From positions 124,001 through 188,000 of the forward strand of contig NZ_ML974128.1 of NCBI RefSeq assembly GCF_004765815.2: DNA of 64,000 nucleotides, read 5' to 3'. The notes below the pieces were generated by a model. That model saw only the letters and a list, made by a program, of their open reading frames with translations, was not told the origin of the DNA and made no database searches. The position numbers and the translations under genes are program-made. Of the stretch, positions 1 to 64,000 are shown in pieces. Origin of the DNA: Halorussus salinus (GTDB lineage Archaea > Halobacteriota > Halobacteria > Halobacteriales > Haladaptataceae). Each line of letters starts with the position of its first letter. Position 1 is the first letter of the stretch.

Positions 1-98
1 TCCTGAACGCCCTCGCGCGACTCTCCGGTACGATTACCGAGGCCCTCCTCGATATCGGGCCGTCGGACGCGACCGAGGAGTTCGCCGACGGGGACTGA
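1..98 (+). CDS. C-terminal fragment of an unidentified protein
   Basis: An open frame enters from the left edge and ends at the TGA at 96-98. The last 31 residues are visible (starting LNALARLSGTITEALLDIG and ending FADGD), with an amphipathic helix-like stretch followed by an acidic tail typical of haloarchaeal proteins. No domain can be assigned from so short a piece. It converges on the lipoprotein gene that ends at 182, and its stop codon lies inside the first unit of the hairpin repeat that separates the two genes. Confidence 0.7.
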   Translation, partial: LNALARLSGTITEALLDIGPSDATEEFADGD

Positions 99-176
99 GC
101 CGAGAAACCATTTCTCGGGAGAACTGAGCCGAGAAACCGTTTCTCGGGAGAACTGAGCCGAGAAATCTTTTCGCGG
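94..176. repeat. 29-bp tandem hairpin repeat between convergent genes (likely bidirectional terminator)
   Basis: Units start at 94, 123 and 152 with a period of 29 bp; the third is degenerate. The first two units each contain an 8-bp perfect stem, CCGAGAAA with TTTCTCGG, around a 3-nt loop. The block begins at the stop codon of the upstream gene and ends just before the stop of the convergent gene, so a terminator role in both directions is a reasonable inference. Confidence 0.7.
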
Positions 177-181
177 AAAAA

Positions 182-1012
182 TCAGAGTTCCGAAACGTCG
201 ATACTGCCGTTCTCGGTGACGAACCGGAGTTCCGGGCCGCCGTCGCCGAGCGTCCCCTGAACCACGTTCTCGGTCCGTAGGTCGGCCTCGAACGACGGAA
301 GCCGGAAGTCCACGTCGCCGTTGTCGGTCTTCGCGACGAGCGCCGCGTCCAAGTCGCGCGCGACCTTCGCGGTCACGCTCCCGTTCTCGCTCCGGACGGT
401 GGTGTCGTCCCGAATCGCCGGAATCTCGACCTCGACGCTCCCGTTCTCGGTGCGCACGTCGTCGATACCTTCGACGCCGTGGATGGTCACGCTCCCGTTC
501 TCGCTCTCTGCGGCGACGAAGCCGTCGATGTCGTGGGCCTCGACCCGGCCGTTCTCGGTGACGAGCGTCGCGTCGGTCTCGACGCCCCGAACGTCCACGG
601 TGCCGTTCTCGGTCCGGAGTCGTCCGATATCTACGCCGGAGGGGAGTTGGACGTGTACCTTCACCGATGGCTCGCCGCCGAGCCACGACCCGTCGCCGGT
701 CTCGCGCGTCTGTACGGTGAGCTGACCGTTCTCGACGCCCATCTCGACGCTCACGTCGTCCAAGTCCACGAACACCGACCCCGACTGCTTGACCGTCTCG
801 ACGCGAATCTGGTCGTCGTTGGTCGGCCGGACGCGAATCTCGCCGTTCGTCCCGTCCACCGAGAGCGAATCGACCGACGCGGCGTCGAACTTGCGAGTGT
901 TCTTCGTCCGTTTCCCGACGAACGGCGTCGCGCCGCTACAGCCCGAGAGAGCCGCGAGCGCGCCCGTCGCCCCGAGTCCGAGGAGCCGACGGCGCTGAGT
1001 GTCTACCTTCAT
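182..1012 (-). CDS. DUF4097-like repeat lipoprotein
   Basis: A 276-residue predicted surface lipoprotein. The N-terminus has an RRR stretch, a hydrophobic core and a lipobox-like LSGC, suggesting Tat-dependent export and lipid attachment at that cysteine. The remainder is about ten copies of a short motif of the form (T/S)ENG-x-(V/I), spaced about 20 residues apart, typical of DUF4097/adhesin-like beta-helical folds. The ATG at 1012 is preferred over the GTG directly upstream because a TATA-like box lies about 30 bp upstream, consistent with leaderless expression. The ligand or function is unknown. The gene is monocistronic by context, convergent with the fragment at the left edge. Confidence 0.8.
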   Translation of the reverse strand: MKVDTQRRRLLGLGATGALAALSGCSGATPFVGKRTKNTRKFDAASVDSLSVDGTNGEIRVRPTNDDQIRVETVKQSGSVFVDLDDVSVEMGVENGQLTVQTRETGDGSWLGGEPSVKVHVQLPSGVDIGRLRTENGTVDVRGVETDATLVTENGRVEAHDIDGFVAAESENGSVTIHGVEGIDDVRTENGSVEVEIPAIRDDTTVRSENGSVTAKVARDLDAALVAKTDNGDVDFRLPSFEADLRTENVVQGTLGDGGPELRFVTENGSIDVSEL

Positions 1013-1036
1013 CACGTTTCGAGATACTGTTCAGGC

Positions 1037-1050
1037 CACCATAAAGAAGG
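1037..1050 (-). promoter_or_regulatory. TATA-type promoter of the DUF4097-like lipoprotein gene
   Basis: Read on the minus strand the sequence contains CTTCTTTATGG, with the TATA core at 1041-1046, about 29 bp before the ATG at 1012. This is the usual spacing for a leaderless haloarchaeal transcript. Confidence 0.5.
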
Positions 1051-1386
1051 GAACACACTCGCAGGACCAGCGTCTGACCCCAACGTTTATCACGGGTGTC
1101 GAAATTACAGTCACGACCGCGACGCACCCCCGACGTTCCACGAGCGAGAGCCATCCTCGACCGTCCGCCGGAAAAGCACGTCCGACACGTTCTACCGACC
1201 AGCGCAATCGACCGCGAGCGAGGAGCGACGCGGCGCGAAGCGCCGCGCGACGCGACGAGCGAGCGGACCGAAGACCCCTCGAAGAAGCGCCGCAGGCGCT
1301 TCTGAGGGGGTGACGACGTGTTTTTCATGAAAGTTTTACCAGCGAGAAGATTCGCCGGAGGCGAATCTACGAGCGCAGTAAAAGTT
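1051..1386. other. Intergenic region with palindromic elements; no gene seen
   Basis: The reading frames here are low-complexity Arg/Ser-rich translations of GC-skewed sequence and lack promoters. Instead there are three hairpins: 1230-1246 (GCGGCGC, GAA, GCGCCGC), 1275-1310 (a stem of CCCCTC with GAGGGG enclosing GAAGCGCC, GCA, GGCGCTTC), and the long inverted repeat described separately at 1327-1390. They lie downstream of cdc48 and probably act at its 3' end. Confidence 0.6.
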
Positions 1387-1390
1387 TCAT
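1327..1390 (-). terminator. Long imperfect inverted repeat at the cdc48 3' end
   Basis: Outer arms ATGAAAGTTTTAC (1327-1339) and GTAAAAGTTTCAT (1378-1390) pair with one mismatch. Inside is a perfect 9-bp stem AGATTCGCC/GGCGAATCT (1348-1368) around GGA. The cdc48 stop codon (1387-1389) lies within the right arm, so the end of the cdc48 transcript would fold into this two-storey hairpin. A transcript-end or stability role is inferred. Confidence 0.55.
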
Positions 1391-3612
1391 TGGAAGCCGA
1401 TCCGCCCGCCGCGCCGACCTTGCGTCGGACTGGACGACCCGCCCTTGAACTCGTCTTTCATCTGCTCGTAGTAGTCCAGCAGGTCCTCGGTGATGGTCGG
1501 GCGGACGTTCTCCATCGCCTTCCGGAAGTGGCTCATCTCGACCTCGGTGGCGTCGTCGTCCTCGCGGAGCGCCTCGATGGCGGCCTCGCGGGCGATGGAT
1601 TCGAGGTCGCTCCCCACGTACCCGTCGGTGATTTCGGCGATTTCCCGGAGGCTCACGTCGGCCGACAGCGGCGTGTCGCCCGTGTGTATCTTCAGAATCT
1701 GCTCGCGGCCCTCCTCGTCGGGTTGGCCGATCATGACGAGGCGGTCGAACCGGCCCGAGCGGATGAGCGCCGGGTCGATCATGTCCGGGCGGTTGGTCGC
1801 GCCGATGACCATCACGTCGCCCTTCTCCTCCAGTCCGTCGAGTTCCGTCAGCAGTTGGTTGACCACGCGCTCGGAGACGTTACTGCCCATCTCCTGACTG
1901 CGCGAGGGCGCGAGGCTGTCCAACTCGTCGAAGAAGATGACCGTCGGGGAGACCTGCCGGGCCTTCCGGAACGTCTGGCGGATGGCCTTCTCGGACTCGC
2001 CGACCCACTTCGACAGCAGTTGCGGGCCGCGGACCGAGATGAAGTTCGCGTTGGTCTCGTTGGCGACCGCCTTCGCCATCAGGGTCTTGCCCGTGCCGGG
2101 CGGGCCGTAGAGCAGGACGCCGCTGGGCGGGTTGATGCCCATGCGCTGGAACTTCTCGGGCGACGAGAGGGGCCACTCGACGCTCTCTTTGACCTCCTGT
2201 TGGGCCTGTTCGAGACCGCCCACGTCGTCCCACGAAATCTTGGGCAGTTCCACGAGGACTTCCCGCATCGCGGAGGGTTCGACCTCGTTGAGCGCGCCGT
2301 TGAAGTCCTGCCGTTTGACTATCATCCGGTCGATGAGGCTCGGCGGGATGTCCTCCTCGTCCAAGTCGATTTCCGGGAGGTACCGGCGCAGGGCCTTCAT
2401 CGCGGCTTCTTTCGTCAGACTCTCGATGTCCGCGCCGACGAAGCCGTGGGTGTCGTTGGCGAGGTTCCCGAGGTTCACGTCGTCGCTGAGGGGCATCCCG
2501 CGGGTGTGAATCTGGAGAATCTCCTCGCGGCCCGTCTCGTCGGGCACGCCGATTTCGATTTCGCGGTCGAAGCGGCCGGGACGCCGCAAGGCGGGGTCAA
2601 CCGAGTCCACGCGGTTCGTCGCGGCGATGACGATGACCTGCCCGCGCGATTCGAGACCGTCCATCATGGTCAGCAACTGGGCGACCACGCGGCGCTCGAC
2701 CTCGCCGGTCACGTCCTCGCGCTTCGGCGCGATGGAGTCCAACTCGTCGATGAAGATGATAGAGGGAGACTCCTCGGTGGCGTCCTCGAATATCTCCCGG
2801 AGCTGTTGTTCGGACTCGCCGTAGTACTTCGAGATGATTTCGGGACCCGCGATGGAGAAGAAACTCGCGGAGGTCTCGTTAGCGACCGCTTTGGCGAGTA
2901 GCGTCTTCCCCGTACCGGGCGGGCCGTGAAGCAGGACGCCCTGCGGCGGCTCGATGCCCAACTTCTTGAAGATTTGCGGGTGCTTCATCGGGAGTTCGAC
3001 CATCTCCCGGACGCGCTGAATCTCGTTTTCGAGACCGCCGATGTCCTCGTAGGTGATGCCGCCGCCGGTCTTCTCGAAGCCCGAAATCGGCTCCTCGCGC
3101 AACTCGACTTCGGTGTCTTCCGTGATGAGACAGACGCCGTCGGGGTCTGTCTCGACCGCGATGAGCGGAATCGCCTGTCCGGGCGACCGCATGAACGGGT
3201 GGTTGGTCGAGGACATCACGGGGACGATGTCGCGCTCGACCACCGGGCGCTTGAGAATCTGGCGCTTGACCATCCCGGCCGCGTCGGAACCGAACTGGAC
3301 GCTGGCCTCCTCGGGCGGCGCGAGGACCAGTTTGTCGGCCTTCTCGGCCTCGGCCTTCCGAATCTCGACGCGCTCGCCGATGCCCACGTCGGCGTTCTGC
3401 CGGGTGAAGCCGTCGATGCGGACGGTGTCGGTGTTCCAGTCTTGGCGGTCCGCGCGCCAGACCTTCGCGGCGGTGGTGTCACCGCCTTCGATTTCGATGA
3501 TGTCGCCCGGACTGAGCTTCAGATGCAACAGCGTGTCCGGGTCGAGACGGGCGATACCGCGACCCGAGTCGTTCGGGTACGCCTTTGCCACCTCTAATTG
3601 GACTTCATTCAT
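1387..3612 (-). CDS. cdc48: Cdc48/VAT-type AAA ATPase (CDC48 subfamily)
   Basis: A 741-residue type II AAA+ unfoldase, the archaeal counterpart of p97/VAT, expected to form a cytosolic hexamer that unfolds substrates for the proteasome. The N-terminal substrate/cofactor domain (about 1-180) has the double-psi barrel and a second subdomain. D1 has a Walker A GPPGTGKT at 230-237 and Walker B IIFIDE at 285-290. D2 has GPPGTGKT at 503-510 and Walker B VIFFDE at 558-563. Both domains carry the arginine-finger-containing RRPGRFDR or IRSGRFDR segments. Length and domain order match the family. The start at 3612 ([15 protein letters not shown]) matches the usual N-terminus of haloarchaeal paralogues. 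The C-terminus ends in a Gly/Arg-rich tail. Confidence 0.97.
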
Positions 3613-3940
3613 GATTCAGTAATACGGGGATTGTTTGTCGATGCGCGCCCGCGAAGGATAAGTCCTTTGCTACCGGGGGATTCGTCCACTGACACGGCCG
3701 ACGCGGTCGTCGCAACGGGGCGCATGCTATGGCTTTGCATACGAGTTCGCGCTACAAAGCCGTTTGGCCTTCCCGTGTACTTTGTGGCGGACCGCGGAAC
3801 ACTCGGGGCGGGCCGCGGGGAGAGCGACGACCGACCGGACCGGCGGACTCCTCGGCGACTGACCCGTCCGTCGAACCTTAAATCGCTATTGTAGCTTCCG
3901 CAACGGGTTTTGAACAAGCCCGTGTATCCTCGAGCGGAAG
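3613..3940. other. Divergent promoter region between cdc48 and a surface-protein gene
   Basis: This 328-bp stretch separates divergently transcribed genes. It holds an AT-rich patch near the cdc48 start and a TATA-like CTTAAAT near 3878 on the plus side, about 60 bp before the ATG at 3941. No convincing reading frame or RNA gene is visible. Confidence 0.5.
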
Positions 3941-4894
3941 ATGAAAGTGAGATACCGCGCCCTGATACTCGCGGCCCTCCTGTTGGTATCGACTACTGCG
4001 CCGGTCCTCGGCGCGTCGCCGGACGCGGAGTTCGGCGAGAGCGTCGTCACGACCGAGGCCGGTGAGACGGCCGAAATCGCCGTCACCCTCTCGGACACCG
4101 AGACGGCGACCGTCCGAATCGGCTCCGAGGCCGTCAACTACATCGCGACCGTCACACTTCGGGACGGAAACGGCGACGGGAACGTCGTCCTCCAGTACGA
4201 CACCGCGAAGGCAGGTAGCGGCGGCGCGTTCGCCGTCGCCGCCGACGCCGACTCCGTGTCGGTGACAGACGAGACCGACCTCGGCGAACAGAGCGGTCTC
4301 GACGCCGGGACCTACGACCTCGCCGTCGCGCCCGGAAACGCCAGCCTCGAGGAGAAGACCGACGTTGCGACGCTCTCGCTCGCGGAGTCGGGGTCGTCCG
4401 ACGCGAACACCGAAACGGAGACGACCGCTTCGAGCCAGTACGCCGGGCACGTCGCCGACATCGACGGGGGTGTCGTCGTCGCACCGGCCGTCAACCAGAC
4501 GATTGCGGGCCAACTCGACATCGAACCCGGTACAGAGATACAAGTGACCGTGAAAGGGACCGAAGGCGTGCAGTTCCTCAAGTCCCGGCAGACGACCGTC
4601 GCCGACGGCGGTCGCTTCCGAGCGTCGTTCGACTTCTCGGACCTGCCGAGCGAGGGCGAGAACGCGACCGAGTTCCAGATCGCGGTCCGAGCGAACGACG
4701 AGGTACAGCGCGAGGCGACCGGCGTAGTTCGGTCGCCGCCGACCGCCGAGACGACGAAGCAGGCCGTCAGCGACGAGACGACAACGGCGACGGCGACGAC
4801 CACCCAAGACGGGAGCATCCCCGGATTCTCGCTCGTCACGGGCCTCCTCGCGCTGGTCGGAGCGGCGCTCGTCGCGCTCCGACGCGCCGAGTAG
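3941..4894 (+). CDS. PGF-CTERM surface protein
   Basis: A 317-residue secreted cell-surface protein. Residues 1-25 form a Sec signal peptide ending near LGASPDA. The central part is acidic and beta-rich, with several N-glycosylation sequons, resembling BGTF/surface-glycoprotein-type domains. A Thr-rich linker (about 275-290) precedes the C-terminal sorting signal: IPGFSLVTGLLALVGAALVA followed by Arg residues. This is the tripartite PGF-CTERM signal that archaeosortase ArtA recognises, so the mature protein should be cleaved and lipid-anchored in the S-layer. The specific role is unknown. The upstream promoter region is shared with the divergent cdc48. Confidence 0.85.
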   Translation: MKVRYRALILAALLLVSTTAPVLGASPDAEFGESVVTTEAGETAEIAVTLSDTETATVRIGSEAVNYIATVTLRDGNGDGNVVLQYDTAKAGSGGAFAVAADADSVSVTDETDLGEQSGLDAGTYDLAVAPGNASLEEKTDVATLSLAESGSSDANTETETTASSQYAGHVADIDGGVVVAPAVNQTIAGQLDIEPGTEIQVTVKGTEGVQFLKSRQTTVADGGRFRASFDFSDLPSEGENATEFQIAVRANDEVQREATGVVRSPPTAETTKQAVSDETTTATATTTQDGSIPGFSLVTGLLALVGAALVALRRAE

Positions 4895-4955
4895 TCTCCG
4901 TCTCCCGACGCCGACAACCGGGGGCTTTTTCGCCGCGAGCGACCCACGCTACTCC

Positions 4956-6365
4956 ATGCAGACGCTCGCATTCGACGGTCGAATGGGCGCGAGTGGCGAC
5001 ATGCTCCTCGCGGCCCTCCTCGCGGCGGGAGCGGACCGCGACGCGCTCGCGCCGGTCGAGGAGGCCCTGCCGATACGCTACGAGGTCGGCGCGACCGACA
5101 AGAACGGCATCTCCTCGACCACGGTCTCGGTTCTGCTGGACGACGAGACGACCCACGGCGACGGAGACGACGGCGACCACACACACCACCACTCGCACGC
5201 CGACGAAAATCACTCGCACGACCATTCACACGACGACCATTCTCACGACGACTACGACCACCCGCACGACGACCGCGATTCGCACCAGCACGACCACACC
5301 CACGCCGAAGGCTCCGGCCCGCTCCGGACCTACCCCGAAGTGGTCGAGATAGTCGAGGAGATGCCCCTCCCCGAGGGCGTCGCGGAGGACGCCCTCGCCA
5401 TCTTCGAACTCCTCGGCGAGGCGGAGGCCAGCGTCCACGGCACCGACCTCGACGCGACGCACTTCCACGAGGTCGGCGCGGACGACGCCATCGCCGACGT
5501 GGTCGGGGCGGCGCTCCTCGTGGACGACCTGTCTCCCGAGCGGGTCGTGACGACGCCGCTCTCGACGGGCGGCGGCGAGGTCGAGATGAGCCACGGCGTC
5601 TACCCGGTGCCGACGCCCGCCGTGGTCGAAATCGCCGAGCGCGCCGACTGGTCGCTCCGGGGCGGACCCGTGGAGGCGGAACTGCTGACGCCGACCGGCG
5701 CGGCGATTCTGGCCCACTTCGCCGAGGGCGTCGCGTCGCTCCCGTCCTTGCGAGTCGAGGAGTCCGGGTACGGCGCGGGCGGGTACGACTTCCCCGACCA
5801 TCCGAACGTCCTCCGGGCGATGCTGGGCGATAGCGCGGCGCGAAGCGCCGCGGAAGGTGCGAGCGGTGAAACCGCGAGCGGGGCGGAGAACGGCGGGTCG
5901 TTGGTCTACGACGACATCGCGGTCCTCGAAACGAATCTGGACGACGCGCCACCCGAGATTCTGGGCGGCCTACAGGAGTCGCTCGCCGAAGTCGGCGCGC
6001 GCGACGTGTCCGTCGTCCCGCTGACGATGAAGAAGTCCCGGCCGGGCCACCTCGTGAAGGTCATCTGCAAGCCCGAGGACGCCGAATCGGTCGCGCGCCG
6101 ACTCGCCGAGGAGACCGGCACGCTCGGGATTCGCCAGACCGGTGCAACCCACCGCTGGATAGCCGACCGGGAGTTCGAGGAGGTCACGGTCGAAGTCGGC
6201 GGCGACAGCTACGAGGTCGCGGTCAAACTCGCCAGCGACGACGACGACGGCGAGGTCTACGACGTGAGCGCGGAGTACGACGACTGCGCGGCGGTGGCGA
6301 CGGAAGCGGGCGTCGCCGTGCGCGAGGTGATGGACCGCGCGGAACGCGCGGCGCGAGACCGGTAG
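4956..6365 (+). CDS. larC: Nickel-pincer cofactor biosynthesis protein LarC
   Basis: A 469-residue DUF111/LarC family protein. LarC is the CTP-dependent cyclometallase that inserts nickel into the pincer nucleotide used by lactate racemase and related LarA enzymes. The N-terminal signature GASGDM is at 11-16. A His/Asp-rich insertion at about 67-117 contains 18 histidines in 50 residues and probably stores or binds nickel. The C-terminal half (from about 320) is the LarC2 region. Here LarC is one continuous frame, unlike Lactobacillus, where a programmed frameshift joins two frames. A low-complexity Ala/Ser/Gly linker near residues 292-312 is encoded by a palindromic GC element. No larA, larB or larE is visible nearby. 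Confidence 0.93.
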   Translation: MQTLAFDGRMGASGDMLLAALLAAGADRDALAPVEEALPIRYEVGATDKNGISSTTVSVLLDDETTHGDGDDGDHTHHHSHADENHSHDHSHDDHSHDDYDHPHDDRDSHQHDHTHAEGSGPLRTYPEVVEIVEEMPLPEGVAEDALAIFELLGEAEASVHGTDLDATHFHEVGADDAIADVVGAALLVDDLSPERVVTTPLSTGGGEVEMSHGVYPVPTPAVVEIAERADWSLRGGPVEAELLTPTGAAILAHFAEGVASLPSLRVEESGYGAGGYDFPDHPNVLRAMLGDSAARSAAEGASGETASGAENGGSLVYDDIAVLETNLDDAPPEILGGLQESLAEVGARDVSVVPLTMKKSRPGHLVKVICKPEDAESVARRLAEETGTLGIRQTGATHRWIADREFEEVTVEVGGDSYEVAVKLASDDDDGEVYDVSAEYDDCAAVATEAGVAVREVMDRAERAARDR

Positions 6366-6437
6366 CTGGCCGGTCGAGACTGCTAGCGAATTTCTTCGGA
6401 TAGAGAAATACGCGTCAAAGACAGCTAGAAGTTTCTT

Positions 6438-7211
6438 TCAGCCGTCGTCGCCGTCCCGATGCTCGTCCATCGCCTCGTCGAGCGTCAGGTCGCCCGCCGC
6501 GACCCGCCTCGCTAGCTCCTCGTCTATCTCGCGGTTGTCGTCCGCTCGCTCGCGGGATTTGTTCTGGATGACCTGTAACTCCCCGGCGGTCGGCTCTATC
6601 TCCCGGCCCTCGACGCGCTCGCCCTCCAGTCGGGCGATGTTCACCGCGGCCAGCACGTCGCCCATCCCCCGCGCGCCGGTACCGAGGTAGGGCGTCGTCC
6701 CGGTCTCGTCCACCAGTTCGACCGTCACCTCCTCCAACTCGCGGACGAGTTGCGCGCCCTGCAAGCGCGCGCCGTCGCCGATGCGGACCACGGGGTCCAC
6801 GGCGTCGGCCACCTCGCGGCGCACCGTCTCGGCCACGTCGGCCAGCGGGACGTGGAACGCCGCGACCACCACGTCGCCCGAGAGGACCGCGATGCCGGGT
6901 CGCGTGCCGGGGTCGATACCGACGATAGTCCGGCCCTCGCCCCCGCGCAGGCGAGCCAGCGCCTCGTCCACCGCGCGCCGGGGGTTCTCGGGGTCCGCGA
7001 CGACGGTTTCGACGTTCGGGGCGTCGGTCCCGTCGCGCTCGTCGGCGTCGGCCTCGAACCGCTCGTCGTCCTCGGCGCGAATCAGCACCGTCGCCCGGTC
7101 CGGGAGCGGGTCGCCCGGTTCGACCGTGGTGAAGGTCACTCCTCGGTCGCGCAACTCGTTGACCACGCCGTGGTACAGCTCGAAGTTCTCGGTGGCGACG
7201 ACGACTGTCAC
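6438..7211 (-). CDS. RuvX/RuvC-like RNase H-fold protein
   Basis: A 257-residue protein with a GTG start. After a variable N-terminal region (about 1-90) comes a probable RNase H-like fold: GIDPG with Asp100, then VELVDETGTT with Glu169, and GMGDVLAAVNIA with Asp185. This Asp/Glu/Asp arrangement resembles the YqgF/RuvX and RuvC nucleases, including the VELVDE element, so a structure-specific nuclease activity is possible. Substrate and pathway are unknown. The gene is convergent with larC. Assignment to the fold is fairly secure from the three motifs; catalytic activity is inference. Confidence 0.7.
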   Translation of the reverse strand: MTVVVATENFELYHGVVNELRDRGVTFTTVEPGDPLPDRATVLIRAEDDERFEADADERDGTDAPNVETVVADPENPRRAVDEALARLRGGEGRTIVGIDPGTRPGIAVLSGDVVVAAFHVPLADVAETVRREVADAVDPVVRIGDGARLQGAQLVRELEEVTVELVDETGTTPYLGTGARGMGDVLAAVNIARLEGERVEGREIEPTAGELQVIQNKSRERADDNREIDEELARRVAAGDLTLDEAMDEHRDGDDG

Positions 7212-7310
7212 TGGTCGGGGTATAACGCGGCCGAGGTGAAAAAGTTCGCTCTACTCGGTCCCGAAAGCCGCGCTCGCCGACGCTCGGCGAATCGCCGTTG
7301 GCGACTCGAC

Positions 7311-7457
7311 TCAGGCCGTTTCGGGGTGCGGACCGTCGGCGAGCGTGCCACAGCACCGCATCCGCCAGACGCCGTCGCCGTCCACGAGCTTTCCAGTGAA
7401 CTCCGCGTGGTTCTCCTCGACGCACTGGGGACACTCCAAGACGGTCGCTACAATCAT
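7311..7457 (-). CDS. Small Cys-containing protein (possible zinc-binding)
   Basis: A 48-residue product starting MIVATVLECPQCVEENHAEF. It has a CPQC pair and a later RCC, spaced as in a small zinc ribbon, but the second knuckle is not canonical. An upstream extension of the frame is possible, but it would translate an AT-rich stretch (7458-7530) that looks like promoter DNA, so the internal ATG is preferred. Short proteins of this kind are common and mostly uncharacterised in haloarchaea. No function is assigned. Confidence 0.6.
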   Translation of the reverse strand: MIVATVLECPQCVEENHAEFTGKLVDGDGVWRMRCCGTLADGPHPETA

Positions 7458-7616
7458 GCTAGATGTGATATCATCGCTCCAGAGCATAAGCGATACGATA
7501 ATAGTTTCCAAATTTACAAATCTTGGCAGTACCCCGCCGGGTGTCTCGACAGTTACCGGACGGGTAATCATCTCCTCGACTGGACCGACCGATTCGCCCC
7601 GACCCGCCCACTTGAG

Positions 7617-7994
7617 CTACTTCGACCGGTCCCGCAATCGCGCGGCCTCTATCGCGTGGGCCACCTCCACGAGGTCGCTGGCGGTCTCCAGCAGTTCGGT
7701 CATCATGCCCGCGAGGTTGACCTCGGTCTCCTCGTCGGCGTGGTCTTGGTCGTCGTCGCTCTCCTCGGCCTCGTCAGCGTCCTCGCCCTCCTCGGCTTCG
7801 GCCATGCGCTCCAACTGGTCCGCGAGGTCGAAGCCCTGCGCGTGGAGGGCGTCGGTCTTACTTCTAATCGACTCCGCGAGAATTTCCGGCGAGACGTGCG
7901 CGTCGTCTCCGGATTCGAGAGTATCGTCTCCAGATTCGACAGTCTCGTTTTCGGATTCGACACTACTATCTTGGTGCGAATTTTTATCTGACAT
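7617..7994 (-). CDS. Acidic helical protein of unknown function
   Basis: A 125-residue, very acidic protein. Residues 1-30 are Ser/Glu/Asp-rich and probably disordered. A helical segment (SPEILAESIRSKTDALHAQG) follows, then a Glu/Asp tract, then a C-terminal helix (VNLAGMMTELLETASDLVEV) that could form a coiled coil. The ATG at 7994 is chosen over an upstream one because the extra residues overlap a hairpin-forming sequence and lack the family-like acidic character. A TATA-like TTTTAAG about 100 bp upstream implies a 5' leader. Function unknown. Confidence 0.65.
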   Translation of the reverse strand: MSDKNSHQDSSVESENETVESGDDTLESGDDAHVSPEILAESIRSKTDALHAQGFDLADQLERMAEAEEGEDADEAEESDDDQDHADEETEVNLAGMMTELLETASDLVEVAHAIEAARLRDRSK

Positions 7995-8291
7995 TGTCGT
8001 GGTCTGCCCACGACACCCGGCAGGGTGCTGGTACACCCTGTCACCTTTTGCAGTGACGAGCCGAGTGTCGTGTTTTGTCGTTGCATTCGACGTGCCTTAA
8101 AATTAGGGAATCTAGACGAAAGCGTAGCTCTCGTCGGGGCGGAGTCAGCGACTAGTCGAACGACTCGAACTCGACTTCTAGACCACCGAACCCTTTCGAG
8201 CGTGAACTCTCACAGTCGCCGACCGCGGTCAGGAACGGACGCGCTGATACGAATCCGGACCCTTTTGACAGGGTAGGCCCAACCCTCGCTC
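7995..8291. other. Divergent intergenic region upstream of radB
   Basis: The stretch contains an inverted repeat around 8010-8041 (CAGGGTG with CACCCTG), a minus-strand TATA-like box near 8095-8103, and a weak plus-strand promoter-like CCTTTTGACAG just before radB. No gene is seen. Confidence 0.4.
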
Positions 8292-9011
8292 GTGAATCAG
8301 GAGTCCATCCCGACCGGGTGCGGGCCGCTCGACGAGTTGCTGGGCGGCGGGTTCGAGGCCGGGACCGTCACGCAGGTCTACGGCCCGCCCGCGGCGGGCA
8401 AGACGAACGTCGCGCTGGGCGCGGCGGTCGAGGTCGCCGCGGACGGCGGTACCGCGGTGTACATCGACACCGAGGGCCTATCGCTGGCGCGCTTCCAACA
8501 GGTCGCGGAGGCCCGCGTGGACGCCGCGGGCGGTGCGGACGACGTGGAGGAGTTGACCTCCCGCATCATCGTCAAGGAGGCCTACGACTTCGCCGAGCAG
8601 GAGGAGGCCGTCCGGGACACCGCCGAACTCGCCGAGCGGGCCGACCTCGTGGTGCTGGACAGCGCGACTGGCTTCTACCGACTCCAACGCGCCGAAGACG
8701 AGGAGGGCGGCGAGGCGCTCCGGGAGGTGGCCAGTCAGGTCACGCATCTCCTCTCGCTGGCGCGCAAACACGACCTCGCGGTCGTCCTGACGAATCAGGT
8801 CTACACCGACCCCGACGGCGACCGCGCCCGACCGCTCGGCGGTCACACCCTCGAACACTGGACGGGGACGGTGGTCCGCATCGAGCGATTCCGCGGGGGC
8901 AACCGGCGCGCGACGCTCGAAAAGCACCGCGCCAAACCCGCGGGCGAGAAGGTCCAGTTCCGCATCACCGACGCCGGACTCGAATCGGTCGAAGACGGTG
9001 TCGGCGTCTGA
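8292..9011 (+). CDS. radB: DNA repair and recombination protein RadB
   Basis: A 239-residue RecA/RadA paralogue that helps homologous recombination as a mediator of RadA. It consists of the core ATPase domain only, as usual for RadB: it lacks the N-terminal helix-hairpin-helix domain of RadA. Walker A GPPAAGKT is at 31-38 and a Walker B-like LVVLDSATG at about 121-129. It begins with GTG at 8292. Length and the N-terminal IPTGCGPLDELLGGG signature match the family closely. Single gene with its own promoter region, followed by a lipoprotein gene. Confidence 0.95.
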   Translation: MNQESIPTGCGPLDELLGGGFEAGTVTQVYGPPAAGKTNVALGAAVEVAADGGTAVYIDTEGLSLARFQQVAEARVDAAGGADDVEELTSRIIVKEAYDFAEQEEAVRDTAELAERADLVVLDSATGFYRLQRAEDEEGGEALREVASQVTHLLSLARKHDLAVVLTNQVYTDPDGDRARPLGGHTLEHWTGTVVRIERFRGGNRRATLEKHRAKPAGEKVQFRITDAGLESVEDGVGV

Positions 9012-9213
9012 GAAGTCAATCTACTAACTACAACTCTCTAACATATAAAACGTCGCTCCGGTTCCCGTCGAGTCGTAACTGCCGGGCCGAACATGTGGGG
9101 CCGCGTCGAAGTAGGAGCGAGGTGCGACAGATGAACTGCCCTGGCCCCGCTCGACAGCACTGCACCGTCGTACAGACTCCGAAATCGCGCTTGCGGCCAC
9201 GGGAGGAGTGCCC

Positions 9214-9816
9214 ATGAGTCGTCGCCTCGTTGTCGCCGCGCTCGCGTGTTCGCTTCTCCTCGCTGGCTGTCTCGGCGGCGCTGGCGGTGCGCCCGACTCC
9301 ACGACGACGGACGGCGAAACGACCGCGACGACCGAGGTGATGATGGACACGACCGAAGTGACGGCGACCTCCTCGGCCGACACTGCGACGACCGATACCG
9401 CGACGACGGACGCGCCGCGTCGGCACACCTACGGCACCTACGAGGCACTGGCGGCCAACGCCTCCTTCTCGGTACCTGAGCCGAACGTCTCGGAACCCTT
9501 CGCGTTCGAGAGCGGCATCGTGATGGAACTCGCCGACAGCGAGGACGTGGTGATGGCCTACCACGACACCGAGAACGGAAGTCTCGAAAACGTCGTCTCG
9601 ATTCGGAAGGCCGAGAACGAATCGGCCTACGACCTGACCGCGGGGAACGCCACGACCGTCGGGGACCACGACGCGCGCTACGTCGCCGAGGAGTCCGGCG
9701 GAAAATTCGTCTGGGAGTGCGAGGGCTACGCCTATCGGGTGAGCGTCCAAGAGTTCACCGACGAGTTCGGCGAGCAGGAACTACGCGCGGTCGCCGAATC
9801 GGTCGGATGCGAGTGA
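9214..9816 (+). CDS. Haloarchaeal lipoprotein of unknown function
   Basis: A 200-residue predicted lipoprotein. The signal peptide ends in a lipobox LLAGC (about 16-20), followed by a Thr/Asp-rich linker (about 30-68) typical of haloarchaeal surface lipoproteins. The folded domain (about 70-200) contains four N-glycosylation sequons and two cysteines, at WECEG and in the final residues, that could form a disulphide. A Shine-Dalgarno-like GGAGG at 9202-9206 sits 7 nt before the ATG at 9214, favouring it over the GTG at 9208. No recognised domain. Confidence 0.75.
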   Translation: MSRRLVVAALACSLLLAGCLGGAGGAPDSTTTDGETTATTEVMMDTTEVTATSSADTATTDTATTDAPRRHTYGTYEALAANASFSVPEPNVSEPFAFESGIVMELADSEDVVMAYHDTENGSLENVVSIRKAENESAYDLTAGNATTVGDHDARYVAEESGGKFVWECEGYAYRVSVQEFTDEFGEQELRAVAESVGCE

Positions 9817-9837
9817 GAAGTCGGGTCGAGAGCGGCG

Positions 9838-10212
9838 TTATTCGTCCACGAGGACGGCGTTGACGTTGCCGGACTGGCCCGGTCGGGAGGTGACGCGGGC
9901 GCGGCCTTCGCTGGTCTCGATGAGTGCGCCCTTGGTGACGATGTTCCGTCGGACGTAGTTCGGGTTGGCGTCGTTCTCCACAACGTCCTGAATCTCGGCC
10001 TGCACCGTCTCGCCGCCCGTGGCGACGCTGGCCACGTCCGTCGAGAGCGCGCGGACCTTCCGGGTGTTGCCGCGGGCGTCGATGGCTCGGAGTTGGGTCT
10101 CGCCGACCGTGGTCTCGGTCGGTTGGCGGCCCAATTCGTGCTTCTTCTTCTTGTGGGAGGGTCGAAGTCGTCCGCCGGTGCGCTTCCGCGTGGAACGTCC
10201 TTGGTCTTTCAT
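9838..10212 (-). CDS. rps8e: Small ribosomal subunit protein eS8 (S8e)
   Basis: A 124-residue ribosomal protein of the archaeal/eukaryotic S8e family, a component of the small subunit. The conserved start MKDQGRSTRKRTGGRLRPS is followed by the basic KKKKHELGR stretch and the central RKVRALS element. It ends with the family-typical RPGQSGNVNAVLV segment. The start is fixed by homology and by a strong TATA box about 28 bp upstream. It converges with the lipoprotein gene and diverges from the MFS transporter. Confidence 0.97.
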   Translation of the reverse strand: MKDQGRSTRKRTGGRLRPSHKKKKHELGRQPTETTVGETQLRAIDARGNTRKVRALSTDVASVATGGETVQAEIQDVVENDANPNYVRRNIVTKGALIETSEGRARVTSRPGQSGNVNAVLVDE

Positions 10213-10236
10213 ACCCGAGAAATCGGCCTCGGTCGT

Positions 10237-10250
10237 ACTTATATCCTTTC
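10237..10250 (-). promoter_or_regulatory. Promoter of rps8e
   Basis: On the minus strand the sequence reads AAAGGATATAAGTA, with an A-rich BRE-like stretch and a TATA core about 28-32 bp before the rps8e ATG, giving a nearly leaderless transcript. Confidence 0.6.
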
Positions 10251-10368
10251 TATCGGGGCCGCGGTGGTCGCGGGTGCGAGACCACCGGTCGCTCGGACGG
10301 AGCGGACTCGGTCGGGAGCCGTATTGAAGACGAAAGTTCTTCAAAGAGCAGAACTGTTCTCTGATTTC

Positions 10369-10378
10369 CTCATTTTTA
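10369..10378 (+). promoter_or_regulatory. Promoter of the MFS transporter gene
   Basis: TATA-like CATTTTTAAG ends about 40 bp before the ATG at 10419, implying a 15-20 nt leader that contains the Shine-Dalgarno-like GAGGAG at 10406-10411. Confidence 0.5.
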
Positions 10379-10418
10379 AGTGCGTTCGATACCGAGTGTC
10401 GAACAGAGGAGTCGAAAG

Positions 10419-11852
10419 ATGGCAAAAGGTGCGACGACGGACGACCGAGTGAGCGTCTCGCAGGTGATGGACCGGATTCCGGTCGGGCGATTCCACCGCA
10501 GACTGTTGGCCATCTGCGGGAGCGCGTGGGCCTTCGACGGGATGGAGGTCATCATCATCAGCTTCACGCTCCCGGTTCTCATCTCGGCGTGGGAACTGAC
10601 GGGTCTCGCGGCCGGACTGCTCGGGAGCGCGAGCCTGATGGGGATGATACTCGGCAACTGGGCGTGGGGCCGCTACGCCGACGAGCGCGGCCGCATCGAC
10701 GCCTTCCAGTGGACGGTCCTGACCTACTCGCTGTTCGCGGGCCTGACCGCGTTCGCCACCGGGTTCTACTCGGGGTTCGCGCTCCGGTTCCTGACCGGCG
10801 TCGGCTTGGGCGGCGCGCTCGCGGTGGACACCTCCTACCTCTCGGAACACCTGCCGACCGAGCGCCGAGGACGATATCTGGTCTACCTCGACGCGTTCTG
10901 GCCGCTCGGCAACGTCTTCGCGGTCGTGCTGGCGTGGGTGTTCCTCTCGGCGCTCTCGACCGGCGGGACCGTCGCGGTGCCCCTGTTGGGCGAGGTTGCT
11001 GGCTGGCGACTCCTGTTCGCCAGCGCGGCGTTCCCCGCCCTGCTGGTGTTCGTCATCCGGAGTCAACTGCGCGAGACGCCTTACTACCTCGCCCAGAAAG
11101 GCGACGTGGAGGGAGCCAACGACCGAATCCGCGCCATCGCCGAGGAGAACGGCGAGGAGTTCACGCCCATCTCGGCCGACGCGGTGGAGATCGGCGACCC
11201 GCCGAGCTACTCGCGGCTCTTCGAGACCGACCTCCGCAAGCGCACCGTGATGATAGCCCTCGCGTGGTTCGCGGTCAACTTCGGCTACTACGGCGTGTTC
11301 ATCTGGCTCCCGCAGACGGTCGGCGCGGCGGGCGTCGTCGAGAGCGTCACCGTGGCTGGCGCGACGATAGACGGCCTTTACGTCTACTTCCTGCTCATCG
11401 GACTGGTCCAGTTCCCCGGCTACTTCAGCGCCGCGTACCTCGTGGAGAAGATCGGTCGCAAGCCGACCCTCGGGAGCTATCTCGTCCTCTCGGGAGTGTT
11501 CACGTTCGTCTTCGCGGCCTCGATGCCGAACGTCTCGCTGTTCGGCGCGGGCCTCTCGGGCTTCTGGCCGTTCTTCGGCGGCCTGCTCGCGGCGAGTTTC
11601 TTCACCTTGGGCGCGTGGGGTGCCATCTACGCCTACACCCCCGAACTGTTCCCGACCGAGGTCCGGGCCACCGGCAACGGGTTCGCGGGCGGCGTCGGTA
11701 AAATCGGCGCGGTCATCGGGCCGATTCTGGCCGGTGCGCTCGTGGAAGTCGGGTATCTGGCCGCGCTCGCACCTCTCGCGGTCGCGTTCGCCCTCGGCGG
11801 CCTCGTCGTCCTCGCGTTCGGCCGCGAGACGATGGGCGAACCGCTGTTCTGA
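10419..11852 (+). CDS. MFS transporter, metabolite:H+ symporter type
   Basis: A 477-residue major facilitator superfamily permease with 12 predicted membrane helices and a cytosolic loop between helices 6 and 7. The loop 2-3 signature GRYADERGR and the loop 4-5 EHLPTERRGR are typical of the sugar/aromatic-acid/phosphate:H+ symporter branch. An acidic residue in TM1 (DGMEV) is characteristic of NiaP/PcaK-like carriers. The substrate cannot be read from the sequence. The ATG at 10419 follows a GAGGAG ribosome site. It stands alone, 66 bp before an AI-2E-type permease. Confidence 0.85.
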   Translation: MAKGATTDDRVSVSQVMDRIPVGRFHRRLLAICGSAWAFDGMEVIIISFTLPVLISAWELTGLAAGLLGSASLMGMILGNWAWGRYADERGRIDAFQWTVLTYSLFAGLTAFATGFYSGFALRFLTGVGLGGALAVDTSYLSEHLPTERRGRYLVYLDAFWPLGNVFAVVLAWVFLSALSTGGTVAVPLLGEVAGWRLLFASAAFPALLVFVIRSQLRETPYYLAQKGDVEGANDRIRAIAEENGEEFTPISADAVEIGDPPSYSRLFETDLRKRTVMIALAWFAVNFGYYGVFIWLPQTVGAAGVVESVTVAGATIDGLYVYFLLIGLVQFPGYFSAAYLVEKIGRKPTLGSYLVLSGVFTFVFAASMPNVSLFGAGLSGFWPFFGGLLAASFFTLGAWGAIYAYTPELFPTEVRATGNGFAGGVGKIGAVIGPILAGALVEVGYLAALAPLAVAFALGGLVVLAFGRETMGEPLF

Positions 11853-11918
11853 GGTCCGTCGAGTCGTCGGGGACCCCACTCCCGGACGACTTATTGTCTA
11901 CGCGCAGAACACTCTGGC

Positions 11919-13253
11919 ATGGGCTGGGTACGAGAGTTCTCGTTCGACCGCGAGCGCATCGCGTGGTGGCTGGTCGCAGTCGTCCTGCTCGCCGCGGTCG
12001 GCTACGTCGTGTCGTCGTTCCTCGGAACCTTCCTGCTGGGACTGTTCGTCTACTACGCGACCCGGCCGATATACCGGCGACTCCTCCGGCGGCTGCACCA
12101 GCGGACGCTGACCGCCGCGACCGCACTGCTCGGACTTGCCTTTCCCGGTCTCGTCCTGCTGGGCTACACCGTCGTCGTGAGCGTCACCGAACTCGGGTCG
12201 CTGGCGGGCGTCGGCCTCGCGGAGTTCGACGGACTCCTCGGACCCTACGTCGATACCTCGCTCCTGCTCGACCCGGAAGGATTGGCCGGTCTCCTCCAGA
12301 CGACCCCACAGCAGTTGCAGGCGGACATCCAGCAACTCGCCGCCGAGCGCGGCGCGGAGGCGGCCCGCGAGATTCTGTCGTCGGTGGTCGTGGTGTTGGG
12401 TATCCTCGCCAGCACCGCGCTCGGCATCGTCATCACGCTCGTCGTCGCGTTCTACCTCCTCCGGGACGACCACCGACTCGCCGAGTGGTTCCGGACCGAG
12501 GTCGTGGACGCGGACAGTCCGACGCTCGCGTTCGCGCAGGCCGTGGACGACGACCTCGAAACGGTCTACTTCGGCAACATCCTGACCGCCTTCGTCATCG
12601 GTATCGTCGCCGCCATCAGCTACAACGCGCTCGATTTGGTCGCTCCGGCCGCGGTCTCGGTCCCCTCGCCGACCCTGCTGGGCCTGCTCACGGGTCTCGC
12701 CAGCCTGATTCCCGTCGTCGGGATGAAACTGGTCTACATCCCGCTCGGTATCGTCCTCGGCATCGTCGCGGGCGTCGCGGACCCCGCGCTGTTGTGGTTC
12801 CCGGCCCTCTTCCTGCTGGTCGCGTTCGTCATCGTGGACACGATTCCCGAACTCGTGTTGCGGCCCTACGTCTCGGGGCGAGACCTCCACACCGGACTCG
12901 TCATGCTCGCGTACGTTCTCGGCCCGGTGCTGTTCGGCTGGTACGGGCTGTTCTTGGGACCGTTGCTCCTCGTGCTGGTCGTCCACTTCGTCCGAGTCAT
13001 CGTGCCGGAACTGGTGGAGCGCGGCGAGTTCGACGCCGAGCCGGACACCCCCGATTCTGGCATCTTCGGCGAGTCCGGCACCGCCGACGAGTCCACGTCG
13101 GGTGGCTCCACCGAGGAGTCGCCGACTCGCGGTTCCCGGACCGCACGCCGTCGCGCCCGCGACCGCGTTCGCCCTCCAGTGCGGGCGTTCTCGCGCGACG
13201 AGCGCAGGACCGACGGCGGGTCGGAGCGACCCGACGGAACGAGAGACGACTGA
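11919..13253 (+). CDS. AI-2E family transporter (PF01594-like membrane protein)
   Basis: A 444-residue integral membrane protein with seven to eight predicted helices. It shows the family's long central segment (about 75-150) followed by closely packed helices containing VAFYLLRDD and GLASLIPVVG, and the C-terminal VFGWYGLFLGPL-like element (here LFGWYGLFLGPLLL). Family members transport autoinducer-2 or function as Na+(Li+)/H+ exchangers, so the actual substrate is uncertain. The C-terminal 90 residues are a hydrophilic, Ser/Arg-rich tail not found in shorter homologues. Confidence 0.85.
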   Translation: MGWVREFSFDRERIAWWLVAVVLLAAVGYVVSSFLGTFLLGLFVYYATRPIYRRLLRRLHQRTLTAATALLGLAFPGLVLLGYTVVVSVTELGSLAGVGLAEFDGLLGPYVDTSLLLDPEGLAGLLQTTPQQLQADIQQLAAERGAEAAREILSSVVVVLGILASTALGIVITLVVAFYLLRDDHRLAEWFRTEVVDADSPTLAFAQAVDDDLETVYFGNILTAFVIGIVAAISYNALDLVAPAAVSVPSPTLLGLLTGLASLIPVVGMKLVYIPLGIVLGIVAGVADPALLWFPALFLLVAFVIVDTIPELVLRPYVSGRDLHTGLVMLAYVLGPVLFGWYGLFLGPLLLVLVVHFVRVIVPELVERGEFDAEPDTPDSGIFGESGTADESTSGGSTEESPTRGSRTARRRARDRVRPPVRAFSRDERRTDGGSERPDGTRDD

Positions 13254-13289
13254 CCACTCTCGCTCCGGCTCTCGTTTTCACTCCCGCTC

Positions 13290-14723
13290 TCACTCTCGTT
13301 TCTCGAAGACGGGCGTTCCCGCACTTCCGGTGTCGGCGTACCCCCGACGCCGGAGCGCAAAGACGACCTCGCTGAGGGCGCAGTCGCCCGCCAGAATCGG
13401 CTCGCCGTCGTCGGTGAACGCGGCGCTCTCGCGGTTCAGTTCGTCCAGTGGAATCCGGCCCGCCTCGTCCGCCGCCGCTTCGAGCGTCCGACCGACCGCG
13501 GCGTCGTTCGCGTCGGGGTCGTAGGCCTCGACCTTCGCCGCCACGCGGTCGGCCATATCGTCGTAAGTCCGCTGGCCCGACTGCTCGGGGTCCCGAATCC
13601 CCTTGGCGTAGTCGAGCATCCGCCGGGCCTCGTCGGTCGCCTCGTCCCAGTGTTCGACCGCTCGGACCGCGAGGTCGGGTAACTCGTCGATGGTTCCGGC
13701 TAGCTCGTAGTCCCGCGGGATGGCGTCGTATATCCACGGTTGGTTGCGGGCTATCAGGACCTGCCCGCTCCCGGCCTGCTCGAACCACGTCCGGGCCAGC
13801 GTCTCGTACTCGGTCGCCGAGATGCAGAGGTCGCCCTTTCGCAGGGCCTCCTCGAACTCCCGGCGGGACGCCTTCGGGTACGCCTCGACCCACGGCAGGT
13901 CGGTGTACTCCGCGGGAATCTTGCCCATGCTGGTCATCACGGTCTCGATACCGAATCGGTCGTGAAGCATCTCGGCGATTCCCATCACGGTGCCGACCTG
14001 CTTCTTGTCCCACGCCGACCCCGCGACGTGGAGGTATCGGGGTTCGTCGGCGTAGTCGGCCTCGAACTGCGAGAAGTCGATGGGACTCCCGGTCTGGACC
14101 GCGTCGTCGAGCGCCGAATCGACCACCGACTCCCGCATGAACTCGTGGCCCTCCTCGCGCAGGCCCTCCCAATCGACCGCGGCCTTGAACCACATCCCGT
14201 CGCTCAGTACCGCGTCGGCGATTTCGGTGTGGCGCTGGAACTCGTCGCGCCACCCGGTGTCGGCGTACTTGAACGGGAGTTGGAGGTCGTGGACGTTGGT
14301 GACGATATCGACCGGCCACGGCTGGCCGACCCGGTGGCCGTCGAGCGCGAACAGCCACTTCCCGAGGTCCGCACGCCCCCGCCGGAGTTGGTCGATTACC
14401 ACGTCCACGTAACCCAACTGGTCGTAAGTCGCTCCGGCGAGGGCTTCGAGTTGCTCCTCACTGTAGCCCGACTCGGTGAACGCGTTCTGGTGGCGACGGC
14501 CGTGCATGAACGGTTCGGCCTCGATGAGGGTGACGCGCTCGCGGTCGGCGAGGACGTACTCGGGGTCGTAGTTGGCCACCTCCGGCGGCGACAGCAACCA
14601 GTAGACGTGGAGGTCCGGGTCGATGTCCAGCCACTCCTCGACCCACACCGTTGCGTCGTTGAGCGTGCCGTTAGCGGTCGCGTCGTCGGGCCGATAGAGT
14701 TCCGGGACGATGAGGACGCGCAT
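13290..14723 (-). CDS. GT4-type glycosyltransferase (paralogue 1)
   Basis: A 477-residue GT-B-fold glycosyltransferase-like protein. The C-terminal Rossmann domain contains a canonical E-x7-E element (Glu307 to Glu315, in ETLARTWFEQAGSGQVLIA), the nucleotide-sugar binding signature of retaining GT4 enzymes. The N-terminal domain starts MRVLIVPELYRPDD. The last 90 residues are an extra helical domain ending GYADTGSAGTPVFEKRE. It aligns without gaps for about 320 residues with the paralogue at 17190-18608, and the two genes share a near-identical 93-bp tract. Donor and acceptor are unknown. Located in a block with a 2-hydroxyacid dehydrogenase and a sugar isomerase. Confidence 0.75.
   Translation of the reverse strand: MRVLIVPELYRPDDATANGTLNDATVWVEEWLDIDPDLHVYWLLSPPEVANYDPEYVLADRERVTLIEAEPFMHGRRHQNAFTESGYSEEQLEALAGATYDQLGYVDVVIDQLRRGRADLGKWLFALDGHRVGQPWPVDIVTNVHDLQLPFKYADTGWRDEFQRHTEIADAVLSDGMWFKAAVDWEGLREEGHEFMRESVVDSALDDAVQTGSPIDFSQFEADYADEPRYLHVAGSAWDKKQVGTVMGIAEMLHDRFGIETVMTSMGKIPAEYTDLPWVEAYPKASRREFEEALRKGDLCISATEYETLARTWFEQAGSGQVLIARNQPWIYDAIPRDYELAGTIDELPDLAVRAVEHWDEATDEARRMLDYAKGIRDPEQSGQRTYDDMADRVAAKVEAYDPDANDAAVGRTLEAAADEAGRIPLDELNRESAAFTDDGEPILAGDCALSEVVFALRRRGYADTGSAGTPVFEKRE
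14498..14590 (-). repeat. 93-bp near-identical tract shared by the two glycosyltransferase genes (copy 1)
   Basis: This tract matches 18383-18475 with a single mismatch. It encodes about residues 45-76 of both paralogues. Flanking codons diverge rapidly, which points to recent gene conversion or unusually strong constraint. Confidence 0.75.
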
Positions 14724-14791
14724 GAGTACGAATAGCTCCGAAAACGGGAGACTCCGCCTTCAAGACTGTGCCGGATTCTCCTTTCTCGGGG

Positions 14792-15745
14792 TCAGACGAT
14801 GCGATTCTCCATCGCGTCGAGTTCGCCCGCGACGAACCGCCCGTAGTTCTCGGCGAACAGGTTCGCACACCTGTCGTAGTAGTGGGGCGTCGAACCGGCC
14901 ATGTGGGGCGTGATGACGACGTTCGAGAGGTCCCAGAGCGGCGAGTTGGCGGGGAGCGGTTCGGTCTCGAACACGTCGAGGGCCGCGCCGCGGAGGTGGC
15001 CCTTCTGGAGTGCGGTCGTCAGGGCCTCCTCGTCCACGATTTCGCCGCGGGCGACGTTGACGAGGACCGAAGAGGAGTCCATCGTCCGAAGTTCCTCCTC
15101 GCCGATTAGGCCGCGGGTCTCGTCGGTCAGCGGGAGCGCGACGACCACGTAGTCCGACTGGGCCAGCACGTCGTAGAGACCGTCGGGACCGTACGCCTCG
15201 TCCACCGCGTCGGGCGCGGACTCGGGGTCGCGCTTGGTGCCGACGACGCGCGTGCCGAACGCCGAGGCGAGTTCGGCCACCCGGCCGCCGATAGCGCCCA
15301 ATCCGAGGATGCCCACGGTCTCGTCACGCAACTCCCGGCCGCCGTAGTTCTCCCAGACGCCGCGGTGCTTCTGGTTCATCCCCGTCTGGAGGTTGCGCTC
15401 GAAGGTCAGCAGGTAGGCCAGCACCTGCTCGCCGATGGGTTCGGCGTGGATGCCCGAGGCGCTGGTCAGCGCGACATCGGCGTCCGCGAACGCCTCGCGG
15501 GGGAAGTGGTCCACGCCCGCGCTGAGTGCCTGTACCCACTGCAACTCGGACGCGGCGGCTACCTCCTCGGCGGGGAACCGGTTGGTCAGCACGACCTCGG
15601 CGCTCGACAGGTACTCCTCGGTCTCGGGCGGCGTCGCGGCCACCGAGAGGTCGAGGTCGGCGAGCAGGTCGGCCAGTCCCTCCGTGAGACCGTCGCGCGC
15701 CGATTTCGAGACGTAGTGGGGTATCAGCACGTCGGGTTGGGTCAT
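14792..15745 (-). CDS. D-2-hydroxyacid dehydrogenase
   Basis: A 317-residue NAD-dependent D-isomer specific 2-hydroxyacid dehydrogenase, catalysing reversible reduction of a 2-oxoacid to the D-2-hydroxyacid. The Rossmann motif is GILGLGAIGG. The catalytic set is the NVARGEIVDE segment carrying the substrate-binding Arg, the Glu in FETEPLP, and the His in VVITPHMAG. The ATG at 15743-15745 (MTQPDVLIPHYVS) fits the family length; longer forms would add low-complexity sequence. The substrate (glycerate, lactate, glyoxylate) is undetermined. It lies 68 bp after glycosyltransferase 1 on the opposite-facing side of the sugar isomerase gene. Confidence 0.9.
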   Translation of the reverse strand: MTQPDVLIPHYVSKSARDGLTEGLADLLADLDLSVAATPPETEEYLSSAEVVLTNRFPAEEVAAASELQWVQALSAGVDHFPREAFADADVALTSASGIHAEPIGEQVLAYLLTFERNLQTGMNQKHRGVWENYGGRELRDETVGILGLGAIGGRVAELASAFGTRVVGTKRDPESAPDAVDEAYGPDGLYDVLAQSDYVVVALPLTDETRGLIGEEELRTMDSSSVLVNVARGEIVDEEALTTALQKGHLRGAALDVFETEPLPANSPLWDLSNVVITPHMAGSTPHYYDRCANLFAENYGRFVAGELDAMENRIV

Positions 15746-15973
15746 GGCTTCTGCAAGGACGGAGAGCGGGTAATAGCTGGTGCCTCGGATTGGTAGTCTC
15801 GCGTCGTTTTCCGTTCTTCGCCGCGGCGATTCGAGGGCTCGCTGACTTCCGCTACCGAACGGGGTTCCGACGACCCGACCCACGACGACGACCCGACCCG
15901 CGACGACGAACCGAATCACGGCGAACCGGTCCACGACGACCGGACACCGAGGAGACCGCACGATGCAACAACC

Positions 15974-15981
15974 GATTTACA
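15974..15981 (+). promoter_or_regulatory. Promoter of the sugar isomerase-like gene
   Basis: GATTTACA lies 23-30 bp before the ATG at 16004, the spacing of a leaderless haloarchaeal promoter. Confidence 0.45.
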
Positions 15982-16003
15982 ACAGGGCGCTGTATCACGC
16001 ACC

Positions 16004-16729
16004 ATGCGACCAGCGATTCAGCTCTACACGCTCCGCGAACTGGACGACTCGCTTCCCGACCTCCTGCGGCGCGTCGGCGAAACGCGCTTCGAGGGCGTCG
16101 AGTTCGCGGGATTGGGCGATTCGGACCCCGACGAAATCCGCGACGCACTGGACGACGCCGGACTCGACGCCGCGGGAGCGCACGTCGGCATCGAGGAGTT
16201 CGAGGACGACCCCGAGGAGACCGTCGAGACCTACCGCGAACTCGGCTGTGACCGCCTCGTCGTGCCGTATCTGGACGAGGCCGAGTTCGCCAGCGAGACC
16301 GCCGTCACCGACACCGCGCGTCGCCTCCAGACGCTCGCCGGGCGAGTGGACGAGGCGGGCGCGTCGCTGGGCTACCACAACCACGACCACGAGTTTACCG
16401 ACATCGGCGACGACCGCGCGGCGTTCGACCTGCTGGCCGACGAGACCGACTTCGACCTCGAACTCGACGTGGGGTGGGCGACCGCCGCTGGCCGGGACCC
16501 CGCGGACCTCCTCCGACACCTCCGGGGTCGCGTTCCGCTGGTCCACCTGAAGGACGTGGCCGACACCACGCCGGTCGAACTGGGCGAGGGCGACCTCGAC
16601 ATCGACGCCTGCGTCGCGGCCGCCCGCGACGCCGGGACCGAGTGGCTCGTCTACGAACACGACCAGCCGACCGACCCCGAGGAGTCCCTCGCCCACGGCG
16701 CGGAGCGGTTGGCGGAACTGGTCGAGTAA
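16004..16729 (+). CDS. Sugar phosphate isomerase/epimerase (AP endonuclease 2 TIM barrel)
   Basis: A 241-residue TIM-barrel protein of the xylose isomerase-like/IolE superfamily. Features seen are the N-terminal QLYTLRELDD, FEGVEFAGLG carrying a probable metal-binding Glu, GYHNHDHEF with the His cluster, LELDVGWAT (Glu-Asp) and VHLKDV with the metal His. Family members isomerise or epimerise sugars or inositol derivatives; the substrate here is not determined. Its length is typical. It stands between the hydroxyacid dehydrogenase (divergent) and a small membrane protein (convergent), with which it overlaps little. A TATA-like box precedes the ATG by about 26 bp. Confidence 0.85.
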   Translation: MRPAIQLYTLRELDDSLPDLLRRVGETRFEGVEFAGLGDSDPDEIRDALDDAGLDAAGAHVGIEEFEDDPEETVETYRELGCDRLVVPYLDEAEFASETAVTDTARRLQTLAGRVDEAGASLGYHNHDHEFTDIGDDRAAFDLLADETDFDLELDVGWATAAGRDPADLLRHLRGRVPLVHLKDVADTTPVELGEGDLDIDACVAAARDAGTEWLVYEHDQPTDPEESLAHGAERLAELVE

Positions 16730-16736
16730 GCCGTCG

Positions 16737-17093
16737 CTACTTTTCGGCTCCGTCTCGCTCACGTTCGTAGGCGATGCCAGCGACGAACCCGAACGCGACT
16801 AAGCCCCATCCGAGCGTGGCTACCGGGACGTTCTCGCCGCCGTCGATGCCTTGGAAGAGACTCAGCGTACCGAACGACGTGACCCCCGTGAACGCGGCGC
16901 TGACCCAATCTACGTCGTCTTCCCACAGCGCCGACGGGAACCGGAGCAGGATAGCGGTCCCGACGCCGTACACCTGCGCGATGCCGACGAGGAGAATCAG
17001 GTGCGGTCCCACGTCCGGCGTGACGACGGCGACGCCGCCGGTCACGGCGGCCGCGACGGCGAGGGCGACGGCGTAACGGAGAGCGCGGTGCAT
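16737..17093 (-). CDS. Small four-helix membrane protein, unknown function
   Basis: A 118-residue integral membrane protein with four predicted helices (about 5-27, 30-50, 62-80 and 90-110) and a short charged C-terminus. The ATG at 17093 places the start directly before the first helix; an upstream GTG at 17141 would add 16 hydrophilic residues. No domain is recognised. It ends 8 bp after the convergent isomerase stop and lies upstream of nothing on its own strand except the isomerase block. Function not inferred. Confidence 0.65.
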   Translation of the reverse strand: MHRALRYAVALAVAAAVTGGVAVVTPDVGPHLILLVGIAQVYGVGTAILLRFPSALWEDDVDWVSAAFTGVTSFGTLSLFQGIDGGENVPVATLGWGLVAFGFVAGIAYERERDGAEK

Positions 17094-17189
17094 GGCGGCG
17101 ATGCTCGCCCCGACGGAGTGAACGTTCCGGTTCGTAGACACCTCGGCGGGCGCAGTGTCGGTGCGACGAATCGCATCGCCGCCGCGCGA

Positions 17190-18608
17190 CTACTCGGCCG
17201 GAACGAACATCGGCGTCCCCGGATTTCCGACATCCGCGTAGCCGAGTGCCCGGAGCGCGTACACCGCGTCGGCGAGCGGGACCTCCTCGGCGACGTGCCG
17301 GGCGAGCGCGTCGCCGAAGTCGTCCAGCGGAACCTCGCCGTCGAATTTCGAAGCGACTCGCTCCGCGTCGGCCAGCAGTCCGCCCTCCTCGAACGACCCG
17401 TTCTCGAAGGATTCGACCCGGCGCTCGACGCGCTCGCGGAGGTCCCGGTAGGTCCGCCGACCGCACTGCTCGGGTCCCCGGACCTCGCGCAGATGCTCGA
17501 CCATCCGGCGATTCTCGGCGACCGCCTCGTCCCAGTCGCGGACCGCGCGAACCGCGAGGGATTCGAGGTCGTCCAGACTCCCGGCGAGTCGGTAGTCCGC
17601 GGGCACGCAGTCGTAGGCCCACGGCTCGTCGCGCACCACGAGTACCTGCCCGCTGGCGGCCTGCTCGAAGGGCGTCCGAGGCATCGTCTCGTGGTCCGAG
17701 GCGACGACCGCGAGGTCGCCGCGTTCGAGGGCGCGCTCGTACTCCTCGCGGGAACACTCCGGGTAGGCCTCCACGAACTCGCGGTCGGCCATCCCGTCGG
17801 GAATCGGGTCCATGTTCGTCATCAGCGTGCGAATCCCGAACTCGTCTCGGAGGCGCTCGGCGGCGTCCAGCACCACGTCGAGGTTCTTCTTGCCCCAGCC
17901 GGACCCCGCGACGTGGAGGCGTTCGGGGGCATCGGCGTACTCCTCGGTGAACTCCGAGAACTCCAGCGGGCTTCCGGTTTCGAGGGCGTCGCCGAGGAGG
18001 CCCGCCAGCAACTCGTCGCTCAGGACCGCGGTGCCGTACTCGCCCAGTCGCTCGGCGTCCACACCGGCCTTGAACCAGAGACCGTCGGTGTAGGTCGTCG
18101 CCACCATCTCGGCCCGCATCGCGGCACCGCCGGGCATCTCCCGGCCGTGCCGCTTGAAGGGGAGTCGCAGGTCGTGGACGTAGCCGACGAGTTCGGTCGG
18201 TTGGACCGCGGCGTCCGCTCCGCCGCCGAGGCGGTGGAGCCACTTGTAGAGGTCGTACCGGCCAGTCACCTGCTGGTCGATTACCACGTCCACGTAGCCC
18301 GACCGGTCGAAGATGGTCTCCTCGATGGCTCGGAACTGCTCCTCGGTGTAGCCCGTTTCGGAGAACGCGTCCTCGTGTTCGTGGCCGTGCATGAACGGTT
18401 CGGCCTCGACGAGGGTGACGCGCTCGCGGTCGGCGAGGACGTACTCGGGGTCGTAGTTGGCCACCTCCGGCGGCGCGAGGAGCCAGTAGACGTGGAGCGA
18501 ATCGTCCCGGTCCAGCCACTCCTCGACCAGCGCCACGGCGTCGTTGAGCGTGCCGTTGGCGGTCGCGTCGTCGGGGCGATAGAGTTCCGGGACGACGAGG
18601 ACGCGCAT
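17190..18608 (-). CDS. GT4-type glycosyltransferase (paralogue 2)
   Basis: A 472-residue paralogue of the glycosyltransferase at 13290-14723. The E-x7-E motif (Glu307 to Glu315, HETMPRTPFEQAASGQVLVV) occupies exactly the same positions. The N-terminal 80 residues are nearly identical between the two, while the middle has diverged. The C-terminal helical domain ends GYADVGNPGTPMFVPAE, keeping the GYAD and GTP elements of paralogue 1. The ATG at 18608 is chosen because it gives the shared N-terminus MRVLVVPELYRPDD. The pairing suggests divergence of donor or acceptor specificity after duplication. Confidence 0.75.
   Translation of the reverse strand: MRVLVVPELYRPDDATANGTLNDAVALVEEWLDRDDSLHVYWLLAPPEVANYDPEYVLADRERVTLVEAEPFMHGHEHEDAFSETGYTEEQFRAIEETIFDRSGYVDVVIDQQVTGRYDLYKWLHRLGGGADAAVQPTELVGYVHDLRLPFKRHGREMPGGAAMRAEMVATTYTDGLWFKAGVDAERLGEYGTAVLSDELLAGLLGDALETGSPLEFSEFTEEYADAPERLHVAGSGWGKKNLDVVLDAAERLRDEFGIRTLMTNMDPIPDGMADREFVEAYPECSREEYERALERGDLAVVASDHETMPRTPFEQAASGQVLVVRDEPWAYDCVPADYRLAGSLDDLESLAVRAVRDWDEAVAENRRMVEHLREVRGPEQCGRRTYRDLRERVERRVESFENGSFEEGGLLADAERVASKFDGEVPLDDFGDALARHVAEEVPLADAVYALRALGYADVGNPGTPMFVPAE
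18383..18475 (-). repeat. 93-bp near-identical tract shared by the two glycosyltransferase genes (copy 2)
   Basis: Counterpart of 14498-14590; one mismatch over 93 bp. See the first copy. Confidence 0.75.
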
Positions 18609-18816
18609 CGTCTGTACGGCCGACTCGACGCCCGAGACGGCCTTTACGATGACGGCCGTTCGACGCCTACCTATCAAAAATCGGGAAAGGAATAGCCGTA
18701 AACAGTTCTGCTGACGACAGGTATTTCAGTCAGGCCGTACGATTTTAAAACATCCATGGCCGCGACGCTCATGGACTCATCACCATCACGCCCCTCTCCG
18801 GGGCAGTTCATCACTC

Positions 18817-20340
18817 ATGGACGACACAGCCAAATACGTCATTCACGCGGACATCACTGCCGACGGGGTGGTAGAGCGGAGTGACGTCGTCGGCGCGGTC
18901 TTCGGCCAGACCGAAGGCCTCCTCGGCGACGACTTGGACCTCCGGGACCTCCAGCAGTCATCGAAACTCGGTCGCATCGACGTGGACATCGACAGCGAGA
19001 ACGGACAGTCGTTCGGGACCATCACCATCGCGTCGAGTCTCGACAAGGTAGAGACCTCCATCCTCGCGGCGGCGCTCGAAACCATCAGTCGGGTCGGCCC
19101 GTGCCGGGCCACCGTCGCCGTCGCGGGCATCGAGGACGTGCGCGCCGCCAAGCGCCGGAAGGTGGTCGACCGCGCCAAGGAACTGCTCACCGACTCCTTC
19201 GACGAGGACGTGATGACCTCCCGAGAAATCCTCGAGGAGGTTCGCCAGAGCGTCCGCGTCGAGGACATCGTGGAGTACGAGGGTCTGCCCGCCGGACCGC
19301 GCGTCGAGGACAGCGACGCCATCATCGTGGTCGAGGGCCGGGCGGACGTGCTGAACCTCCTGCGCTACGGCGTCAAGAACGCCGTCGCGGTCGAGGGCAC
19401 CAACGTCCCCGATGCGGTGGCCGAGTTGACCCAGAACCGAACCGTCACCGCGTTCCTCGACGGCGACCGAGGCGGCGACCTCATCCGGAAGGAACTCGCG
19501 CAGGTCGGCGACATCGACTACGTGGCGTTCGCGCCCGCGAACCAGTCGGTCGAGGACTTGGCGCGCCACGAGGTCATGTCGGCGCTCCGGAGCAAGCGAC
19601 CCTTCGACGAGTCGATGGTCGGCGACGAGAGCGACACGACCCCGACCGAGGAGACCGACCGAGAGACGACCGCCGCCGACTCGCCCGAGGCCTCTCCGGC
19701 CGACGGCGGCGAGGCCGGACCTGCCGCGACCGACGGGAGCGCCCGGCCCGCGCCCGAGAGCGACGAGACCGGGCCGGAGGCTCCCGCGACTCCCGACGCC
19801 GCGACCGACGCCACAACTCCGGCCGAGACCGCGGCCGACACCGCAACGGCGAGCGACGACTCGGACGCCTCGGAGTCCGATCTCTTCGACGGCATCGAAG
19901 CCGAGGTCGCGGAGGCCGAGACGATAGACGACCCGGAGGCGCTGGCCGGAGCGGACGCCGCGGCGACCGAGGCAGAATCCGCCGACGAGGCCGATTCCGA
20001 CGGAGAGACCGCGACCGTCGAGGCCGCGGCGGCCGAGACCGCCCGCGAACCCGCGACCATGCAGGGCCACGTCGAGGAGGTCGTGGACGGCGAGACCGGG
20101 ACCGCGCGCCTGCTCGACGAGTCGTTCGCCGCGCTCGCGGAGGTCGCCGCCGAGAACGCCTTCGACGCCGTGGAGTCGGCCGACGAGGCACCCTTCGCGG
20201 TCGTGCTGGACGGGACTGTAGACCAGCGACTCCTCGACGTGTCGGCCCAGCGCGGGGTCGGACAGGTCGTCGGCCGTGACGCCGGAGAGTTCGTCAAGCG
20301 ACCCGCCGACGTGCGGGTTCGGACCGCCGACCAGTTTTGA
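18817..20340 (+). CDS. dnaG: Archaeal DnaG-type primase
   Basis: A 507-residue DnaG homologue. In archaea DnaG associates with the exosome as an RNA-binding subunit and can also synthesise primers. The Toprim domain is visible: the catalytic Glu in [10 protein letters not shown] (about residue 175) and FLDGDRGGD (about 216). Residues about 270-415 form a long acidic, low-complexity Thr/Ala/Asp/Glu linker that lengthens the protein relative to non-halophile homologues. A conserved C-terminal domain (about 418-507) follows. The ATG at 18817 gives the family N-terminus [24 protein letters not shown]-like GATTTTAAAAC lies near 18741, implying a leader. Confidence 0.93.
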
Positions 20341-20366
20341 CCGCCGCGGTGACGCCGCGGCGGTCA
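20338..20366 (+). terminator. Perfect hairpin at the dnaG stop codon
   Basis: Arms TGACCGCCGCGG (20338-20349) and CCGCGGCGGTCA (20355-20366) pair over 12 bp with a 5-nt loop. The left arm begins with the dnaG TGA stop. A second hairpin built from ACTCCGC and GCGGAGT follows at about 20371-20393. A 3'-end role is likely. Confidence 0.65.
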
Positions 20367-20424
20367 GAACTCCGCGGTCGGTGGCGGAGTCAGCAGATAG
20401 ACGCTTTTCGGCAGTAAATCGGTC

Positions 20425-20847
20425 TCAGAGGTCTCGCTGCATCGTAATCGCCGCGCTCCCGTCGTCGTAGTAGTCGTCCTCTCGGCCGACTTTCTCGAAG
20501 CCCATCGACTCGTAGAGGAGGCTCCCGGCGTCGTTGTCCGGATGCACCGAGAGCCGAACCGTCGTGCAGTCTTGCTCGCGGAGCAAATCGAACGCGGCCG
20601 CGAGCAGGCGGCGAGCGCGCCCTTCCCGTCGATATTCGGGCGCGACGACGATTTCCGCGACGTAGCTGGTCTCGTCGTCGTGGAGCGCGACGAGGTAGCC
20701 CCCGAGGTCCTCCTCGGGCGTCGTAGAGACCAGCACGACCGGCGGACCGTCGATGGCGTAGGAGAGGAGGGCCGGATTCGGCTCTCGAAGGTGGGTCTGA
20801 ATCTCGCGCAGGGTGGCGCGGTCCTCGGGGCGAGCGAGTCGAATCAC
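20425..20847 (-). CDS. GNAT family N-acetyltransferase
   Basis: A 140-residue acyl-CoA-dependent acetyltransferase of the GNAT superfamily. The acetyl-CoA pyrophosphate-binding motif is RREGRARR, after the beta-4 strand AEIVVAPEY. It ends with the LYESMGFEKVGR element common to the RimI-like branch. It starts with GTG at 20845-20847, overlapping the stop of the upstream DUF92 gene by 4 nt (GTGA), so translation is coupled. The substrate (protein N-terminus or small amine) is unknown. Confidence 0.85.
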   Translation of the reverse strand: MIRLARPEDRATLREIQTHLREPNPALLSYAIDGPPVVLVSTTPEEDLGGYLVALHDDETSYVAEIVVAPEYRREGRARRLLAAAFDLLREQDCTTVRLSVHPDNDAGSLLYESMGFEKVGREDDYYDDGSAAITMQRDL

Positions 20848-22157
20848 GGCAGGACGACCACCGCGAGACCCGCGCCGACGAGCGCCCCGGTCAGGGTGGC
20901 GAGGAAGTTGACACCCTGATTCCCGAGCGCGTCGCCTTCGAGGGTCGCGCCGAGCAGGCTGTCCATCGTCATGCCGCTGACCCCCGCGAGGGCGACCACT
21001 CCGGCACCCGCCGGGCCGACGCTCTCGAAGAGGCCCGCCGCGATGGCCGCGACGACGGCCGCGCCCGCCGCGCCAGCGAGTTCGCCCTGCCACGTCACCG
21101 CGCCGTCGGTGCCGGGTTCGACGCGTTCGAGCGTGGTGATGAGCCGCGGGCCGTCGAAGACGCCGCCGATTTCCGACGAGAGGGTGTCGCTCATCGCGGT
21201 GGCGATGGAGCCAGCGAACGCGAACAGGAACACCTCGCCGCCGAGCGCGGGGAACTTCGCCTGTGCGGCGTAGCCCAGCACCGCCACGAGCGCGACCGCG
21301 GCGTTCCCGAGGACGTTGCCCGACCCGCGCGCGCCCTCGTTCTCCTCGGCGACGCCGCGGGCCTCCTTCTCCTCGTAGCGGAACTTGGTCGAGAGGCTTC
21401 CGATGCCGAAGAACGCGATGAGGACCGCGAACCAGCCGTACCCGCCGAGGACGATGGTGAGCATCGCCAACAGCGCGCCGGTCATCATCCCCGCAATCGA
21501 GGCGGCGTCGAGCGCCCACGAGACGTAGCCGAACAGCGCGGTGACCGCCAGCGCGACCGCGATGCCCTCGACGGTCACCATCACTTCGAGGTCCGCGAAC
21601 AGCCACAGCAGGAACGCCACCGAGAGCATGACCAGCGGGTCGTCGCGGACGAACAGCACCGAGCGCAACAGTCCCGCCAGAAGCGCGCCGCTGGCCGCCA
21701 GAAAGACGATTTCCGGCAGGATTGGAGTGACCTCCGTGCCGACGATAGTGAGCGCGACGGCCTGTCCGGCCGCGGCCGCGACGATCCCCCCGGCGACGAA
21801 CGCCCCGGTGCGGAGAATCGGCTCGGCGTCGAAGCGCCACGCTACCTGCTGGGCGAGGTTGCCGTAGCCGACGACGAGGAGGCTGGCCACCAGCACGTGG
21901 TCGGGCAAGCCCGCGAACCACGAGAGGAGCGCGATGCCGGTCGCGGCGAAGCCGAACGCCGCGAGGCCGTGGAGACGGCCCTCCTGTCGGTCCGCGGGGC
22001 GGGCGAACCACTCGAACACCGGTCCGTCGGTGACCGAGAGCGCGCCCACCGCGACCGCACCGAACACCGCGGCGGTCGCCCACCCCAGCGTGGGTGCGAC
22101 GAGCGCCAGCGTCGAGACGACGGCGTATGCCGCCGCACGCCGAACTCTGGTGGTCAC
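20844..22157 (-). CDS. DUF92 family membrane protein (VTE6/TMEM19-like)
   Basis: A 437-residue integral membrane protein with about 12 hydrophobic segments. The C-terminal half matches the DUF92 family: GIGSLSTKFRYEEKEARGVA, then SIATAMSDTLSSEIGG, then GMTMDSLLGATLEG. Plant and cyanobacterial members (VTE6) phosphorylate phytyl phosphate to phytyl diphosphate, so an isoprenoid-phosphate kinase role is possible for archaeal homologues but is an inference. The N-terminal half is hydrophobic and less conserved. It starts with GTG at 22157, preceded by a GGGGGG ribosome-site-like stretch, and overlaps a GNAT gene. Two cis-prenyltransferase homologues lie just beyond. Confidence 0.8.
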   Translation of the reverse strand: MTTRVRRAAAYAVVSTLALVAPTLGWATAAVFGAVAVGALSVTDGPVFEWFARPADRQEGRLHGLAAFGFAATGIALLSWFAGLPDHVLVASLLVVGYGNLAQQVAWRFDAEPILRTGAFVAGGIVAAAAGQAVALTIVGTEVTPILPEIVFLAASGALLAGLLRSVLFVRDDPLVMLSVAFLLWLFADLEVMVTVEGIAVALAVTALFGYVSWALDAASIAGMMTGALLAMLTIVLGGYGWFAVLIAFFGIGSLSTKFRYEEKEARGVAEENEGARGSGNVLGNAAVALVAVLGYAAQAKFPALGGEVFLFAFAGSIATAMSDTLSSEIGGVFDGPRLITTLERVEPGTDGAVTWQGELAGAAGAAVVAAIAAGLFESVGPAGAGVVALAGVSGMTMDSLLGATLEGDALGNQGVNFLATLTGALVGAGLAVVVLP

Positions 22158-22703
22158 GTTATCCCCCCGTTCCGCCGACGCCCACTTAATCCTCCCGAAG
22201 CGCCCGGCGTCCTCGAACGCCGAATCGTCAGACGGCCGTCCGACGACCGCCCGAAAGCGCCGGGTTCCCGGCGTCCGACCGGCATTTCTGTCGGCTCGAA
22301 TACGACGGGATTTTACTGCGCTCGAAGTCGATTCGACCCTCGACTCCGGCGCGAGATAGATTATCTTTCCTTCCGGCGTGTGCGGGCGCGGCCGCTTGCG
22401 GGTCGCGCCTATTCGCGCGAGGGATGACCGAACGAGTCCCCGGAGGGGACGAGTGACGGAATCGGTTGGGGAGGGTGTGGCACGCCGTCGCGGTGCGGGA
22501 CCGTTGCGGTCGCAGTGCGGCAGACTCCATCGCTCAAGCCTGAAGCTGGTCGCTCGTCTCCCGTAGATTTCGCCGTCTTCTTTCCGACTTCGACAGGTTC
22601 TGCTTCGGGACTCCTTCCGTAGAATTCGGCGCGAAATGGCACCGTGCAGTGAACGAGTCGTAGTCCGTGACGTTTAGGACGGTGGCCGTCGAATCCGTAG
22701 CGC
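22158..22703. other. Long divergent intergenic region; one dispersed 27-bp element
   Basis: This 546-bp region separates DUF92 from the cis-prenyltransferase homologue. It has an AT-rich segment near 22360-22375 that may hold promoter elements. Reading frames here are GC-skew artefacts. A 27-bp sequence at 22506-22532 recurs at 45736-45762 (25 of 27 positions) and is listed separately. No RNA gene was recognised. Confidence 0.5.
22506..22532 (+). repeat. Dispersed 27-bp intergenic element (copy 1)
   Basis: It contains GCGGTCGCAGTGCGG followed by a C and AGACTCC. The second copy at 45736-45762 has the same orientation and differs at two positions. Both lie upstream of plus-strand genes, at 171 and 199 bp from the start. 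Its role is unknown. Confidence 0.5.
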
Positions 22704-23312
22704 GTGGGAGTCTACGACCGCTATCTCGCCGCCCGCCTCCGCAGACACGGTGCCGACACGCCCGACCACATCGCGGTCATCATCACCGAGCGCGACCTGC
22801 TGGAACAGGGCGCGTACGCCACGCTCGAAGCCTTCTTCGAGTGGGCCTTCGAGTACGGTGCCGAGCGCGTGACCGTCTACGTCAGCGTCCTCGACCCCGA
22901 GGCGGCCCCGACGTTGCGCCGCGAACTCGAAGGGGTGGCGGCTCCTCGGCAGTTGGCGGTCCGCGGGCCGGAGGACACCCAACGCGCCGACGCGCCGATT
23001 CAGGTCTCCATCGGTCTCGGCGGGAAACACGAGTTCGCGGGCGCGGTCCAGAAACTCGCCGGGGATGTGCAGGACGGCGAACTCTCCGCCGAGGAGATAG
23101 ACGAGGCCGCGGTCGAGGAGCATCTGGTGTTCCCCGAGAACCCCGACCTCGTGTTGAAGACCGGCGCGGAGCGCCTCTCGGACTTCATGATCTGGCAGTC
23201 CGTGTACTCGGAACTCTACTTCACCGACGTGAACTGGCGGGACTTCCGGAAACGGGAGTACCTGCGGGCGCTGTTGGACTACAAGAACCGACAGCGCCGG
23301 TTCGGCCGGTAA
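22704..23312 (+). CDS. Non-canonical cis-prenyltransferase homologue (NgBR/Nus1-like partner)
   Basis: A 202-residue divergent member of the UppS/cis-prenyltransferase family, starting with GTG. The position of the catalytic DGNR motif is occupied by HIAVIITERD, so the catalytic aspartate is absent. The C-terminal part is well conserved: ERLSDFMIWQSVYSELYFTD, and the chain ends QRRFGR, retaining the RxG motif that in E. coli UppS and in eukaryotic NgBR contacts the IPP substrate. The convergent gene one base downstream encodes a homologue with DGNRR but without the RxG. A heteromeric polyprenyl diphosphate synthase is inferred; such pairs are known in eukaryotes and reported in Methanosarcina. 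Confidence 0.8.
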   Translation: MGVYDRYLAARLRRHGADTPDHIAVIITERDLLEQGAYATLEAFFEWAFEYGAERVTVYVSVLDPEAAPTLRRELEGVAAPRQLAVRGPEDTQRADAPIQVSIGLGGKHEFAGAVQKLAGDVQDGELSAEEIDEAAVEEHLVFPENPDLVLKTGAERLSDFMIWQSVYSELYFTDVNWRDFRKREYLRALLDYKNRQRRFGR

Positions 23313-23313
23313 G

Positions 23314-24249
23314 TCACTCGACCGACGACTCGCTCTCGACTTCCAACTCCTCGACGCTCAACTCGTCGATACCCGACTCCTCGGGCAGACTGCCCCGGAA
23401 GCGGTCGATGACGCTCCGGGCTTCTTCCAGTTCCACGCCGCCCAACTCCCGGACCAGCGCGAGCGCGCGGTTGGCCTTCGCGCGCCGCCACGACTCCTCG
23501 CGGGACTCGTAGGTCCGGATGCCCCGCAGGAAGTCGATTTTCGAGAACTCCGGCCAGTAGGGCGTGCAGAAGAACACCGCCGCCTCGTTGCCGTTGGCGT
23601 GCCACGGCAGGAAGTTCGAGGTCCGCTCGTCGCCGCCGGTCCGGATGATGAGGTCCACGTCCCGAACCGGACAGTCGTAGATGCGGTCCTCGATGGCCGA
23701 CACGTCGATCTCGTCGGGGTCGAGTTCGCCCTCCTCGACCGCCCGCGCCACGTCGCGGGTCGCGTTGAGGAGTTCGTTCCGGCCGCCGTAGGCCAGCGCG
23801 ACGTTGAGCGTGAACTCGTCGTAGTGGGCCGTCCGGCCCTCCGCGTAGTCGATGGCGTCCCGGACCCGCCCCGGAAGCGCGTCCCGGTCGCCGATGACGC
23901 GGATACAGACCTCGCCGTCGTGGACGCGCTCGTCGTCGCCGAACTCGTGCAACTTCGTCTCTAAGAGGTCGAACAGCGCCTCGTTCTCGTGGTCCGGGCG
24001 CTCGAAGTTCTCGGTCGAGAAGGTGTACAGCGTCAGCTCCTCGACCCCCATCTCCTGACACCAGTGTAGCACGCGCTCGGTGGTCTGTGCGCCAGCGCGG
24101 TGGCCGTCCGGGGCGTCGCCGCCCTGCTTGCTGGCGTAGCGTCGGTTGCCGTCCTGAATGACCGCGACGTGCGTCGGTGCGCCCGAGATTTCCCGTCTGA
24201 GGAGCCGTTCGTAGGCCGCCTGCACTCGCCGCTGTGCCCACTGTAGCAT
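23314..24249 (-). CDS. uppS: Tritrans,polycis-polyprenyl diphosphate synthase (cis-prenyltransferase)
   Basis: A 311-residue cis-prenyltransferase, adding IPP units in the Z configuration to make the polyprenyl (dolichol-type) carrier of glycans. Seen are the catalytic HVAVIQDGNRRYA with Asp33, TLYTFSTENF, and the IPP-binding DLIIRTGGDERTSNFLPW. The usual C-terminal RRFGG is missing; instead there is ESREESWRRAK and a roughly 60-residue acidic extension. The ATG at 24249 gives the expected N-terminus MLQWAQRRVQAAYERLL. It is tail-to-tail with the non-canonical homologue (stops one base apart), suggesting the two proteins work together. Confidence 0.93.
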   Translation of the reverse strand: MLQWAQRRVQAAYERLLRREISGAPTHVAVIQDGNRRYASKQGGDAPDGHRAGAQTTERVLHWCQEMGVEELTLYTFSTENFERPDHENEALFDLLETKLHEFGDDERVHDGEVCIRVIGDRDALPGRVRDAIDYAEGRTAHYDEFTLNVALAYGGRNELLNATRDVARAVEEGELDPDEIDVSAIEDRIYDCPVRDVDLIIRTGGDERTSNFLPWHANGNEAAVFFCTPYWPEFSKIDFLRGIRTYESREESWRRAKANRALALVRELGGVELEEARSVIDRFRGSLPEESGIDELSVEELEVESESSVE

Positions 24250-24358
24250 CCGTTGTTGGCATCGACACCGCCGAGAGCAATTAGCCTTTTGACCCCGAGT
24301 TGACGCCAGTCTCGGCGAGCGCGAAGCGACGCCGGACCAACTCCGGTCCGGTGCATAC

Positions 24359-24366
24359 CTTTTTAA
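24359..24366 (+). promoter_or_regulatory. Promoter of the cold-shock gene
   Basis: CTTTTTAA lies 27-34 bp before the ATG at 24393, predicting a leaderless or very short-leader transcript. Confidence 0.6.
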
Positions 24367-24392
24367 CCGTGGAACGTCTTTGGACAGACGCA

Positions 24393-24587
24393 ATGGCGAA
24401 AGGTACGGTTGATTTCTTCAACGACACTGGCGGTTACGGTTTCATCGACACCGAGGATTCCGACGAAGACGTGTTCTTCCACATGGAAGACATCGGCGGT
24501 CCCGACCTCGAAGAGGGGCAGGAAGTCGAGTTCGAGATAGAGCAGGCGGACAAGGGTCCGCGCGCGAAGAATCTCGAACGCCTGTAA
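24393..24587 (+). CDS. cspA: Cold-shock domain protein
   Basis: A 64-residue single OB-fold cold-shock protein that binds single-stranded RNA or DNA. Both RNP motifs are visible: GYGFID (RNP1) at 14-19 and DVFFHM (RNP2) at 26-31. The surface is far more acidic than bacterial CspA, as expected in a halophile. The gene is monocistronic with a clear TATA box. Nothing unusual in length or sequence. Confidence 0.95.
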
Positions 24588-24663
24588 TCGTATCGCGTAG
24601 AACTGAGATTTTATTGACGCCGACTCGGTAGTGGCAACGATGCGTTCGAGAGAACCGTAGCGC

Positions 24664-24669
24664 GTTTAA
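24664..24669 (+). promoter_or_regulatory. Promoter of the conserved haloarchaeal gene at 24693
   Basis: GTTTAA lies 24-29 bp before the ATG at 24693, consistent with a leaderless transcript. Confidence 0.45.
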
Positions 24670-24692
24670 CGGCTCGTCGGCTTGCTTCGAGT

Positions 24693-25094
24693 ATGGAAGA
24701 CGCACTCGACGAGGAGCTCTACCGGCGGACGAAGCAGCTGCTCGAACCCGGCGACATCGAACTCAACGGGGCCGTCGTCCACACCGACTTCGGGAGCGAC
24801 GCGGAGACCGAGATGCATCAGACGACCGTGGACGTGGGCGACGTTATCGCCGACCACGCGGGCCACGAGCCGACCGACACGTTCGTCTACTCGGGCACCG
24901 ACGACACCGACTTCGCGTCGAACCAGCATCAGGGCCTGACGCTGGACGACGAGGAGTTCGTCTGGGAGTGCCAGCAACTCCTCCGGGAGGGCACCTTCGA
25001 CGTGGTGTTCTACTACGAGGCCAGCGCCGACCACGAGGGCATCCTCGACGGAATTCGGGACCTCGGCTTCGAAGTGACCGGCGTCGAGGGGTGA
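24693..25094 (+). CDS. Conserved haloarchaeal protein (DUF5778-like)
   Basis: A 133-residue acidic cytosolic protein. It resembles, from memory, a haloarchaea-specific family (DUF5778) with the N-terminal LLEPGDIELNGAVVHTD, central TFVYSGTDD, NQHQG and C-terminal FVWECQQLLREG plus a YYEASADHEGILD region. No enzyme motif is seen, and function is unknown. It has its own leaderless promoter and lies between cspA and hemA. Family naming is uncertain; the reading frame itself is secure. Confidence 0.75.
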   Translation: MEDALDEELYRRTKQLLEPGDIELNGAVVHTDFGSDAETEMHQTTVDVGDVIADHAGHEPTDTFVYSGTDDTDFASNQHQGLTLDDEEFVWECQQLLREGTFDVVFYYEASADHEGILDGIRDLGFEVTGVEG

Positions 25095-25288
25095 GACGGT
25101 GGGCACGAGACTCCACGCGGAACGCGGAGACGACCCTCACGCCGCGTCGCGCGAGCGCCCAGAGAACGAGCGCCACGGCTTTTCACGTGCGCCCGCGTGC
25201 GAGGACGTGTCGCGTTTGGAAGGGTTTACGTACCGGCCGTCCCAAGACCCGAACAAGAGCAGTACGGCGGGACATCAAGGGTGACAAC

Positions 25289-25342
25289 ATGACTCTCGGA
25301 ATCTCTCTCTCTGACACGCGACTCGGGAGGCGATGCCCGTGA
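25289..25342 (+). other. Possible 17-codon leader ORF overlapping the hemA start
   Basis: ATG at 25289 opens a short frame (MTLGISLSDTRLGRRCP) ending in TGA at 25340-25342. That stop overlaps the GTG start of hemA as GTGA, and the ribosome site GGGAGG for hemA lies inside it. This is the arrangement of translational coupling. It may instead be a chance frame in the hemA leader. Confidence 0.35.
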
Positions 25343-26742
25343 GCGCGGCGACCGGCGTCGTCTCCGGCATCCGAATCAGCCACGACCGCGCGAGTCTGGA
25401 CGACGTTGAGGCGGCCTGCCACGCCGACGAGGAGACCGTCCTGCGACGACTCACGGACGTACCGGGCGTCCGCGAGGCGTTCGCGCTCCAGACGTGCAAC
25501 CGGTTCGAGGTTTACGTCGTCACCGACGCCGAGGCGACCGGTCGGGCCGTGCTGGCGGACTTCGCGCCCGACGTGGGCGACCACTCGGCCGTGGAGATGG
25601 GCCACGACGAGAGCCTCCGCCACCTCCTGCGGGTCGCGGCCGGACTCGAATCGCTCGTCCTCGGCGAGGACCAGATTCTCGGGCAGGTCCGGAACGCCTA
25701 CGAGTCGGCCCGCGAGGTCGGCGCGCTCGGCCCGATGCTCGACGACGCGGTGACGAAGGCCATCCACGTCGGCGAGCGCGCCCGTACCGAGACCGCCATC
25801 AACGACGGCGCGGTGTCGGTCGGGAGCGCGGCCGTGAACCTGCTGGACGAGCGGACCGACCTGAACGAAGCGACGGCGCTGGTCGTCGGCGCGGGCGAGA
25901 TGGGCACCATCGCGGCCCACGCGCTCGCCGACGCCGCCGTCGGGACGCTCTACGTCGCGAATCGCTCGCTCGACAGCGCGACGGACGTTACCGAGACGGT
26001 CGCCCACGACGAGGCGCTGGCGGTGAGTCTCGATGGTCTCCCGTCGGCGCTCGACGCCGCCGACGTGGTGGTCTCGGCAACCGGGAGCGAGGGCCACGTC
26101 CTCGACGCCGAGGACCTCCGCGACGCGGGCGAGACCGTCGTCGTGGACATCGCCCAACCGCGGGACGTGTCGCCCGCCGCCGACGCGGTAGACGGCGTGA
26201 CCCTCTACGGCATGGCGGCCTTGGAGTCGGTGACCGACGCGACCGAGCGCCGCCGCCGGGCCGCCGCCGAGTCGGTCGAGGCGATGATAGACCGGGAGTT
26301 CGAACACCTGCTGGAGAGCTACAAGCGCAAGCGCGCCGACGAAGTTATCTCGGCGATGTACGAGAGCGCCGAGCGCGTCAAAGAGCGGGAACTCTCGGAA
26401 GCCTTCTCGAAACTCGACGCCAACGGCGACCTCACCGACGACCAGCGGGAGGTCGTCGCCGCGATGGCCGACGCGCTGGTCTCGCAACTCCTCGCGCCGC
26501 CGACCAAGAGTCTGCGCGACGCCGCCGCGGACGACGACTGGGGCACCATCAACACGGCGCTCCAGTTGTTCGACCCGGACTTCGGCGAGCCCGGCGAGTC
26601 GGGCGGCGAGGAGGCGGCCGAAGGCGAGGAGTCCGCCCGACCGCCCGAGTTCGTCCGCGAGCGGTTGGGCGGCGAGGTTCCCGACGAGATGGCAGAACAG
26701 ATGCCCGAGGACGTGCGGGCGATAATCGCCGACGACGACTGA
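25339..26742 (+). CDS. hemA: Glutamyl-tRNA reductase
   Basis: A 467-residue enzyme that reduces glutamyl-tRNA(Glu) to glutamate-1-semialdehyde with NADPH, the first committed step of tetrapyrrole synthesis. The catalytic cysteine lies in LQTCNRFEVY (about residue 53), followed by the GEDQILGQVRNAYESA element. A Rossmann domain (ALVVGAGEMG) and a C-terminal dimerisation helix follow. The C-terminus ends in an acidic tail. GTG at 25339 is preferred over ATG at 25333 because GGGAGG is 8 nt before the GTG but only 2 nt before the ATG. No precorrin-2 dehydrogenase gene is next to it here. Confidence 0.94.
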   Translation: MSAATGVVSGIRISHDRASLDDVEAACHADEETVLRRLTDVPGVREAFALQTCNRFEVYVVTDAEATGRAVLADFAPDVGDHSAVEMGHDESLRHLLRVAAGLESLVLGEDQILGQVRNAYESAREVGALGPMLDDAVTKAIHVGERARTETAINDGAVSVGSAAVNLLDERTDLNEATALVVGAGEMGTIAAHALADAAVGTLYVANRSLDSATDVTETVAHDEALAVSLDGLPSALDAADVVVSATGSEGHVLDAEDLRDAGETVVVDIAQPRDVSPAADAVDGVTLYGMAALESVTDATERRRRAAAESVEAMIDREFEHLLESYKRKRADEVISAMYESAERVKERELSEAFSKLDANGDLTDDQREVVAAMADALVSQLLAPPTKSLRDAAADDDWGTINTALQLFDPDFGEPGESGGEEAAEGEESARPPEFVRERLGGEVPDEMAEQMPEDVRAIIADDD

Positions 26743-26913
26743 GCGTTTTCTCGCCGTTCCGTTCTGAAACGGGGGGAACGGCCTTCGACAGGAGTCGGTG
26801 AAGAACGGGGGCCGCCGCGGCCAGCAGTGCGACGAAGAAACTACCGACGTTCGGAACAGTGAACAATACCGAACAGTTATGGAGACAGACAGTCCAGTCG
26901 GCGTAAGGAAACA

Positions 26914-28029
26914 ATGAACGGCACAGACCAGTGGTCGATGTTCGGCCCCGACGCCGCGAACACGGGGTACGCGGACGCGGCGGGACCGACGAGTCCGGTT
27001 ACCGAACGGTGGCGTTTCGAGACGGAGTATCGAATCACCTCGTCGCCAGCGGTCGCCGACGAAACCGTCTATCTCGCCGACGACGCCGACACCGCACTCC
27101 CGGACGAGCAGAGCCACCTCTACGCCCTCGATGCCGACACCGGGGCCGAACGGTGGCGCTACCCGTCCGGGTCGGTGACGTTCTCCTCGCCCGCCGTGAC
27201 CGAGGACAGCGTTCTCCTCGGGGAGAGTTTCGGCCCGCACGGCGAGGAGTCGGGCGCGCTCACCGCACTCGACCGCGAGGACGGGTCGGTCGCGTGGCAG
27301 TTCGAAGTCGATAGCGTCGTCTTTTCGGCCCCGAAAGTCGTCGACGGAACCGTCTACGTCGGCAGTCACGACGGTCGATTGTACGCGGTCGACGCCGACA
27401 CGGGGGTCGAGAAGTGGCGTTTCCGAACCAATTCGGAAGTCTGGACCACCCCAGCGGTCGCCGACGGCACCGTCTACGTCGGCAGCGGCTTTCAGGACGG
27501 GCACGTCTACGCGGTGAGCGCGGACGACGGTCGAGAGGAGTGGCGATTTAAAACCGCCGCTCACGACGGATACGACCAGTTCGACGAGGGCGGAGTCTTC
27601 GACGGAATCGCGGTCGCCGACGGGACGGTATACGCCGGGAGTCACGACGGCCGCCTGTACGCTCTCGATGCGACGGACGGAACCGAACGATGGCACTTCG
27701 AGAACGAGGGCGTCCCCGCGTCACCGGCCGTAAGTTCCGGGACGGTGTACGTGGCCACTTGGGACGACGCTCTCTTCGCACTCGACGCCAACGACGGGAC
27801 CGAGAGGTGGCGAGCGGCGGTCGGTAACGTCGACCACAGCCATCCGGTCGTCGCCGACCACACGGTGTATATCGGCACGTCCGACGTGGCCGCGTTCGAC
27901 GCCGCGACCGGAGAGGAACGATGGAACTTCGACATCGAACACGGGGTCAAGTCGTCGCCGGTCGTCGTAGACGGGACGCTCTACGTCGGTACGACCGACC
28001 ACACGCTCTACGCGCTGGAAGAGGAGTAA
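26914..28029 (+). CDS. PQQ-type beta-propeller repeat protein
   Basis: A 371-residue protein made of about eight PQQ/YncE-like blades. Recurrent elements are SSPAVADETVYLADD, DADTGAERWRY, VDGTVYVGSHDGRLYAVDA and TERWHFENEGVPASP. The (E/K)WRF and GRLYALDA motifs repeat every 40-45 residues. Unlike many haloarchaeal homologues, no signal peptide or Tat motif is seen, so it is probably cytosolic or the start lies in an atypical context. Such propellers act as scaffolds or bind quinone cofactors; function here is unknown. Confidence 0.8.
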   Translation: MNGTDQWSMFGPDAANTGYADAAGPTSPVTERWRFETEYRITSSPAVADETVYLADDADTALPDEQSHLYALDADTGAERWRYPSGSVTFSSPAVTEDSVLLGESFGPHGEESGALTALDREDGSVAWQFEVDSVVFSAPKVVDGTVYVGSHDGRLYAVDADTGVEKWRFRTNSEVWTTPAVADGTVYVGSGFQDGHVYAVSADDGREEWRFKTAAHDGYDQFDEGGVFDGIAVADGTVYAGSHDGRLYALDATDGTERWHFENEGVPASPAVSSGTVYVATWDDALFALDANDGTERWRAAVGNVDHSHPVVADHTVYIGTSDVAAFDAATGEERWNFDIEHGVKSSPVVVDGTLYVGTTDHTLYALEEE

Positions 28030-28116
28030 CGATACCCGCCGCCTCGCTCCCGGCGGGACGACGCGAGCCGACGCCGTTATCGGCTTCGCCACTCGCCCCG
28101 TCACTCGGCCACCGAA

Positions 28117-28122
28117 CTTTAT
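28117..28122 (+). promoter_or_regulatory. Promoter of the PCD gene
   Basis: CTTTAT lies 26-31 bp before the ATG at 28148, the expected position for a leaderless haloarchaeal promoter. Confidence 0.5.
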
Positions 28123-28147
28123 CAGCCAGAACGCCGAACGAGTACCC

Positions 28148-28423
28148 ATGGCAGACCTACTCTCCGACGACGAGATAGCGGCCCAACTCCCCGACGACTG
28201 GGAACGCGTGGACGACGAAATCGTCCGCGTCTACGAGTTCGACGACTACCTCGAAGGTGTCGCGTTCGCCAGCGAGGTCGGCGAACTCGCCGAAGAGGAG
28301 TTCCACCATCCGACTATCGAAATCCGCTACAAAGAGGTCGAGGTCCGGTTCACCAGCCACGAGGAGGGCGGCATCACGGACGCCGACGTGGACATGGCGG
28401 AGTTGACCGACGACCTGCGCTGA
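28148..28423 (+). CDS. 4a-hydroxytetrahydrobiopterin dehydratase (PCD/DCoH-like)
   Basis: A 91-residue pterin-4a-carbinolamine dehydratase family protein. The signature with catalytic histidines is EEFHHPTIEIRYKEVEVRF, followed by the SHEEGGITDADVDMA segment. These small enzymes dehydrate 4a-hydroxy-tetrahydropterin and have been linked to molybdopterin metabolism in archaea and plants. It is separated by two bases from the LWR-salt gene and is probably cotranscribed. No aromatic amino acid hydroxylase is in the window. Confidence 0.93.
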   Translation: MADLLSDDEIAAQLPDDWERVDDEIVRVYEFDDYLEGVAFASEVGELAEEEFHHPTIEIRYKEVEVRFTSHEEGGITDADVDMAELTDDLR

Positions 28424-28425
28424 CG

Positions 28426-28800
28426 ATGGACGCCCGCTACGTCTTCGCGGTGCGGTTTCGCCTCGACCCCGCGGTCGGGGGCGTCTCGGTCGAACCGAAC
28501 GAGTTCGAGACGCGCCTCTCGCGCGAGGCCGACCCGCCGGGCGAGGAGGGCTGGCTGTTCTTCCGGGACAACCTCTGGCGCGGCGAGATAAACGACGAGC
28601 GCCACTTCCGGCGGCTGACCGAGGAGGCGCTGGACGCGACCGTCCTGTCGGTCGAGTACCGCGCGTTCGAGACCGACGACGAGTACCTGACGGCGTTGAA
28701 AGACGAGATTCGGGACGACTTGGCGGCGTTCAACGCCGACTCGGTGTCCGAGGTGCTGAACAAGTACCTCGGGAGTTCCGTCGAGGTGCAGACGGCGTAG
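28426..28800 (+). CDS. LWR-salt protein
   Basis: A 124-residue member of a haloarchaeal family named for its conserved LWR motif, seen here as WLFFRDNLWRGEIND (around residues 43-57). Other features are the N-terminal RYVFAVRFRLDP and an acidic C-terminal helix. Its role is uncharacterised. Its ATG follows the PCD stop by 2 nt, so the two genes are almost certainly one transcript. Confidence 0.8.
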   Translation: MDARYVFAVRFRLDPAVGGVSVEPNEFETRLSREADPPGEEGWLFFRDNLWRGEINDERHFRRLTEEALDATVLSVEYRAFETDDEYLTALKDEIRDDLAAFNADSVSEVLNKYLGSSVEVQTA

Positions 28801-28940
28801 CGGTTTCCGCGGTGGAGCGCCGACTGTCTCCGGCAGACTGTCCACTATCTCCGGCAGACTACCGACCGTCTCCGGCGGAGCGCCCCGTCAGCGACTGGCG
28901 TTCGAACGTCCGCGGTCGCTCGACGCTCGCCCGGAAAAGT

Positions 28941-28948
28941 CTTAAATT
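28941..28948 (+). promoter_or_regulatory. Promoter of the HAD phosphatase gene
   Basis: CTTAAATT lies 27-34 bp before the ATG at 28975. Confidence 0.5.
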
Positions 28949-28974
28949 ACCGGAGTGCCTACAGAACTGTCCCT

Positions 28975-29706
28975 ATGGTCGCCCGCGAATACGAGTACTG
29001 GTTGTTGGACTTGGACGGCACCCTCATCGACGTGGACTGGTCGTATCCCCGCTCGGTGTTCGACAGGGTCGGCGACCGCCTCGGCCGCGAGTTCTCCGAC
29101 CGAGAGGCCGAAATTCTGTGGCACGGTCTCGGCGGGAACCGCAACGACCAGTTGCGCGAGTGGGGCATCGACCCCCAAGAGTTCTGGCCCGCGTTCCACG
29201 ACATCGAGGACCCACAGCGCCGCGCCGAGGAGACCTACCTCTACGACGACGCCGCGTTCGTCGGCGAGTTGGACTGCCCGGTCGGTCTCGTCACCCACTG
29301 CCAGCCGTTCCTCGCCAACCCCGTGCTGGACGAACTCGACATCCGGGATTGGTTCGACACGATAATCTGCTGTGACGAGGAGTTAGGCTGGAAGCCCGAC
29401 CCCGCGCCGATGTACCACGCGATGGAGGACTTGGGGGTGCGCGAGAGCGGCGCGGGCAGTTCTGCGGCCACGGCGACCGACGGCGGTCAGTCCGATGGAG
29501 GCCAGTCCGACGGGAGCCGGTCGAGCGGCACGTCTGCGGGCGTCTACGCGGGCGACGGCGCGAGCGACGTGGGCGCGGCGTGGAACGCCGGACTCGACGC
29601 GATTCACGTCGAGCGCCACGGCCACGACCGCCGCGAACACTGCGTCCTCGGCGACTACCGCGTCGAGACGTTCGAGGAACTGCTGGCGACCGCCGACGCG
29701 GACTGA
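28975..29706 (+). CDS. HAD family hydrolase with low-complexity insertion
   Basis: A 243-residue haloacid dehalogenase-like phosphatase of the phosphoglycolate phosphatase branch. Motif I is LLDLDGTL with the nucleophile Asp12 and Asp14. Motif II lies in VGLVTHCQ. Motif III Lys is in GWKPDPAP. Motif IV is YAGDGASDVGAA. Between motifs III and IV lies a Gly/Ser/Asp-rich stretch of about 30 residues (near 150-180) that looks disordered and is not normally part of the fold. Substrate unknown. Leaderless promoter. Confidence 0.88.
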   Translation: MVAREYEYWLLDLDGTLIDVDWSYPRSVFDRVGDRLGREFSDREAEILWHGLGGNRNDQLREWGIDPQEFWPAFHDIEDPQRRAEETYLYDDAAFVGELDCPVGLVTHCQPFLANPVLDELDIRDWFDTIICCDEELGWKPDPAPMYHAMEDLGVRESGAGSSAATATDGGQSDGGQSDGSRSSGTSAGVYAGDGASDVGAAWNAGLDAIHVERHGHDRREHCVLGDYRVETFEELLATADAD

Positions 29707-29859
29707 GCGAGGCCTTCGGACCGGCCGCCGCTCGCCTCCTCGAACAGGAAAATAGTGCTGAAAGACAAACGGGTGATTGTTTAGTAACTGTAATTGTTTC
29801 TCCCCGCGGACTGATACCGCTATCCTTTTTGTCACCACCGAAGCTACTCTCGTTGAAAG

Positions 29860-30555
29860 ATGTACATCGTGATCGTCGGCGCTGGCAATATCGGTAGTCC
29901 TCTCATCGAGATTGCGACCGCGGGCGGGAACGAAGTCGTCGTCATCGAGCGCGACGAGGAGAAGGCCGAACACGCCGCCTCTACGTACGACTGTCTCGTC
30001 CTCAACGACGACGCGACGACGAAGGACACACTGCTGGACGCGGGTATCGACCGCGCAGACGCGCTCATCTCTACGACCGACCAGGACGCGACCAACGTCA
30101 TGGTCAGCCTGCTCGGCAAGGAGTTGGAGGTCCCCAACATCGTCTCGGTCGTCCACGACGCCGAACACATGGACCTGTTCCGCCGAATCGGTGTGAACAC
30201 CATGCAGAACCCCCAGCGACTCATCGCCGAGTACCTCTACCGGGCGGTCAAGCGCCCTTCCATCATCGACTACATGCGCGTCGGCGACGAGGCCGAGGTC
30301 TTCGAGACCAGCGTCACCGAGGAGGCCGCCATCGCGGGGAAGCGGATTCAAGCGGCCGCCACCGAAGGTCTCCTCCCCGAGGATATGCTCGTCGTCGCCA
30401 TCGAGCGCGACGGGGCCGACCAACCCCTCACGCCCCGAGGAGATACCGAAATCCGGGTCGGCGACGTGGTGACGGTCTACTCCGAGCGCGGCGCGACGCC
30501 CGAGGTGACCGACGTGTTCGGCCACTTCGAGGACCACCCGATTGGCGAGGCCTGA
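29860..30555 (+). CDS. trkA: Trk potassium uptake regulatory subunit TrkA
   Basis: A 231-residue TrkA/KtrA-type RCK protein. The Rossmann domain (1-135) begins VIVGAGNIGSPL, binds NAD(H) or nucleotides and has DATTKDTLLDAGIDRADALI. The C-terminal RCK domain (about 140-220) is present as EDMLVVAIERDG and VGDVVTVYSERG. It gates the adjacent TrkH channel. The stop is one base before the trkH start, so the two genes form an operon. An AT-rich region with a TATA-like box (29780-29830) precedes it. Confidence 0.95.
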   Translation: MYIVIVGAGNIGSPLIEIATAGGNEVVVIERDEEKAEHAASTYDCLVLNDDATTKDTLLDAGIDRADALISTTDQDATNVMVSLLGKELEVPNIVSVVHDAEHMDLFRRIGVNTMQNPQRLIAEYLYRAVKRPSIIDYMRVGDEAEVFETSVTEEAAIAGKRIQAAATEGLLPEDMLVVAIERDGADQPLTPRGDTEIRVGDVVTVYSERGATPEVTDVFGHFEDHPIGEA

Positions 30556-30556
30556 C

Positions 30557-32239
30557 GTGGCCCGGAATCGGACGGTTCGTCGGGTACCGACGGACCTCGC
30601 TATCATCGCACGAGACGTGGGGTCGCTTCTCGCCATGGAGGCCGGACTGATGACCATCAGCGTCGTCGTCGCGCTGGTCTTCGCCGAGTGGTACTCCGCG
30701 CTCGCCTTCCTGCTGTCGGGCGGACTTACGGCGAGCATGGGTCTCGGAGCGAAGCGGTACTTCGCCGAGGCCCCCGAACCGCGGATGAAACACGGGATGA
30801 TTATCGCCGCCTCCGGGTGGTTCTGCGTCGCACTGTTCGGTGCGATTCCCTTCTTCCTGACGGCGTACCTGACTCCTCCCGAGATAATGGCGACCTACGT
30901 CGAGTCGGCCCCCGCCGGGACCTACGAGACGGTGACGATGTTCGGCGTCGAGTCCCGGTCGAGTCTGGTCTACTTCCGGGACCCACTCCACGCCTTCTTC
31001 GAGAGCATGAGCGGGTGGACCGGGTCGGGACTCACGATGGCGATCCACGAACCCACGCTCCCTCGCGCCATCCAGTGGTGGCGCTCGTTCATCCAGTGGG
31101 TCGGCGGCGTGGGCGTCATCGTCCTCACCACCGCGATTCTGGCCCGGCCCGGAAGCGGAAGCTACGCTCTCTACCGGAGCGAAGCCCGCGAGAAGAAGAT
31201 TCACCCGAGCATCATCTCGACGGTCCGGACCGTCTGGAAGATTTTCGTCCTCTACACCGTCCTCGCCGTCCTCGCCATGTTCGTCGCCATCTCGCTGTCG
31301 GACTACGGCTCCCGACTCCCGGCGTGGCAGGCGTTCTGGCAGGCGCTCAACCACGCCATGACCGGCCTCTCGACCGGCGGGTTCTCGGTCACGGACAACT
31401 CCATCGCAACCTACGACTCGCCGCTCATCGAGACCGTGCTGTTGCCCATCATGGCGCTGGGAGCCATCGCCTTCCCGATTCACTACGGAATCCTCTCGAA
31501 TCGGGACGCCGAACTGCTCTGGGAGGACCTCCAGACCCGGTGGCTGTTCGTCCTGTTCGGGGCCGGAGTCGTCGTCCTCTCGCTTCAGAACGCGGTCGCT
31601 GTCACTGCAGCCTTCGACCCGCGGAACTACGCCGGGTTGCAGACGGTCGGTCTCTCGGCGGCCCAGACGGACGCCATCCGGGACTCGGTATTCCAGTGGA
31701 TAAGTGCCCTCTCGTGTACCGGATTCCAGTCGTCGGGCATTGGCGACTGGAAGACGGGCGGAAAGCTCCTGATTTCGATCGGAATGGTCATCGGCGGGGC
31801 CGCGGGTTCGACGGTCGGCGGCATCAAAATCATCCGGGCCTACACCATCGGTCGGGGCATCGTCTGGCAGTTCTCAAGAGTCTTCCTGCCCGAGAGCGCG
31901 GTCGTCACCGCCAAAATCAACGGCCGAAGCCTCTCGCGCAACGAGATGGAACGGGAGTTCAGCGAGGCCGCCATCGTCAGTCTCCTCTGGGTCGTCCTGC
32001 TGGTGGCGAGTTCCATCGTGTTGGTGAACGTCGCCGGACCGGAGTTCGGCTACGCCGACGCCCTCTTCGAGGTCGCCAGCGCGCAGGGCAACGTCGGCCT
32101 CTCGACCGGCATCACCGGGCCGAGCATGAGTCCCCTCGCGGAAGCGATGTTCCTCCTCAATATGTGGGTCGGCCGCCTCGAAATCATCCCGATTCTGGTG
32201 TTCGGACGCTCGCTGATTTACGGGCTGAGTCCCCGCTGA
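30557..32239 (+). CDS. trkH: Trk potassium transporter, TrkH family channel subunit
   Basis: A 560-residue membrane protein of the TrkH/KtrB family, the K+-conducting subunit that halophiles use to accumulate KCl. It has four M1-P-M2 units. Selectivity-filter-like segments include SGWTGSGLTMA, TGLSTGGFSV, SCTGFQSSG and GNVGLSTGIT, each with the conserved glycine. The GTG at 30557, one base after the trkA stop, is preferred over a TTG 15 nt upstream that lies inside trkA. Works with TrkA. Confidence 0.95.
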   Translation: MARNRTVRRVPTDLAIIARDVGSLLAMEAGLMTISVVVALVFAEWYSALAFLLSGGLTASMGLGAKRYFAEAPEPRMKHGMIIAASGWFCVALFGAIPFFLTAYLTPPEIMATYVESAPAGTYETVTMFGVESRSSLVYFRDPLHAFFESMSGWTGSGLTMAIHEPTLPRAIQWWRSFIQWVGGVGVIVLTTAILARPGSGSYALYRSEAREKKIHPSIISTVRTVWKIFVLYTVLAVLAMFVAISLSDYGSRLPAWQAFWQALNHAMTGLSTGGFSVTDNSIATYDSPLIETVLLPIMALGAIAFPIHYGILSNRDAELLWEDLQTRWLFVLFGAGVVVLSLQNAVAVTAAFDPRNYAGLQTVGLSAAQTDAIRDSVFQWISALSCTGFQSSGIGDWKTGGKLLISIGMVIGGAAGSTVGGIKIIRAYTIGRGIVWQFSRVFLPESAVVTAKINGRSLSRNEMEREFSEAAIVSLLWVVLLVASSIVLVNVAGPEFGYADALFEVASAQGNVGLSTGITGPSMSPLAEAMFLLNMWVGRLEIIPILVFGRSLIYGLSPR

Positions 32240-32260
32240 GGCGGTTCCCTTCGCGGGCTT

Positions 32261-34210
32261 CTACCGACCGAACCCGGAAAGTTCGGCCAGCACGACATCT
32301 AGCTCCTCGTCCAGCGCGTCGGCGAGTTCGCGGACGCCGGACTTGCCTTCGCGGTCGGGGTTCGCCAGCACGCGGACCGTCTCGGTGCCGACCGGGACGA
32401 AATCGAGGTTGAGTTTTGCGGCGGTCGCGCGCAGGCCGAGACCGGCGTCGGCCTGTCCGGCCGCGACCTTTCTGGCCGGACTCTCGTGGGCCTTCGCCGC
32501 GAGTTCGAAGCCGTCGATGGACTCCACGAGCGCGTGGCGCGTGGTGCCCCGCTCGTCAGCGAGGTCGGCCAGCGCGTTGCCGAGGCTGGTCCGCAGACCG
32601 GAGTCCGACCCGCGGTTAACGAATCGCAGGTCGCGGTCCACGAGGTCCCCGAGGTCGGCGATGTCTTCGGGGTTCCCCGATTGCACGACCAGTCCCCACT
32701 CGCGCTCGTAGGTGGCGAGTTCGGTGGCGTCCACTCCTCGGTCGCTGGCGGCGTCGGCCGAGTCGCCCGACGCGACCGCGAAGTCGGGCACGCCGTCACG
32801 GAGGCGGCGCAGGCCCTCGCGCGACCCGACCGAGAGGTAGCGCGGACGCTCTATGGCGTCGAGCAAACGAGCGAGCGCAGGGTCGTCCTCGCCGACGCCC
32901 AGCACGGTCGGCGGACGCACGTCCGGCGAGAACAGTTGCACTTCGACGGTCTCGCCCTCGGCGACGTACGCGGTGTCGGCCGGGACTTCGACCACGCCGT
33001 CGGCCTCCACGAGACTGGTCGTCGCGCCGCTCCCCTTGTCCACGACGTAGGCCAGCAGGTCGTCGGATTGGGTTCCACCGCTCGCGTTTTTCGAGGCGCG
33101 AAGCGCCTCGCCAGTTTCTGTCAGACCCACCGGCATCAGGCGCATCCGGCCCTCGCCGTATCGCTCCTCGGTCGCCATCCGCGCTTGGACCGTTGCCGTG
33201 GCCGGTTCGGGAACCCCGGCCGCGCGCCGAATCGCGGGCGCGACGAACGTCCGGAAGATGGTCAGCGCCGAGACGGGGTAGCCCGGCAGGCCGACGTAGG
33301 CCGAGTCCGCGACCTGTCCGACCAGCATCGGCTTGCCAGGCTTGACGGCGACGCCGTGCAGGAGCAACTCGCCGCGCTCGTCGATGACCCGGTAGATTAC
33401 GTCCACCGCGCTCGCGCTCGTGGACCCCGACGACAGCACGAGGTCGCACTCGTCGGCGGCCTCCCGGAGAATCGCCTCCATCTCGTCGTAGTCGTCGCCA
33501 GCGTGCGGGTAGAGTTTCGGCTCGCCGCCAGCCTCCTCGACTGCCGCAGCGACGGTGTAGCTGTTCACGTCGTAGATTTGCCCCGCCGCGCTGTCTACCT
33601 CGTCGCCGGGCCGGACCAACTCGTCGCCGGTCGAGACGATGCCGACGGTCGGCTTTCCGCGGACCGGGACCGACTCGACGCCGAGCGCCGACAGCAGGCC
33701 GATTTCGCGGGCCGTGAGCCGCGTTCCGGGGCCGAGCGCGCGCTCGCCCGCCGCCACGTCGGCACCCGCGAGCATCACGTTGTCGCCGGGCGCGAGCGCG
33801 GTCCGGACCTCGACAGTGTCACCGTCATCGCTCTCGTCTGTTCGTTCGACCATCACCACGCCGTCCGCGCCGGGCGGCATGACCGCGCCGGTCGAGATTT
33901 CGACCGCCTCGCCCTCGCCGACCTCGACCGCTGGCTCCTCGCCCGCGTGGACGGTCCCGACGAGCGAGAGGAGCGCCGGGTCGGTCTCGTCCGCGCCGAA
34001 GGTGTCCCGAGCGCGCACGGCGTAGCCGTCCATGCTCGCGCGGTCGAACCCCGGCACGTCGAGTCGGGCGTCGATTCGGTCCGCGAGGACGCGACCCCGC
34101 GCGTCTTCGAGGCGGACCTCCTCGGGGTCGGGCGCGAGGTCGAGGCTGGCGATGGCGTCTCGTGCGTCGTCCGGGTCCGCGAGGTCTCTGAACTCCTTTC
34201 GGTCTGTCAT
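32261..34210 (-). CDS. moeA: MoeA-type molybdopterin molybdenumtransferase fused to a PBP-like domain
   Basis: A 649-residue protein. The first about 430 residues are MoeA, which inserts molybdate into adenylylated molybdopterin. Seen are GFDRASMDGYAVRA, PGDNVMLAGADV, TVGIVSTGDELV, SSGSTSASAVDVIYRV and the LPGYPVSALTIF loop. The C-terminal domain (about 432-649) resembles periplasmic-binding-protein folds (PF12727-like) and may sense molybdate, tungstate or cofactor. Such fusions are typical of archaea. A hairpin-forming linker (KNASGG) separates subdomains. A second moeA lies 556 bp upstream on the same strand. Confidence 0.9.
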   Translation of the reverse strand: MTDRKEFRDLADPDDARDAIASLDLAPDPEEVRLEDARGRVLADRIDARLDVPGFDRASMDGYAVRARDTFGADETDPALLSLVGTVHAGEEPAVEVGEGEAVEISTGAVMPPGADGVVMVERTDESDDGDTVEVRTALAPGDNVMLAGADVAAGERALGPGTRLTAREIGLLSALGVESVPVRGKPTVGIVSTGDELVRPGDEVDSAAGQIYDVNSYTVAAAVEEAGGEPKLYPHAGDDYDEMEAILREAADECDLVLSSGSTSASAVDVIYRVIDERGELLLHGVAVKPGKPMLVGQVADSAYVGLPGYPVSALTIFRTFVAPAIRRAAGVPEPATATVQARMATEERYGEGRMRLMPVGLTETGEALRASKNASGGTQSDDLLAYVVDKGSGATTSLVEADGVVEVPADTAYVAEGETVEVQLFSPDVRPPTVLGVGEDDPALARLLDAIERPRYLSVGSREGLRRLRDGVPDFAVASGDSADAASDRGVDATELATYEREWGLVVQSGNPEDIADLGDLVDRDLRFVNRGSDSGLRTSLGNALADLADERGTTRHALVESIDGFELAAKAHESPARKVAAGQADAGLGLRATAAKLNLDFVPVGTETVRVLANPDREGKSGVRELADALDEELDVVLAELSGFGR

Positions 34211-34545
34211 GGCTGGTGGTCTCCTGATTCGATTTCGTCGGTCGGTTTTCGGGCGATTCGGTCGGCTACTGCGGTCTCGGTAGTTAGTTCGAGGGCTACC
34301 GTCTCGGTGGCTTGCTTCGAGACCGAGGGAACTACTGCCGACGAAAAGGAGTTACAGCACCGTAACCGCCCCGCACCGCACCGCGAGGGCCTCACACCTC
34401 CCCAACCGCCTGCGCTTCTCGGCCTCCGGCCTGCGATGCTCAGCCCTCGCACGGTCGGGCGCGCCACGAGGGCGCGCCCCCGCGCGCCGGACGCTAACTT
34501 CCTATTCCACGGGTTCCGCGTGGTTCGGCGTCCACCGTCCTCGGC

Positions 34546-34726
34546 GGACTGAAAGGGCGAGCGCGCTCCGCGAACCCCGGCGACGCAAGCACCGACACGA
34601 GGACGCGAGCGAAGCGAGCGTCCGCGTGAGGCGCACAGCGAGCCGCGTGAGGCGCACAGCGAGCCGCGGGAGGCGCACAGCGAGCCGCGGGAGCGGAGCG
34701 CGCGAGGGCTTTCGAGGACTTTGCTG
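34546..34726 (+). ncRNA. Candidate structured RNA/repeat element (copy A)
   Basis: Seen directly: GGACT then GAAAG (34551-34555), 5 nt, an 11-bp stem GCGCGCTCCGC (34561-34571), a 121-nt loop, the complement GCGGAGCGCGC (34693-34703), 5 nt, CTTTC (34709-34713), then GAGGACTTTGCTG. Copy B at 59425-59576 has the same layout and flanks but a different stem sequence. Whether it is transcribed is unknown; the strand is given by similarity to copy B. Confidence 0.4.
34625..34697. repeat. 21-bp tandem repeat in the loop of copy A
   Basis: Three full copies of CG(T/G)GAGGCGCACAGCGAGCCG at 34625, 34646 and 34667, then a partial fourth copy. They sit in the predicted loop. This looks like expansion by slippage. 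Confidence 0.8.
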
Positions 34727-34766
34727 TCTCGTTTGCCACCGCCGTCGAACTGTTCGTTTCGCGGAA

Positions 34767-36098
34767 TCACGCCGACCACTCCCAGTCCTGTACGTCCACG
34801 ACCTCGCCCTCGGGAATCCCCTCGCGCTCCTCGGGCACCTCGACCCAGCCGTCCGCGAGCGCGACGCTCGACAGGACGCCCGACCCGGATGCTCTGGTGG
34901 GCGTGGCGGTCGCCCCCGGTTCGTCACCGCTCGCGTCTTCCTCCCGACCGCTCTCGTCCAACTGCACCCGTGCGAAGGTCCGAATCCCCGGTTCGCTCCG
35001 AATCTTCCGGGCGAGCCGGGCCTCCGTCGTCGGGAATGACTGGTGGGGCAGTCCGCCCACTTCCTTCAGCGCGGGCCGGAGGAACTGCACTGCGTTGATG
35101 ATGCAGGCCACCGGGTAGCCGGGGAGCATGACGACGGGGGTCTCCTCGACCACGCCCACGGCGACCGGATGCCCCGGCTTCAGCGCGACGCCGTGGAACA
35201 GAATCTCCCCGAGGTCTGCCACGACTTCGGGCAGGAGGTCCCGTTCGCCGACCGACGAGCCGCCGGTCGTGACCACCACGTCTTTCGTCAGGTCGCGCTG
35301 GATGGCCGCCCGGAGCGCGTCGCGGTCGTCGGTCACCACGTCGCGGTAGGTCGCCGACCCGCCCCATCGCTCGACGTAGTTCGAGACCGTCAGCCCGTTG
35401 GTCTCGACGACCTCGCCGGGGCCGGGGTCGGACTGGACTAGCTCCTCGCCGGTCGGAATCACGCCGACCGTGGGTTGCTCGCGGACGGTCACGGTATCGA
35501 CGCCGACCGATTTCAGGAGTCCCAAGTCAGAGGGCCGAAGCCGGTGGCCGGGGTCGTAGAGGTGCTGGCCCGATTCCACGTCCTCGCCGACCGGCGCGAC
35601 GTTCTCGCCCTCCGCCACGGCGTCGAAGATTTCCACGTCGCTCACGGCTTCGCCGCTCGCACCCGAGGCGCGGTGCGCCTCGCCATCCCCGAACTCGTCT
35701 ACCTGTTCTATCATCACCACCGCGTCCGCGCCCGCTGGGAGTTCGCTCCCGGTGTGGACTCGGACCGCGCCGTTCGGTGGCACCTCGTTCGGTCCGTCTC
35801 CCTCGTCGGTCCCCGCGGGGCCGCCAGCGTTCCGCAACACCTCGGGCGAGCGGTCGCTCGCACCGAAGGTGTCGGCCGCCCGAACCGCGTAGCCGTCCAT
35901 CGCCGCGCGGGGGTAGTGGGGCACGTCCCGCGCCGCGACGACCGCCTCCGCGAGGAGACGACCGTCGGCGGACGCGAGGCGGACCTCCTCGGTCCGGTCG
36001 TGGGGCGCGACGGCGTCGAGGAGACGCTCGCGGGCCTCGCCGACGCGGGTCTTGTCCTTGAACCCCGACTGTCTTCGGTCGGGTTGCTCCTCGGTCAT
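34767..36098 (-). CDS. moeA: MoeA-type molybdopterin molybdenumtransferase
   Basis: A 443-residue MoeA without a PBP-like domain. Motifs are PHYPRAAMDGYAVRAA, ELPAGADAVVMIEQ, TVGVIPTGEELV, TTGGSSVGERDLL and VVMLPGYPVACI. The start at 36098 (MTEEQPDRRQ) avoids a low-complexity extension. A paralogue fused to a PBP-like domain follows after 556 bp on the same strand; the pair probably divides work between molybdenum and tungsten insertion, or between transfer and regulation, which is inference. The region encoding residues about 145-160 carries a short palindrome. Confidence 0.92.
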   Translation of the reverse strand: MTEEQPDRRQSGFKDKTRVGEARERLLDAVAPHDRTEEVRLASADGRLLAEAVVAARDVPHYPRAAMDGYAVRAADTFGASDRSPEVLRNAGGPAGTDEGDGPNEVPPNGAVRVHTGSELPAGADAVVMIEQVDEFGDGEAHRASGASGEAVSDVEIFDAVAEGENVAPVGEDVESGQHLYDPGHRLRPSDLGLLKSVGVDTVTVREQPTVGVIPTGEELVQSDPGPGEVVETNGLTVSNYVERWGGSATYRDVVTDDRDALRAAIQRDLTKDVVVTTGGSSVGERDLLPEVVADLGEILFHGVALKPGHPVAVGVVEETPVVMLPGYPVACIINAVQFLRPALKEVGGLPHQSFPTTEARLARKIRSEPGIRTFARVQLDESGREEDASGDEPGATATPTRASGSGVLSSVALADGWVEVPEEREGIPEGEVVDVQDWEWSA

Positions 36099-36193
36099 GC
36101 GTAGAAATCGGCCGTCCGCGGGCAAAAACGTGTGGGAAGGGGCCGCAGACCGCGACCACACCCTTTTTCGCCCTTCCGTCCTAAGACGCAGGT

Positions 36194-36550
36194 ATGTCAG
36201 CGCTTCGTGAGGCCATGCGGGAGTTGCCGGACGCGGTGTTCGCCGACCTGCTGGAGAGCGACGACGCCTACCTGCTGGTCATCGACCTGCCGGGAGTCAA
36301 CGACGAGACCGTGGACGTGGGCGTCAGCGACGGGCGACTCGAAATCGAGGCGCGCCGCGAGAAGGACGTGCCGATGGAGTTCTCCTACCTCCAAGAGGAG
36401 CGGTCGCTGTTCCTCGACGCCGACCTACCCCTGCCGCCGGACGCGACCGGCGCGGACGCAGAGGCGACCATCGACCGGGGCGTCTTGGAGATTCGCCTGC
36501 CGAAGCGCGAGGCGACGCCCGAGCAGGAAATCCCCATCGAGAGCCGGTGA
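36194..36550 (+). CDS. Hsp20/alpha-crystallin family protein
   Basis: A 118-residue small heat-shock protein, an ATP-independent chaperone. The alpha-crystallin core is visible: AYLLVIDLPGVNDETVDVGV, then DGRLEIEARREKDVPMEFSY, then the beta-9 region RGVLEIRLPKR. The N-terminal arm is short. It starts 8 nt after a plausible leader and ends 9 nt before the ABC1 kinase-like gene, so the two are likely cotranscribed. Confidence 0.88.
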   Translation: MSALREAMRELPDAVFADLLESDDAYLLVIDLPGVNDETVDVGVSDGRLEIEARREKDVPMEFSYLQEERSLFLDADLPLPPDATGADAEATIDRGVLEIRLPKREATPEQEIPIESR

Positions 36551-36559
36551 CGCCGCGAG

Positions 36560-38233
36560 GTGGTCACACTGGTTAACCTCCGTGCGTACCGGCGGTTCTT
36601 CGTCGTCGCGTACCACTTCCTGCCCCTGCTGTTGAGCTACGCCCGCGACCGCCGCCGGTTCCTGTTGTTCGGGCGGTCGCGCCGGGTCGATAGCCAGACG
36701 CGCGTCGAGCGCGCCAACACGCTGTTGGAATCGCTCCTGACGCTCGGGCCGACGTTCATCAAGTTGGGGCAACTCCTCTCGACGCGGCCGGACATCCTGC
36801 CGCCCGAGTACGTCGACGAGTTGTCGAAGCTCCAAGACGAGGTGCCGCCAGCCGACTGGGCCGAGGCGCGCGCGGTCCTCGAAGACGAAGTGGGTCCCAT
36901 CGAGGAGTACTTCGACGCGTTCGACACCGACGCCATCTCCGGGGCGAGCCTCGGGCAGGTCTACACCGCCGAAATCGACGGCGACGAGGTCGCGGTGAAA
37001 ATCAGGCGGCCCGGCATCGAGGAGTTGGTCACGGCCGACCTGCGGGTCATCCAGTGGTCGCTCCCCATCCTGATGCGGTTCATCGGGCAGGCGCGGGCGT
37101 TCTCGCTGGAGAACCTCGCCGACGAGTTCGACCGGACGATTCGCCAAGAGATGGACTACGAGCGCGAGGCCGCGATGCTCACCGAGATTCGGTCGAACTT
37201 CGAGGGCAACGACGACGTGGCGATTCCCGCGGTCGTCGATTCCCACTCCGGGCCGCGCGTGCTGACGATGGACTACATCACCGGCACGAAAATAAACGAC
37301 GTAGAAGAACTCGACGCGATAGGCGTCGACCGTCACCAACTCGCGGTCAACCTCCAAGAGGCGTACCTCCAGATGTTGCTGGAGGACGGCGTGTTCCACG
37401 CCGACCCGCATCCCGGCAACCTCGCCGTCCAATCCGACGGCACCATCGTCTTCTACGACTTCGGGATGTCGGGCCGGGTGGACGAGTTCATCCAGAACAA
37501 GATAATCGACTTCTACATCGCGGTGGCGAACCAAGACATCGACGGCATCTTGGACGCGCTCGTGGAGATGGGCACCCTCAGCCCGGAGGCCGACCGCGCG
37601 ACGATGGGGAACGTGATGGAACTGGCCATCGAGGACGCCCGCGGCGAGGACATCGAGACCTACCGCGTCCAACAGATAGTCGAGCAGGTCGAGGACACCA
37701 TCTACGAGTTCCCCCTGCGACTGCCCTCGAATCTCGCGCTGGTCCTGCGCGTCGCCACCGTCGTCGAAGGGGTCTGTGTGACGCTCGACCCCGACTTCGA
37801 CTTCATCTCGGTGGCGACCGACTACCTGACCGAGCAGGGCTACCGCGAGGAGTCGATAAAGCAGTTCGCCAGCGAGACCGGCGACCAGATTCAACGCTCC
37901 ATCCAGTCGTCGGTCCGGGTTCCGCCCAAGCTGGAGAACACGCTGGATCGCATCGAGCGCGAGGACTTCTACGTCCGGGCCGACGTGGAGGACGGCAACG
38001 ACGTGTTCGAGAAGCTGGCCAAGCGCCTCGTCTACGGCATGTTGCTGACCGCGGGCGTCTTCTCGACTGCGTTCCTCTACGCGCTGGCCGACGTGCAGTC
38101 GGCGGCAGTCGCCGGGGCCTTCTCGGTCGGCGTGGCCGCGTTGCTCTACAAGAACTTCCGGGGTCGAAAGGGCACCCGAGTCACCCCGCAGTTCACCCGC
38201 CACGAGATGCGCCAGCGTCGCGGCGGAGAGTAG
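36560..38233 (+). CDS. ABC1/AarF/UbiB atypical kinase-like protein
   Basis: A 557-residue protein of the UbiB/ABC1 family, linked to isoprenoid quinone or lipid metabolism. The family-specific KxGQ motif is KLGQ at 68-71. The Ala-rich-loop equivalent is ISGASLGQVYTAE, the invariant Lys is in VAVKIRRPG, and DGVFHADPHPGNL and YDFGMSG provide the catalytic and metal-binding motifs. Two C-terminal membrane helices (about 500-540) anchor it. It starts with GTG. The Hsp20 gene is 9 nt upstream. Confidence 0.92.
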   Translation: MVTLVNLRAYRRFFVVAYHFLPLLLSYARDRRRFLLFGRSRRVDSQTRVERANTLLESLLTLGPTFIKLGQLLSTRPDILPPEYVDELSKLQDEVPPADWAEARAVLEDEVGPIEEYFDAFDTDAISGASLGQVYTAEIDGDEVAVKIRRPGIEELVTADLRVIQWSLPILMRFIGQARAFSLENLADEFDRTIRQEMDYEREAAMLTEIRSNFEGNDDVAIPAVVDSHSGPRVLTMDYITGTKINDVEELDAIGVDRHQLAVNLQEAYLQMLLEDGVFHADPHPGNLAVQSDGTIVFYDFGMSGRVDEFIQNKIIDFYIAVANQDIDGILDALVEMGTLSPEADRATMGNVMELAIEDARGEDIETYRVQQIVEQVEDTIYEFPLRLPSNLALVLRVATVVEGVCVTLDPDFDFISVATDYLTEQGYREESIKQFASETGDQIQRSIQSSVRVPPKLENTLDRIEREDFYVRADVEDGNDVFEKLAKRLVYGMLLTAGVFSTAFLYALADVQSAAVAGAFSVGVAALLYKNFRGRKGTRVTPQFTRHEMRQRRGGE

Positions 38234-38256
38234 CGCGACCCCGGTCGTCACGCCTT

Positions 38257-39114
38257 CTACATCGCCATCGTGAACGTCACGGGCAGGTCCGGCCCGAGGA
38301 GCCACACGGCCAGCCCCGCGACGAGCGAGACGAGACCGGTCGAGACCGCTATCTCCCGGCCCCACGAGGGGAGTCGCTCCATCGTGACGACGGCGGTCAG
38401 CGCGACCATCCAGAAGAAGTTCATCTCGCCGAAGAAGGGCATCAGGACGAAGAACGGGCCGAAGCAGACGAGGACGCACCGGAGGCCGTGGTCCGCGCCC
38501 TCCTCGAACGCGCGAGCGATGCCGTCGGCGTGGCGCTCGACCTCGTGACAGCACGTGCGGAGGAGCGACTGCTTGAACGGCGAGAGCTGATAGAGTCCGG
38601 TCAGGACCAACGCGCCGCCCAGCGCGAGAGTCGTGTGCGACTCGGTAAAGCCGTAGATGCCGCCCGGAAGCGCCGCGTGGAGCGCCAGCGGGACGACCGC
38701 CGAGAGCGCCCAGACGAGGAGATAACCGGTCAGAAACGAGGCCAGCGCGAGGGCGGCGTCGGCGTCCGACCCGCGGTGGGACGCGGCGTACTCCCGTGTG
38801 AACCGCGTCATCGCGGGGTACATCATCGCCCACATCATCACGCCCCACATCGAGACGTAGCCGACGACCGCGTCGAGGGTCCCGACGTGGAAGACGCCCA
38901 ACTCCATCGCGCCGGGCGCGGCCATCGGCACCCCCTGTTTCATCAGCCACATCATCCCCGGCATCGGTACGTCGCCGTTGTAGAGCAGGAGCCACCACAC
39001 CGCGTCGAGCGCGAGCATGGCCGCGACGACCGCCGTGGTCCGGTCGAGTGAGGCGTCGAAGACCGCGCCCGCGAAACGCTCGCGGTCGAGGAGCGAGCCG
39101 AGGTCGGGACTCAT
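38257..39114 (-). CDS. DUF2182 metal-binding-type membrane protein
   Basis: A 285-residue protein with six to seven predicted helices, from a family described as predicted metal-binding integral membrane proteins. Met/His/Cys-rich elements, such as MPGMMWLMKQG, WGVMMWAMMYPAM and RTCCHEVERHADG, could bind copper or a similar soft metal. The ATG at 39114 gives MSPDLGSLLDRE; longer forms add unlike sequence. It diverges from a ZIP transporter gene, and candidate metal-responsive sites lie between them. Confidence 0.85.
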   Translation of the reverse strand: MSPDLGSLLDRERFAGAVFDASLDRTTAVVAAMLALDAVWWLLLYNGDVPMPGMMWLMKQGVPMAAPGAMELGVFHVGTLDAVVGYVSMWGVMMWAMMYPAMTRFTREYAASHRGSDADAALALASFLTGYLLVWALSAVVPLALHAALPGGIYGFTESHTTLALGGALVLTGLYQLSPFKQSLLRTCCHEVERHADGIARAFEEGADHGLRCVLVCFGPFFVLMPFFGEMNFFWMVALTAVVTMERLPSWGREIAVSTGLVSLVAGLAVWLLGPDLPVTFTMAM

Positions 39115-39382
39115 CGCGGTCTCCTCCGGGCGACCCCGGCCGAGGAGGGAGTCGGGCGGTCGTCGGTGACGGGGACCGGTCCCGCAGTCGTCGGTCGATA
39201 CGCCGGGTTGCCGTGCCGACGGCGGTCGTCGGCGAGCGTGTTCGTGAGCATCGTCGTGGGTAGTCTGGCGATAGCTGTCGCTCTCGGTTCGCGCGACGGA
39301 CACCGACGGTCGGTCGCGAGAGTGGCCGGACCGCCGAGGGTCGAACTCGTTCGTCCGCACGCCGAGAGTCGGTCGCTACCCA

Positions 39383-39400
39383 CTTAATTTCGGTATTAAG
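39383..39400. promoter_or_regulatory. AT-rich inverted repeat in a divergent promoter region
   Basis: CTTAAT and ATTAAG flank TTCGGT, a perfect 6-bp dyad. The size and AT-richness fit a repressor site or a symmetric TATA region. Confidence 0.4.
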
Positions 39401-39474
39401 GCGTAGAAAATACACAGTTCGCGGGAGAAACTGTTCGAGGTGGGAGCGTCGGACGCCGCGAGACGAGGAGCCCG

Positions 39475-39492
39475 TTTTAGGATAGCCAAAAA
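39475..39492. promoter_or_regulatory. Candidate metal-responsive (DtxR/IdeR-type) operator
   Basis: TTTTAGGATAGCCAAAAA matches its own reverse complement at 14 of 18 positions and resembles the bacterial IdeR/DtxR pattern TTAGGTTAGCCTAACC. It lies 52 bp upstream of the ZIP transporter ATG, close to its TATA region. A haloarchaeal DtxR-family regulator such as SirR or Idr is the candidate binder. Confidence 0.4.
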
Positions 39493-39543
39493 CAGATTGG
39501 TGTTTTGGAAACTCTTTTTGACCAGTAGTGAGAACGGACGCAC

Positions 39544-40458
39544 ATGGCACTCGTCGAGAACCTCGTGTTGGTGTTCGTCGCGGGCCTCGTGACGGCGCTC
39601 GCCACGGGTCTCGGTGCGCTCCCGTTCTTCGTGGTGGACGACTTCAGCGACCGCTGGAACGTCGCGCTGTGGGGTCTCGCGTCGGGAATCATGGTCGCGG
39701 CGTCGCTGTTCGGCTTGGTGAACGAGGGACTGGCGTACGCGTCGGGAGGCTTTCCGACGCTGATGGTCGGCGGCCTGCTGGCTGGCGTTCTCCTCGTGGA
39801 AGTCGCCGACAGGGCGCTCGATGCCATCGACATCGGGAAGCACGCTGACGAGGAGAGCGACGGGAGCGAGACGGACGACCATCACCACGCCGACGAGGAG
39901 GTCCACGCGGACGGCGGCCACGGCCACGACGACCACGCGATGGAGGCCGAAGCCATCGCCACGGGGAACCTCAAGACGCTCGTCCTCGTCCTCGGCATCC
40001 TGACGGTCCACAGTTTCCCGGAGGGCGTCGCCATCGGCGTCTCGTTCGCCGAGTTGGGCTTCGAGGGCGGCATCCCGATTCTGGGCTTCTCGGTGCCCCT
40101 GCTGGCCGTCTTCATGACCGTCGCCATCTCCATCCACAACGTCCCGGAGGGGTTGGCCATCTCCATCCCGATGCGCGCGATGGACGTGAGCAAGTGGCGG
40201 ATGGTCGGCGCGGCCGTCTTCTCCAGTCTCCCCCAACCCATCGGCGCGGTCGTCGCGTTCGTGTTCGTCCGCTGGGCGCAGGAGTTCCTGCCCTTCGGAT
40301 TCGGGTTCGCCGCGGGCGCGATGATTTACTTGGTCGCCACCGAGTTCGTCCCCGAGGCGCTGGAGACCGGTGCGGACCTCCCCGGCGACGGCTACAAGGA
40401 ACTGCTCGCCGGACTGGTCGCGGGAGTCGTCGCGATGGTCCCGCTGATGTACGTCTGA
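39544..40458 (+). CDS. ZIP family divalent metal transporter
   Basis: A 304-residue Zrt/Irt-like protein with eight predicted helices. The transport-site helices carry HSFPEGVAIG (His156 to Glu160) and IHNVPEGLAIS (His198 to Glu202). The loop between helices 3 and 4 (about 100-133) is His/Asp-rich, with HHHADEEVHADGGHGHDDH, as in zinc importers. It probably imports Zn2+ or other divalent ions. A metal-responsive-type operator precedes the gene. Confidence 0.92.
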   Translation: MALVENLVLVFVAGLVTALATGLGALPFFVVDDFSDRWNVALWGLASGIMVAASLFGLVNEGLAYASGGFPTLMVGGLLAGVLLVEVADRALDAIDIGKHADEESDGSETDDHHHADEEVHADGGHGHDDHAMEAEAIATGNLKTLVLVLGILTVHSFPEGVAIGVSFAELGFEGGIPILGFSVPLLAVFMTVAISIHNVPEGLAISIPMRAMDVSKWRMVGAAVFSSLPQPIGAVVAFVFVRWAQEFLPFGFGFAAGAMIYLVATEFVPEALETGADLPGDGYKELLAGLVAGVVAMVPLMYV

Positions 40459-40527
40459 CCGCCGCTCGTTTCTCCGCCCGCGAGTAGTTAGAAAAGCAGA
40501 AGTTCCGGTGGCGACTCCGATTCTCTC

Positions 40528-40797
40528 GTGGAGTTTCCCGACCCGACGCGCCGCCAGAAGGTCGCCGCCGCGCTGGTCTCCTCGGTCGCGGTCGGCGTCG
40601 AGGTGGTCCTGACGACGAGGAGTCAGACGCTCCGAAACTGCCCGCCCTCGATGGCCGAGAGCGCCCGCCGAATCACGAAGGTGCGAATCGACCACGTCCA
40701 CGCCGACTGGGCCGGATGTGCGACCATCGTCCCGCTCGCGCCGACGTATCTCGGTCTGGTCGCGCTCCTCGCGCTCGCGGTCTGGGCGAAGTGGTGA
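40528..40797 (+). CDS. Small membrane protein, unknown
   Basis: An 89-residue frame with GTG start. It has a hydrophobic stretch near the N-terminus (ALVSSVAVGVEVVL) and another at the C-terminus (YLGLVALLALAVWAKW) with a basic central part. No homologous family is recognised. There is no overlapping strong gene on the other strand, which argues that it is real, but promoter evidence is weak. Confidence 0.4.
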   Translation: MEFPDPTRRQKVAAALVSSVAVGVEVVLTTRSQTLRNCPPSMAESARRITKVRIDHVHADWAGCATIVPLAPTYLGLVALLALAVWAKW

Positions 40798-40816
40798 CGT
40801 TCCCGACCGCGGGTTT

Positions 40817-42223
40817 TCAGGCGTTGTACAGCGACACCCAGAGCAACGGCAAGACGGTCGCCGCCATCGCCGGGACCAGCACGACAGCGACGGCCATCGC
40901 CTCGCTTTTCGACGTGACGGGCGTGACGTAGAGGAAGGTCGGAAGCGCGACGAAGACGGCGGCGAGACCGAGCGCGGCCGCCGCTAGCTGTCGGTTCGGT
41001 TCGTCTTGGCTCGCGTCGAACGCCGGGAAGCCGAGGCGCTCGACCGCGCTGTCGGCGTCCGCGAGGGGACCGATTCGATACCGGTCGCCCTCGTCGTCGG
41101 TGAACCGGACGACGGTGGTCCCGAACAGTCTGCTCGTGATGCGGCGCGAGGCCGACGGGTCCCGAATCTCGCCGACGGGACAGGCCCACTGGGCCGCGTC
41201 GAGCCACCGGTCGTAGCAGACCAGCGTCTCTCCTCGGCGCTGGTATTCGAGGGTGCCGAACCGGACGTAGTGGGTCAGCAGGCTCACGCCCCCGAGGACG
41301 CCGACCACGACGACCAGCGGGACGACCGCCCAAACGCCGATTACGAACGCCGAGAAGGCGCACAGCAGGAGAAAGAGGAGTCCGGTGCGGTTGAGGAACG
41401 CGAGCGCGATAGGGACGAGACCTGTGAACAGCACCGCCGACGTGTCGGTCTGGACGCGCTCGTCGGGCGACTCCTCCGGCACGTCGATGGCTGGCGGCGG
41501 GTCGCCCGTCTCGGCGGCGTCGAACAGTCGTTCGAGGAGACCGAGCGGTTCCCTGTCGAGGTGGTCCACCCAGAAACCGTAGGCGTCCGCGAGGGTCTTG
41601 GCCGCGACGACGACCAGCAACAGGACGGTCCCCGCGGCGCGCGACTCGTCCAGTGCGGCGAGGAGCGGCAGGAGGAAGAAGACCAGAAGCAGTTGCCGAC
41701 CGGCGGTCGCGGCGGCCGCGCGGGCGGACACGTCGGCGTACTCGCCGCGGCCGATGTACTCCCGACGGAACTCCACCGCGCGGGTCGCCACCAGTCCGAC
41801 CGCGGAGAGCAGAACCGTGGCGGGAATCGCGGCCGACGCCGAGAGCAGGAAGTCCGCCGCGACGAGGACCCCGACGACGACCCAGACGAACAGGAGCGAC
41901 CCGACCATCCCGAGCGCGTCCGGGATGTTTCGCGGGTAGACGGGCGGCCAGCCTTCCCGGAGCCTGACGCCACCGCGCTTGTCCCGCAGTTCCGGCAGTG
42001 GGAGATTCGCGGTGCCGAACTCCTCGGCGGGTACTCGCTCGGCGAACAGCATCTTCGCGCCCGCGAACGCCGACGTGACGACGCCCTCGACGCCGTAGAG
42101 GACCAGTAGGGCCGCGAGGTTCCACTCCCAGACCAGTACGCCGACCAGCGGGAGGAGGTTCCCGGCGACGAGTGCCGCGGCTCGGACACCGTGGCGGAGA
42201 ACCGCGCTCGCTCGCTCTTTCAT
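40817..42223 (-). CDS. DUF6498-like integral membrane protein
   Basis: A 468-residue protein. The N-terminal about 200 residues resemble DUF6498: NLLPLVGVLVWEWNLAALLV followed by several helices. Further helices (about 260-320) precede a cytosolic, PH-like or mixed alpha/beta segment (RRGETLVCYDRWLDAAQW, then RITSRLFGTTVVRFT) and two final helices. Function unknown. The family name is from memory. It is convergent with the small gene at 40528. Confidence 0.7.
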   Translation of the reverse strand: MKERASAVLRHGVRAAALVAGNLLPLVGVLVWEWNLAALLVLYGVEGVVTSAFAGAKMLFAERVPAEEFGTANLPLPELRDKRGGVRLREGWPPVYPRNIPDALGMVGSLLFVWVVVGVLVAADFLLSASAAIPATVLLSAVGLVATRAVEFRREYIGRGEYADVSARAAAATAGRQLLLVFFLLPLLAALDESRAAGTVLLLVVVAAKTLADAYGFWVDHLDREPLGLLERLFDAAETGDPPPAIDVPEESPDERVQTDTSAVLFTGLVPIALAFLNRTGLLFLLLCAFSAFVIGVWAVVPLVVVVGVLGGVSLLTHYVRFGTLEYQRRGETLVCYDRWLDAAQWACPVGEIRDPSASRRITSRLFGTTVVRFTDDEGDRYRIGPLADADSAVERLGFPAFDASQDEPNRQLAAAALGLAAVFVALPTFLYVTPVTSKSEAMAVAVVLVPAMAATVLPLLWVSLYNA

Positions 42224-42433
42224 ACTGGCGGGAGAGAGGTAGACGACTTTAGTGTAGCGGAGTAGCGGTGGAAGAAGGCCCGGTGGGTGCGAGTCGGCGA
42301 ATGAGAGTCGGTGGGTGAGAGTTGGTCGATGAGAGTTGGTGGGTGAAAAATCGGTGGCGGAGGTGGCGACGGGCGGCGTCCGACTTCGAGGTCTTCCCCC
42401 TGACTTTACGCTGGTCGCCCGCGTGTCGTCGGT

Positions 42434-43504
42434 ATGGACATCCCGCCTTTCGAACTCGAACGCTGGTTCGCCGAGTACGAACACGAGGCCGACATCATGC
42501 TCGCCGAGAGCGGCATCCGGAGCTTGGAGGCCGACCGATTCGACCTGAACCCCGGCAAACTCGACTACGTCATCCCGACCGACGGCGACCCCGAACTCCG
42601 GGCGAGCGTCGCGGACCGCTACGACCGCGAGGCCGACGAGGTGCTGTTCACCTGCGGCACGCAGGAGGCGAACCTGCTCGCGTTCCTGTCGCTCCTCGAC
42701 CGAGACAGCCACGCGGTCGTCGTCACGCCGACCTATCAGGCGCTCCACGCCGTGCCCGAAGCAATCGGCGACGTGAGCAGGGTGTCGCTCGACCCGCCGA
42801 ACTGGGAGTTGGACGTGGACGCGGTGGCCGACGCGATGCGGCCCGAGACCTCGGTCGTGGTCCTGAACAACCCGAACAACCCGACCGGACGCTACCACCC
42901 CGAGGAGAAGGTCCGGGCGCTCTACGACCTCGCGGCCGACAACGACGCCTACCTGCTCTGCGACGAGGTGTACCGCCTGCTGTCGTCGTCCCCCTTGCCG
43001 CCGGTGGCGAGCATGGGAGAGTACGGTATCAGTACGACCAGTCTCACCAAGGCGTACGGACTCGCTGGCCTGCGGTTCGGTTGGATTGCGGGACCGACGG
43101 AGGTCGTCGAACCGGCGTGGCAGTGGAAAGACTACACCACCATCTCGCCGTCCATCTTCGGCCAGCACCTCGCCCGGCAGGCGCTGGGGGAGCGCGAGGA
43201 GTCGATTCTGGCCGAGAACCGGGAACTCGCGGCGCACAACCACGAGCGCGTCCGGGAGTTCGTCGCCGAGTACGACTTGGCGTGGCACGACCCGGTGGGC
43301 GTCAACGGCTTCGTCTCGGTGCCCGACGAGTTCGACGGGAGCGTCGAGTTCTGCCGGACCGTGGTCGAAGCAGAGAGCGTCGTCCTCGCGCCGGGCGAGT
43401 CGTTCGGCTACGACGACTACTTCCGTATCGGGTTCGGCCTGCCGACCGACGAACTGGAAGACGGTCTCGCACGGGTCGGCGACTGCATCGAGCGCCACCG
43501 CTGA
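42434..43504 (+). CDS. PLP-dependent aminotransferase, class I/II
   Basis: A 356-residue fold-type I aminotransferase. The PLP-binding lysine is in STTSLTKAYGLAGLRFGWIA. Other motifs are VVLNNPNNPTGRYHP (aspartate-aminotransferase-like) and CDEVYRLL. It is in the size range of class I/II enzymes with aspartate, alanine or aromatic specificity, but the donor is undetermined. The ATG at 42434 starts MDIPPFELERWFAEYE, typical of this haloarchaeal group. Confidence 0.9.
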   Translation: MDIPPFELERWFAEYEHEADIMLAESGIRSLEADRFDLNPGKLDYVIPTDGDPELRASVADRYDREADEVLFTCGTQEANLLAFLSLLDRDSHAVVVTPTYQALHAVPEAIGDVSRVSLDPPNWELDVDAVADAMRPETSVVVLNNPNNPTGRYHPEEKVRALYDLAADNDAYLLCDEVYRLLSSSPLPPVASMGEYGISTTSLTKAYGLAGLRFGWIAGPTEVVEPAWQWKDYTTISPSIFGQHLARQALGEREESILAENRELAAHNHERVREFVAEYDLAWHDPVGVNGFVSVPDEFDGSVEFCRTVVEAESVVLAPGESFGYDDYFRIGFGLPTDELEDGLARVGDCIERHR

Positions 43505-43586
43505 GGCGTCGAGTTCGCGCGCGGTCGGCCCGCAGTTTCGTCCCGCAGTTCCGCCGTCCGTGACCACGCTTCCCACCCTTGGAATG

Positions 43587-43607
43587 AGTGGTCGTACCAC
43601 GACCACT
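43587..43607. promoter_or_regulatory. Perfect 9-bp-arm palindrome downstream of the aminotransferase
   Basis: AGTGGTCGT, ACC, ACGACCACT. It is followed by AT-rich sequence with TATA-like TTTTAAAAT (43636-43645) and TATAAAA (43669-43675). It could be a terminator, an operator or part of an unannotated RNA. Confidence 0.45.
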
Positions 43608-43750
43608 GATTTCGGAGAAACGTCCGTAAAATCGGTTTTAAAATTTCTAGAGCGTTCTGAGCTATCTATAAAACGTCGAGAGCGTCACGTAAAACCGGAG
43701 AAAAGCTCCGGGACGGGGGTAAAAGACGCAAATTTCCGCTAACGCTCGCC

Positions 43751-43758
43751 CCTTTATA
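43751..43758 (+). promoter_or_regulatory. Promoter of the two-helix membrane protein gene
   Basis: CCTTTATA lies about 40 bp before the ATG at 43799 and about 30 bp before the alternative GTG at 43787. Confidence 0.5.
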
Positions 43759-43798
43759 TGGGGTTGGGGGTGCAAGCAGGAGATAGGTGACCACCCCA

Positions 43799-44083
43799 AT
43801 GTCGAACGCTCCCTCCACTATCGACAGCCCGCTCACGGACGACCTGTCCGACAACCGATTCGCGGACGCCCTCGAACTCGGCCAGTCGGCCCTCGACGTG
43901 CTGGCCACGCCCTTCCAGTTCGTCGGGTTCTGGTCGGCGGTCGTGTTGCCGCTGTTCTACGTCCCCGTGATGGCTGGCTGGCTCGGGGGCCGGATTCCCG
44001 GTTTCGAGCGCGTGTCGCTGGTCGTCCTGCTGGCGGTCCACGCCGTCGCGCTCGTCGCGGGTCACGGCCACCGGGCCGACTGA
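43799..44083 (+). CDS. Two-helix membrane protein, unknown
   Basis: A 94-residue frame with two predicted helices (about 40-65 and 72-90). The N-terminus is acidic and Ser/Asp-rich. Either the ATG at 43799 or the GTG at 43787 may be used; the TATA spacing slightly favours a leaderless GTG start. No family recognised. It stands alone. Confidence 0.6.
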
Positions 44084-44454
44084 CGCCCGCGCGAACGAGT
44101 CACCTCCCGCCTCCGGTCCCTCGCCGTGTCCTCCGCTCGGCGGCCCCCGTTCGCCCGTCCGGCGCTCCGCGTTCGCCCGTCCGGCGCTCACCCTCCCTCG
44201 CGCCTTCGGCCCTCCCTCACGCTCGCTCTCTAATTTCGTTGGTCCTCCGCTTTCGTCGGCTCTCACCTGTCGCGCTCGGTCGGTCGGGCCACTGGCGGAC
44301 TCCTCGGTCGCTCTTTTCGTCCGGTCGCTCTCGTCGTTCGGTCGCCGCGGCGAGAGCTGTCGGCCGTCCGAACCGACTGCCCGGTCGAAATGACGGGAAG
44401 CCGGGGAAAACGCATTCCAAACTGTTTATACCGTCGCATCTGCTATCCGGCCAT
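44084..44454. other. GC-rich intergenic region with a short direct repeat
   Basis: Two 19-bp copies of GTTCGCCCGTCCGGCGCTC are at 44149-44167 and 44171-44189. The rest contains C/T-rich sequence and the aIF-5A promoter at its end. No gene is supported. Confidence 0.5.
44424..44430 (+). promoter_or_regulatory. Promoter of aIF-5A
   Basis: GTTTATA lies 25-31 bp before the ATG at 44455, giving a leaderless transcript. Confidence 0.6.
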
Positions 44455-44835
44455 ATGGCAAAAGAGCAGAAGGAAGTGCGGGACCTGCAGGAAGGCAACT
44501 ACGTGATGATCGAGGACGCGGCGTGCGAAATCAACTCCTACAGCACGGCCAAGCCGGGCAAGCACGGCAGTGCGAAAGCCCGCATCGAGGCCGAGGGCGT
44601 CTTCGACGGCAAGAAGCGTAGTCTCTCCCAGCCCGTCGACGCCAAGATTTGGGTCCCCATCATCAACCGGAAACAGGGGCAGGTCGTCTCCGTCGAGAGC
44701 GCCGACGTGGCGCAGGTCATGGACCTCGAAACCTACGAGACCATCACCATCGCGACCCCCGGTGACGTTTCGCTGTCCCCCGACGACGAGATCGAGTACC
44801 TCGAAATGGAAGAGCAGCGCAAGATTCTCGAATAG
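44455..44835 (+). CDS. eif5a: Translation initiation factor 5A (aIF-5A)
   Basis: A 126-residue factor that stimulates peptide-bond formation at problematic sequences. The modification loop [11 protein letters not shown] holds Lys36, the residue that carries hypusine or deoxyhypusine. The OB-fold C-terminal domain follows. The gene is directly adjacent to agmatinase (stop and start abut) and the window also has deoxyhypusine synthase, the enzymes expected for the archaeal modification route. Leaderless promoter upstream. Confidence 0.97.
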
Positions 44836-45663
44836 ATGTTTCCCGGCGCGTCCGCCGACCGCGAGGAGGCCGCCTACGTGGTCGTCGGCGCGCCACTCGA
44901 CGTGTCCACGACGTTCCAACCCGGTGCCCGGTTCGGCCCGGAGCGCATCCGGCGGTTCGCCCGGACCTACGACGACTACGACGCGCGCACCGACCAGCAC
45001 TTCTCGGACCTCGCGGTCCACGACCACGGCGACGTGCGGGCGTGGGACGACGCCGCGGAGTATCTCGACTATCTGGAGGGCGTCGCCACCGACGCGGTGT
45101 GGGACGACGCCGTGCCACTGCTCCTCGGCGGCGAACACACCGTCACGGTCGCGGGCGTCCGCGCGGCCGACCCCGACATCTTCGTCTGTCTCGACGCGCA
45201 CCTCGACTTGCGCGAGGAGTACGACGGCAACGAGTTGAGCCACGCGACCGTGACCCGCCACGCCCTCGACGTGGCCGACGAGGCGATACTCCTCGGCGCG
45301 CGAACCGGGAGCGAGGACGAGTGGAATCGCGCCAGCGAGTCGGACATGACGGTCGTACCCCCCGAGGAGGTCGCCGACTGGTCGCCCGACTTCGACGCGG
45401 AAACTGACATCTACCTCAGCGTGGACATCGACGGCGCGGACCCCGGATTCGCGCCCGGCACGGGCACGATGGAGCCGTTCGGGATGACGCCCCGCGAGAT
45501 GCGCGACGTGGTGCGCGAGGTGGCCGCCACGGGCGCTGTCGCCGGATTCGACGTGGTGGAGGTCAACGACCGCGACGACGGACAGGCCGCCGCGCTCGGT
45601 GGGAAACTGCTCCGCGAGTTCGTCTTCGCGGACGCCGACGCGAACGCGACGGATCCGGTGTAG
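44836..45663 (+). CDS. speB: Agmatinase-type ureohydrolase
   Basis: A 275-residue agmatinase family enzyme, hydrolysing the guanidinium group of agmatine (free or, as proposed in haloarchaea, in aIF-5A-bound form) to give putrescine or the corresponding amine. Binuclear Mn ligands are seen: His101 in GGEHT, Asp120/His122/Asp124 in CLDAHLDLR, and Asp197/Asp199 in SVDIDGADP. Directly follows aIF-5A with no gap, so cotranscription is nearly certain and a link to hypusination is supported by context. Confidence 0.93.
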   Translation: MFPGASADREEAAYVVVGAPLDVSTTFQPGARFGPERIRRFARTYDDYDARTDQHFSDLAVHDHGDVRAWDDAAEYLDYLEGVATDAVWDDAVPLLLGGEHTVTVAGVRAADPDIFVCLDAHLDLREEYDGNELSHATVTRHALDVADEAILLGARTGSEDEWNRASESDMTVVPPEEVADWSPDFDAETDIYLSVDIDGADPGFAPGTGTMEPFGMTPREMRDVVREVAATGAVAGFDVVEVNDRDDGQAAALGGKLLREFVFADADANATDPV

Positions 45664-45961
45664 AGCAATATTTTCCGTTCTTTAGGAATTTTGTAGGTTT
45701 CTTAGGATGCTCCGCACCGATTCGACCGGCGCGGTGCGGTCGCAGTGCGGGAGACTCCTTCGAGTCGGCAGTAGCTACCTTCGTCTCGACTTTCACCGCC
45801 GTTTCTCGGCACTGAACGTTCACCGCGGGGAAACAGGAGCAACGCGGAACTTCCACGGCGGTTCGGTCGGCCAACATCCACTTCGGAGACCCATCTCGAC
45901 ACGACCCATCGAGAGCAGGGATACAGATACAAGCATCTCCCGAACACAACTCGAAAACAGT
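45664..45961. other. Intergenic region after speB; dispersed element
   Basis: A T-rich stretch (45668-45705) after speB may end its transcript. The 27-bp element seen at 22506 recurs at 45736-45762. No gene is supported; the reading frame entering Nif3 upstream of 45962 is an extension of unlike composition. Confidence 0.5.
45736..45762 (+). repeat. Dispersed 27-bp intergenic element (copy 2)
   Basis: Same orientation as copy 1 at 22506-22532; 25 of 27 positions match. Confidence 0.5.
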
Positions 45962-46729
45962 ATGAACCTCTCCGAAATCGTCGCCCGATACGACGAGGAG
46001 CTACGCACGAGCGACTACGCCGACGTGGACGCGAGTGCCAACGGCTTGCAGGTCGGCCCCGACGACCGCGAGGTCGAGACCGTCGCGTTCGCGGTGGACG
46101 CCGCCGAGCAGACCATCGAGGCCGCGGCCGACCGGGGTGCCGACCTGCTGGTGACCCACCACGGCCTCTCGTGGGGCGGCATCGAGCGCGTGACCGGCCG
46201 CCAGCACGACCGCATCGCGCCGCTAATCGAGAACGACGTGGCGCTGTACGTCTCCCACCTCCCGCTCGACGGCCATCAGGAGCTGGGCAACGCCGCCGGA
46301 ATCGCGGACCTCCTCGGTCTCGAATCGCGCGAACCGTTCGGCGAGTTGGGGCCGGAACACGTCGGCCAGCGCGGTATCGCCCCCGACCCCATCCCGACCG
46401 ACCGCCTGCGCGAGACGCTGGAATCGGAACTCGACCACTTCGGACAGGGCGTGCGCGTCCTCGACTTCGGGCCGGAAGAAATCGAGGAGGTCGCCGTCCT
46501 GACCGGGAGCGGCGTCGATTGGCTGGACGAGGCGGTCGAATCGGGCGTGGACGCCCTGATTACCGGCGAAGGCAAGCAGAAGGCCTACCACGAGGCGCGG
46601 GAGGCGGGGATTACCGTCCTCCTCGGGGGCCACTACGCCACCGAGACGTTCGGCGTCCGGTCGCTCCGGTCGCTCGCCGACGACTGGGGTCTCGAAACGA
46701 CGTACATCGACGCGCCGACCGGACTGTAG
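45962..46729 (+). CDS. Nif3-like dinuclear metal centre protein
   Basis: A 255-residue Nif3/DUF34 family protein. Members form toroidal hexamers with dinuclear metal sites; some act as GTP cyclohydrolase I type 2 or structural relatives. Conserved metal ligands lie in LLVTHHGLSWGG (His66, His67) and in LLGGHYATETFGV near the C-terminus. The ATG at 45962 gives MNLSEIVARYDEELR, the expected start. No clear operon partner upstream; a DUF488-like gene follows. Confidence 0.9.
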   Translation: MNLSEIVARYDEELRTSDYADVDASANGLQVGPDDREVETVAFAVDAAEQTIEAAADRGADLLVTHHGLSWGGIERVTGRQHDRIAPLIENDVALYVSHLPLDGHQELGNAAGIADLLGLESREPFGELGPEHVGQRGIAPDPIPTDRLRETLESELDHFGQGVRVLDFGPEEIEEVAVLTGSGVDWLDEAVESGVDALITGEGKQKAYHEAREAGITVLLGGHYATETFGVRSLRSLADDWGLETTYIDAPTGL

Positions 46730-46750
46730 CCGACGGGGAGGAGACGACGC

Positions 46751-47158
46751 ATGCCCGAACTCCGCGACACCTACCACGCCGCGCTCCAACACGGCCACGC
46801 GACTCCCGACGACGAGGACCTCGTGGTCGGCGTCGTGCGCCGCCCCTCGTACGGCATCGAGACCCACCTCGACCGCAACGACCCGCGACTCGCGCCGCCC
46901 GACGACCTCCTGAGCGAGTTCAAGACCCTCGCCGACGAGCGCGACGACCTGACCCACGACGAGGTGTGGGACCGCGTGGACTTCGGCGCGCGCTACCGCG
47001 ACCACCTTCGAACGAGCGCGGCGCGGGCCGCGATGGACGACCTCCTCGACGCGCTCGACTCGCGGAACGTGTGGCTGGTCTGCTACGAGAACACCGACGA
47101 CAAGCGGTGTCACCGGACGATTCTTCGGGACGTACTCCGCGAGCGACGCGACCGGTAG
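46751..47158 (+). CDS. DUF488-like protein
   Basis: A 135-residue protein. The C-terminal half carries VWLVCYENTDDKRCHRTIL, typical of DUF488 proteins (a fold with CYE and CHR motifs near a possible active-site cysteine). The N-terminal part, with RRPSYG, is compatible with the same family. Function unknown. It lies 21 bp after the Nif3-like gene, so cotranscription is probable. Confidence 0.75.
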   Translation: MPELRDTYHAALQHGHATPDDEDLVVGVVRRPSYGIETHLDRNDPRLAPPDDLLSEFKTLADERDDLTHDEVWDRVDFGARYRDHLRTSAARAAMDDLLDALDSRNVWLVCYENTDDKRCHRTILRDVLRERRDR

Positions 47159-47164
47159 CGCCGC

Positions 47165-47515
47165 TCAGTACTCCTCCTCGACGCGAATCTCGTAGTGTCG
47201 CGCCCGGTCGTCCCACCGCGAGAGGACCTCGCGGGCGATGTCGGGGACGTGGGCCTGCTCGTAGTCCTCGCCAGCGAAATCGGCCACCGCGTCCAGCGAG
47301 TCGAACCGCATCGCGGTGACGAACTCGACTTCCGCCTCGTCGCCGCTCGCGTCGTCCGGGGCTTCTGCGCCGCTCTCGCGCCGGAGGAGGCGGAACCCGC
47401 GATACCCGTCGTCGGTCTCGTCGGCGAAGCCCGGAACGATTTCCTCGCGCAGGCGTCGCTCGTACTCGTCGGCCTCCTCGGGCGTCGTCCACCCGCGCCA
47501 GCGTCGTTCTATCAC
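47165..47515 (-). CDS. Antibiotic biosynthesis monooxygenase-like (ABM) protein
   Basis: A 116-residue dimeric alpha+beta barrel protein. Motif-like segments are RRWRGWTTPEEADEYERRL and VTAMRFDSLDAVADFAGEDY. Many ABM proteins are not monooxygenases, so activity is unknown. The GTG at 47515 is preferred: a TATA-like GATTAA lies about 25-30 bp upstream of it, and the upstream 26 residues do not resemble the family. Convergent with the DUF488-like gene. Confidence 0.7.
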   Translation of the reverse strand: MIERRWRGWTTPEEADEYERRLREEIVPGFADETDDGYRGFRLLRRESGAEAPDDASGDEAEVEFVTAMRFDSLDAVADFAGEDYEQAHVPDIAREVLSRWDDRARHYEIRVEEEY

Positions 47516-47619
47516 GGCCGGGGATTCGCCGCGGAGGGAGTTAATCCCCGCGTCCGGGGTCGCCGCCCGGCCGAGGAGTTCGACCACACGCATTTGTCCG
47601 CTCGCGTTCCAAACCCCAC

Positions 47620-48936
47620 ATGGAGACTCAGAACTTCCTGTTCTGCTCGCTGGACGAACCGCTCGCCGGGGACCTCGCGTGGCAGATTCGCCGGGAAGGC
47701 CACGACGTGCGTTACTACGTCGAGTCCGAGTCGGAGGCCGAAGTCGCCGACGGCTTCGTGCCCAAGACCGACGACTGGCGGGCCGAAATCGAGTGGGCCG
47801 ACGTAATCGTCTTCGACGACATCTGGGTGGACGGCGAGTTGGGGACCGGCGAACTCGCCGAGGAGTTACGCGAACGGGGGAAGGCCGTCGTCGGCGGTAC
47901 TCCGGCGACCGACCGCCTCGAATCCGACCGGGGGTACGCGATGGAGGTGCTGGCCGACCACGGCGTCGAGACCCTGCCCCACCGCGAGTTCACCGACTTC
48001 GGGGAGGCTATCGCGTACGTCGAGGACAACCCCGCGCCCTACGTCGTCAAGCCCCTCGGCGAGGTCCAGAACGTCAAGCGCCTGCTGTACGTCGGCCGCG
48101 AGCGCGACGGCGGCGACGTAATCGACGTTCTGCGCGCCTACGAGAAGTCGTGGGGCCACCGGATGAAGGGGTTCCAGCTTCAGCGCCGCGTCGAGGGCGT
48201 CGAGGTCGCGGTCTGCGGGTTCTTCGACGGCGACTCGTTCGTGGAGCCGATAAACATCAACTTCGAACACAAGAAGCTCTTTCCGGGCAACATCGGTCCC
48301 TCGACCGGCGAGATGGGCACCTCGATGTTCTGGTGTCAGCGCAACCGACTGTTCGAGACCACCCTCGGGAAGCTAGCGGGATGGCTCGCGGACGAGGGGT
48401 ACGTCGGGTCCATCGACGTGAACTGCATCGTGGACGAGGACGGCGTCTACCCGCTGGAGTTCACTCCTCGGTTCGGTTACCCCACCATCGCCCTACAGGA
48501 GGAGGGCATGGAGTCGCCGACCGGCGAGTTCTTCGTGGGTCTCGCCCGCGGCGAGGACCCCGACCTCTCGGTCCACCGGGGGTATCAGGTCGCGGTCCGG
48601 GTCTGCGTGCCGCCGTTCCCCTTCGACGACGAGACGACGTTCGACGAGAACTCGCGGAACGCCGCCGTCGTCTTCGAGGACCCCGAGCGGACCGCGGGCG
48701 TCCACATCGAGGACACCAAGAACGTGGACGGGCAGTGGCGCGTCGCGGGCTCCTCGGGCGTCGTCCTCGTCGTCACCGGCAAGGGCGAGACGATGCGCGA
48801 CGCACAGCGGCAGGCGTACGACCGCATCGGTAACGTCGTGATTCCGAACATGTACTACCGAGACGACATCGGCGATCGGTGGGTCGAGTCCGACGGCGAC
48901 CGGTTGCAGGCGTGGGGCTACCTCGGCGGCGCGTAG
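47620..48936 (+). CDS. PurD-like ATP-grasp protein
   Basis: A 438-residue ATP-grasp enzyme. The overall plan resembles phosphoribosylamine-glycine ligase (VVKPLGEVQNVKRLLYVG, EFTPRFGYPTI), but the N-terminal GGGGREHA-like motif of PurD is missing, as is the GKGV segment. It starts METQNFLFCSLDEPLAGDLAW. It is therefore better treated as an uncharacterised ligase that forms a peptide or amide bond with an unknown acid and amine. Confidence 0.75.
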   Translation: METQNFLFCSLDEPLAGDLAWQIRREGHDVRYYVESESEAEVADGFVPKTDDWRAEIEWADVIVFDDIWVDGELGTGELAEELRERGKAVVGGTPATDRLESDRGYAMEVLADHGVETLPHREFTDFGEAIAYVEDNPAPYVVKPLGEVQNVKRLLYVGRERDGGDVIDVLRAYEKSWGHRMKGFQLQRRVEGVEVAVCGFFDGDSFVEPININFEHKKLFPGNIGPSTGEMGTSMFWCQRNRLFETTLGKLAGWLADEGYVGSIDVNCIVDEDGVYPLEFTPRFGYPTIALQEEGMESPTGEFFVGLARGEDPDLSVHRGYQVAVRVCVPPFPFDDETTFDENSRNAAVVFEDPERTAGVHIEDTKNVDGQWRVAGSSGVVLVVTGKGETMRDAQRQAYDRIGNVVIPNMYYRDDIGDRWVESDGDRLQAWGYLGGA

Positions 48937-49028
48937 CCGCGACGCGACCGGCCGCCGACACACCACTTTCGGAACGTATCCGGCGACGCCGAAAAGACTC
49001 AAGGGCGAAAGTGCTGTCTCTGGCGGCG

Positions 49029-49469
49029 ATGGTCGAGCCGAACTCCGAGGAGTCGATTTCCCGACGCAACGTCTTGAAACGGACCGCTGGCGCGCTCGCA
49101 GTCGGCGGTGGCGGACTCGCGGCGAGCGAATCCGCTCTCGCGCGCCGAGATTCGGGACGGTTCGCGGGCGTCACCTGCGGGACCGGCCACTCGGAGGGAA
49201 CCACCTTCACGGTCGAGTCGCGGTGCGAGGGCGAGGACTGCGACGTAATTCGGTTGAACGGACTCGCCCCGGCCTGCGTCGGGGAGCGCGAGGAGGTGTA
49301 CGCCGACCTCCCCGGCACCGAGCCGACCGTCTGGATGAACGTCCGGGCCGGGGAGGTTCCGCCCCGGACCTACCGCGTGGTCGAGACCGAGCGGTGCGAA
49401 CCGGGCGCTGGCGAGTGTTCGGACGAGGACCTCTATCGGCTCGCGTTCAGACCGACGGACGAGAAGTAG
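49029..49469 (+). CDS. Tat-exported Cys-rich protein
   Basis: A 146-residue exported protein. The twin-arginine motif is SRRNVLKRTAG followed by a hydrophobic core and ALA cleavage region (about 38-40). The mature part contains six cysteines (in VTCGTG, SRCEGEDCD, PACVG, ERCEPG and GECSD), suggesting a disulphide-stabilised extracellular domain. Function unknown. Stands alone. Confidence 0.7.
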   Translation: MVEPNSEESISRRNVLKRTAGALAVGGGGLAASESALARRDSGRFAGVTCGTGHSEGTTFTVESRCEGEDCDVIRLNGLAPACVGEREEVYADLPGTEPTVWMNVRAGEVPPRTYRVVETERCEPGAGECSDEDLYRLAFRPTDEK

Positions 49470-49508
49470 GGACGAGGGACGAACGGGGAGCGGCGACCCC
49501 AAAAACCG

Positions 49509-49772
49509 TCAGCGGCCGAATCGCTCGCCGAGGCGACCGACCGTGTGTAGCGTGACGGCGACTGCGTACGCGACGCCCTCGAACGCGACTTCGAGGGTCA
49601 CTCCGGCGACGGCCGCGACGAGAGCGACGAGTCCGACGAGACCCAGAAACACCGCGACGCCGGTGAGACCGAGGAGTTGGACGAGACCGACGAACAGTAG
49701 CGCGAGCAGGGCGAGGATGCCGAGGGCGACGAGTATCGTCACCTGTTTCGCCGGGGTGCCGTCAGTTACCAT
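49509..49772 (-). CDS. Small two-helix membrane protein
   Basis: An 87-residue frame with two predicted helices (about 10-35 and 38-60) followed by an amphipathic C-terminus. The ATG at 49772 is used because the extension to 49865 is unlike the rest. No family recognised. Divergent from the transducer region. Confidence 0.6.
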   Translation of the reverse strand: MVTDGTPAKQVTILVALGILALLALLFVGLVQLLGLTGVAVFLGLVGLVALVAAVAGVTLEVAFEGVAYAVAVTLHTVGRLGERFGR

Positions 49773-50165
49773 GCGAAACGTTAGCTCTCGATACGGGAAT
49801 CGTTGACGGGTGAATTCGGTGCCGACGTTCTCTGAAATAGATAATACTAAAACCCCCCGGTTCAACTTGAATTACGTGTCCGCCGGGTTTCAACAACCCT
49901 CGACGGTTGCCGGAGCAACGGTCACGCGACGGTTCTCGGCGGAGACGGGCCGCGGCCAACCGGCCCCGACAGCCGACCCGCCGGGTACGGCTAATTGAAC
50001 CGCCGCTGGCGTCCGACCCGCGCCACGCGGGCCCCCGCGGTAGTTGGCACTACAGTTTTCAGACGAAACACGACTGATAGATACGAATCCCCCGATTATC
50101 ATCCGTGATACGACCACCTACGCTTATTTTTCTCGAATACTTATCCGTTTTCGAGAAAAACCAAA
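49773..50165. other. Regulatory region upstream of the phototaxis operon
   Basis: A 393-bp region. A hairpin-like pair ACCCCCCGG with CCGCCGGGT (49853-49890) lies near the start, and a strong AT-rich inverted repeat directly precedes the transducer gene (50127-50160). No reading frame is convincing. Confidence 0.55.
50127..50160 (+). promoter_or_regulatory. Promoter and inverted repeat directly upstream of htr
   Basis: Arms TTTTTCTCGA (50127-50136) and TCGAGAAAAA (50151-50160) are perfectly complementary around a 14-nt loop, ending 5 nt before the ATG. TATA-like CTTATTTT and ACTTATCC lie at 50123 and 50140. The dyad overlaps or directly follows the transcription start, so it could be an operator or a 5' hairpin. 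Confidence 0.6.
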
Positions 50166-52505
50166 ATGGGACAACGAACGCCATTTCTGGAGCGGATACG
50201 ACGCAGCTACGGGCTGAAACTCGCTATCGCGCTGGTGTCCGTCGTCGCGATAACGGTAGCGGTCGGGGCCTTGGTGCAGGCCCAGACCGCCGAGCAGGTG
50301 CAGAAAGACGCCCAAGACGAGCTAGAAACGCTGTCGAACTCGCGGGCAGAGAGCTTGGACGCGTGGCTCTCCGGCGTGAAGACCCAGACGCAGTTGACCG
50401 CCGAACATCCCGTCTTCGAGAGCGGTGACCGCGACCGCATCCGCGACCACCTGACGGGGATGGTTGCCGACGGGAACGTCCCGGACGGCGTCGTCGCGGT
50501 TCACTACTACGACGCTGGCGAGGAGACCATCGTGACCAGTTCGAGCGAGAAGATGGTCGGCGTCAGTCCGGCCGAACAGGGCGCACCGTTCGCGACAGAC
50601 CCGCCGAACTTCGACGGGAAGGACGTTCACGTCTCGGAGCCGTTCACCGTCCCCGTCGTGGACTTCCCGGTCGTGGCGGTCGTCGCGCCGGTTGCCGACG
50701 CGCCCGACAAGCGCGTCATCTACATGGTCAACATCGAGGAGCACACGCGCTCGCTGACCGGGGGCGTCGAAGGCGGCTACACGGTCGTCCTGAACTCGTC
50801 GGGGAACTATCTCGCGCATCCGAACGCGAGCAAACTCCTGACGACCCACCACGGCGGCGCGGACAGTGCCGCGGTCGAGAACGGACTCGCCGGAGAGTCA
50901 GGCTTCATGCAGATGGACGGCGGAACGCTGATGGCCTACGCGCCGATGCAATCGACCGACTGGGTAGTCGTGGTCCACGCGCCCGCCAGCGAGGCCTACG
51001 CGCTGAGCGACGCCGTGACATCGAACATCCTCGGACTCATCCTCGTGGCGGTCGTGAGCCTCGCGCTCGTCGGCGTGACCGTCGGGTCGAACACCGTCGT
51101 CTCGCTCCGGCAACTCTCCCGGAAGGCCGACGCGATGGCTGGCGGTGACCTCCAAGTGGACTTGGAGACCAACCGCCGCGACGAGTTCGGGACGCTCCAC
51201 GACTCGTTCGCCCGGATGCGCGACTCCCTGCGCGAGCAGATACGTGAAGCGGAGACCGCGCGCGACGAGGCCGAGGAGGCCCGCGAGAGCGCGGAAGACG
51301 CCCGCGAGAGCGCGGAGGCCGCCCGGCGCGAGGCCGAGAGTCGCCGCGAGGAGGCCGAAGCCCTCTCGTCGCACCTCGAATCGAAGGCGAGCCACTACGA
51401 GGAGGTGATGAACGGGGCCGCCGAGGGTGACCTCTCGGTCCGCGTCGAGACCGAGAGTCGGAGCGAGGCGATGGTCGCCATCGGCGAGTCGCTCAACGAC
51501 ATGCTGGACGACATCGAGCGCACGGTGGCGAACGTCAAGCGGTTCGCCTCCCACGTCTCGAACGCGGTCGTGGACGTAGAGGAGAGCGCCCAACAGGTGA
51601 TGACGACCGGCGAGGAGGTCAGCGACTCGGTGACCGAAATCTCGCAGGGCGCGGCCCGCCAGACCGACCAACTCGGCGAGGTCGCCAGCGAGATGAACAC
51701 CCTCTCGGCCAGCGCCCAGCAGGTCGCCGCGACCGTGGACGACGTGGCCGCGACCTCCCAGCAGGCCGCGGCCGCGGGCGAACTCGGCAAGGAAGCCGCC
51801 GAGGAGGCCCTCGCGGAGATGGACGCGGTCGAGGCCCAGACCGAGCAGACCGCCGCCGAAATCGAGGAACTCGACGCCGAGATGGAGGCCATCGGCGACG
51901 TGGTGGAGGTCATCACCGAAATCGCCGAGCAGACCAACATGCTCGCGCTGAACGCCTCCATCGAGGCCGCCCGGACCGACGCGGAGGGCGACGGCTTCGC
52001 GGTCGTCGCCGACGAGGTGAAGAACCTCGCGGAGGAGACCAAAGAATCGGCGGCCGAAATCGAGGGCCGCATCGAGCGGGTCCAAGAGAAGACCGCCCAG
52101 TCGGTCGAGGGCATGACCGAGACCAGCGAGCGCATCAGTACCGGCGTCGAGACCGTCGAGGGAGCCATCGACGCGCTCGAAGAGATCGCCGAGTACGTCG
52201 AGGAGACCGACGCGCGGATTCAGGAGATTCAGGCCGCGACCGACGACCAAGCCCAGTCCTCGTCGGCGGTCGTCCAGATGGTGGACGACGTGGCCTCCAT
52301 CAGCGAGGAGACCACGAGTCAGGCCGAGTCCGTCTCCGAAGCAGCCGAGGCCCAGACCGAGACGCTGGCCGACGTTCGGGACGACGCCGACGACCTCGCG
52401 GAGCGCGCGAGCGAACTCGCCGAACTGCTCGACGACTTCCGGGTGACGCGCGGGGCCGGGCCGCTGGACGACACCGAGTTCCGGAGCGCGGAGGTGAGCG
52501 ACTGA
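50166..52505 (+). CDS. htrII: HtrII-type transducer (methyl-accepting chemotaxis protein) with extracellular Cache-like domain
   Basis: A 779-residue membrane transducer for the adjacent rhodopsin. TM1 is about 17-40, then a large extracellular region (about 41-275) with a dCache-like pattern (ESLDAWLSGVKTQTQLTAEH, YTVVLNSSGNYLAHPN), TM2 about 282-305, HAMP (about 306-360, RQLSRKADAMAGGDL), a long coiled coil with Glu/Ala heptads, and the signalling tip EIAEQTNMLALNASIEAAR near 585-604. The large external domain makes it HsHtrII-like (possibly serine-sensing) rather than NpHtrII-like. The stop TGA overlaps the rhodopsin ATG. Confidence 0.9.
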   Translation: MGQRTPFLERIRRSYGLKLAIALVSVVAITVAVGALVQAQTAEQVQKDAQDELETLSNSRAESLDAWLSGVKTQTQLTAEHPVFESGDRDRIRDHLTGMVADGNVPDGVVAVHYYDAGEETIVTSSSEKMVGVSPAEQGAPFATDPPNFDGKDVHVSEPFTVPVVDFPVVAVVAPVADAPDKRVIYMVNIEEHTRSLTGGVEGGYTVVLNSSGNYLAHPNASKLLTTHHGGADSAAVENGLAGESGFMQMDGGTLMAYAPMQSTDWVVVVHAPASEAYALSDAVTSNILGLILVAVVSLALVGVTVGSNTVVSLRQLSRKADAMAGGDLQVDLETNRRDEFGTLHDSFARMRDSLREQIREAETARDEAEEARESAEDARESAEAARREAESRREEAEALSSHLESKASHYEEVMNGAAEGDLSVRVETESRSEAMVAIGESLNDMLDDIERTVANVKRFASHVSNAVVDVEESAQQVMTTGEEVSDSVTEISQGAARQTDQLGEVASEMNTLSASAQQVAATVDDVAATSQQAAAAGELGKEAAEEALAEMDAVEAQTEQTAAEIEELDAEMEAIGDVVEVITEIAEQTNMLALNASIEAARTDAEGDGFAVVADEVKNLAEETKESAAEIEGRIERVQEKTAQSVEGMTETSERISTGVETVEGAIDALEEIAEYVEETDARIQEIQAATDDQAQSSSAVVQMVDDVASISEETTSQAESVSEAAEAQTETLADVRDDADDLAERASELAELLDDFRVTRGAGPLDDTEFRSAEVSD

Positions 52506-53233
52506 TGGACCTCACCGTCGCGTGGTTCTGGCTCGGCGCTCTCGGCATGACGGTCGGGACGGTCTACCCGCTGTGGCGGTTCGCCACCGACCGCAAGTAC
52601 GCGACCTACTACGCGGTGCTGGCGGGCGTGACCGGGTTCGCCGCGGCGGCGTACCTCGCGATGGCGTTGGGCGTCGGGAAGGTCGCTGTCGGCGACGCCT
52701 CCCTGTTCCTGCCCCGGTATCTCGACTGGCTGGTGACGACGCCCCTGCTGGTGCTGTACCTCGGGATGCTCTGTCGCCCCGACAAGCGGACCTACGCCGC
52801 GCTGGTCGGCGTGGACGTGCTGGTCATCGGGTCGGGCGTGGCCGCGGGCCTGCTGTCGGAGCCGTACAGCTACGGCGCGTACCTGCTGGGCTGTGTCGCC
52901 TACGTCGGCCTCCTGTACCTGCTCGTGAGCGTCCTCCCCCGGCAGGCGACCCTCCACGGCGACCGCGTGACCGCGGTGTTCACGAAGCTCCGGAATCTCA
53001 CGGTGGTCCTCTGGACCATCTACCCGGTGGTCTGGCTCCTCGGCCCGCTCGGCGTCGGCCTGCTACAGGTCGGGACCGAGGTGATGGTCGTGACCTACCT
53101 CGACCTCATCAGTAAGGTCGGGTTCGTGTTCATGGCCGTCAACGGGGCCGACGCGCTCGACCAACTCCGGACCGAGGAGGCGCTGACCGACCCCGCGGAC
53201 GCCGGTGACGGACCCGCGACCGCGGCGGACTGA
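52505..53233 (+). CDS. sop2: Sensory rhodopsin II (phoborhodopsin)
   Basis: A 242-residue microbial rhodopsin with seven helices. Asp74 (counterion, NpSRII Asp75) is in LPRYLDWLVTTP, the proton-donor position is Tyr rather than Asp, and Lys204 binds retinal in YLDLISKVGF. Tyr198 and Tyr173 correspond to NpSRII Tyr199 and Tyr174. The position corresponding to the signalling Thr204 is Ser203. ATG overlaps the transducer stop (TGATG). Function: blue-light photophobic sensing via the transducer. Confidence 0.92.
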   Translation: MDLTVAWFWLGALGMTVGTVYPLWRFATDRKYATYYAVLAGVTGFAAAAYLAMALGVGKVAVGDASLFLPRYLDWLVTTPLLVLYLGMLCRPDKRTYAALVGVDVLVIGSGVAAGLLSEPYSYGAYLLGCVAYVGLLYLLVSVLPRQATLHGDRVTAVFTKLRNLTVVLWTIYPVVWLLGPLGVGLLQVGTEVMVVTYLDLISKVGFVFMAVNGADALDQLRTEEALTDPADAGDGPATAAD

Positions 53234-53322
53234 GGATGCGGTGACGACGGCCAACTGACGAGCGCCCGACTGCGGCGAACCGACCACAACTCGTTTTTCG
53301 CTCGCCGTCGTCTTCCCCGCGG

Positions 53323-54156
53323 ATGGGGGAGACCGACGCCGCAGTCCGAGAGAGCGACGAGCGCGACCACGAACACGAGCATCGGAGCCGCTGGCCCATC
53401 GTCGCGGCCGGGGGCGCGGCGGTCCTCTACGTCGGGGCCGCGCTCGCGCTCGCCGGAAGCCGGGCCGACATCTTCCCGGAGTCGGTCGGGGTCGGCATCG
53501 CCGTCGTCGGGTTCGCCGTCCTCACCGGCGGACTGGTCGGGTGGCTCCGCGAGGCGTTCCTCAGCGACTACTGGGCGAGTGCCGCGAGCGAGCGCAAGCG
53601 CCGGGCCTACCGCGCGACGATGGCCGTCTTCCTCGTGACCGACGTGGCGACGTTCGGCGCGGGGTTCGCCTACTACTTTTGGGTCCGGGTCGGAACGTGG
53701 CCGCCGGGCGAACTGCCGGAACTCCTCGGGTCGCTCGTGTTGGTCAACACCGGCCTACTGGTCCTGTCGAGTTTCACGCTCCACTTCGCGCACACGGCGC
53801 TCCACGACGGGAACAGACGCCGGTTCCTCGCGCTGTTGGGCGTGACGTTCGCACTCGGGGCCGCGTTCCTCGGCGGACAGGTTCTCGAATACGAGGTGTT
53901 CGTCGTCGAGGAGGGCTTCACCCTGACCAGCGGCGTGTTCGCCTCGGCGTTCTTCGGGTTGACGGGTCTCCACGGTCTCCACGTCACGCTCGGCGTGGTT
54001 CTGATCGGGATTCTCCTCTGGCGCGCGCTCCGTGGCCAGTACGACGCCGAGCGCGACACCTCGGTCTCGACGGTCTCGCTGTACTGGCACTTCGTGGACG
54101 CGGTGTGGCTGTTCTTGGTCGCGGTGCTGTACGTCGGTGCGGAGGTCTCGCTCTGA
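53323..54156 (+). CDS. coxC: Heme-copper oxidase subunit III
   Basis: A 277-residue protein with seven predicted helices. Features of subunit III are VATFGAGFAYYFWVRVGTWPP, FTLHFAHTALHDGNRRRF, EYEVFVVEEGFTLTSGVF and the C-terminal LHGLHVTLGVVLIGI, SLYWHFVDAVWLFLVAVLY. The N-terminal 25 residues are hydrophilic and His-rich. It is oriented convergently with the coxA gene and follows the phototaxis operon by 90 bp. Confidence 0.9.
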   Translation: MGETDAAVRESDERDHEHEHRSRWPIVAAGGAAVLYVGAALALAGSRADIFPESVGVGIAVVGFAVLTGGLVGWLREAFLSDYWASAASERKRRAYRATMAVFLVTDVATFGAGFAYYFWVRVGTWPPGELPELLGSLVLVNTGLLVLSSFTLHFAHTALHDGNRRRFLALLGVTFALGAAFLGGQVLEYEVFVVEEGFTLTSGVFASAFFGLTGLHGLHVTLGVVLIGILLWRALRGQYDAERDTSVSTVSLYWHFVDAVWLFLVAVLYVGAEVSL

Positions 54157-54194
54157 GTTGCCGGTCGAAGGAACGAGGAGCCGACGAGTCGCTC

Positions 54195-54254
54195 GGTCTA
54201 CTGGCCGAACGCCCGGTCTACCGGCCGAATGTCCGGCCTACCGGCCGAACCGCC
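54195..54254. repeat. 20-bp tandem repeat at the end of the adjacent gene
   Basis: Three units of GG(T/C)CTAC(T/C)GGCCGAA plus a variable tail at 54195, 54215 and 54235. The last unit contains the stop of the minus-strand gene. The unit is not a multiple of three. Confidence 0.7.
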
Positions 54255-54792
54255 CGGCGTCGCCGCGTTCGAGGAGTCGCCGGTACGCGGGCGGCGTGAG
54301 GACGCCCCCGATTCCGAGCAGGATGGCGACCAGTCCGAGCGGCAGGACGAGCGGGTCCACGCCGAGACACTCGACCGACGAGACGACGGTGACGTAGTAG
54401 GTCGTCCCGTCGAGGCTGACGAGCGCGCCGCGTTCGAAGGCCTCGCGGTTGGCGAGTGCCCCGCGCACGTCCGCCTGTCCGCCCGGTTCCGCGAGCGCGC
54501 GCTCGACGGCGCTCCGCTCGGCGGGCGAGAGGTCCTGCGCGTCGAGTCTGGCCAGCACCGGACTCGTCGCACCCGGCCCGGAGCCCGCGCCCGTCGCGGC
54601 GGGCGGTTCGGAGACCCCGATGGTCGGGTTGCCGCAGAGGCCGAACTCTGCTTGGACGACGGCGTACCCGCCGAGGACGCTCCCCGCGATGCCGACCGAG
54701 ACCAGTAGCGCGCCGACGAGGGGCGCGCCGTAGGTCAGCAGGGCACCCCGCGCGGTCCGGTCGGTCCGGGGCGGGCCGGGCGTCTCGCTCAC
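54238..54792 (-). CDS. Membrane protein of the oxidase locus, unknown
   Basis: A 184-residue protein, GTG start, with a helix near residues 20-45 and another near 147-165, and an extracellular middle of about 100 residues containing two cysteines (FGLCGN and VECLGV). It follows coxA via two tiny in-frame coupled ORFs (overlapping GTGA junctions), so it is probably translated from the coxA transcript. Role in oxidase assembly is inferred only from position. Confidence 0.65.
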   Translation of the reverse strand: MSETPGPPRTDRTARGALLTYGAPLVGALLVSVGIAGSVLGGYAVVQAEFGLCGNPTIGVSEPPAATGAGSGPGATSPVLARLDAQDLSPAERSAVERALAEPGGQADVRGALANREAFERGALVSLDGTTYYVTVVSSVECLGVDPLVLPLGLVAILLGIGGVLTPPAYRRLLERGDAGRFGR

Positions 54793-54859
54793 GGCGACTC
54801 ACCTCTCCGGTCGCGGTCACTCACGGCGACCAACCTCCCGAGTCGCGGGTCCCGCTCAT
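54789..54859 (-). other. Two coupled mini-ORFs between coxA and the next gene
   Basis: Read on the minus strand: an ATG at 54859 overlapping the coxA stop (ATGA) opens MSGTRDSGGWSP; its TGA overlaps a GTG at 54824 (GTGA) opening MSDRDRRGESP; its TGA overlaps the GTG of the following gene (GTGA). The repeated junction arises from a 30-bp-spaced direct repeat of TCACGGCGAC. May be chance, or a small relay of coupled translation. Confidence 0.35.
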
Positions 54860-57123
54860 CGCTCGACACCCCGGAGCGACACCGCCTGAATCGTCGCGGC
54901 CAGCCCGAACCCGTAGAGCCAGTGGGCGACGAGCGTGAACACGACGTAGCCGACCAGCGCGAGGCCCGACTGGCCCGAGTAGAACGCGACGAGGAACCCG
55001 GCCGAGACGATGGTCGCGTACGAGAGTCCGCGGACGACGAGGACTCGCCCCGGCAGGTACGACGCCAAGGCGACGAACAACAGCGCCCACGTCGTCATCC
55101 CGCCCGCCAGAAACAGGCCGTACCCCAACGCGATGCTCCGGGGCAACCCGACCAGTTCCGAGAGGTCGGCGAACGCCGCGAGGTCGAAGACGCCGATGAT
55201 GGTCGCGGGGAAGAGGACCCCCGACAGCAGGAGCGTGCCGACTAGTCCGCCGAGCGCCGCGACCGCGGCGTTGTCCCGAACCGCGCCCGTAACCGAGGTG
55301 ATGTCGGTCAGCACCTGCGGGGTCCCCTCGCCCGGTTCGGTCGCCGCGGCCGAGCGGGTCTCCTCGGGTTCGGTCGGTTCGATGGCGTACTTCCGTTCGA
55401 GTTGCTCCTCGAACCACTGCCACTCGCGGGTGAACTGCTCGGTTTCCTTCAGATTCCACACGTCCGCCGAGCGCACCGGCTGGCCGTTCCACGCCGACCA
55501 GACCATGTTGTAGAGCCACAGCAGGACGCTGATACCGATGAGGAACGCGCCGATAGTGGCGACCTGCTGGACCGGTGCGAACATCTCGGGGTAGACCGCG
55601 TGTCTGCGCGGCAGTTCCATGAACCCCAACACGATGAGCGACCCGAACGTGACGACCGCGCCGAACACCAGCAGGACCGATTGGAACAGCGCGAGTTCCC
55701 GGTCGTAGAGCCGTCCGGTGACGATGGGGTACCAGTAGTAGCTCGCGGCGAACATCATCAGCGGGATGATGCCCATCAGAATCATGTGGAAGTGGCCGAC
55801 GACGTAGTAGGTCCCGTGGTAGAGCAGGTCCACCGGAATGGCCGCCAGAAAGACGCCCGTGACCCCGCCGACGACGAACATCCCGATGGAACTGACACAG
55901 AGGACCATCGGCGCGGTGAGCCGGACCGTCCCGTCCCAGATAGTCGTCAGCCAGTTGAACACCTTGATGGCGGAGGGTACCGCGATGGCGATGGAGACGA
56001 ACATGAAACTCGCCCGGACGCGCGGGTCGATTCCGGTGGCGAACATGTGGTGTGCCCACACGCCGAATGAGAGGACCCCGATGGCCAGCGTCGAGTAGAC
56101 GATGTACTTGAACCCGAAGAGGGCGCGCCGGGAGAACTTCGGGAGGATGAAGCTCATCAGCCCCGTCGCTGGCAGGAAGATGATGTAGACCTCGGGGTGG
56201 CCGAAGTACCAGAAGAGGTGTTGCCACAGCAGCGGACCGCCGCCGTCCACGGTGAAGAACGTCGTCCCAAAGTTCCGGTCGAGGAGCAACATCACGAGCG
56301 CGCTCCCGAGCAAGGGGAACGCAAAGATGACGATGCCGCTCGTCGTGAGCATCGTCCACGAGAAGATGTCGAGGGTCTCCCACTCCACCGAGGAGCCGCG
56401 TTCGTAGACGATGGTCACGACGAAGTTGATAGCGCCCAAGACCGTGCCGATGCCGCTGAGGTGGAGTCCCAGCAGGAGCAAATCGACCTGCGGGTTCTCA
56501 ACCGTAATCGACAGCGGCGTGTACATCGTCCACCCGACGCCGGGTGCTTCGATGGTCTGGAAGAACCGAACCACCTCCGCGAGCGCGTCGGGCGCGAGGA
56601 GTCCGAGGAACTGCCCCGACACCTGCGAGAGGAGTCCGGCCCGAGCGAGCAGGAGCGCGGGCGGGAGCAACCAGAAGCCGATGGCGTTGACCCGCGGGAA
56701 GGCCATGTCCTCGGCGTCCACCAGCAGCGGGAGGAAGTAGTTCCCGATGCCGAAGAAGACGGGCGTCACGAAGAAAAACAGCATCGTCAGCCCGTGGGTC
56801 GTAAAGAGCGCGTTGTAGGTGCTTTCCGACCAGATGTCGGCGGCGGGCGTCAGCAGTTCGGTCCGCATCATCATCCCGTCGATGCCGCCCCACACCGCCG
56901 CGAACGTGCCGAACGCGATGTAGAGCAGGCCCACGTCGCGGTGGTTCGTCGTCGTCGTCCACCGGACGATGCCAGCGGTCAGCGCCTCCCTGTCGAACCA
57001 TCCTTCGCGGCCGGGATACTCCCCGCCGTCGGCGCGCGCCCGTCTCCTCGCCCGGCGAGCGAGCGCGCCGACGCCGAACACGACCAGACAGAGCGCCGTG
57101 AACTCGACTGTCGGGCCGTTCAT
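54856..57123 (-). CDS. coxA: Heme-copper oxidase subunit I with C-terminal extension
   Basis: A 755-residue subunit I of an A-type terminal oxidase. Ligands: His110 (heme a), His309 with cross-linked Tyr313 in GHPEVY (CuB), His358-His359 (CuB), His444 (high-spin heme) and His446 (low-spin heme). After the 12-helix core (to about residue 560) comes a linker and a C-terminal domain with four more predicted helices (about 600-750), possibly DUF6789-like (low confidence). Start at 57123 (MNGPTVEFTALCLVV) is chosen for composition. Divergent from coxB across 243 bp. Confidence 0.92.
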   Translation of the reverse strand: MNGPTVEFTALCLVVFGVGALARRARRRARADGGEYPGREGWFDREALTAGIVRWTTTTNHRDVGLLYIAFGTFAAVWGGIDGMMMRTELLTPAADIWSESTYNALFTTHGLTMLFFFVTPVFFGIGNYFLPLLVDAEDMAFPRVNAIGFWLLPPALLLARAGLLSQVSGQFLGLLAPDALAEVVRFFQTIEAPGVGWTMYTPLSITVENPQVDLLLLGLHLSGIGTVLGAINFVVTIVYERGSSVEWETLDIFSWTMLTTSGIVIFAFPLLGSALVMLLLDRNFGTTFFTVDGGGPLLWQHLFWYFGHPEVYIIFLPATGLMSFILPKFSRRALFGFKYIVYSTLAIGVLSFGVWAHHMFATGIDPRVRASFMFVSIAIAVPSAIKVFNWLTTIWDGTVRLTAPMVLCVSSIGMFVVGGVTGVFLAAIPVDLLYHGTYYVVGHFHMILMGIIPLMMFAASYYWYPIVTGRLYDRELALFQSVLLVFGAVVTFGSLIVLGFMELPRRHAVYPEMFAPVQQVATIGAFLIGISVLLWLYNMVWSAWNGQPVRSADVWNLKETEQFTREWQWFEEQLERKYAIEPTEPEETRSAAATEPGEGTPQVLTDITSVTGAVRDNAAVAALGGLVGTLLLSGVLFPATIIGVFDLAAFADLSELVGLPRSIALGYGLFLAGGMTTWALLFVALASYLPGRVLVVRGLSYATIVSAGFLVAFYSGQSGLALVGYVVFTLVAHWLYGFGLAATIQAVSLRGVER

Positions 57124-57366
57124 CGTCTCCCCGTCGCTATCGGTGTCCCCGTTCGTCCCCCACGCACGAATGCAGGGGTCGGCGCGAATCGGGATAAAAC
57201 TACAGGGCCGGACCGACCCCGACCCTCCCGCGGACCACGGGTCGGCAGTGTTACGGGTCGGCGGTATCACGAGCGGGCCGTATCGCGAATCGGGGCCACG
57301 GGCGGCACTTACTTCACGGCGTCCGTTGTCGGGGGAGTGCATGGGGACTCGACGGGGGGACACGCA

Positions 57367-58215
57367 GTGAGTCGAGAGAGCGGAGCGCGCGCGACTCGAC
57401 CGAGCGGACGCGCCGTGATACGATGGAGCGTACTCGCCGCCGGGGCACTCGTCGCGCTCGGAGTCGCCACCGTCTCACCGGTCGCCGCACAGTCGGTCAA
57501 CCGGAACCTCATCGACCAGTTGAACTTACAGCTCATCTACGTCGCCCTCCCGCTCACGCTGTTCGTGGAGGTCATCCTCGTCTACGCCGTGATTCGGTTC
57601 CGGAACAACGACGACCCCGAGCCGACCGCCGAGAACCCGACGCTGGAAGTCACGTGGACCGTGGCCACCGCCATCGTCCTCGTGTTCGTCGGCTGGTCGG
57701 CGTACAACGTGCTGGCCAGTCCGTACATCTCGCCGACGCCCGAAGTGGAGGCCGCGCCGCCGGACGTGGAACCGGACGCCGAAATCGACGTGCTGGCTTA
57801 CCAGTGGGGCTGGCAGTTCGACTACGCGGCGGCGAACGTGACGACCCAGAACCTGCTGGTCCTGCCCCGCGACGAGGACGCCCGCTTGCGCCTCAGGTCC
57901 GACGAAGTGCTTCACTCGCTGTACGTCCCGGAACTCGGACTCAAGCAGGACGTGTTTCCGGGGCAAAACACGACGATTCTGACCCGCGCGCTGGAGAACG
58001 GTCGGTATCGGGGCTACTGCACCGAGTTCTGCGGCGACGGCCACGCCCGGATGCGCGCGCAGGTGTACGTCGTGGACCCGGAGACCTACCGCCAGTGGCT
58101 CGCGGCCCACGAGGACGAACGGCTCGTGACCGCGCCGCCGAACGCGAGCGTCGGGAACGCGACCGGCGCGGCGAACGCGACCGCGGCGACGAGTCGGTTC
58201 TCCTCGCCAGCGTGA
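57367..58215 (+). CDS. coxB: Heme-copper oxidase subunit II
   Basis: A 282-residue CuA subunit. A signal peptide-like N-terminus (SVLAAGALVALGVATVSP) is followed by two membrane helices and the cupredoxin domain, with CuA ligands His183 (VLHSLYVP) and Cys218, Cys222, His226 and Met229 in CTEFCGDGHARM. Start is either GTG 57367 or GTG 57415; the longer form is annotated. A Gly/Asn/Ala-rich tail ends the protein. Divergent from coxA; dys follows 66 bp downstream. Confidence 0.92.
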   Translation: MSRESGARATRPSGRAVIRWSVLAAGALVALGVATVSPVAAQSVNRNLIDQLNLQLIYVALPLTLFVEVILVYAVIRFRNNDDPEPTAENPTLEVTWTVATAIVLVFVGWSAYNVLASPYISPTPEVEAAPPDVEPDAEIDVLAYQWGWQFDYAAANVTTQNLLVLPRDEDARLRLRSDEVLHSLYVPELGLKQDVFPGQNTTILTRALENGRYRGYCTEFCGDGHARMRAQVYVVDPETYRQWLAAHEDERLVTAPPNASVGNATGAANATAATSRFSSPA

Positions 58216-58281
58216 ACGCGACGACGGGGTGTCCGGCGCGCAAACCAAGAGATTCAACCCACTCCGCGAGGAGGCCCACGT

Positions 58282-59346
58282 ATGAGCGACGACTCTCACG
58301 ACGACCACGACGGCGACGACCACGGCCACCACGACCCCGACCGCGAGGAGTTCCACCACGACCCCATCGGCCACGCCGAGGTCCGGGCGGGGATGACCGT
58401 CGGCGAGTTGGCCGACTCGTACGGCGACGCGGGCATCGGCGCGGCCGACCTCCACGAGGCGGTGGACATCTACGCCGAGATGCTGGACGACGACGTGACC
58501 AACTTCTTCGGGTTGGCTGGCGCGATGGTCCCGACCGGGATGCGGAAAATCGTCGCCGAGTTGATTCGGGACGGCCACATCGACGCGCTGGTGACGACCG
58601 GCGCGAACCTGACCCACGACGCCATCGAGGCCATCGGCGGGAAGCACCACCACGGCACCGAGGACCCCGGCGAGGACCGGACGCTCCGGGACCACGACGA
58701 GCAGTTGCGCGACGAGGAGGTGGACCGAATCTACAACGTCTACCTGCCGCAGGAACACTTCGCGCTGTTCGAGAGCCACCTGCGCTCGGAGGTCTTCCCG
58801 CAGGTCGAGGGCGACGGAGCGGCCGACGACGGCGTGGTCAGCATCCAAGAGTTGACCGCGGCGCTCGGGAAGGCAAACAGCGAGGTCAACGACCGCGAGG
58901 CGGTCTCGGAGGGCGCGGGCATCGCGGCCGCCGCCTACGAGAACGACGTGCCCATCTACTGTCCGGCGATTCAGGACTCCGTGCTGGGCCTGCAAGCGTG
59001 GATGTACTCCCAGACCGCCGACTTCACGCTCGACGCGCTGGCGGACATGACGACCATCACCGACCAAGCGTTCGACGCCGACAAGGCGGGCGCGATGGTC
59101 GTCGGCGGCGGGGTGCCGAAGAACTACGTCCTCCAGACGATGCTGGTCTCGCCGGAGGCGTACGACTACGCGGTCCAACTGACGATGGACCCGCCACAGA
59201 CCGGCGGCCTCTCGGGCGCGACGCTGGACGAGGCCCGGTCGTGGGGGAAGTTGGAGAAGGCCGCGCGCAACGCCTCGGTCTACGCCGACGCGACCATCAC
59301 GCTCCCGCTGGTCGTCGCCGCGGCCCGCGAGCGAATCGAGGAGTAG
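58282..59346 (+). CDS. dys: Deoxyhypusine synthase
   Basis: A 354-residue enzyme that transfers a butylamine moiety from spermidine (or an agmatine-derived unit in the proposed haloarchaeal route) to Lys36 of aIF-5A. Motifs are VTTGANLTHD, MVVGGGVPKNYVLQ and the active-site lysine in SWGKLEKAAR (Lys323). The N-terminal 30 residues are His/Asp-rich, an unusual addition of unknown purpose. Its substrate gene, aIF-5A, is 13 kb away in the window. Probably cotranscribed with coxB. Confidence 0.93.
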   Translation: MSDDSHDDHDGDDHGHHDPDREEFHHDPIGHAEVRAGMTVGELADSYGDAGIGAADLHEAVDIYAEMLDDDVTNFFGLAGAMVPTGMRKIVAELIRDGHIDALVTTGANLTHDAIEAIGGKHHHGTEDPGEDRTLRDHDEQLRDEEVDRIYNVYLPQEHFALFESHLRSEVFPQVEGDGAADDGVVSIQELTAALGKANSEVNDREAVSEGAGIAAAAYENDVPIYCPAIQDSVLGLQAWMYSQTADFTLDALADMTTITDQAFDADKAGAMVVGGGVPKNYVLQTMLVSPEAYDYAVQLTMDPPQTGGLSGATLDEARSWGKLEKAARNASVYADATITLPLVVAAARERIEE

Positions 59347-59643
59347 TCACCGCGCTTCCGGTTTCCGGGCGCTCGGCGACGCAACCGCCAGCAGACGCTC
59401 GGTGACACGAACAGCAGTTTGGGTGGACTGAAAGGGGCCGCCCGCTCGCGGGTCGGAGACCCGTGGTCGTCTCCGCGACCGCTATCGGCAAGGGAACGCG
59501 AGCGGAGCGAACGTGACCGCCGACGATATGTCGCGGAGCGACCGCGAGCGGGCGGGGGCTTTCTACGACTTTACTGCGTTATTCCCGACTCTCGCTCTCG
59601 CATTGATTCAGGTAACCGGGACGAAATAGACCGCAAGAATGCT
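59347..59643. other. Intergenic region holding structured element copy B
   Basis: The region between convergent genes contains the GAAAG...CTTTC hairpin element at 59425-59576 (listed separately) and no reading frame worth calling. The remainder is GC-rich sequence and an AT-rich patch near 59580-59640. Confidence 0.5.
59425..59576 (+). ncRNA. Candidate structured RNA/repeat element (copy B)
   Basis: Seen directly: GGACT then GAAAG (59430-59434), 5 nt, a 12-bp stem GCCCGCTCGCGG (59440-59451), a 90-nt loop, the complement CCGCGAGCGGGC (59542-59553), 5 nt, CTTTC (59559-59563), then TACGACTTTACTG. Copy A at 34546 shares this layout. Transcription is unproven. Confidence 0.4.
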
Positions 59644-59946
59644 CTAAATCACGTCGTCGGGGTCGTGCAGGTCGGCCATCCGCGCGGCCTCGGCGGCGTA
59701 CTGCTCGCGGTCGTCGGGGTCGTCCACGGTGCCGAGGTTGTCCGCGGGCACGGAGAGCGCCGCCGTGGTGTCGCGCTCGTCGGTGAAACTGGTCAGCGCG
59801 CGCTCCTTCCGGAAGTACCGGTCGCCATCGGGCGTCGCGTACACCAAGATGACGAGATTCTGTTCGTCGTCGGAGTAGGTGCGCTCTACGAGCCAGACGC
59901 GGGTCTCCTCGGCGCTCTCGCGGTCTGTGTCGGTATCTGTCGCCAT
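59644..59946 (-). CDS. Small acidic protein, unknown
   Basis: A 100-residue frame, starting MATDTDTDRESAEETRVWLV. It has a basic-acidic mix with TYSDDEQNLVILVYATPDGD and RYFRKERALTSF, and a C-terminal acidic tail. Family not recognised; cytosolic by composition. The ATG at 59946 is chosen; an extension to 60003 would add unlike residues. Convergent with dys via the structured element. Confidence 0.65.
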   Translation of the reverse strand: MATDTDTDRESAEETRVWLVERTYSDDEQNLVILVYATPDGDRYFRKERALTSFTDERDTTAALSVPADNLGTVDDPDDREQYAAEAARMADLHDPDDVI

Positions 59947-60058
59947 GACAGGGACTACGGTAGACGCGGGGTTAGGCGTTGTGTGGAAACACCGACTGGG
60001 CACGCGCTTGAACTGCGGAAATCTTCACGTTCGTCTGGGGCGTGTCGGGAGACAGAGC

Positions 60059-61273
60059 ATGTCCGAGGAGACCGGTGCGACGACCGGCGAAGTGAAGACC
60101 GAGGCCGAAGTCGAGACCGAGCCCGGAGACACGATGTGGGAGCGCGGACGGGTGAACGAGGCGAAGCTCTGGCTCCTCATCGAGGCCAATCGGGGCGTCG
60201 TGACCGTGGTGGGACTCGTCGGGCTGTTCGGCGGGTTGCTGGCGCTCTCGACGTTCGGGCCGAGTAGCGTCGAGAAGTTGCTCGGGTCCGACGAACTCTC
60301 GACGCTGTTCGCGTCCATCGTGGGGGCAATCATCACGAGCGTCACGCTCATCCTCACCATCACCCAACTGGTCATCTCCCAAGAGGTCGGGTCGCTGGGC
60401 GACCAGAGCGAGCGCCTGCACGAGCAAAAGGAGTTCCGCGAGCGGGTCGAGGAGACCGCCGACCTCGACGTGAGTCCGACCGAACCGGCGACGTTCTTCC
60501 GGGCGCTCCTGCGAGCGACCGAGCAGGAAGCGCGGGTACTCCGCGAGGAGGTCGCCCGCCGGGAAGCGGAGGCGGACGAGCCAGCGAACCGCGGGGACGG
60601 GTCCGGCGAGGGGGTGGCCGCCGCATCCGCGGCGGCGGACGGCGCGTCGGTGGCCGACGACCCGTCAGGAGCCGACGACTCCTCGGTAACCGACGACTCC
60701 TCGGTAGCCGACGACCTCCGGCCGCTGGCGGCGTTCGCCGACAGCATCGCCGAGGAGTGCCGACTCGTCGAAGAAGACCTCAAGGACGAGGAGTTCGGCA
60801 CCTTCACCGTCGTCACCGCGGTTCTGAACTTCAACTACTCGCGGAAGATAAACGACGCCAGACGCCTGCGTCGGGAGTACGGCGACCGACTCTCGGAGTC
60901 GGGCGAGGCGGCGCTCTCGGACCTGATGGACCTGTTGGAACTGTTCGGCCCGACGCGGGGGTTCTTCAAGTCGCTGTACTTCCAGTGGGAACTCATCAAC
61001 GTCTCGCGGGGGATGGTGTACGCCGCGCTCCCCGGTCTCGTCGTCGCGGCGTACCTCATCCTCACGTTCGACGCGCCGCAAGTGGACGGGACCCTGTTCG
61101 GCGTGGAGAACCTCTACCTGCTGGTGAGCGCGGCGTACGCGTTGACGCTCGCGCCGTTCGTCCTCCTGCTGGTCTACGTCCTGCGGATTCTGACGGTCCT
61201 CAAGCGGACGCTCGCGCCGGGGTCGTTCGTCCTCCGGGGAACCGACCGCGACGAGTCGCTTCGGTGGGAGTGA
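60059..61273 (+). CDS. Haloarchaeal multi-helix membrane protein
   Basis: A 404-residue protein with two predicted helices near 45-75 and 80-105, a large acidic cytosolic loop (about 110-310) with a short tandem Ser/Val/Ala/Asp tract, and two helices near 325-350 and 360-390. The start MSEETGATTGEVK follows no clear promoter. No family identified. A SprT-like gene follows 65 bp downstream. Confidence 0.7.
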   Translation: MSEETGATTGEVKTEAEVETEPGDTMWERGRVNEAKLWLLIEANRGVVTVVGLVGLFGGLLALSTFGPSSVEKLLGSDELSTLFASIVGAIITSVTLILTITQLVISQEVGSLGDQSERLHEQKEFRERVEETADLDVSPTEPATFFRALLRATEQEARVLREEVARREAEADEPANRGDGSGEGVAAASAAADGASVADDPSGADDSSVTDDSSVADDLRPLAAFADSIAEECRLVEEDLKDEEFGTFTVVTAVLNFNYSRKINDARRLRREYGDRLSESGEAALSDLMDLLELFGPTRGFFKSLYFQWELINVSRGMVYAALPGLVVAAYLILTFDAPQVDGTLFGVENLYLLVSAAYALTLAPFVLLLVYVLRILTVLKRTLAPGSFVLRGTDRDESLRWE

Positions 61274-61338
61274 CGCGACGCTCGGCGCTCGGGAAACGCT
61301 CTTGAGGAGGGCGTCCGACGACCCACCAACGAGGCCTC

Positions 61339-61980
61339 ATGACCGACACCCGCCGCCTCGCGCCCGACGACGACCCCGAGGAGTCCCCGACGGTCCGGGC
61401 GCTGGCCCACGCCGGGAGCCACGAGGAGTTGATTCTCGGGTCGCGGGCCTACTGCCGCGAGGCGACCCGCGAGTACGACCTCGACGTGGAGTTCTCCCTG
61501 CTGGACTGGGCGGTCTCGACCCGCGCGAAGCGCCGCGCCGCCGCGGTCAAGCGCCCGAAAATTCCGGCGGCGACGGTCGGCGAGCCGATGGACTGGGCGG
61601 CCGCGGCCGAGCGCACCGGAACCGACCGCGACGACCTCCGAACCTGCACGCTCTCGCTGACGTGGCGCGCGTTCGAGTCGTTCGACGCGGGCGAGTGGAC
61701 CGCGACGCTCCGCCACGAACTCGTCCACGTCGAGCAGTTCCAGCGGTACGGCACGACCGACCACGGCGAGGCGTTCCGCGAGCGCGCCGCCGCGGTGGAC
61801 GCGACGGTCCGGTGTCCGCCCTTCGCCGACCCGAAGTACGTCCTGACCTGCGCCGACTGCGGGGCCGTGGTCGGACGCCGGTACCGCAAGTGTAAACTGG
61901 TGCGAGAGCGCCAGCGGTATCGCTCCTCGTGCTGTGGCGCGTCGGTCGCGTGTTCGGGGACGGACGAGCGAGACCGGTAG
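61339..61980 (+). CDS. SprT-like zinc metalloprotease domain protein
   Basis: A 213-residue protein. The zincin motif is HELVHVEQF (HExxH) followed by a downstream His/Glu region (HGEAFRERA). The C-terminus is a zinc ribbon, CADC...CCGAS. The SprT/Spartan family cleaves DNA-protein crosslinks in eukaryotes; archaeal members are uncharacterised. Length and domain order match. Confidence 0.85.
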   Translation: MTDTRRLAPDDDPEESPTVRALAHAGSHEELILGSRAYCREATREYDLDVEFSLLDWAVSTRAKRRAAAVKRPKIPAATVGEPMDWAAAAERTGTDRDDLRTCTLSLTWRAFESFDAGEWTATLRHELVHVEQFQRYGTTDHGEAFRERAAAVDATVRCPPFADPKYVLTCADCGAVVGRRYRKCKLVRERQRYRSSCCGASVACSGTDERDR

Positions 61981-62611
61981 GGAGTCTCCTCGGCGTCGGC
62001 GGTAGTCGTCCGCGACTCGACGCTCCCTCGGGTCCGAAGTCGCCACCGGTCCGCACGAGGAGTAAGGGTCTTTTCGCCGGAGTGGATAGGACGAAGTGGC
62101 CGATGACGAGGCGCACGCTCCGAACTGGTCTCGGCAACCAGTCGTGACGAGCCCTATGAGTGCCGAGGCCCTTCCCGACTCGTCGTAGCCGTCGCGCCGT
62201 CGAACGTTCCTCCTCGACGCTCTATTCGGGTCTCTCCTCGCCGCCAGTCCGAGATTCACGAGTCGCCGCGTCGCGCCGACTGCGGAGACCGCACGCGAAA
62301 TCCACCCGTCGGCGACCCACCGACGCCCGGATTCCGTCCGGCCGCCCGAACGCGCGCGAGCCGATATTTCCGCTAGCGAATACGTGACAAATTAACGCGA
62401 AAGCGGTCTCGTCTCCGGGTTTGACTTAAGCGGTCGCTCTGTTTTGCATTATTTATCACTCTTTCCCGTAGTTAACGATTGGAATTAAAACGCGTGTCGG
62501 ACGACGGGTTCCCGGCCTTTCTGGCCGCCGCCGGGTAAATTTCGGAGTTCGAAACGGTCGAAACAGTGTGCGGGGTTGAAATAGCAACTGCGAACCAGAG
62601 GCGACTGCGCC
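61981..62611. other. Long intergenic region upstream of a Tat propeller gene
   Basis: 631 bp without convincing genes. The first 380 bp are GC-rich with Arg/Ser-rich artefact frames. From 62390 the sequence is AT-rich, with GACTTAAG (62422), GCATTATTTATCAC and GTTAACGATTGGAATTAAAA, suggesting promoter elements for the gene at 62612 with a leader of about 100 nt. Confidence 0.5.
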
Positions 62612-64000
62612 ATGAGCGAACGCAACCCGACGCGACGACGGTTCTTGCAGTTGAGTGGCACAGTCGCTGCAACCTCCGCGCTCGGCGCGGGTGCGGTCTC
62701 GGCCGAATCCGCCTCGTGGCAACTGGTCACGAGTCCGGTGGACGTGACGCTCTGGGACGTTGCCTCCTCGGCGCGCAACGACTTCGCGGTCGGCGGCGGC
62801 GGCGTCGTCGTCGAGCGCACCGAGAAGGGCTGGAAGAAAGTCGTCGGCGACGGGCCGACCAGTAACGGCAACAGCCTCTACGGCGCTGACGTGACCGACG
62901 ACGGCAAGCGCCTCTGGTTCGTCGGCTCCTCGGGTGCAATCGGCGAGTACGACGTGGAGACCGGGAATTTGGTGAACCACTCCGCGCCCAACGACGCCAC
63001 GAACAACTTCAAGGACGTGGCCGTGACGGGTCCGGCCGACGACGCGAACGTCTACGTCGCGGGCGGCTCGGGCAACGTCTTCTACTCCTTCCGGAACGGA
63101 GCCAGCGGGACGTGGAACTACGTCTCGCCCGGACAGGGCGCGGCCATCAAGGCCATCGACTTCTACGACGCCCGCAAGGGTCATCTCATCAACGGGAACG
63201 GGAAAGTCTTCCACACCACCGACGGCTCGTCGTGGAACAAGACGGGTATCGCCGACTCGAACGTCTCGTTCTACGGTATCGACTCCGACGCCGCGGACGA
63301 CGTGTGGGTCGTCGGCGGGAGCGGGACGGTCTACCACTACAAGCCCAACGCCGAGGGCAAACTGGAGTGGTTCAAGGAGAAGATCGGCGAACCCGGTCTG
63401 CGCGACATCGAGATGACCGACGGCGACGGCTACGCGGTCGGCAACTCCGGGGCCGTCTTCGACCGCGCGAACGGTTCGTGGTCGAAAGACACCACTCCGA
63501 ACTCCCAAGGCCTGAAGGCGGTCATCGACCAGTCGAACAACGACATCGCGGTCGGTGCCTCCGGGACCATCTTCGAGACGAACCCGGACGCCAGCGCCGA
63601 CCCCAGTTCCGGCGGCGGGAGTCAGGAGGGCGACGCTGGCCGGATGGCTCGCGCGTCCACCGAGACCTCCGGCTCGAAGAGCCTCACCTTCACGCTCGAA
63701 AACGTCGGCGAGGAGTCCGTCACTATCGAGGAGTTCGCTCTCGAAACCGACGCGCCGGTCAGCACCATCACGCGGTCGGGTGCCGAGGTCACGCTGAACG
63801 GCGATACGGTCGGAAGCGCCGACAGCAAGGACGGCTTCGCGGTGGACGGCAAACTGAAGGCCCTCGACACGAAGGCGGTCTACGACGCCGGGACGACCGG
63901 ACAGGCCGACTTCGGCCTCTACGACGGCGGCAACGTCGCGCTGACCGTCGACCCCGTGGAAGACAAGCCCGCCAGTAGCTTCGTCTCGGCCACACTGGCG
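62612..64000 (+). CDS. Tat-exported propeller/BNR-like protein (3' end missing)
   Basis: At least 463 residues; the frame runs off the right edge with no stop. A twin-arginine motif (TRRRFLQLSG) with hydrophobic core and AES cleavage region is at the N-terminus. The mature protein has recurrent blades of the type LWDVASSARNDFAVGGGGVV, LWFVGSSGAIGEYDV and DVWVVGGSGTVYHY, typical of BNR/Kelch-like propellers. From about residue 330 a Ser/Gly linker leads to a beta-sandwich-like domain with TFTLENVGEESVTIEEFALE. Confidence 0.8.
   Translation, partial: MSERNPTRRRFLQLSGTVAATSALGAGAVSAESASWQLVTSPVDVTLWDVASSARNDFAVGGGGVVVERTEKGWKKVVGDGPTSNGNSLYGADVTDDGKRLWFVGSSGAIGEYDVETGNLVNHSAPNDATNNFKDVAVTGPADDANVYVAGGSGNVFYSFRNGASGTWNYVSPGQGAAIKAIDFYDARKGHLINGNGKVFHTTDGSSWNKTGIADSNVSFYGIDSDAADDVWVVGGSGTVYHYKPNAEGKLEWFKEKIGEPGLRDIEMTDGDGYAVGNSGAVFDRANGSWSKDTTPNSQGLKAVIDQSNNDIAVGASGTIFETNPDASADPSSGGGSQEGDAGRMARASTETSGSKSLTFTLENVGEESVTIEEFALETDAPVSTITRSGAEVTLNGDTVGSADSKDGFAVDGKLKALDTKAVYDAGTTGQADFGLYDGGNVALTVDPVEDKPASSFVSATLA

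Follow-up and report, generated by a model that had tools for sequence, protein, structure and literature searches.

Gene pair and feature coordinates

The locus considered here comprises two adjacent homologues of cis-prenyltransferases (cPTs) and a gene for a neighbouring membrane protein, and lies in a stretch of 64,000 nucleotides of Halorussus salinus DNA (the window; all positions refer to this whole stretch). The features, with the labels 'partner' and 'catalytic subunit' used below for the two putative cPT subunits, are:

20844..22157, minus strand: gene for an integral membrane protein of the DUF92 family (PF01940/TIGR00297), divergent to the partner gene; PF01940 E-value 1.9e-56
22704..23312, plus strand: putative NgBR-like non-catalytic cPT subunit ('partner'), 202 aa; PF01255 E-value 1.4e-27
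22782..22796, plus strand: ITERD in the translation, partner residues 27-31, at the site of DGNRR in other cPTs
23157..23180, plus strand: KTGAERLS, partner residues 152-159, remnant of the IPP-binding RTGG..R.S
23298..23309, plus strand: C-terminal R-F-G-R of the partner (R199-F200-G201-R202), i.e., RxG plus one residue
23314..24249, minus strand: putative DHDDS-like catalytic cPT subunit, 311 aa; PF01255 E-value 2.8e-67
24139..24153, minus strand: DGNRR, residues 33-37 of the catalytic subunit (D33-G34-N35-R36-R37), with the catalytic Asp33
23611..23643, minus strand: RTGGDERTSNF, residues 203-213 of the catalytic subunit, IPP-binding segment
23317..23499, minus strand: C-terminal tail of the catalytic subunit, residues 251-311, helical and then acidic, RxG absent

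The partner gene starts with GTG at 22704 and stops with TAA at 23310-23312, its product terminating in ...NRQRRFGR; the catalytic gene converges on it and stops with TGA (TCA on the plus strand, 23314-23316), so that the single base 23313 separates the two stops. A preliminary description of this DNA had given the same coordinates and strands, and the same convergence with stops one base apart. Its account of the motifs is likewise borne out: the catalytic subunit keeps DGNRR (Asp33) and RTGGDERTSNF and lacks RRFGG, continuing past its WPEF region with SWRRAK... and then an acidic tail devoid of RxG, and the partner has ITERD in place of DGNR and ends with RRFGR.

Compared with a curated PF01255 cut-off of 27, the partner scores 97.2 bits and the catalytic subunit 226.9 bits. 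The match of the partner spans only its C-terminal half (residues 90-201), as would be expected had the N-terminal active-site half decayed. Both proteins have fold and family in common with the homodimeric UppS of E. coli and B. subtilis, and the C-terminal half of the partner is UppS-like. In UppS, however, the catalytic Asp and the RxG motif reside on one chain, a combination found in neither protein of the haloarchaeal pair, where the two elements are distributed over two chains; the E. coli UppS chain, moreover, continues beyond RFGG. In the whole genome, a search for PF01255 returned the pair only, and there is thus no third family protein to provide either missing element.

Motifs and gene distribution in Halobacteriota

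The division of motifs was surveyed in 172 distinct partner and 145 catalytic sequences, 141 of the latter having a complete N-terminus. None of the 172 partners carries DGNR at the active-site position, and every one of them terminates with R-(R/K)-x-G plus exactly one residue, the tail triplet being R-x-G in 169 and K-x-G in 3 cases and the final residue K or R in 144. Conversely, DGNRR is present in all 141 N-terminally complete catalytic sequences, and an RxG-like triplet occurs in the window of the expected position in 6 of 145 catalytic tails, all of which are short variable ends; the catalytic tails otherwise vary widely and are for the most part long, with a median of 58 residues following WPxF. 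The motif split recurs in homologues of both proteins (about 170 partners and 141 catalytic sequences complete at the N-terminus), which argues against chance; across the phylum, hardly any sequence departs from the complementary loss of motifs.

Residues D33, G34, N35, R36, R37, R203, R209, S211, N212 and F213 do not vary among 31 orthologues of the catalytic subunit aligned from across the phylum, and the invariant columns of the phylum-wide partner alignment include a W-Q..Y-S-E core as well as the R and G of the tail. Among 17 haloarchaeal partners, invariance extends to the ERD of ITERD and to K152, T153, G154, E156, R157, L158 and S159. That the partner might be a decaying pseudogene was considered and rejected, since it is full-length everywhere and the mean column identity of the 17 haloarchaeal sequences is 81%.

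A few variations on these motifs were observed. Although the catalytic Asp is lost, the haloarchaeal partners have kept the IPP phosphate-binding motif nearly intact, as KTG.ERLS, and its Arg is not conserved beyond haloarchaea. One non-haloarchaeal catalytic tail (L068, genome G341) contains RRFGG where sister sequences read RRYSS, and in a large haloarchaeal genus (g7; L265 and L266), where the partner is unlinked, the partner of some species contains some 25-30 additional, acidic residues ahead of the strand beginning with APVRI.

Co-occurrence was assessed in 242 haloarchaeal genomes from 72 genera (completeness 95% or better), using the partner protein as query and a 17-member partner profile for doubtful cases. 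All 242 genomes contain PF01255, 241 of them in at least two genes. The partner was detected in 242 and the catalytic gene in 241, the sole exception being a 120-contig draft (G072) in which the latter was not found. The partner of G021 is divergent, yet ends with ERRYGK, and that of G228 is split by a contig boundary. In a sample of 147 Halobacteriota genomes, PF01255 is present in 145, nearly always as exactly two genes, and both types were identified in 143, each with a clearly partner-type match; two further genomes of one family (G250, G258) have a second gene unassigned to either type. The remaining two (G248, G256), drafts of one genus (g79), retain DUF92 and have no PF01255 gene, reflecting either real loss or incomplete assembly. 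The preliminary description had proposed that frequent genomes with only one of the two genes would speak against a joint enzyme, and such genomes are not frequent.

When located within 20 kb of each other, the two genes converge in all 89 haloarchaea concerned and in 35 of 36 other Halobacteriota. With convergence in nearly all linked cases, the tail-to-tail order is probably ancestral. The pair is unlinked, i.e., far apart or on other contigs, in 22 of 111 haloarchaea and in 28 of 64 other Halobacteriota; both genes are kept in these genomes, and their retention is hence independent of linkage.

It might be argued that the 202-residue protein serves an unrelated purpose, as an enzyme or binding protein in its own right, and that adjacency and co-occurrence result from shared ancestry only. 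The genes are indeed convergent and do not form an operon, 20-44% of the genomes have them unlinked, and the partner gene has a second linkage, to DUF92, which in some lineages is seen with the catalytic gene elsewhere. However, the catalytic Asp is gone from all partners, the RxG motif is conserved to the last residue, and co-occurrence is near-universal in a phylum whose Methanosarcina counterpart is a reported heteromer. We therefore regard an unrelated role as highly improbable.

Comparison with one-chain and two-chain enzymes

Sompiyachoke and co-workers reportedly described, in 2022, a heteromeric cPT from Archaeoglobus fulgidus, which, like the pair studied here, would be a two-component enzyme from an archaeon of this phylum. 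For Methanosarcina mazei, also of this phylum, MM_0618 and MM_1083 have been reported to constitute a heteromeric cPT with C45-50 products (Emi et al. 2019, as cited in PMC8131916), and Methanosarcina-type genomes carry both a DGNRR protein and an RxG-ending one. Specifically, the three PF01255 genes of Methanosarcina sp. 2.H.T.1A.6 encode a DGNRR-type protein, a partner (L183, ending with KRQRRYGR) and a short full-profile copy. A genome grouped with Methanosarcinaceae via its partner sequence (G351) has a third PF01255 gene that is near-identical to MA1831/MM_0014 (E-value 5.2e-122). With the third gene being of the MM_0014 type, the other two would, by elimination, be the counterparts of MM_0618 and MM_1083, a correspondence that is one step indirect, since it was drawn via other Methanosarcina-type genomes and not from the M. 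mazei sequences. By this elimination, the pair in the window would represent the haloarchaeal version of the reported heteromer. Differences are nonetheless apparent: the pair is unlinked in the Methanosarcinaceae sampled but adjacent and convergent here, the haloarchaeal catalytic tail is acidic, and the third enzyme of the MM_0014 type, present in some Methanosarcina-type genomes, is absent from the H. salinus genome.

The pair likewise resembles human DHDDS-NgBR, in which the catalytic chain contains DGNRR without RxG and the non-catalytic chain ends with RxG plus exactly one residue, and the preliminary description had rightly pointed to both the Methanosarcina and the human enzyme as known systems of this kind. 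The tail of NgBR (R290-L291-G292-K293-COOH) sits in the DHDDS active site, where the backbone nitrogens of L291 and G292 bind the S2 phosphate and the carboxylate of K293 contacts R37 and R85 of DHDDS (PMC7573591), and the geometry of the partner terminus, R-F-G-R-COOH, is that of RLGK-COOH. Profile comparisons with the PDB point in the same direction: human DHDDS is the best match of the catalytic profile built from 31 orthologues (E-value 1.5e-72; bacterial UppS 4.9e-68), and the partner profile, for which UppS ranks best (3.1e-35), aligns to NUS1/NgBR up to the last residue (1.8e-10). The sequence of the partner, however, has more in common with bacterial UppS than with NgBR, and, unlike NgBR, the partner has no N-terminal transmembrane segment, but starts directly at the cPT-like domain; these two features count against a heteromeric enzyme.

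An AlphaFold2 model of the partner (51-row alignment; pLDDT 83.6, pTM 0.82), which begins with a helix (residues 3-14) followed by a strand (22-28) and is weakest at the tail and in the stretch 150-170, was assigned to the cPT fold by Foldseek, with TM scores of about 0.6-0.7 to UppS and DHDDS. The model of the catalytic subunit, for which only ten alignment rows were available, is weaker (pLDDT 66); its core matches UppS and DHDDS. In DHDDS, a helix-turn-helix at the C-terminus tetramerises the complex; in the C-terminal region of the haloarchaeal model, helices 237-270 and 274-285 are predicted, mostly with pLDDT <50. Mean-field direct-coupling analysis (DCA) of 82 pairs (Meff 54) placed 2 expected-interface pairs among the top 200, as compared with 11 expected. 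This lack of interface enrichment likewise counts against a heteromer, although we judge the analysis powerless, because its intra-chain pairs are not contact-like either.

Complementary motif loss, near-universal co-occurrence and co-retention of the genes when far apart thus support, at the level of sequence, the heteromeric enzyme proposed in the preliminary description. Considered along with the pair being the sole PF01255 genes of the genome, the Methanosarcina heteromer, the NgBR tail geometry and the profile matches, they make it very probable that the pair encodes one obligate heteromeric cPT, the tail of the partner completing the catalytic site. The 311-residue protein would carry the active site, with the catalytic Asp33 and the allylic and IPP pyrophosphate sites, and the 202-residue partner, its own active site lost, would dimerise with it via the conserved cPT interface. 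The R-F-G-R terminus would then thread across into the active site of the catalytic subunit, where the tail Arg and the x-G backbone may close off the substrate/Mg site and arrange it in the way known from NgBR and DHDDS. We infer that the chains would assemble physically, that the tail would be inserted, and that activity would depend on both chains. The product is most likely a medium-chain polyprenyl diphosphate, which would serve as precursor of the dolichyl-phosphate glycan carrier.

Alternatively, the DGNRR protein could be a self-sufficient homodimer, with the 202-residue paralogue acting only as an activator, membrane anchor or chain-length regulator. MM_0014 is active as a homodimer without RxG (PMC8131916), and DHDDS alone, likewise as a homodimer, shows weak residual activity (PMC7573591); both findings count against an obligate heteromer. 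Furthermore, two genomes combine a single detected partner with two (G068; L264) or three (G219; L261, L262 and L263) catalytic genes, which would suit self-sufficiency, but also fits a partner shared by the extra copies. MM_0014, however, bears a closing tail of its own, TLGG (PMC8131916), whereas the catalytic tails of the present set vary and are mostly long; a mere anchor would have no need of an RxG motif kept at constant spacing from the C-terminus, and co-retention of the two genes is near total. Hence, we consider a self-sufficient homodimer unlikely. In another genome (G193; L260), a second pair is found with both duplicated genes on one strand.

The obligate heteromer, a mechanism already known as such and for which our literature search found no paper concerning haloarchaea, would extend the reported Methanosarcina case to a near-universal rule of Halobacteriota, according to which an enzyme for the glycan carrier lipid is built from two chains, as in eukaryotes and unlike in bacteria. 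The significance of the pair resides in this phylum-wide rule and in the link to DUF92 described below, and not in a novel mechanism. Descent of the eukaryotic two-chain enzyme from an archaeal one becomes testable, and genetically tractable haloarchaea such as Haloferax would offer a simple, anchor-free model for human DHDDS-NgBR.

The divergent DUF92 neighbour

The product of the gene at 20844..22157 matches PF01940 as listed above, its TIGR00297 match falling below the curated cut-off of that family. Next to the partner gene and divergent to it, a DUF92 gene is found in 84 of 94 haloarchaea and 46 of 96 other Halobacteriota (130/190), and the orientation is divergent in 130 of 130 linked cases, including lineages in which partner and catalytic gene are separated. 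This conserved divergent linkage suggests that the DUF92 protein is a third, uncharacterised member of the pathway. VTE6, a plant member of the DUF92 family, is a phytyl-phosphate kinase, and with low confidence we propose polyprenyl or isoprenyl phosphates as substrates of the archaeal protein, within the pathway of the cPT; a literature search for an archaeal role of DUF92 found no paper. It is tempting, if rather doubtful, to speculate further that a DUF92(-)/partner(+)/catalytic(-) module existed before the radiation of Halobacteriota, with DUF92 serving the dolichyl-phosphate pathway at the level of polyprenyl or isoprenyl phosphates and the partner being the hub between DUF92 and the synthase. 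The conserved neighbour is a specific candidate for a pathway step without assigned protein, and DUF92 is present in all 147 Halobacteriota genomes of the sample.
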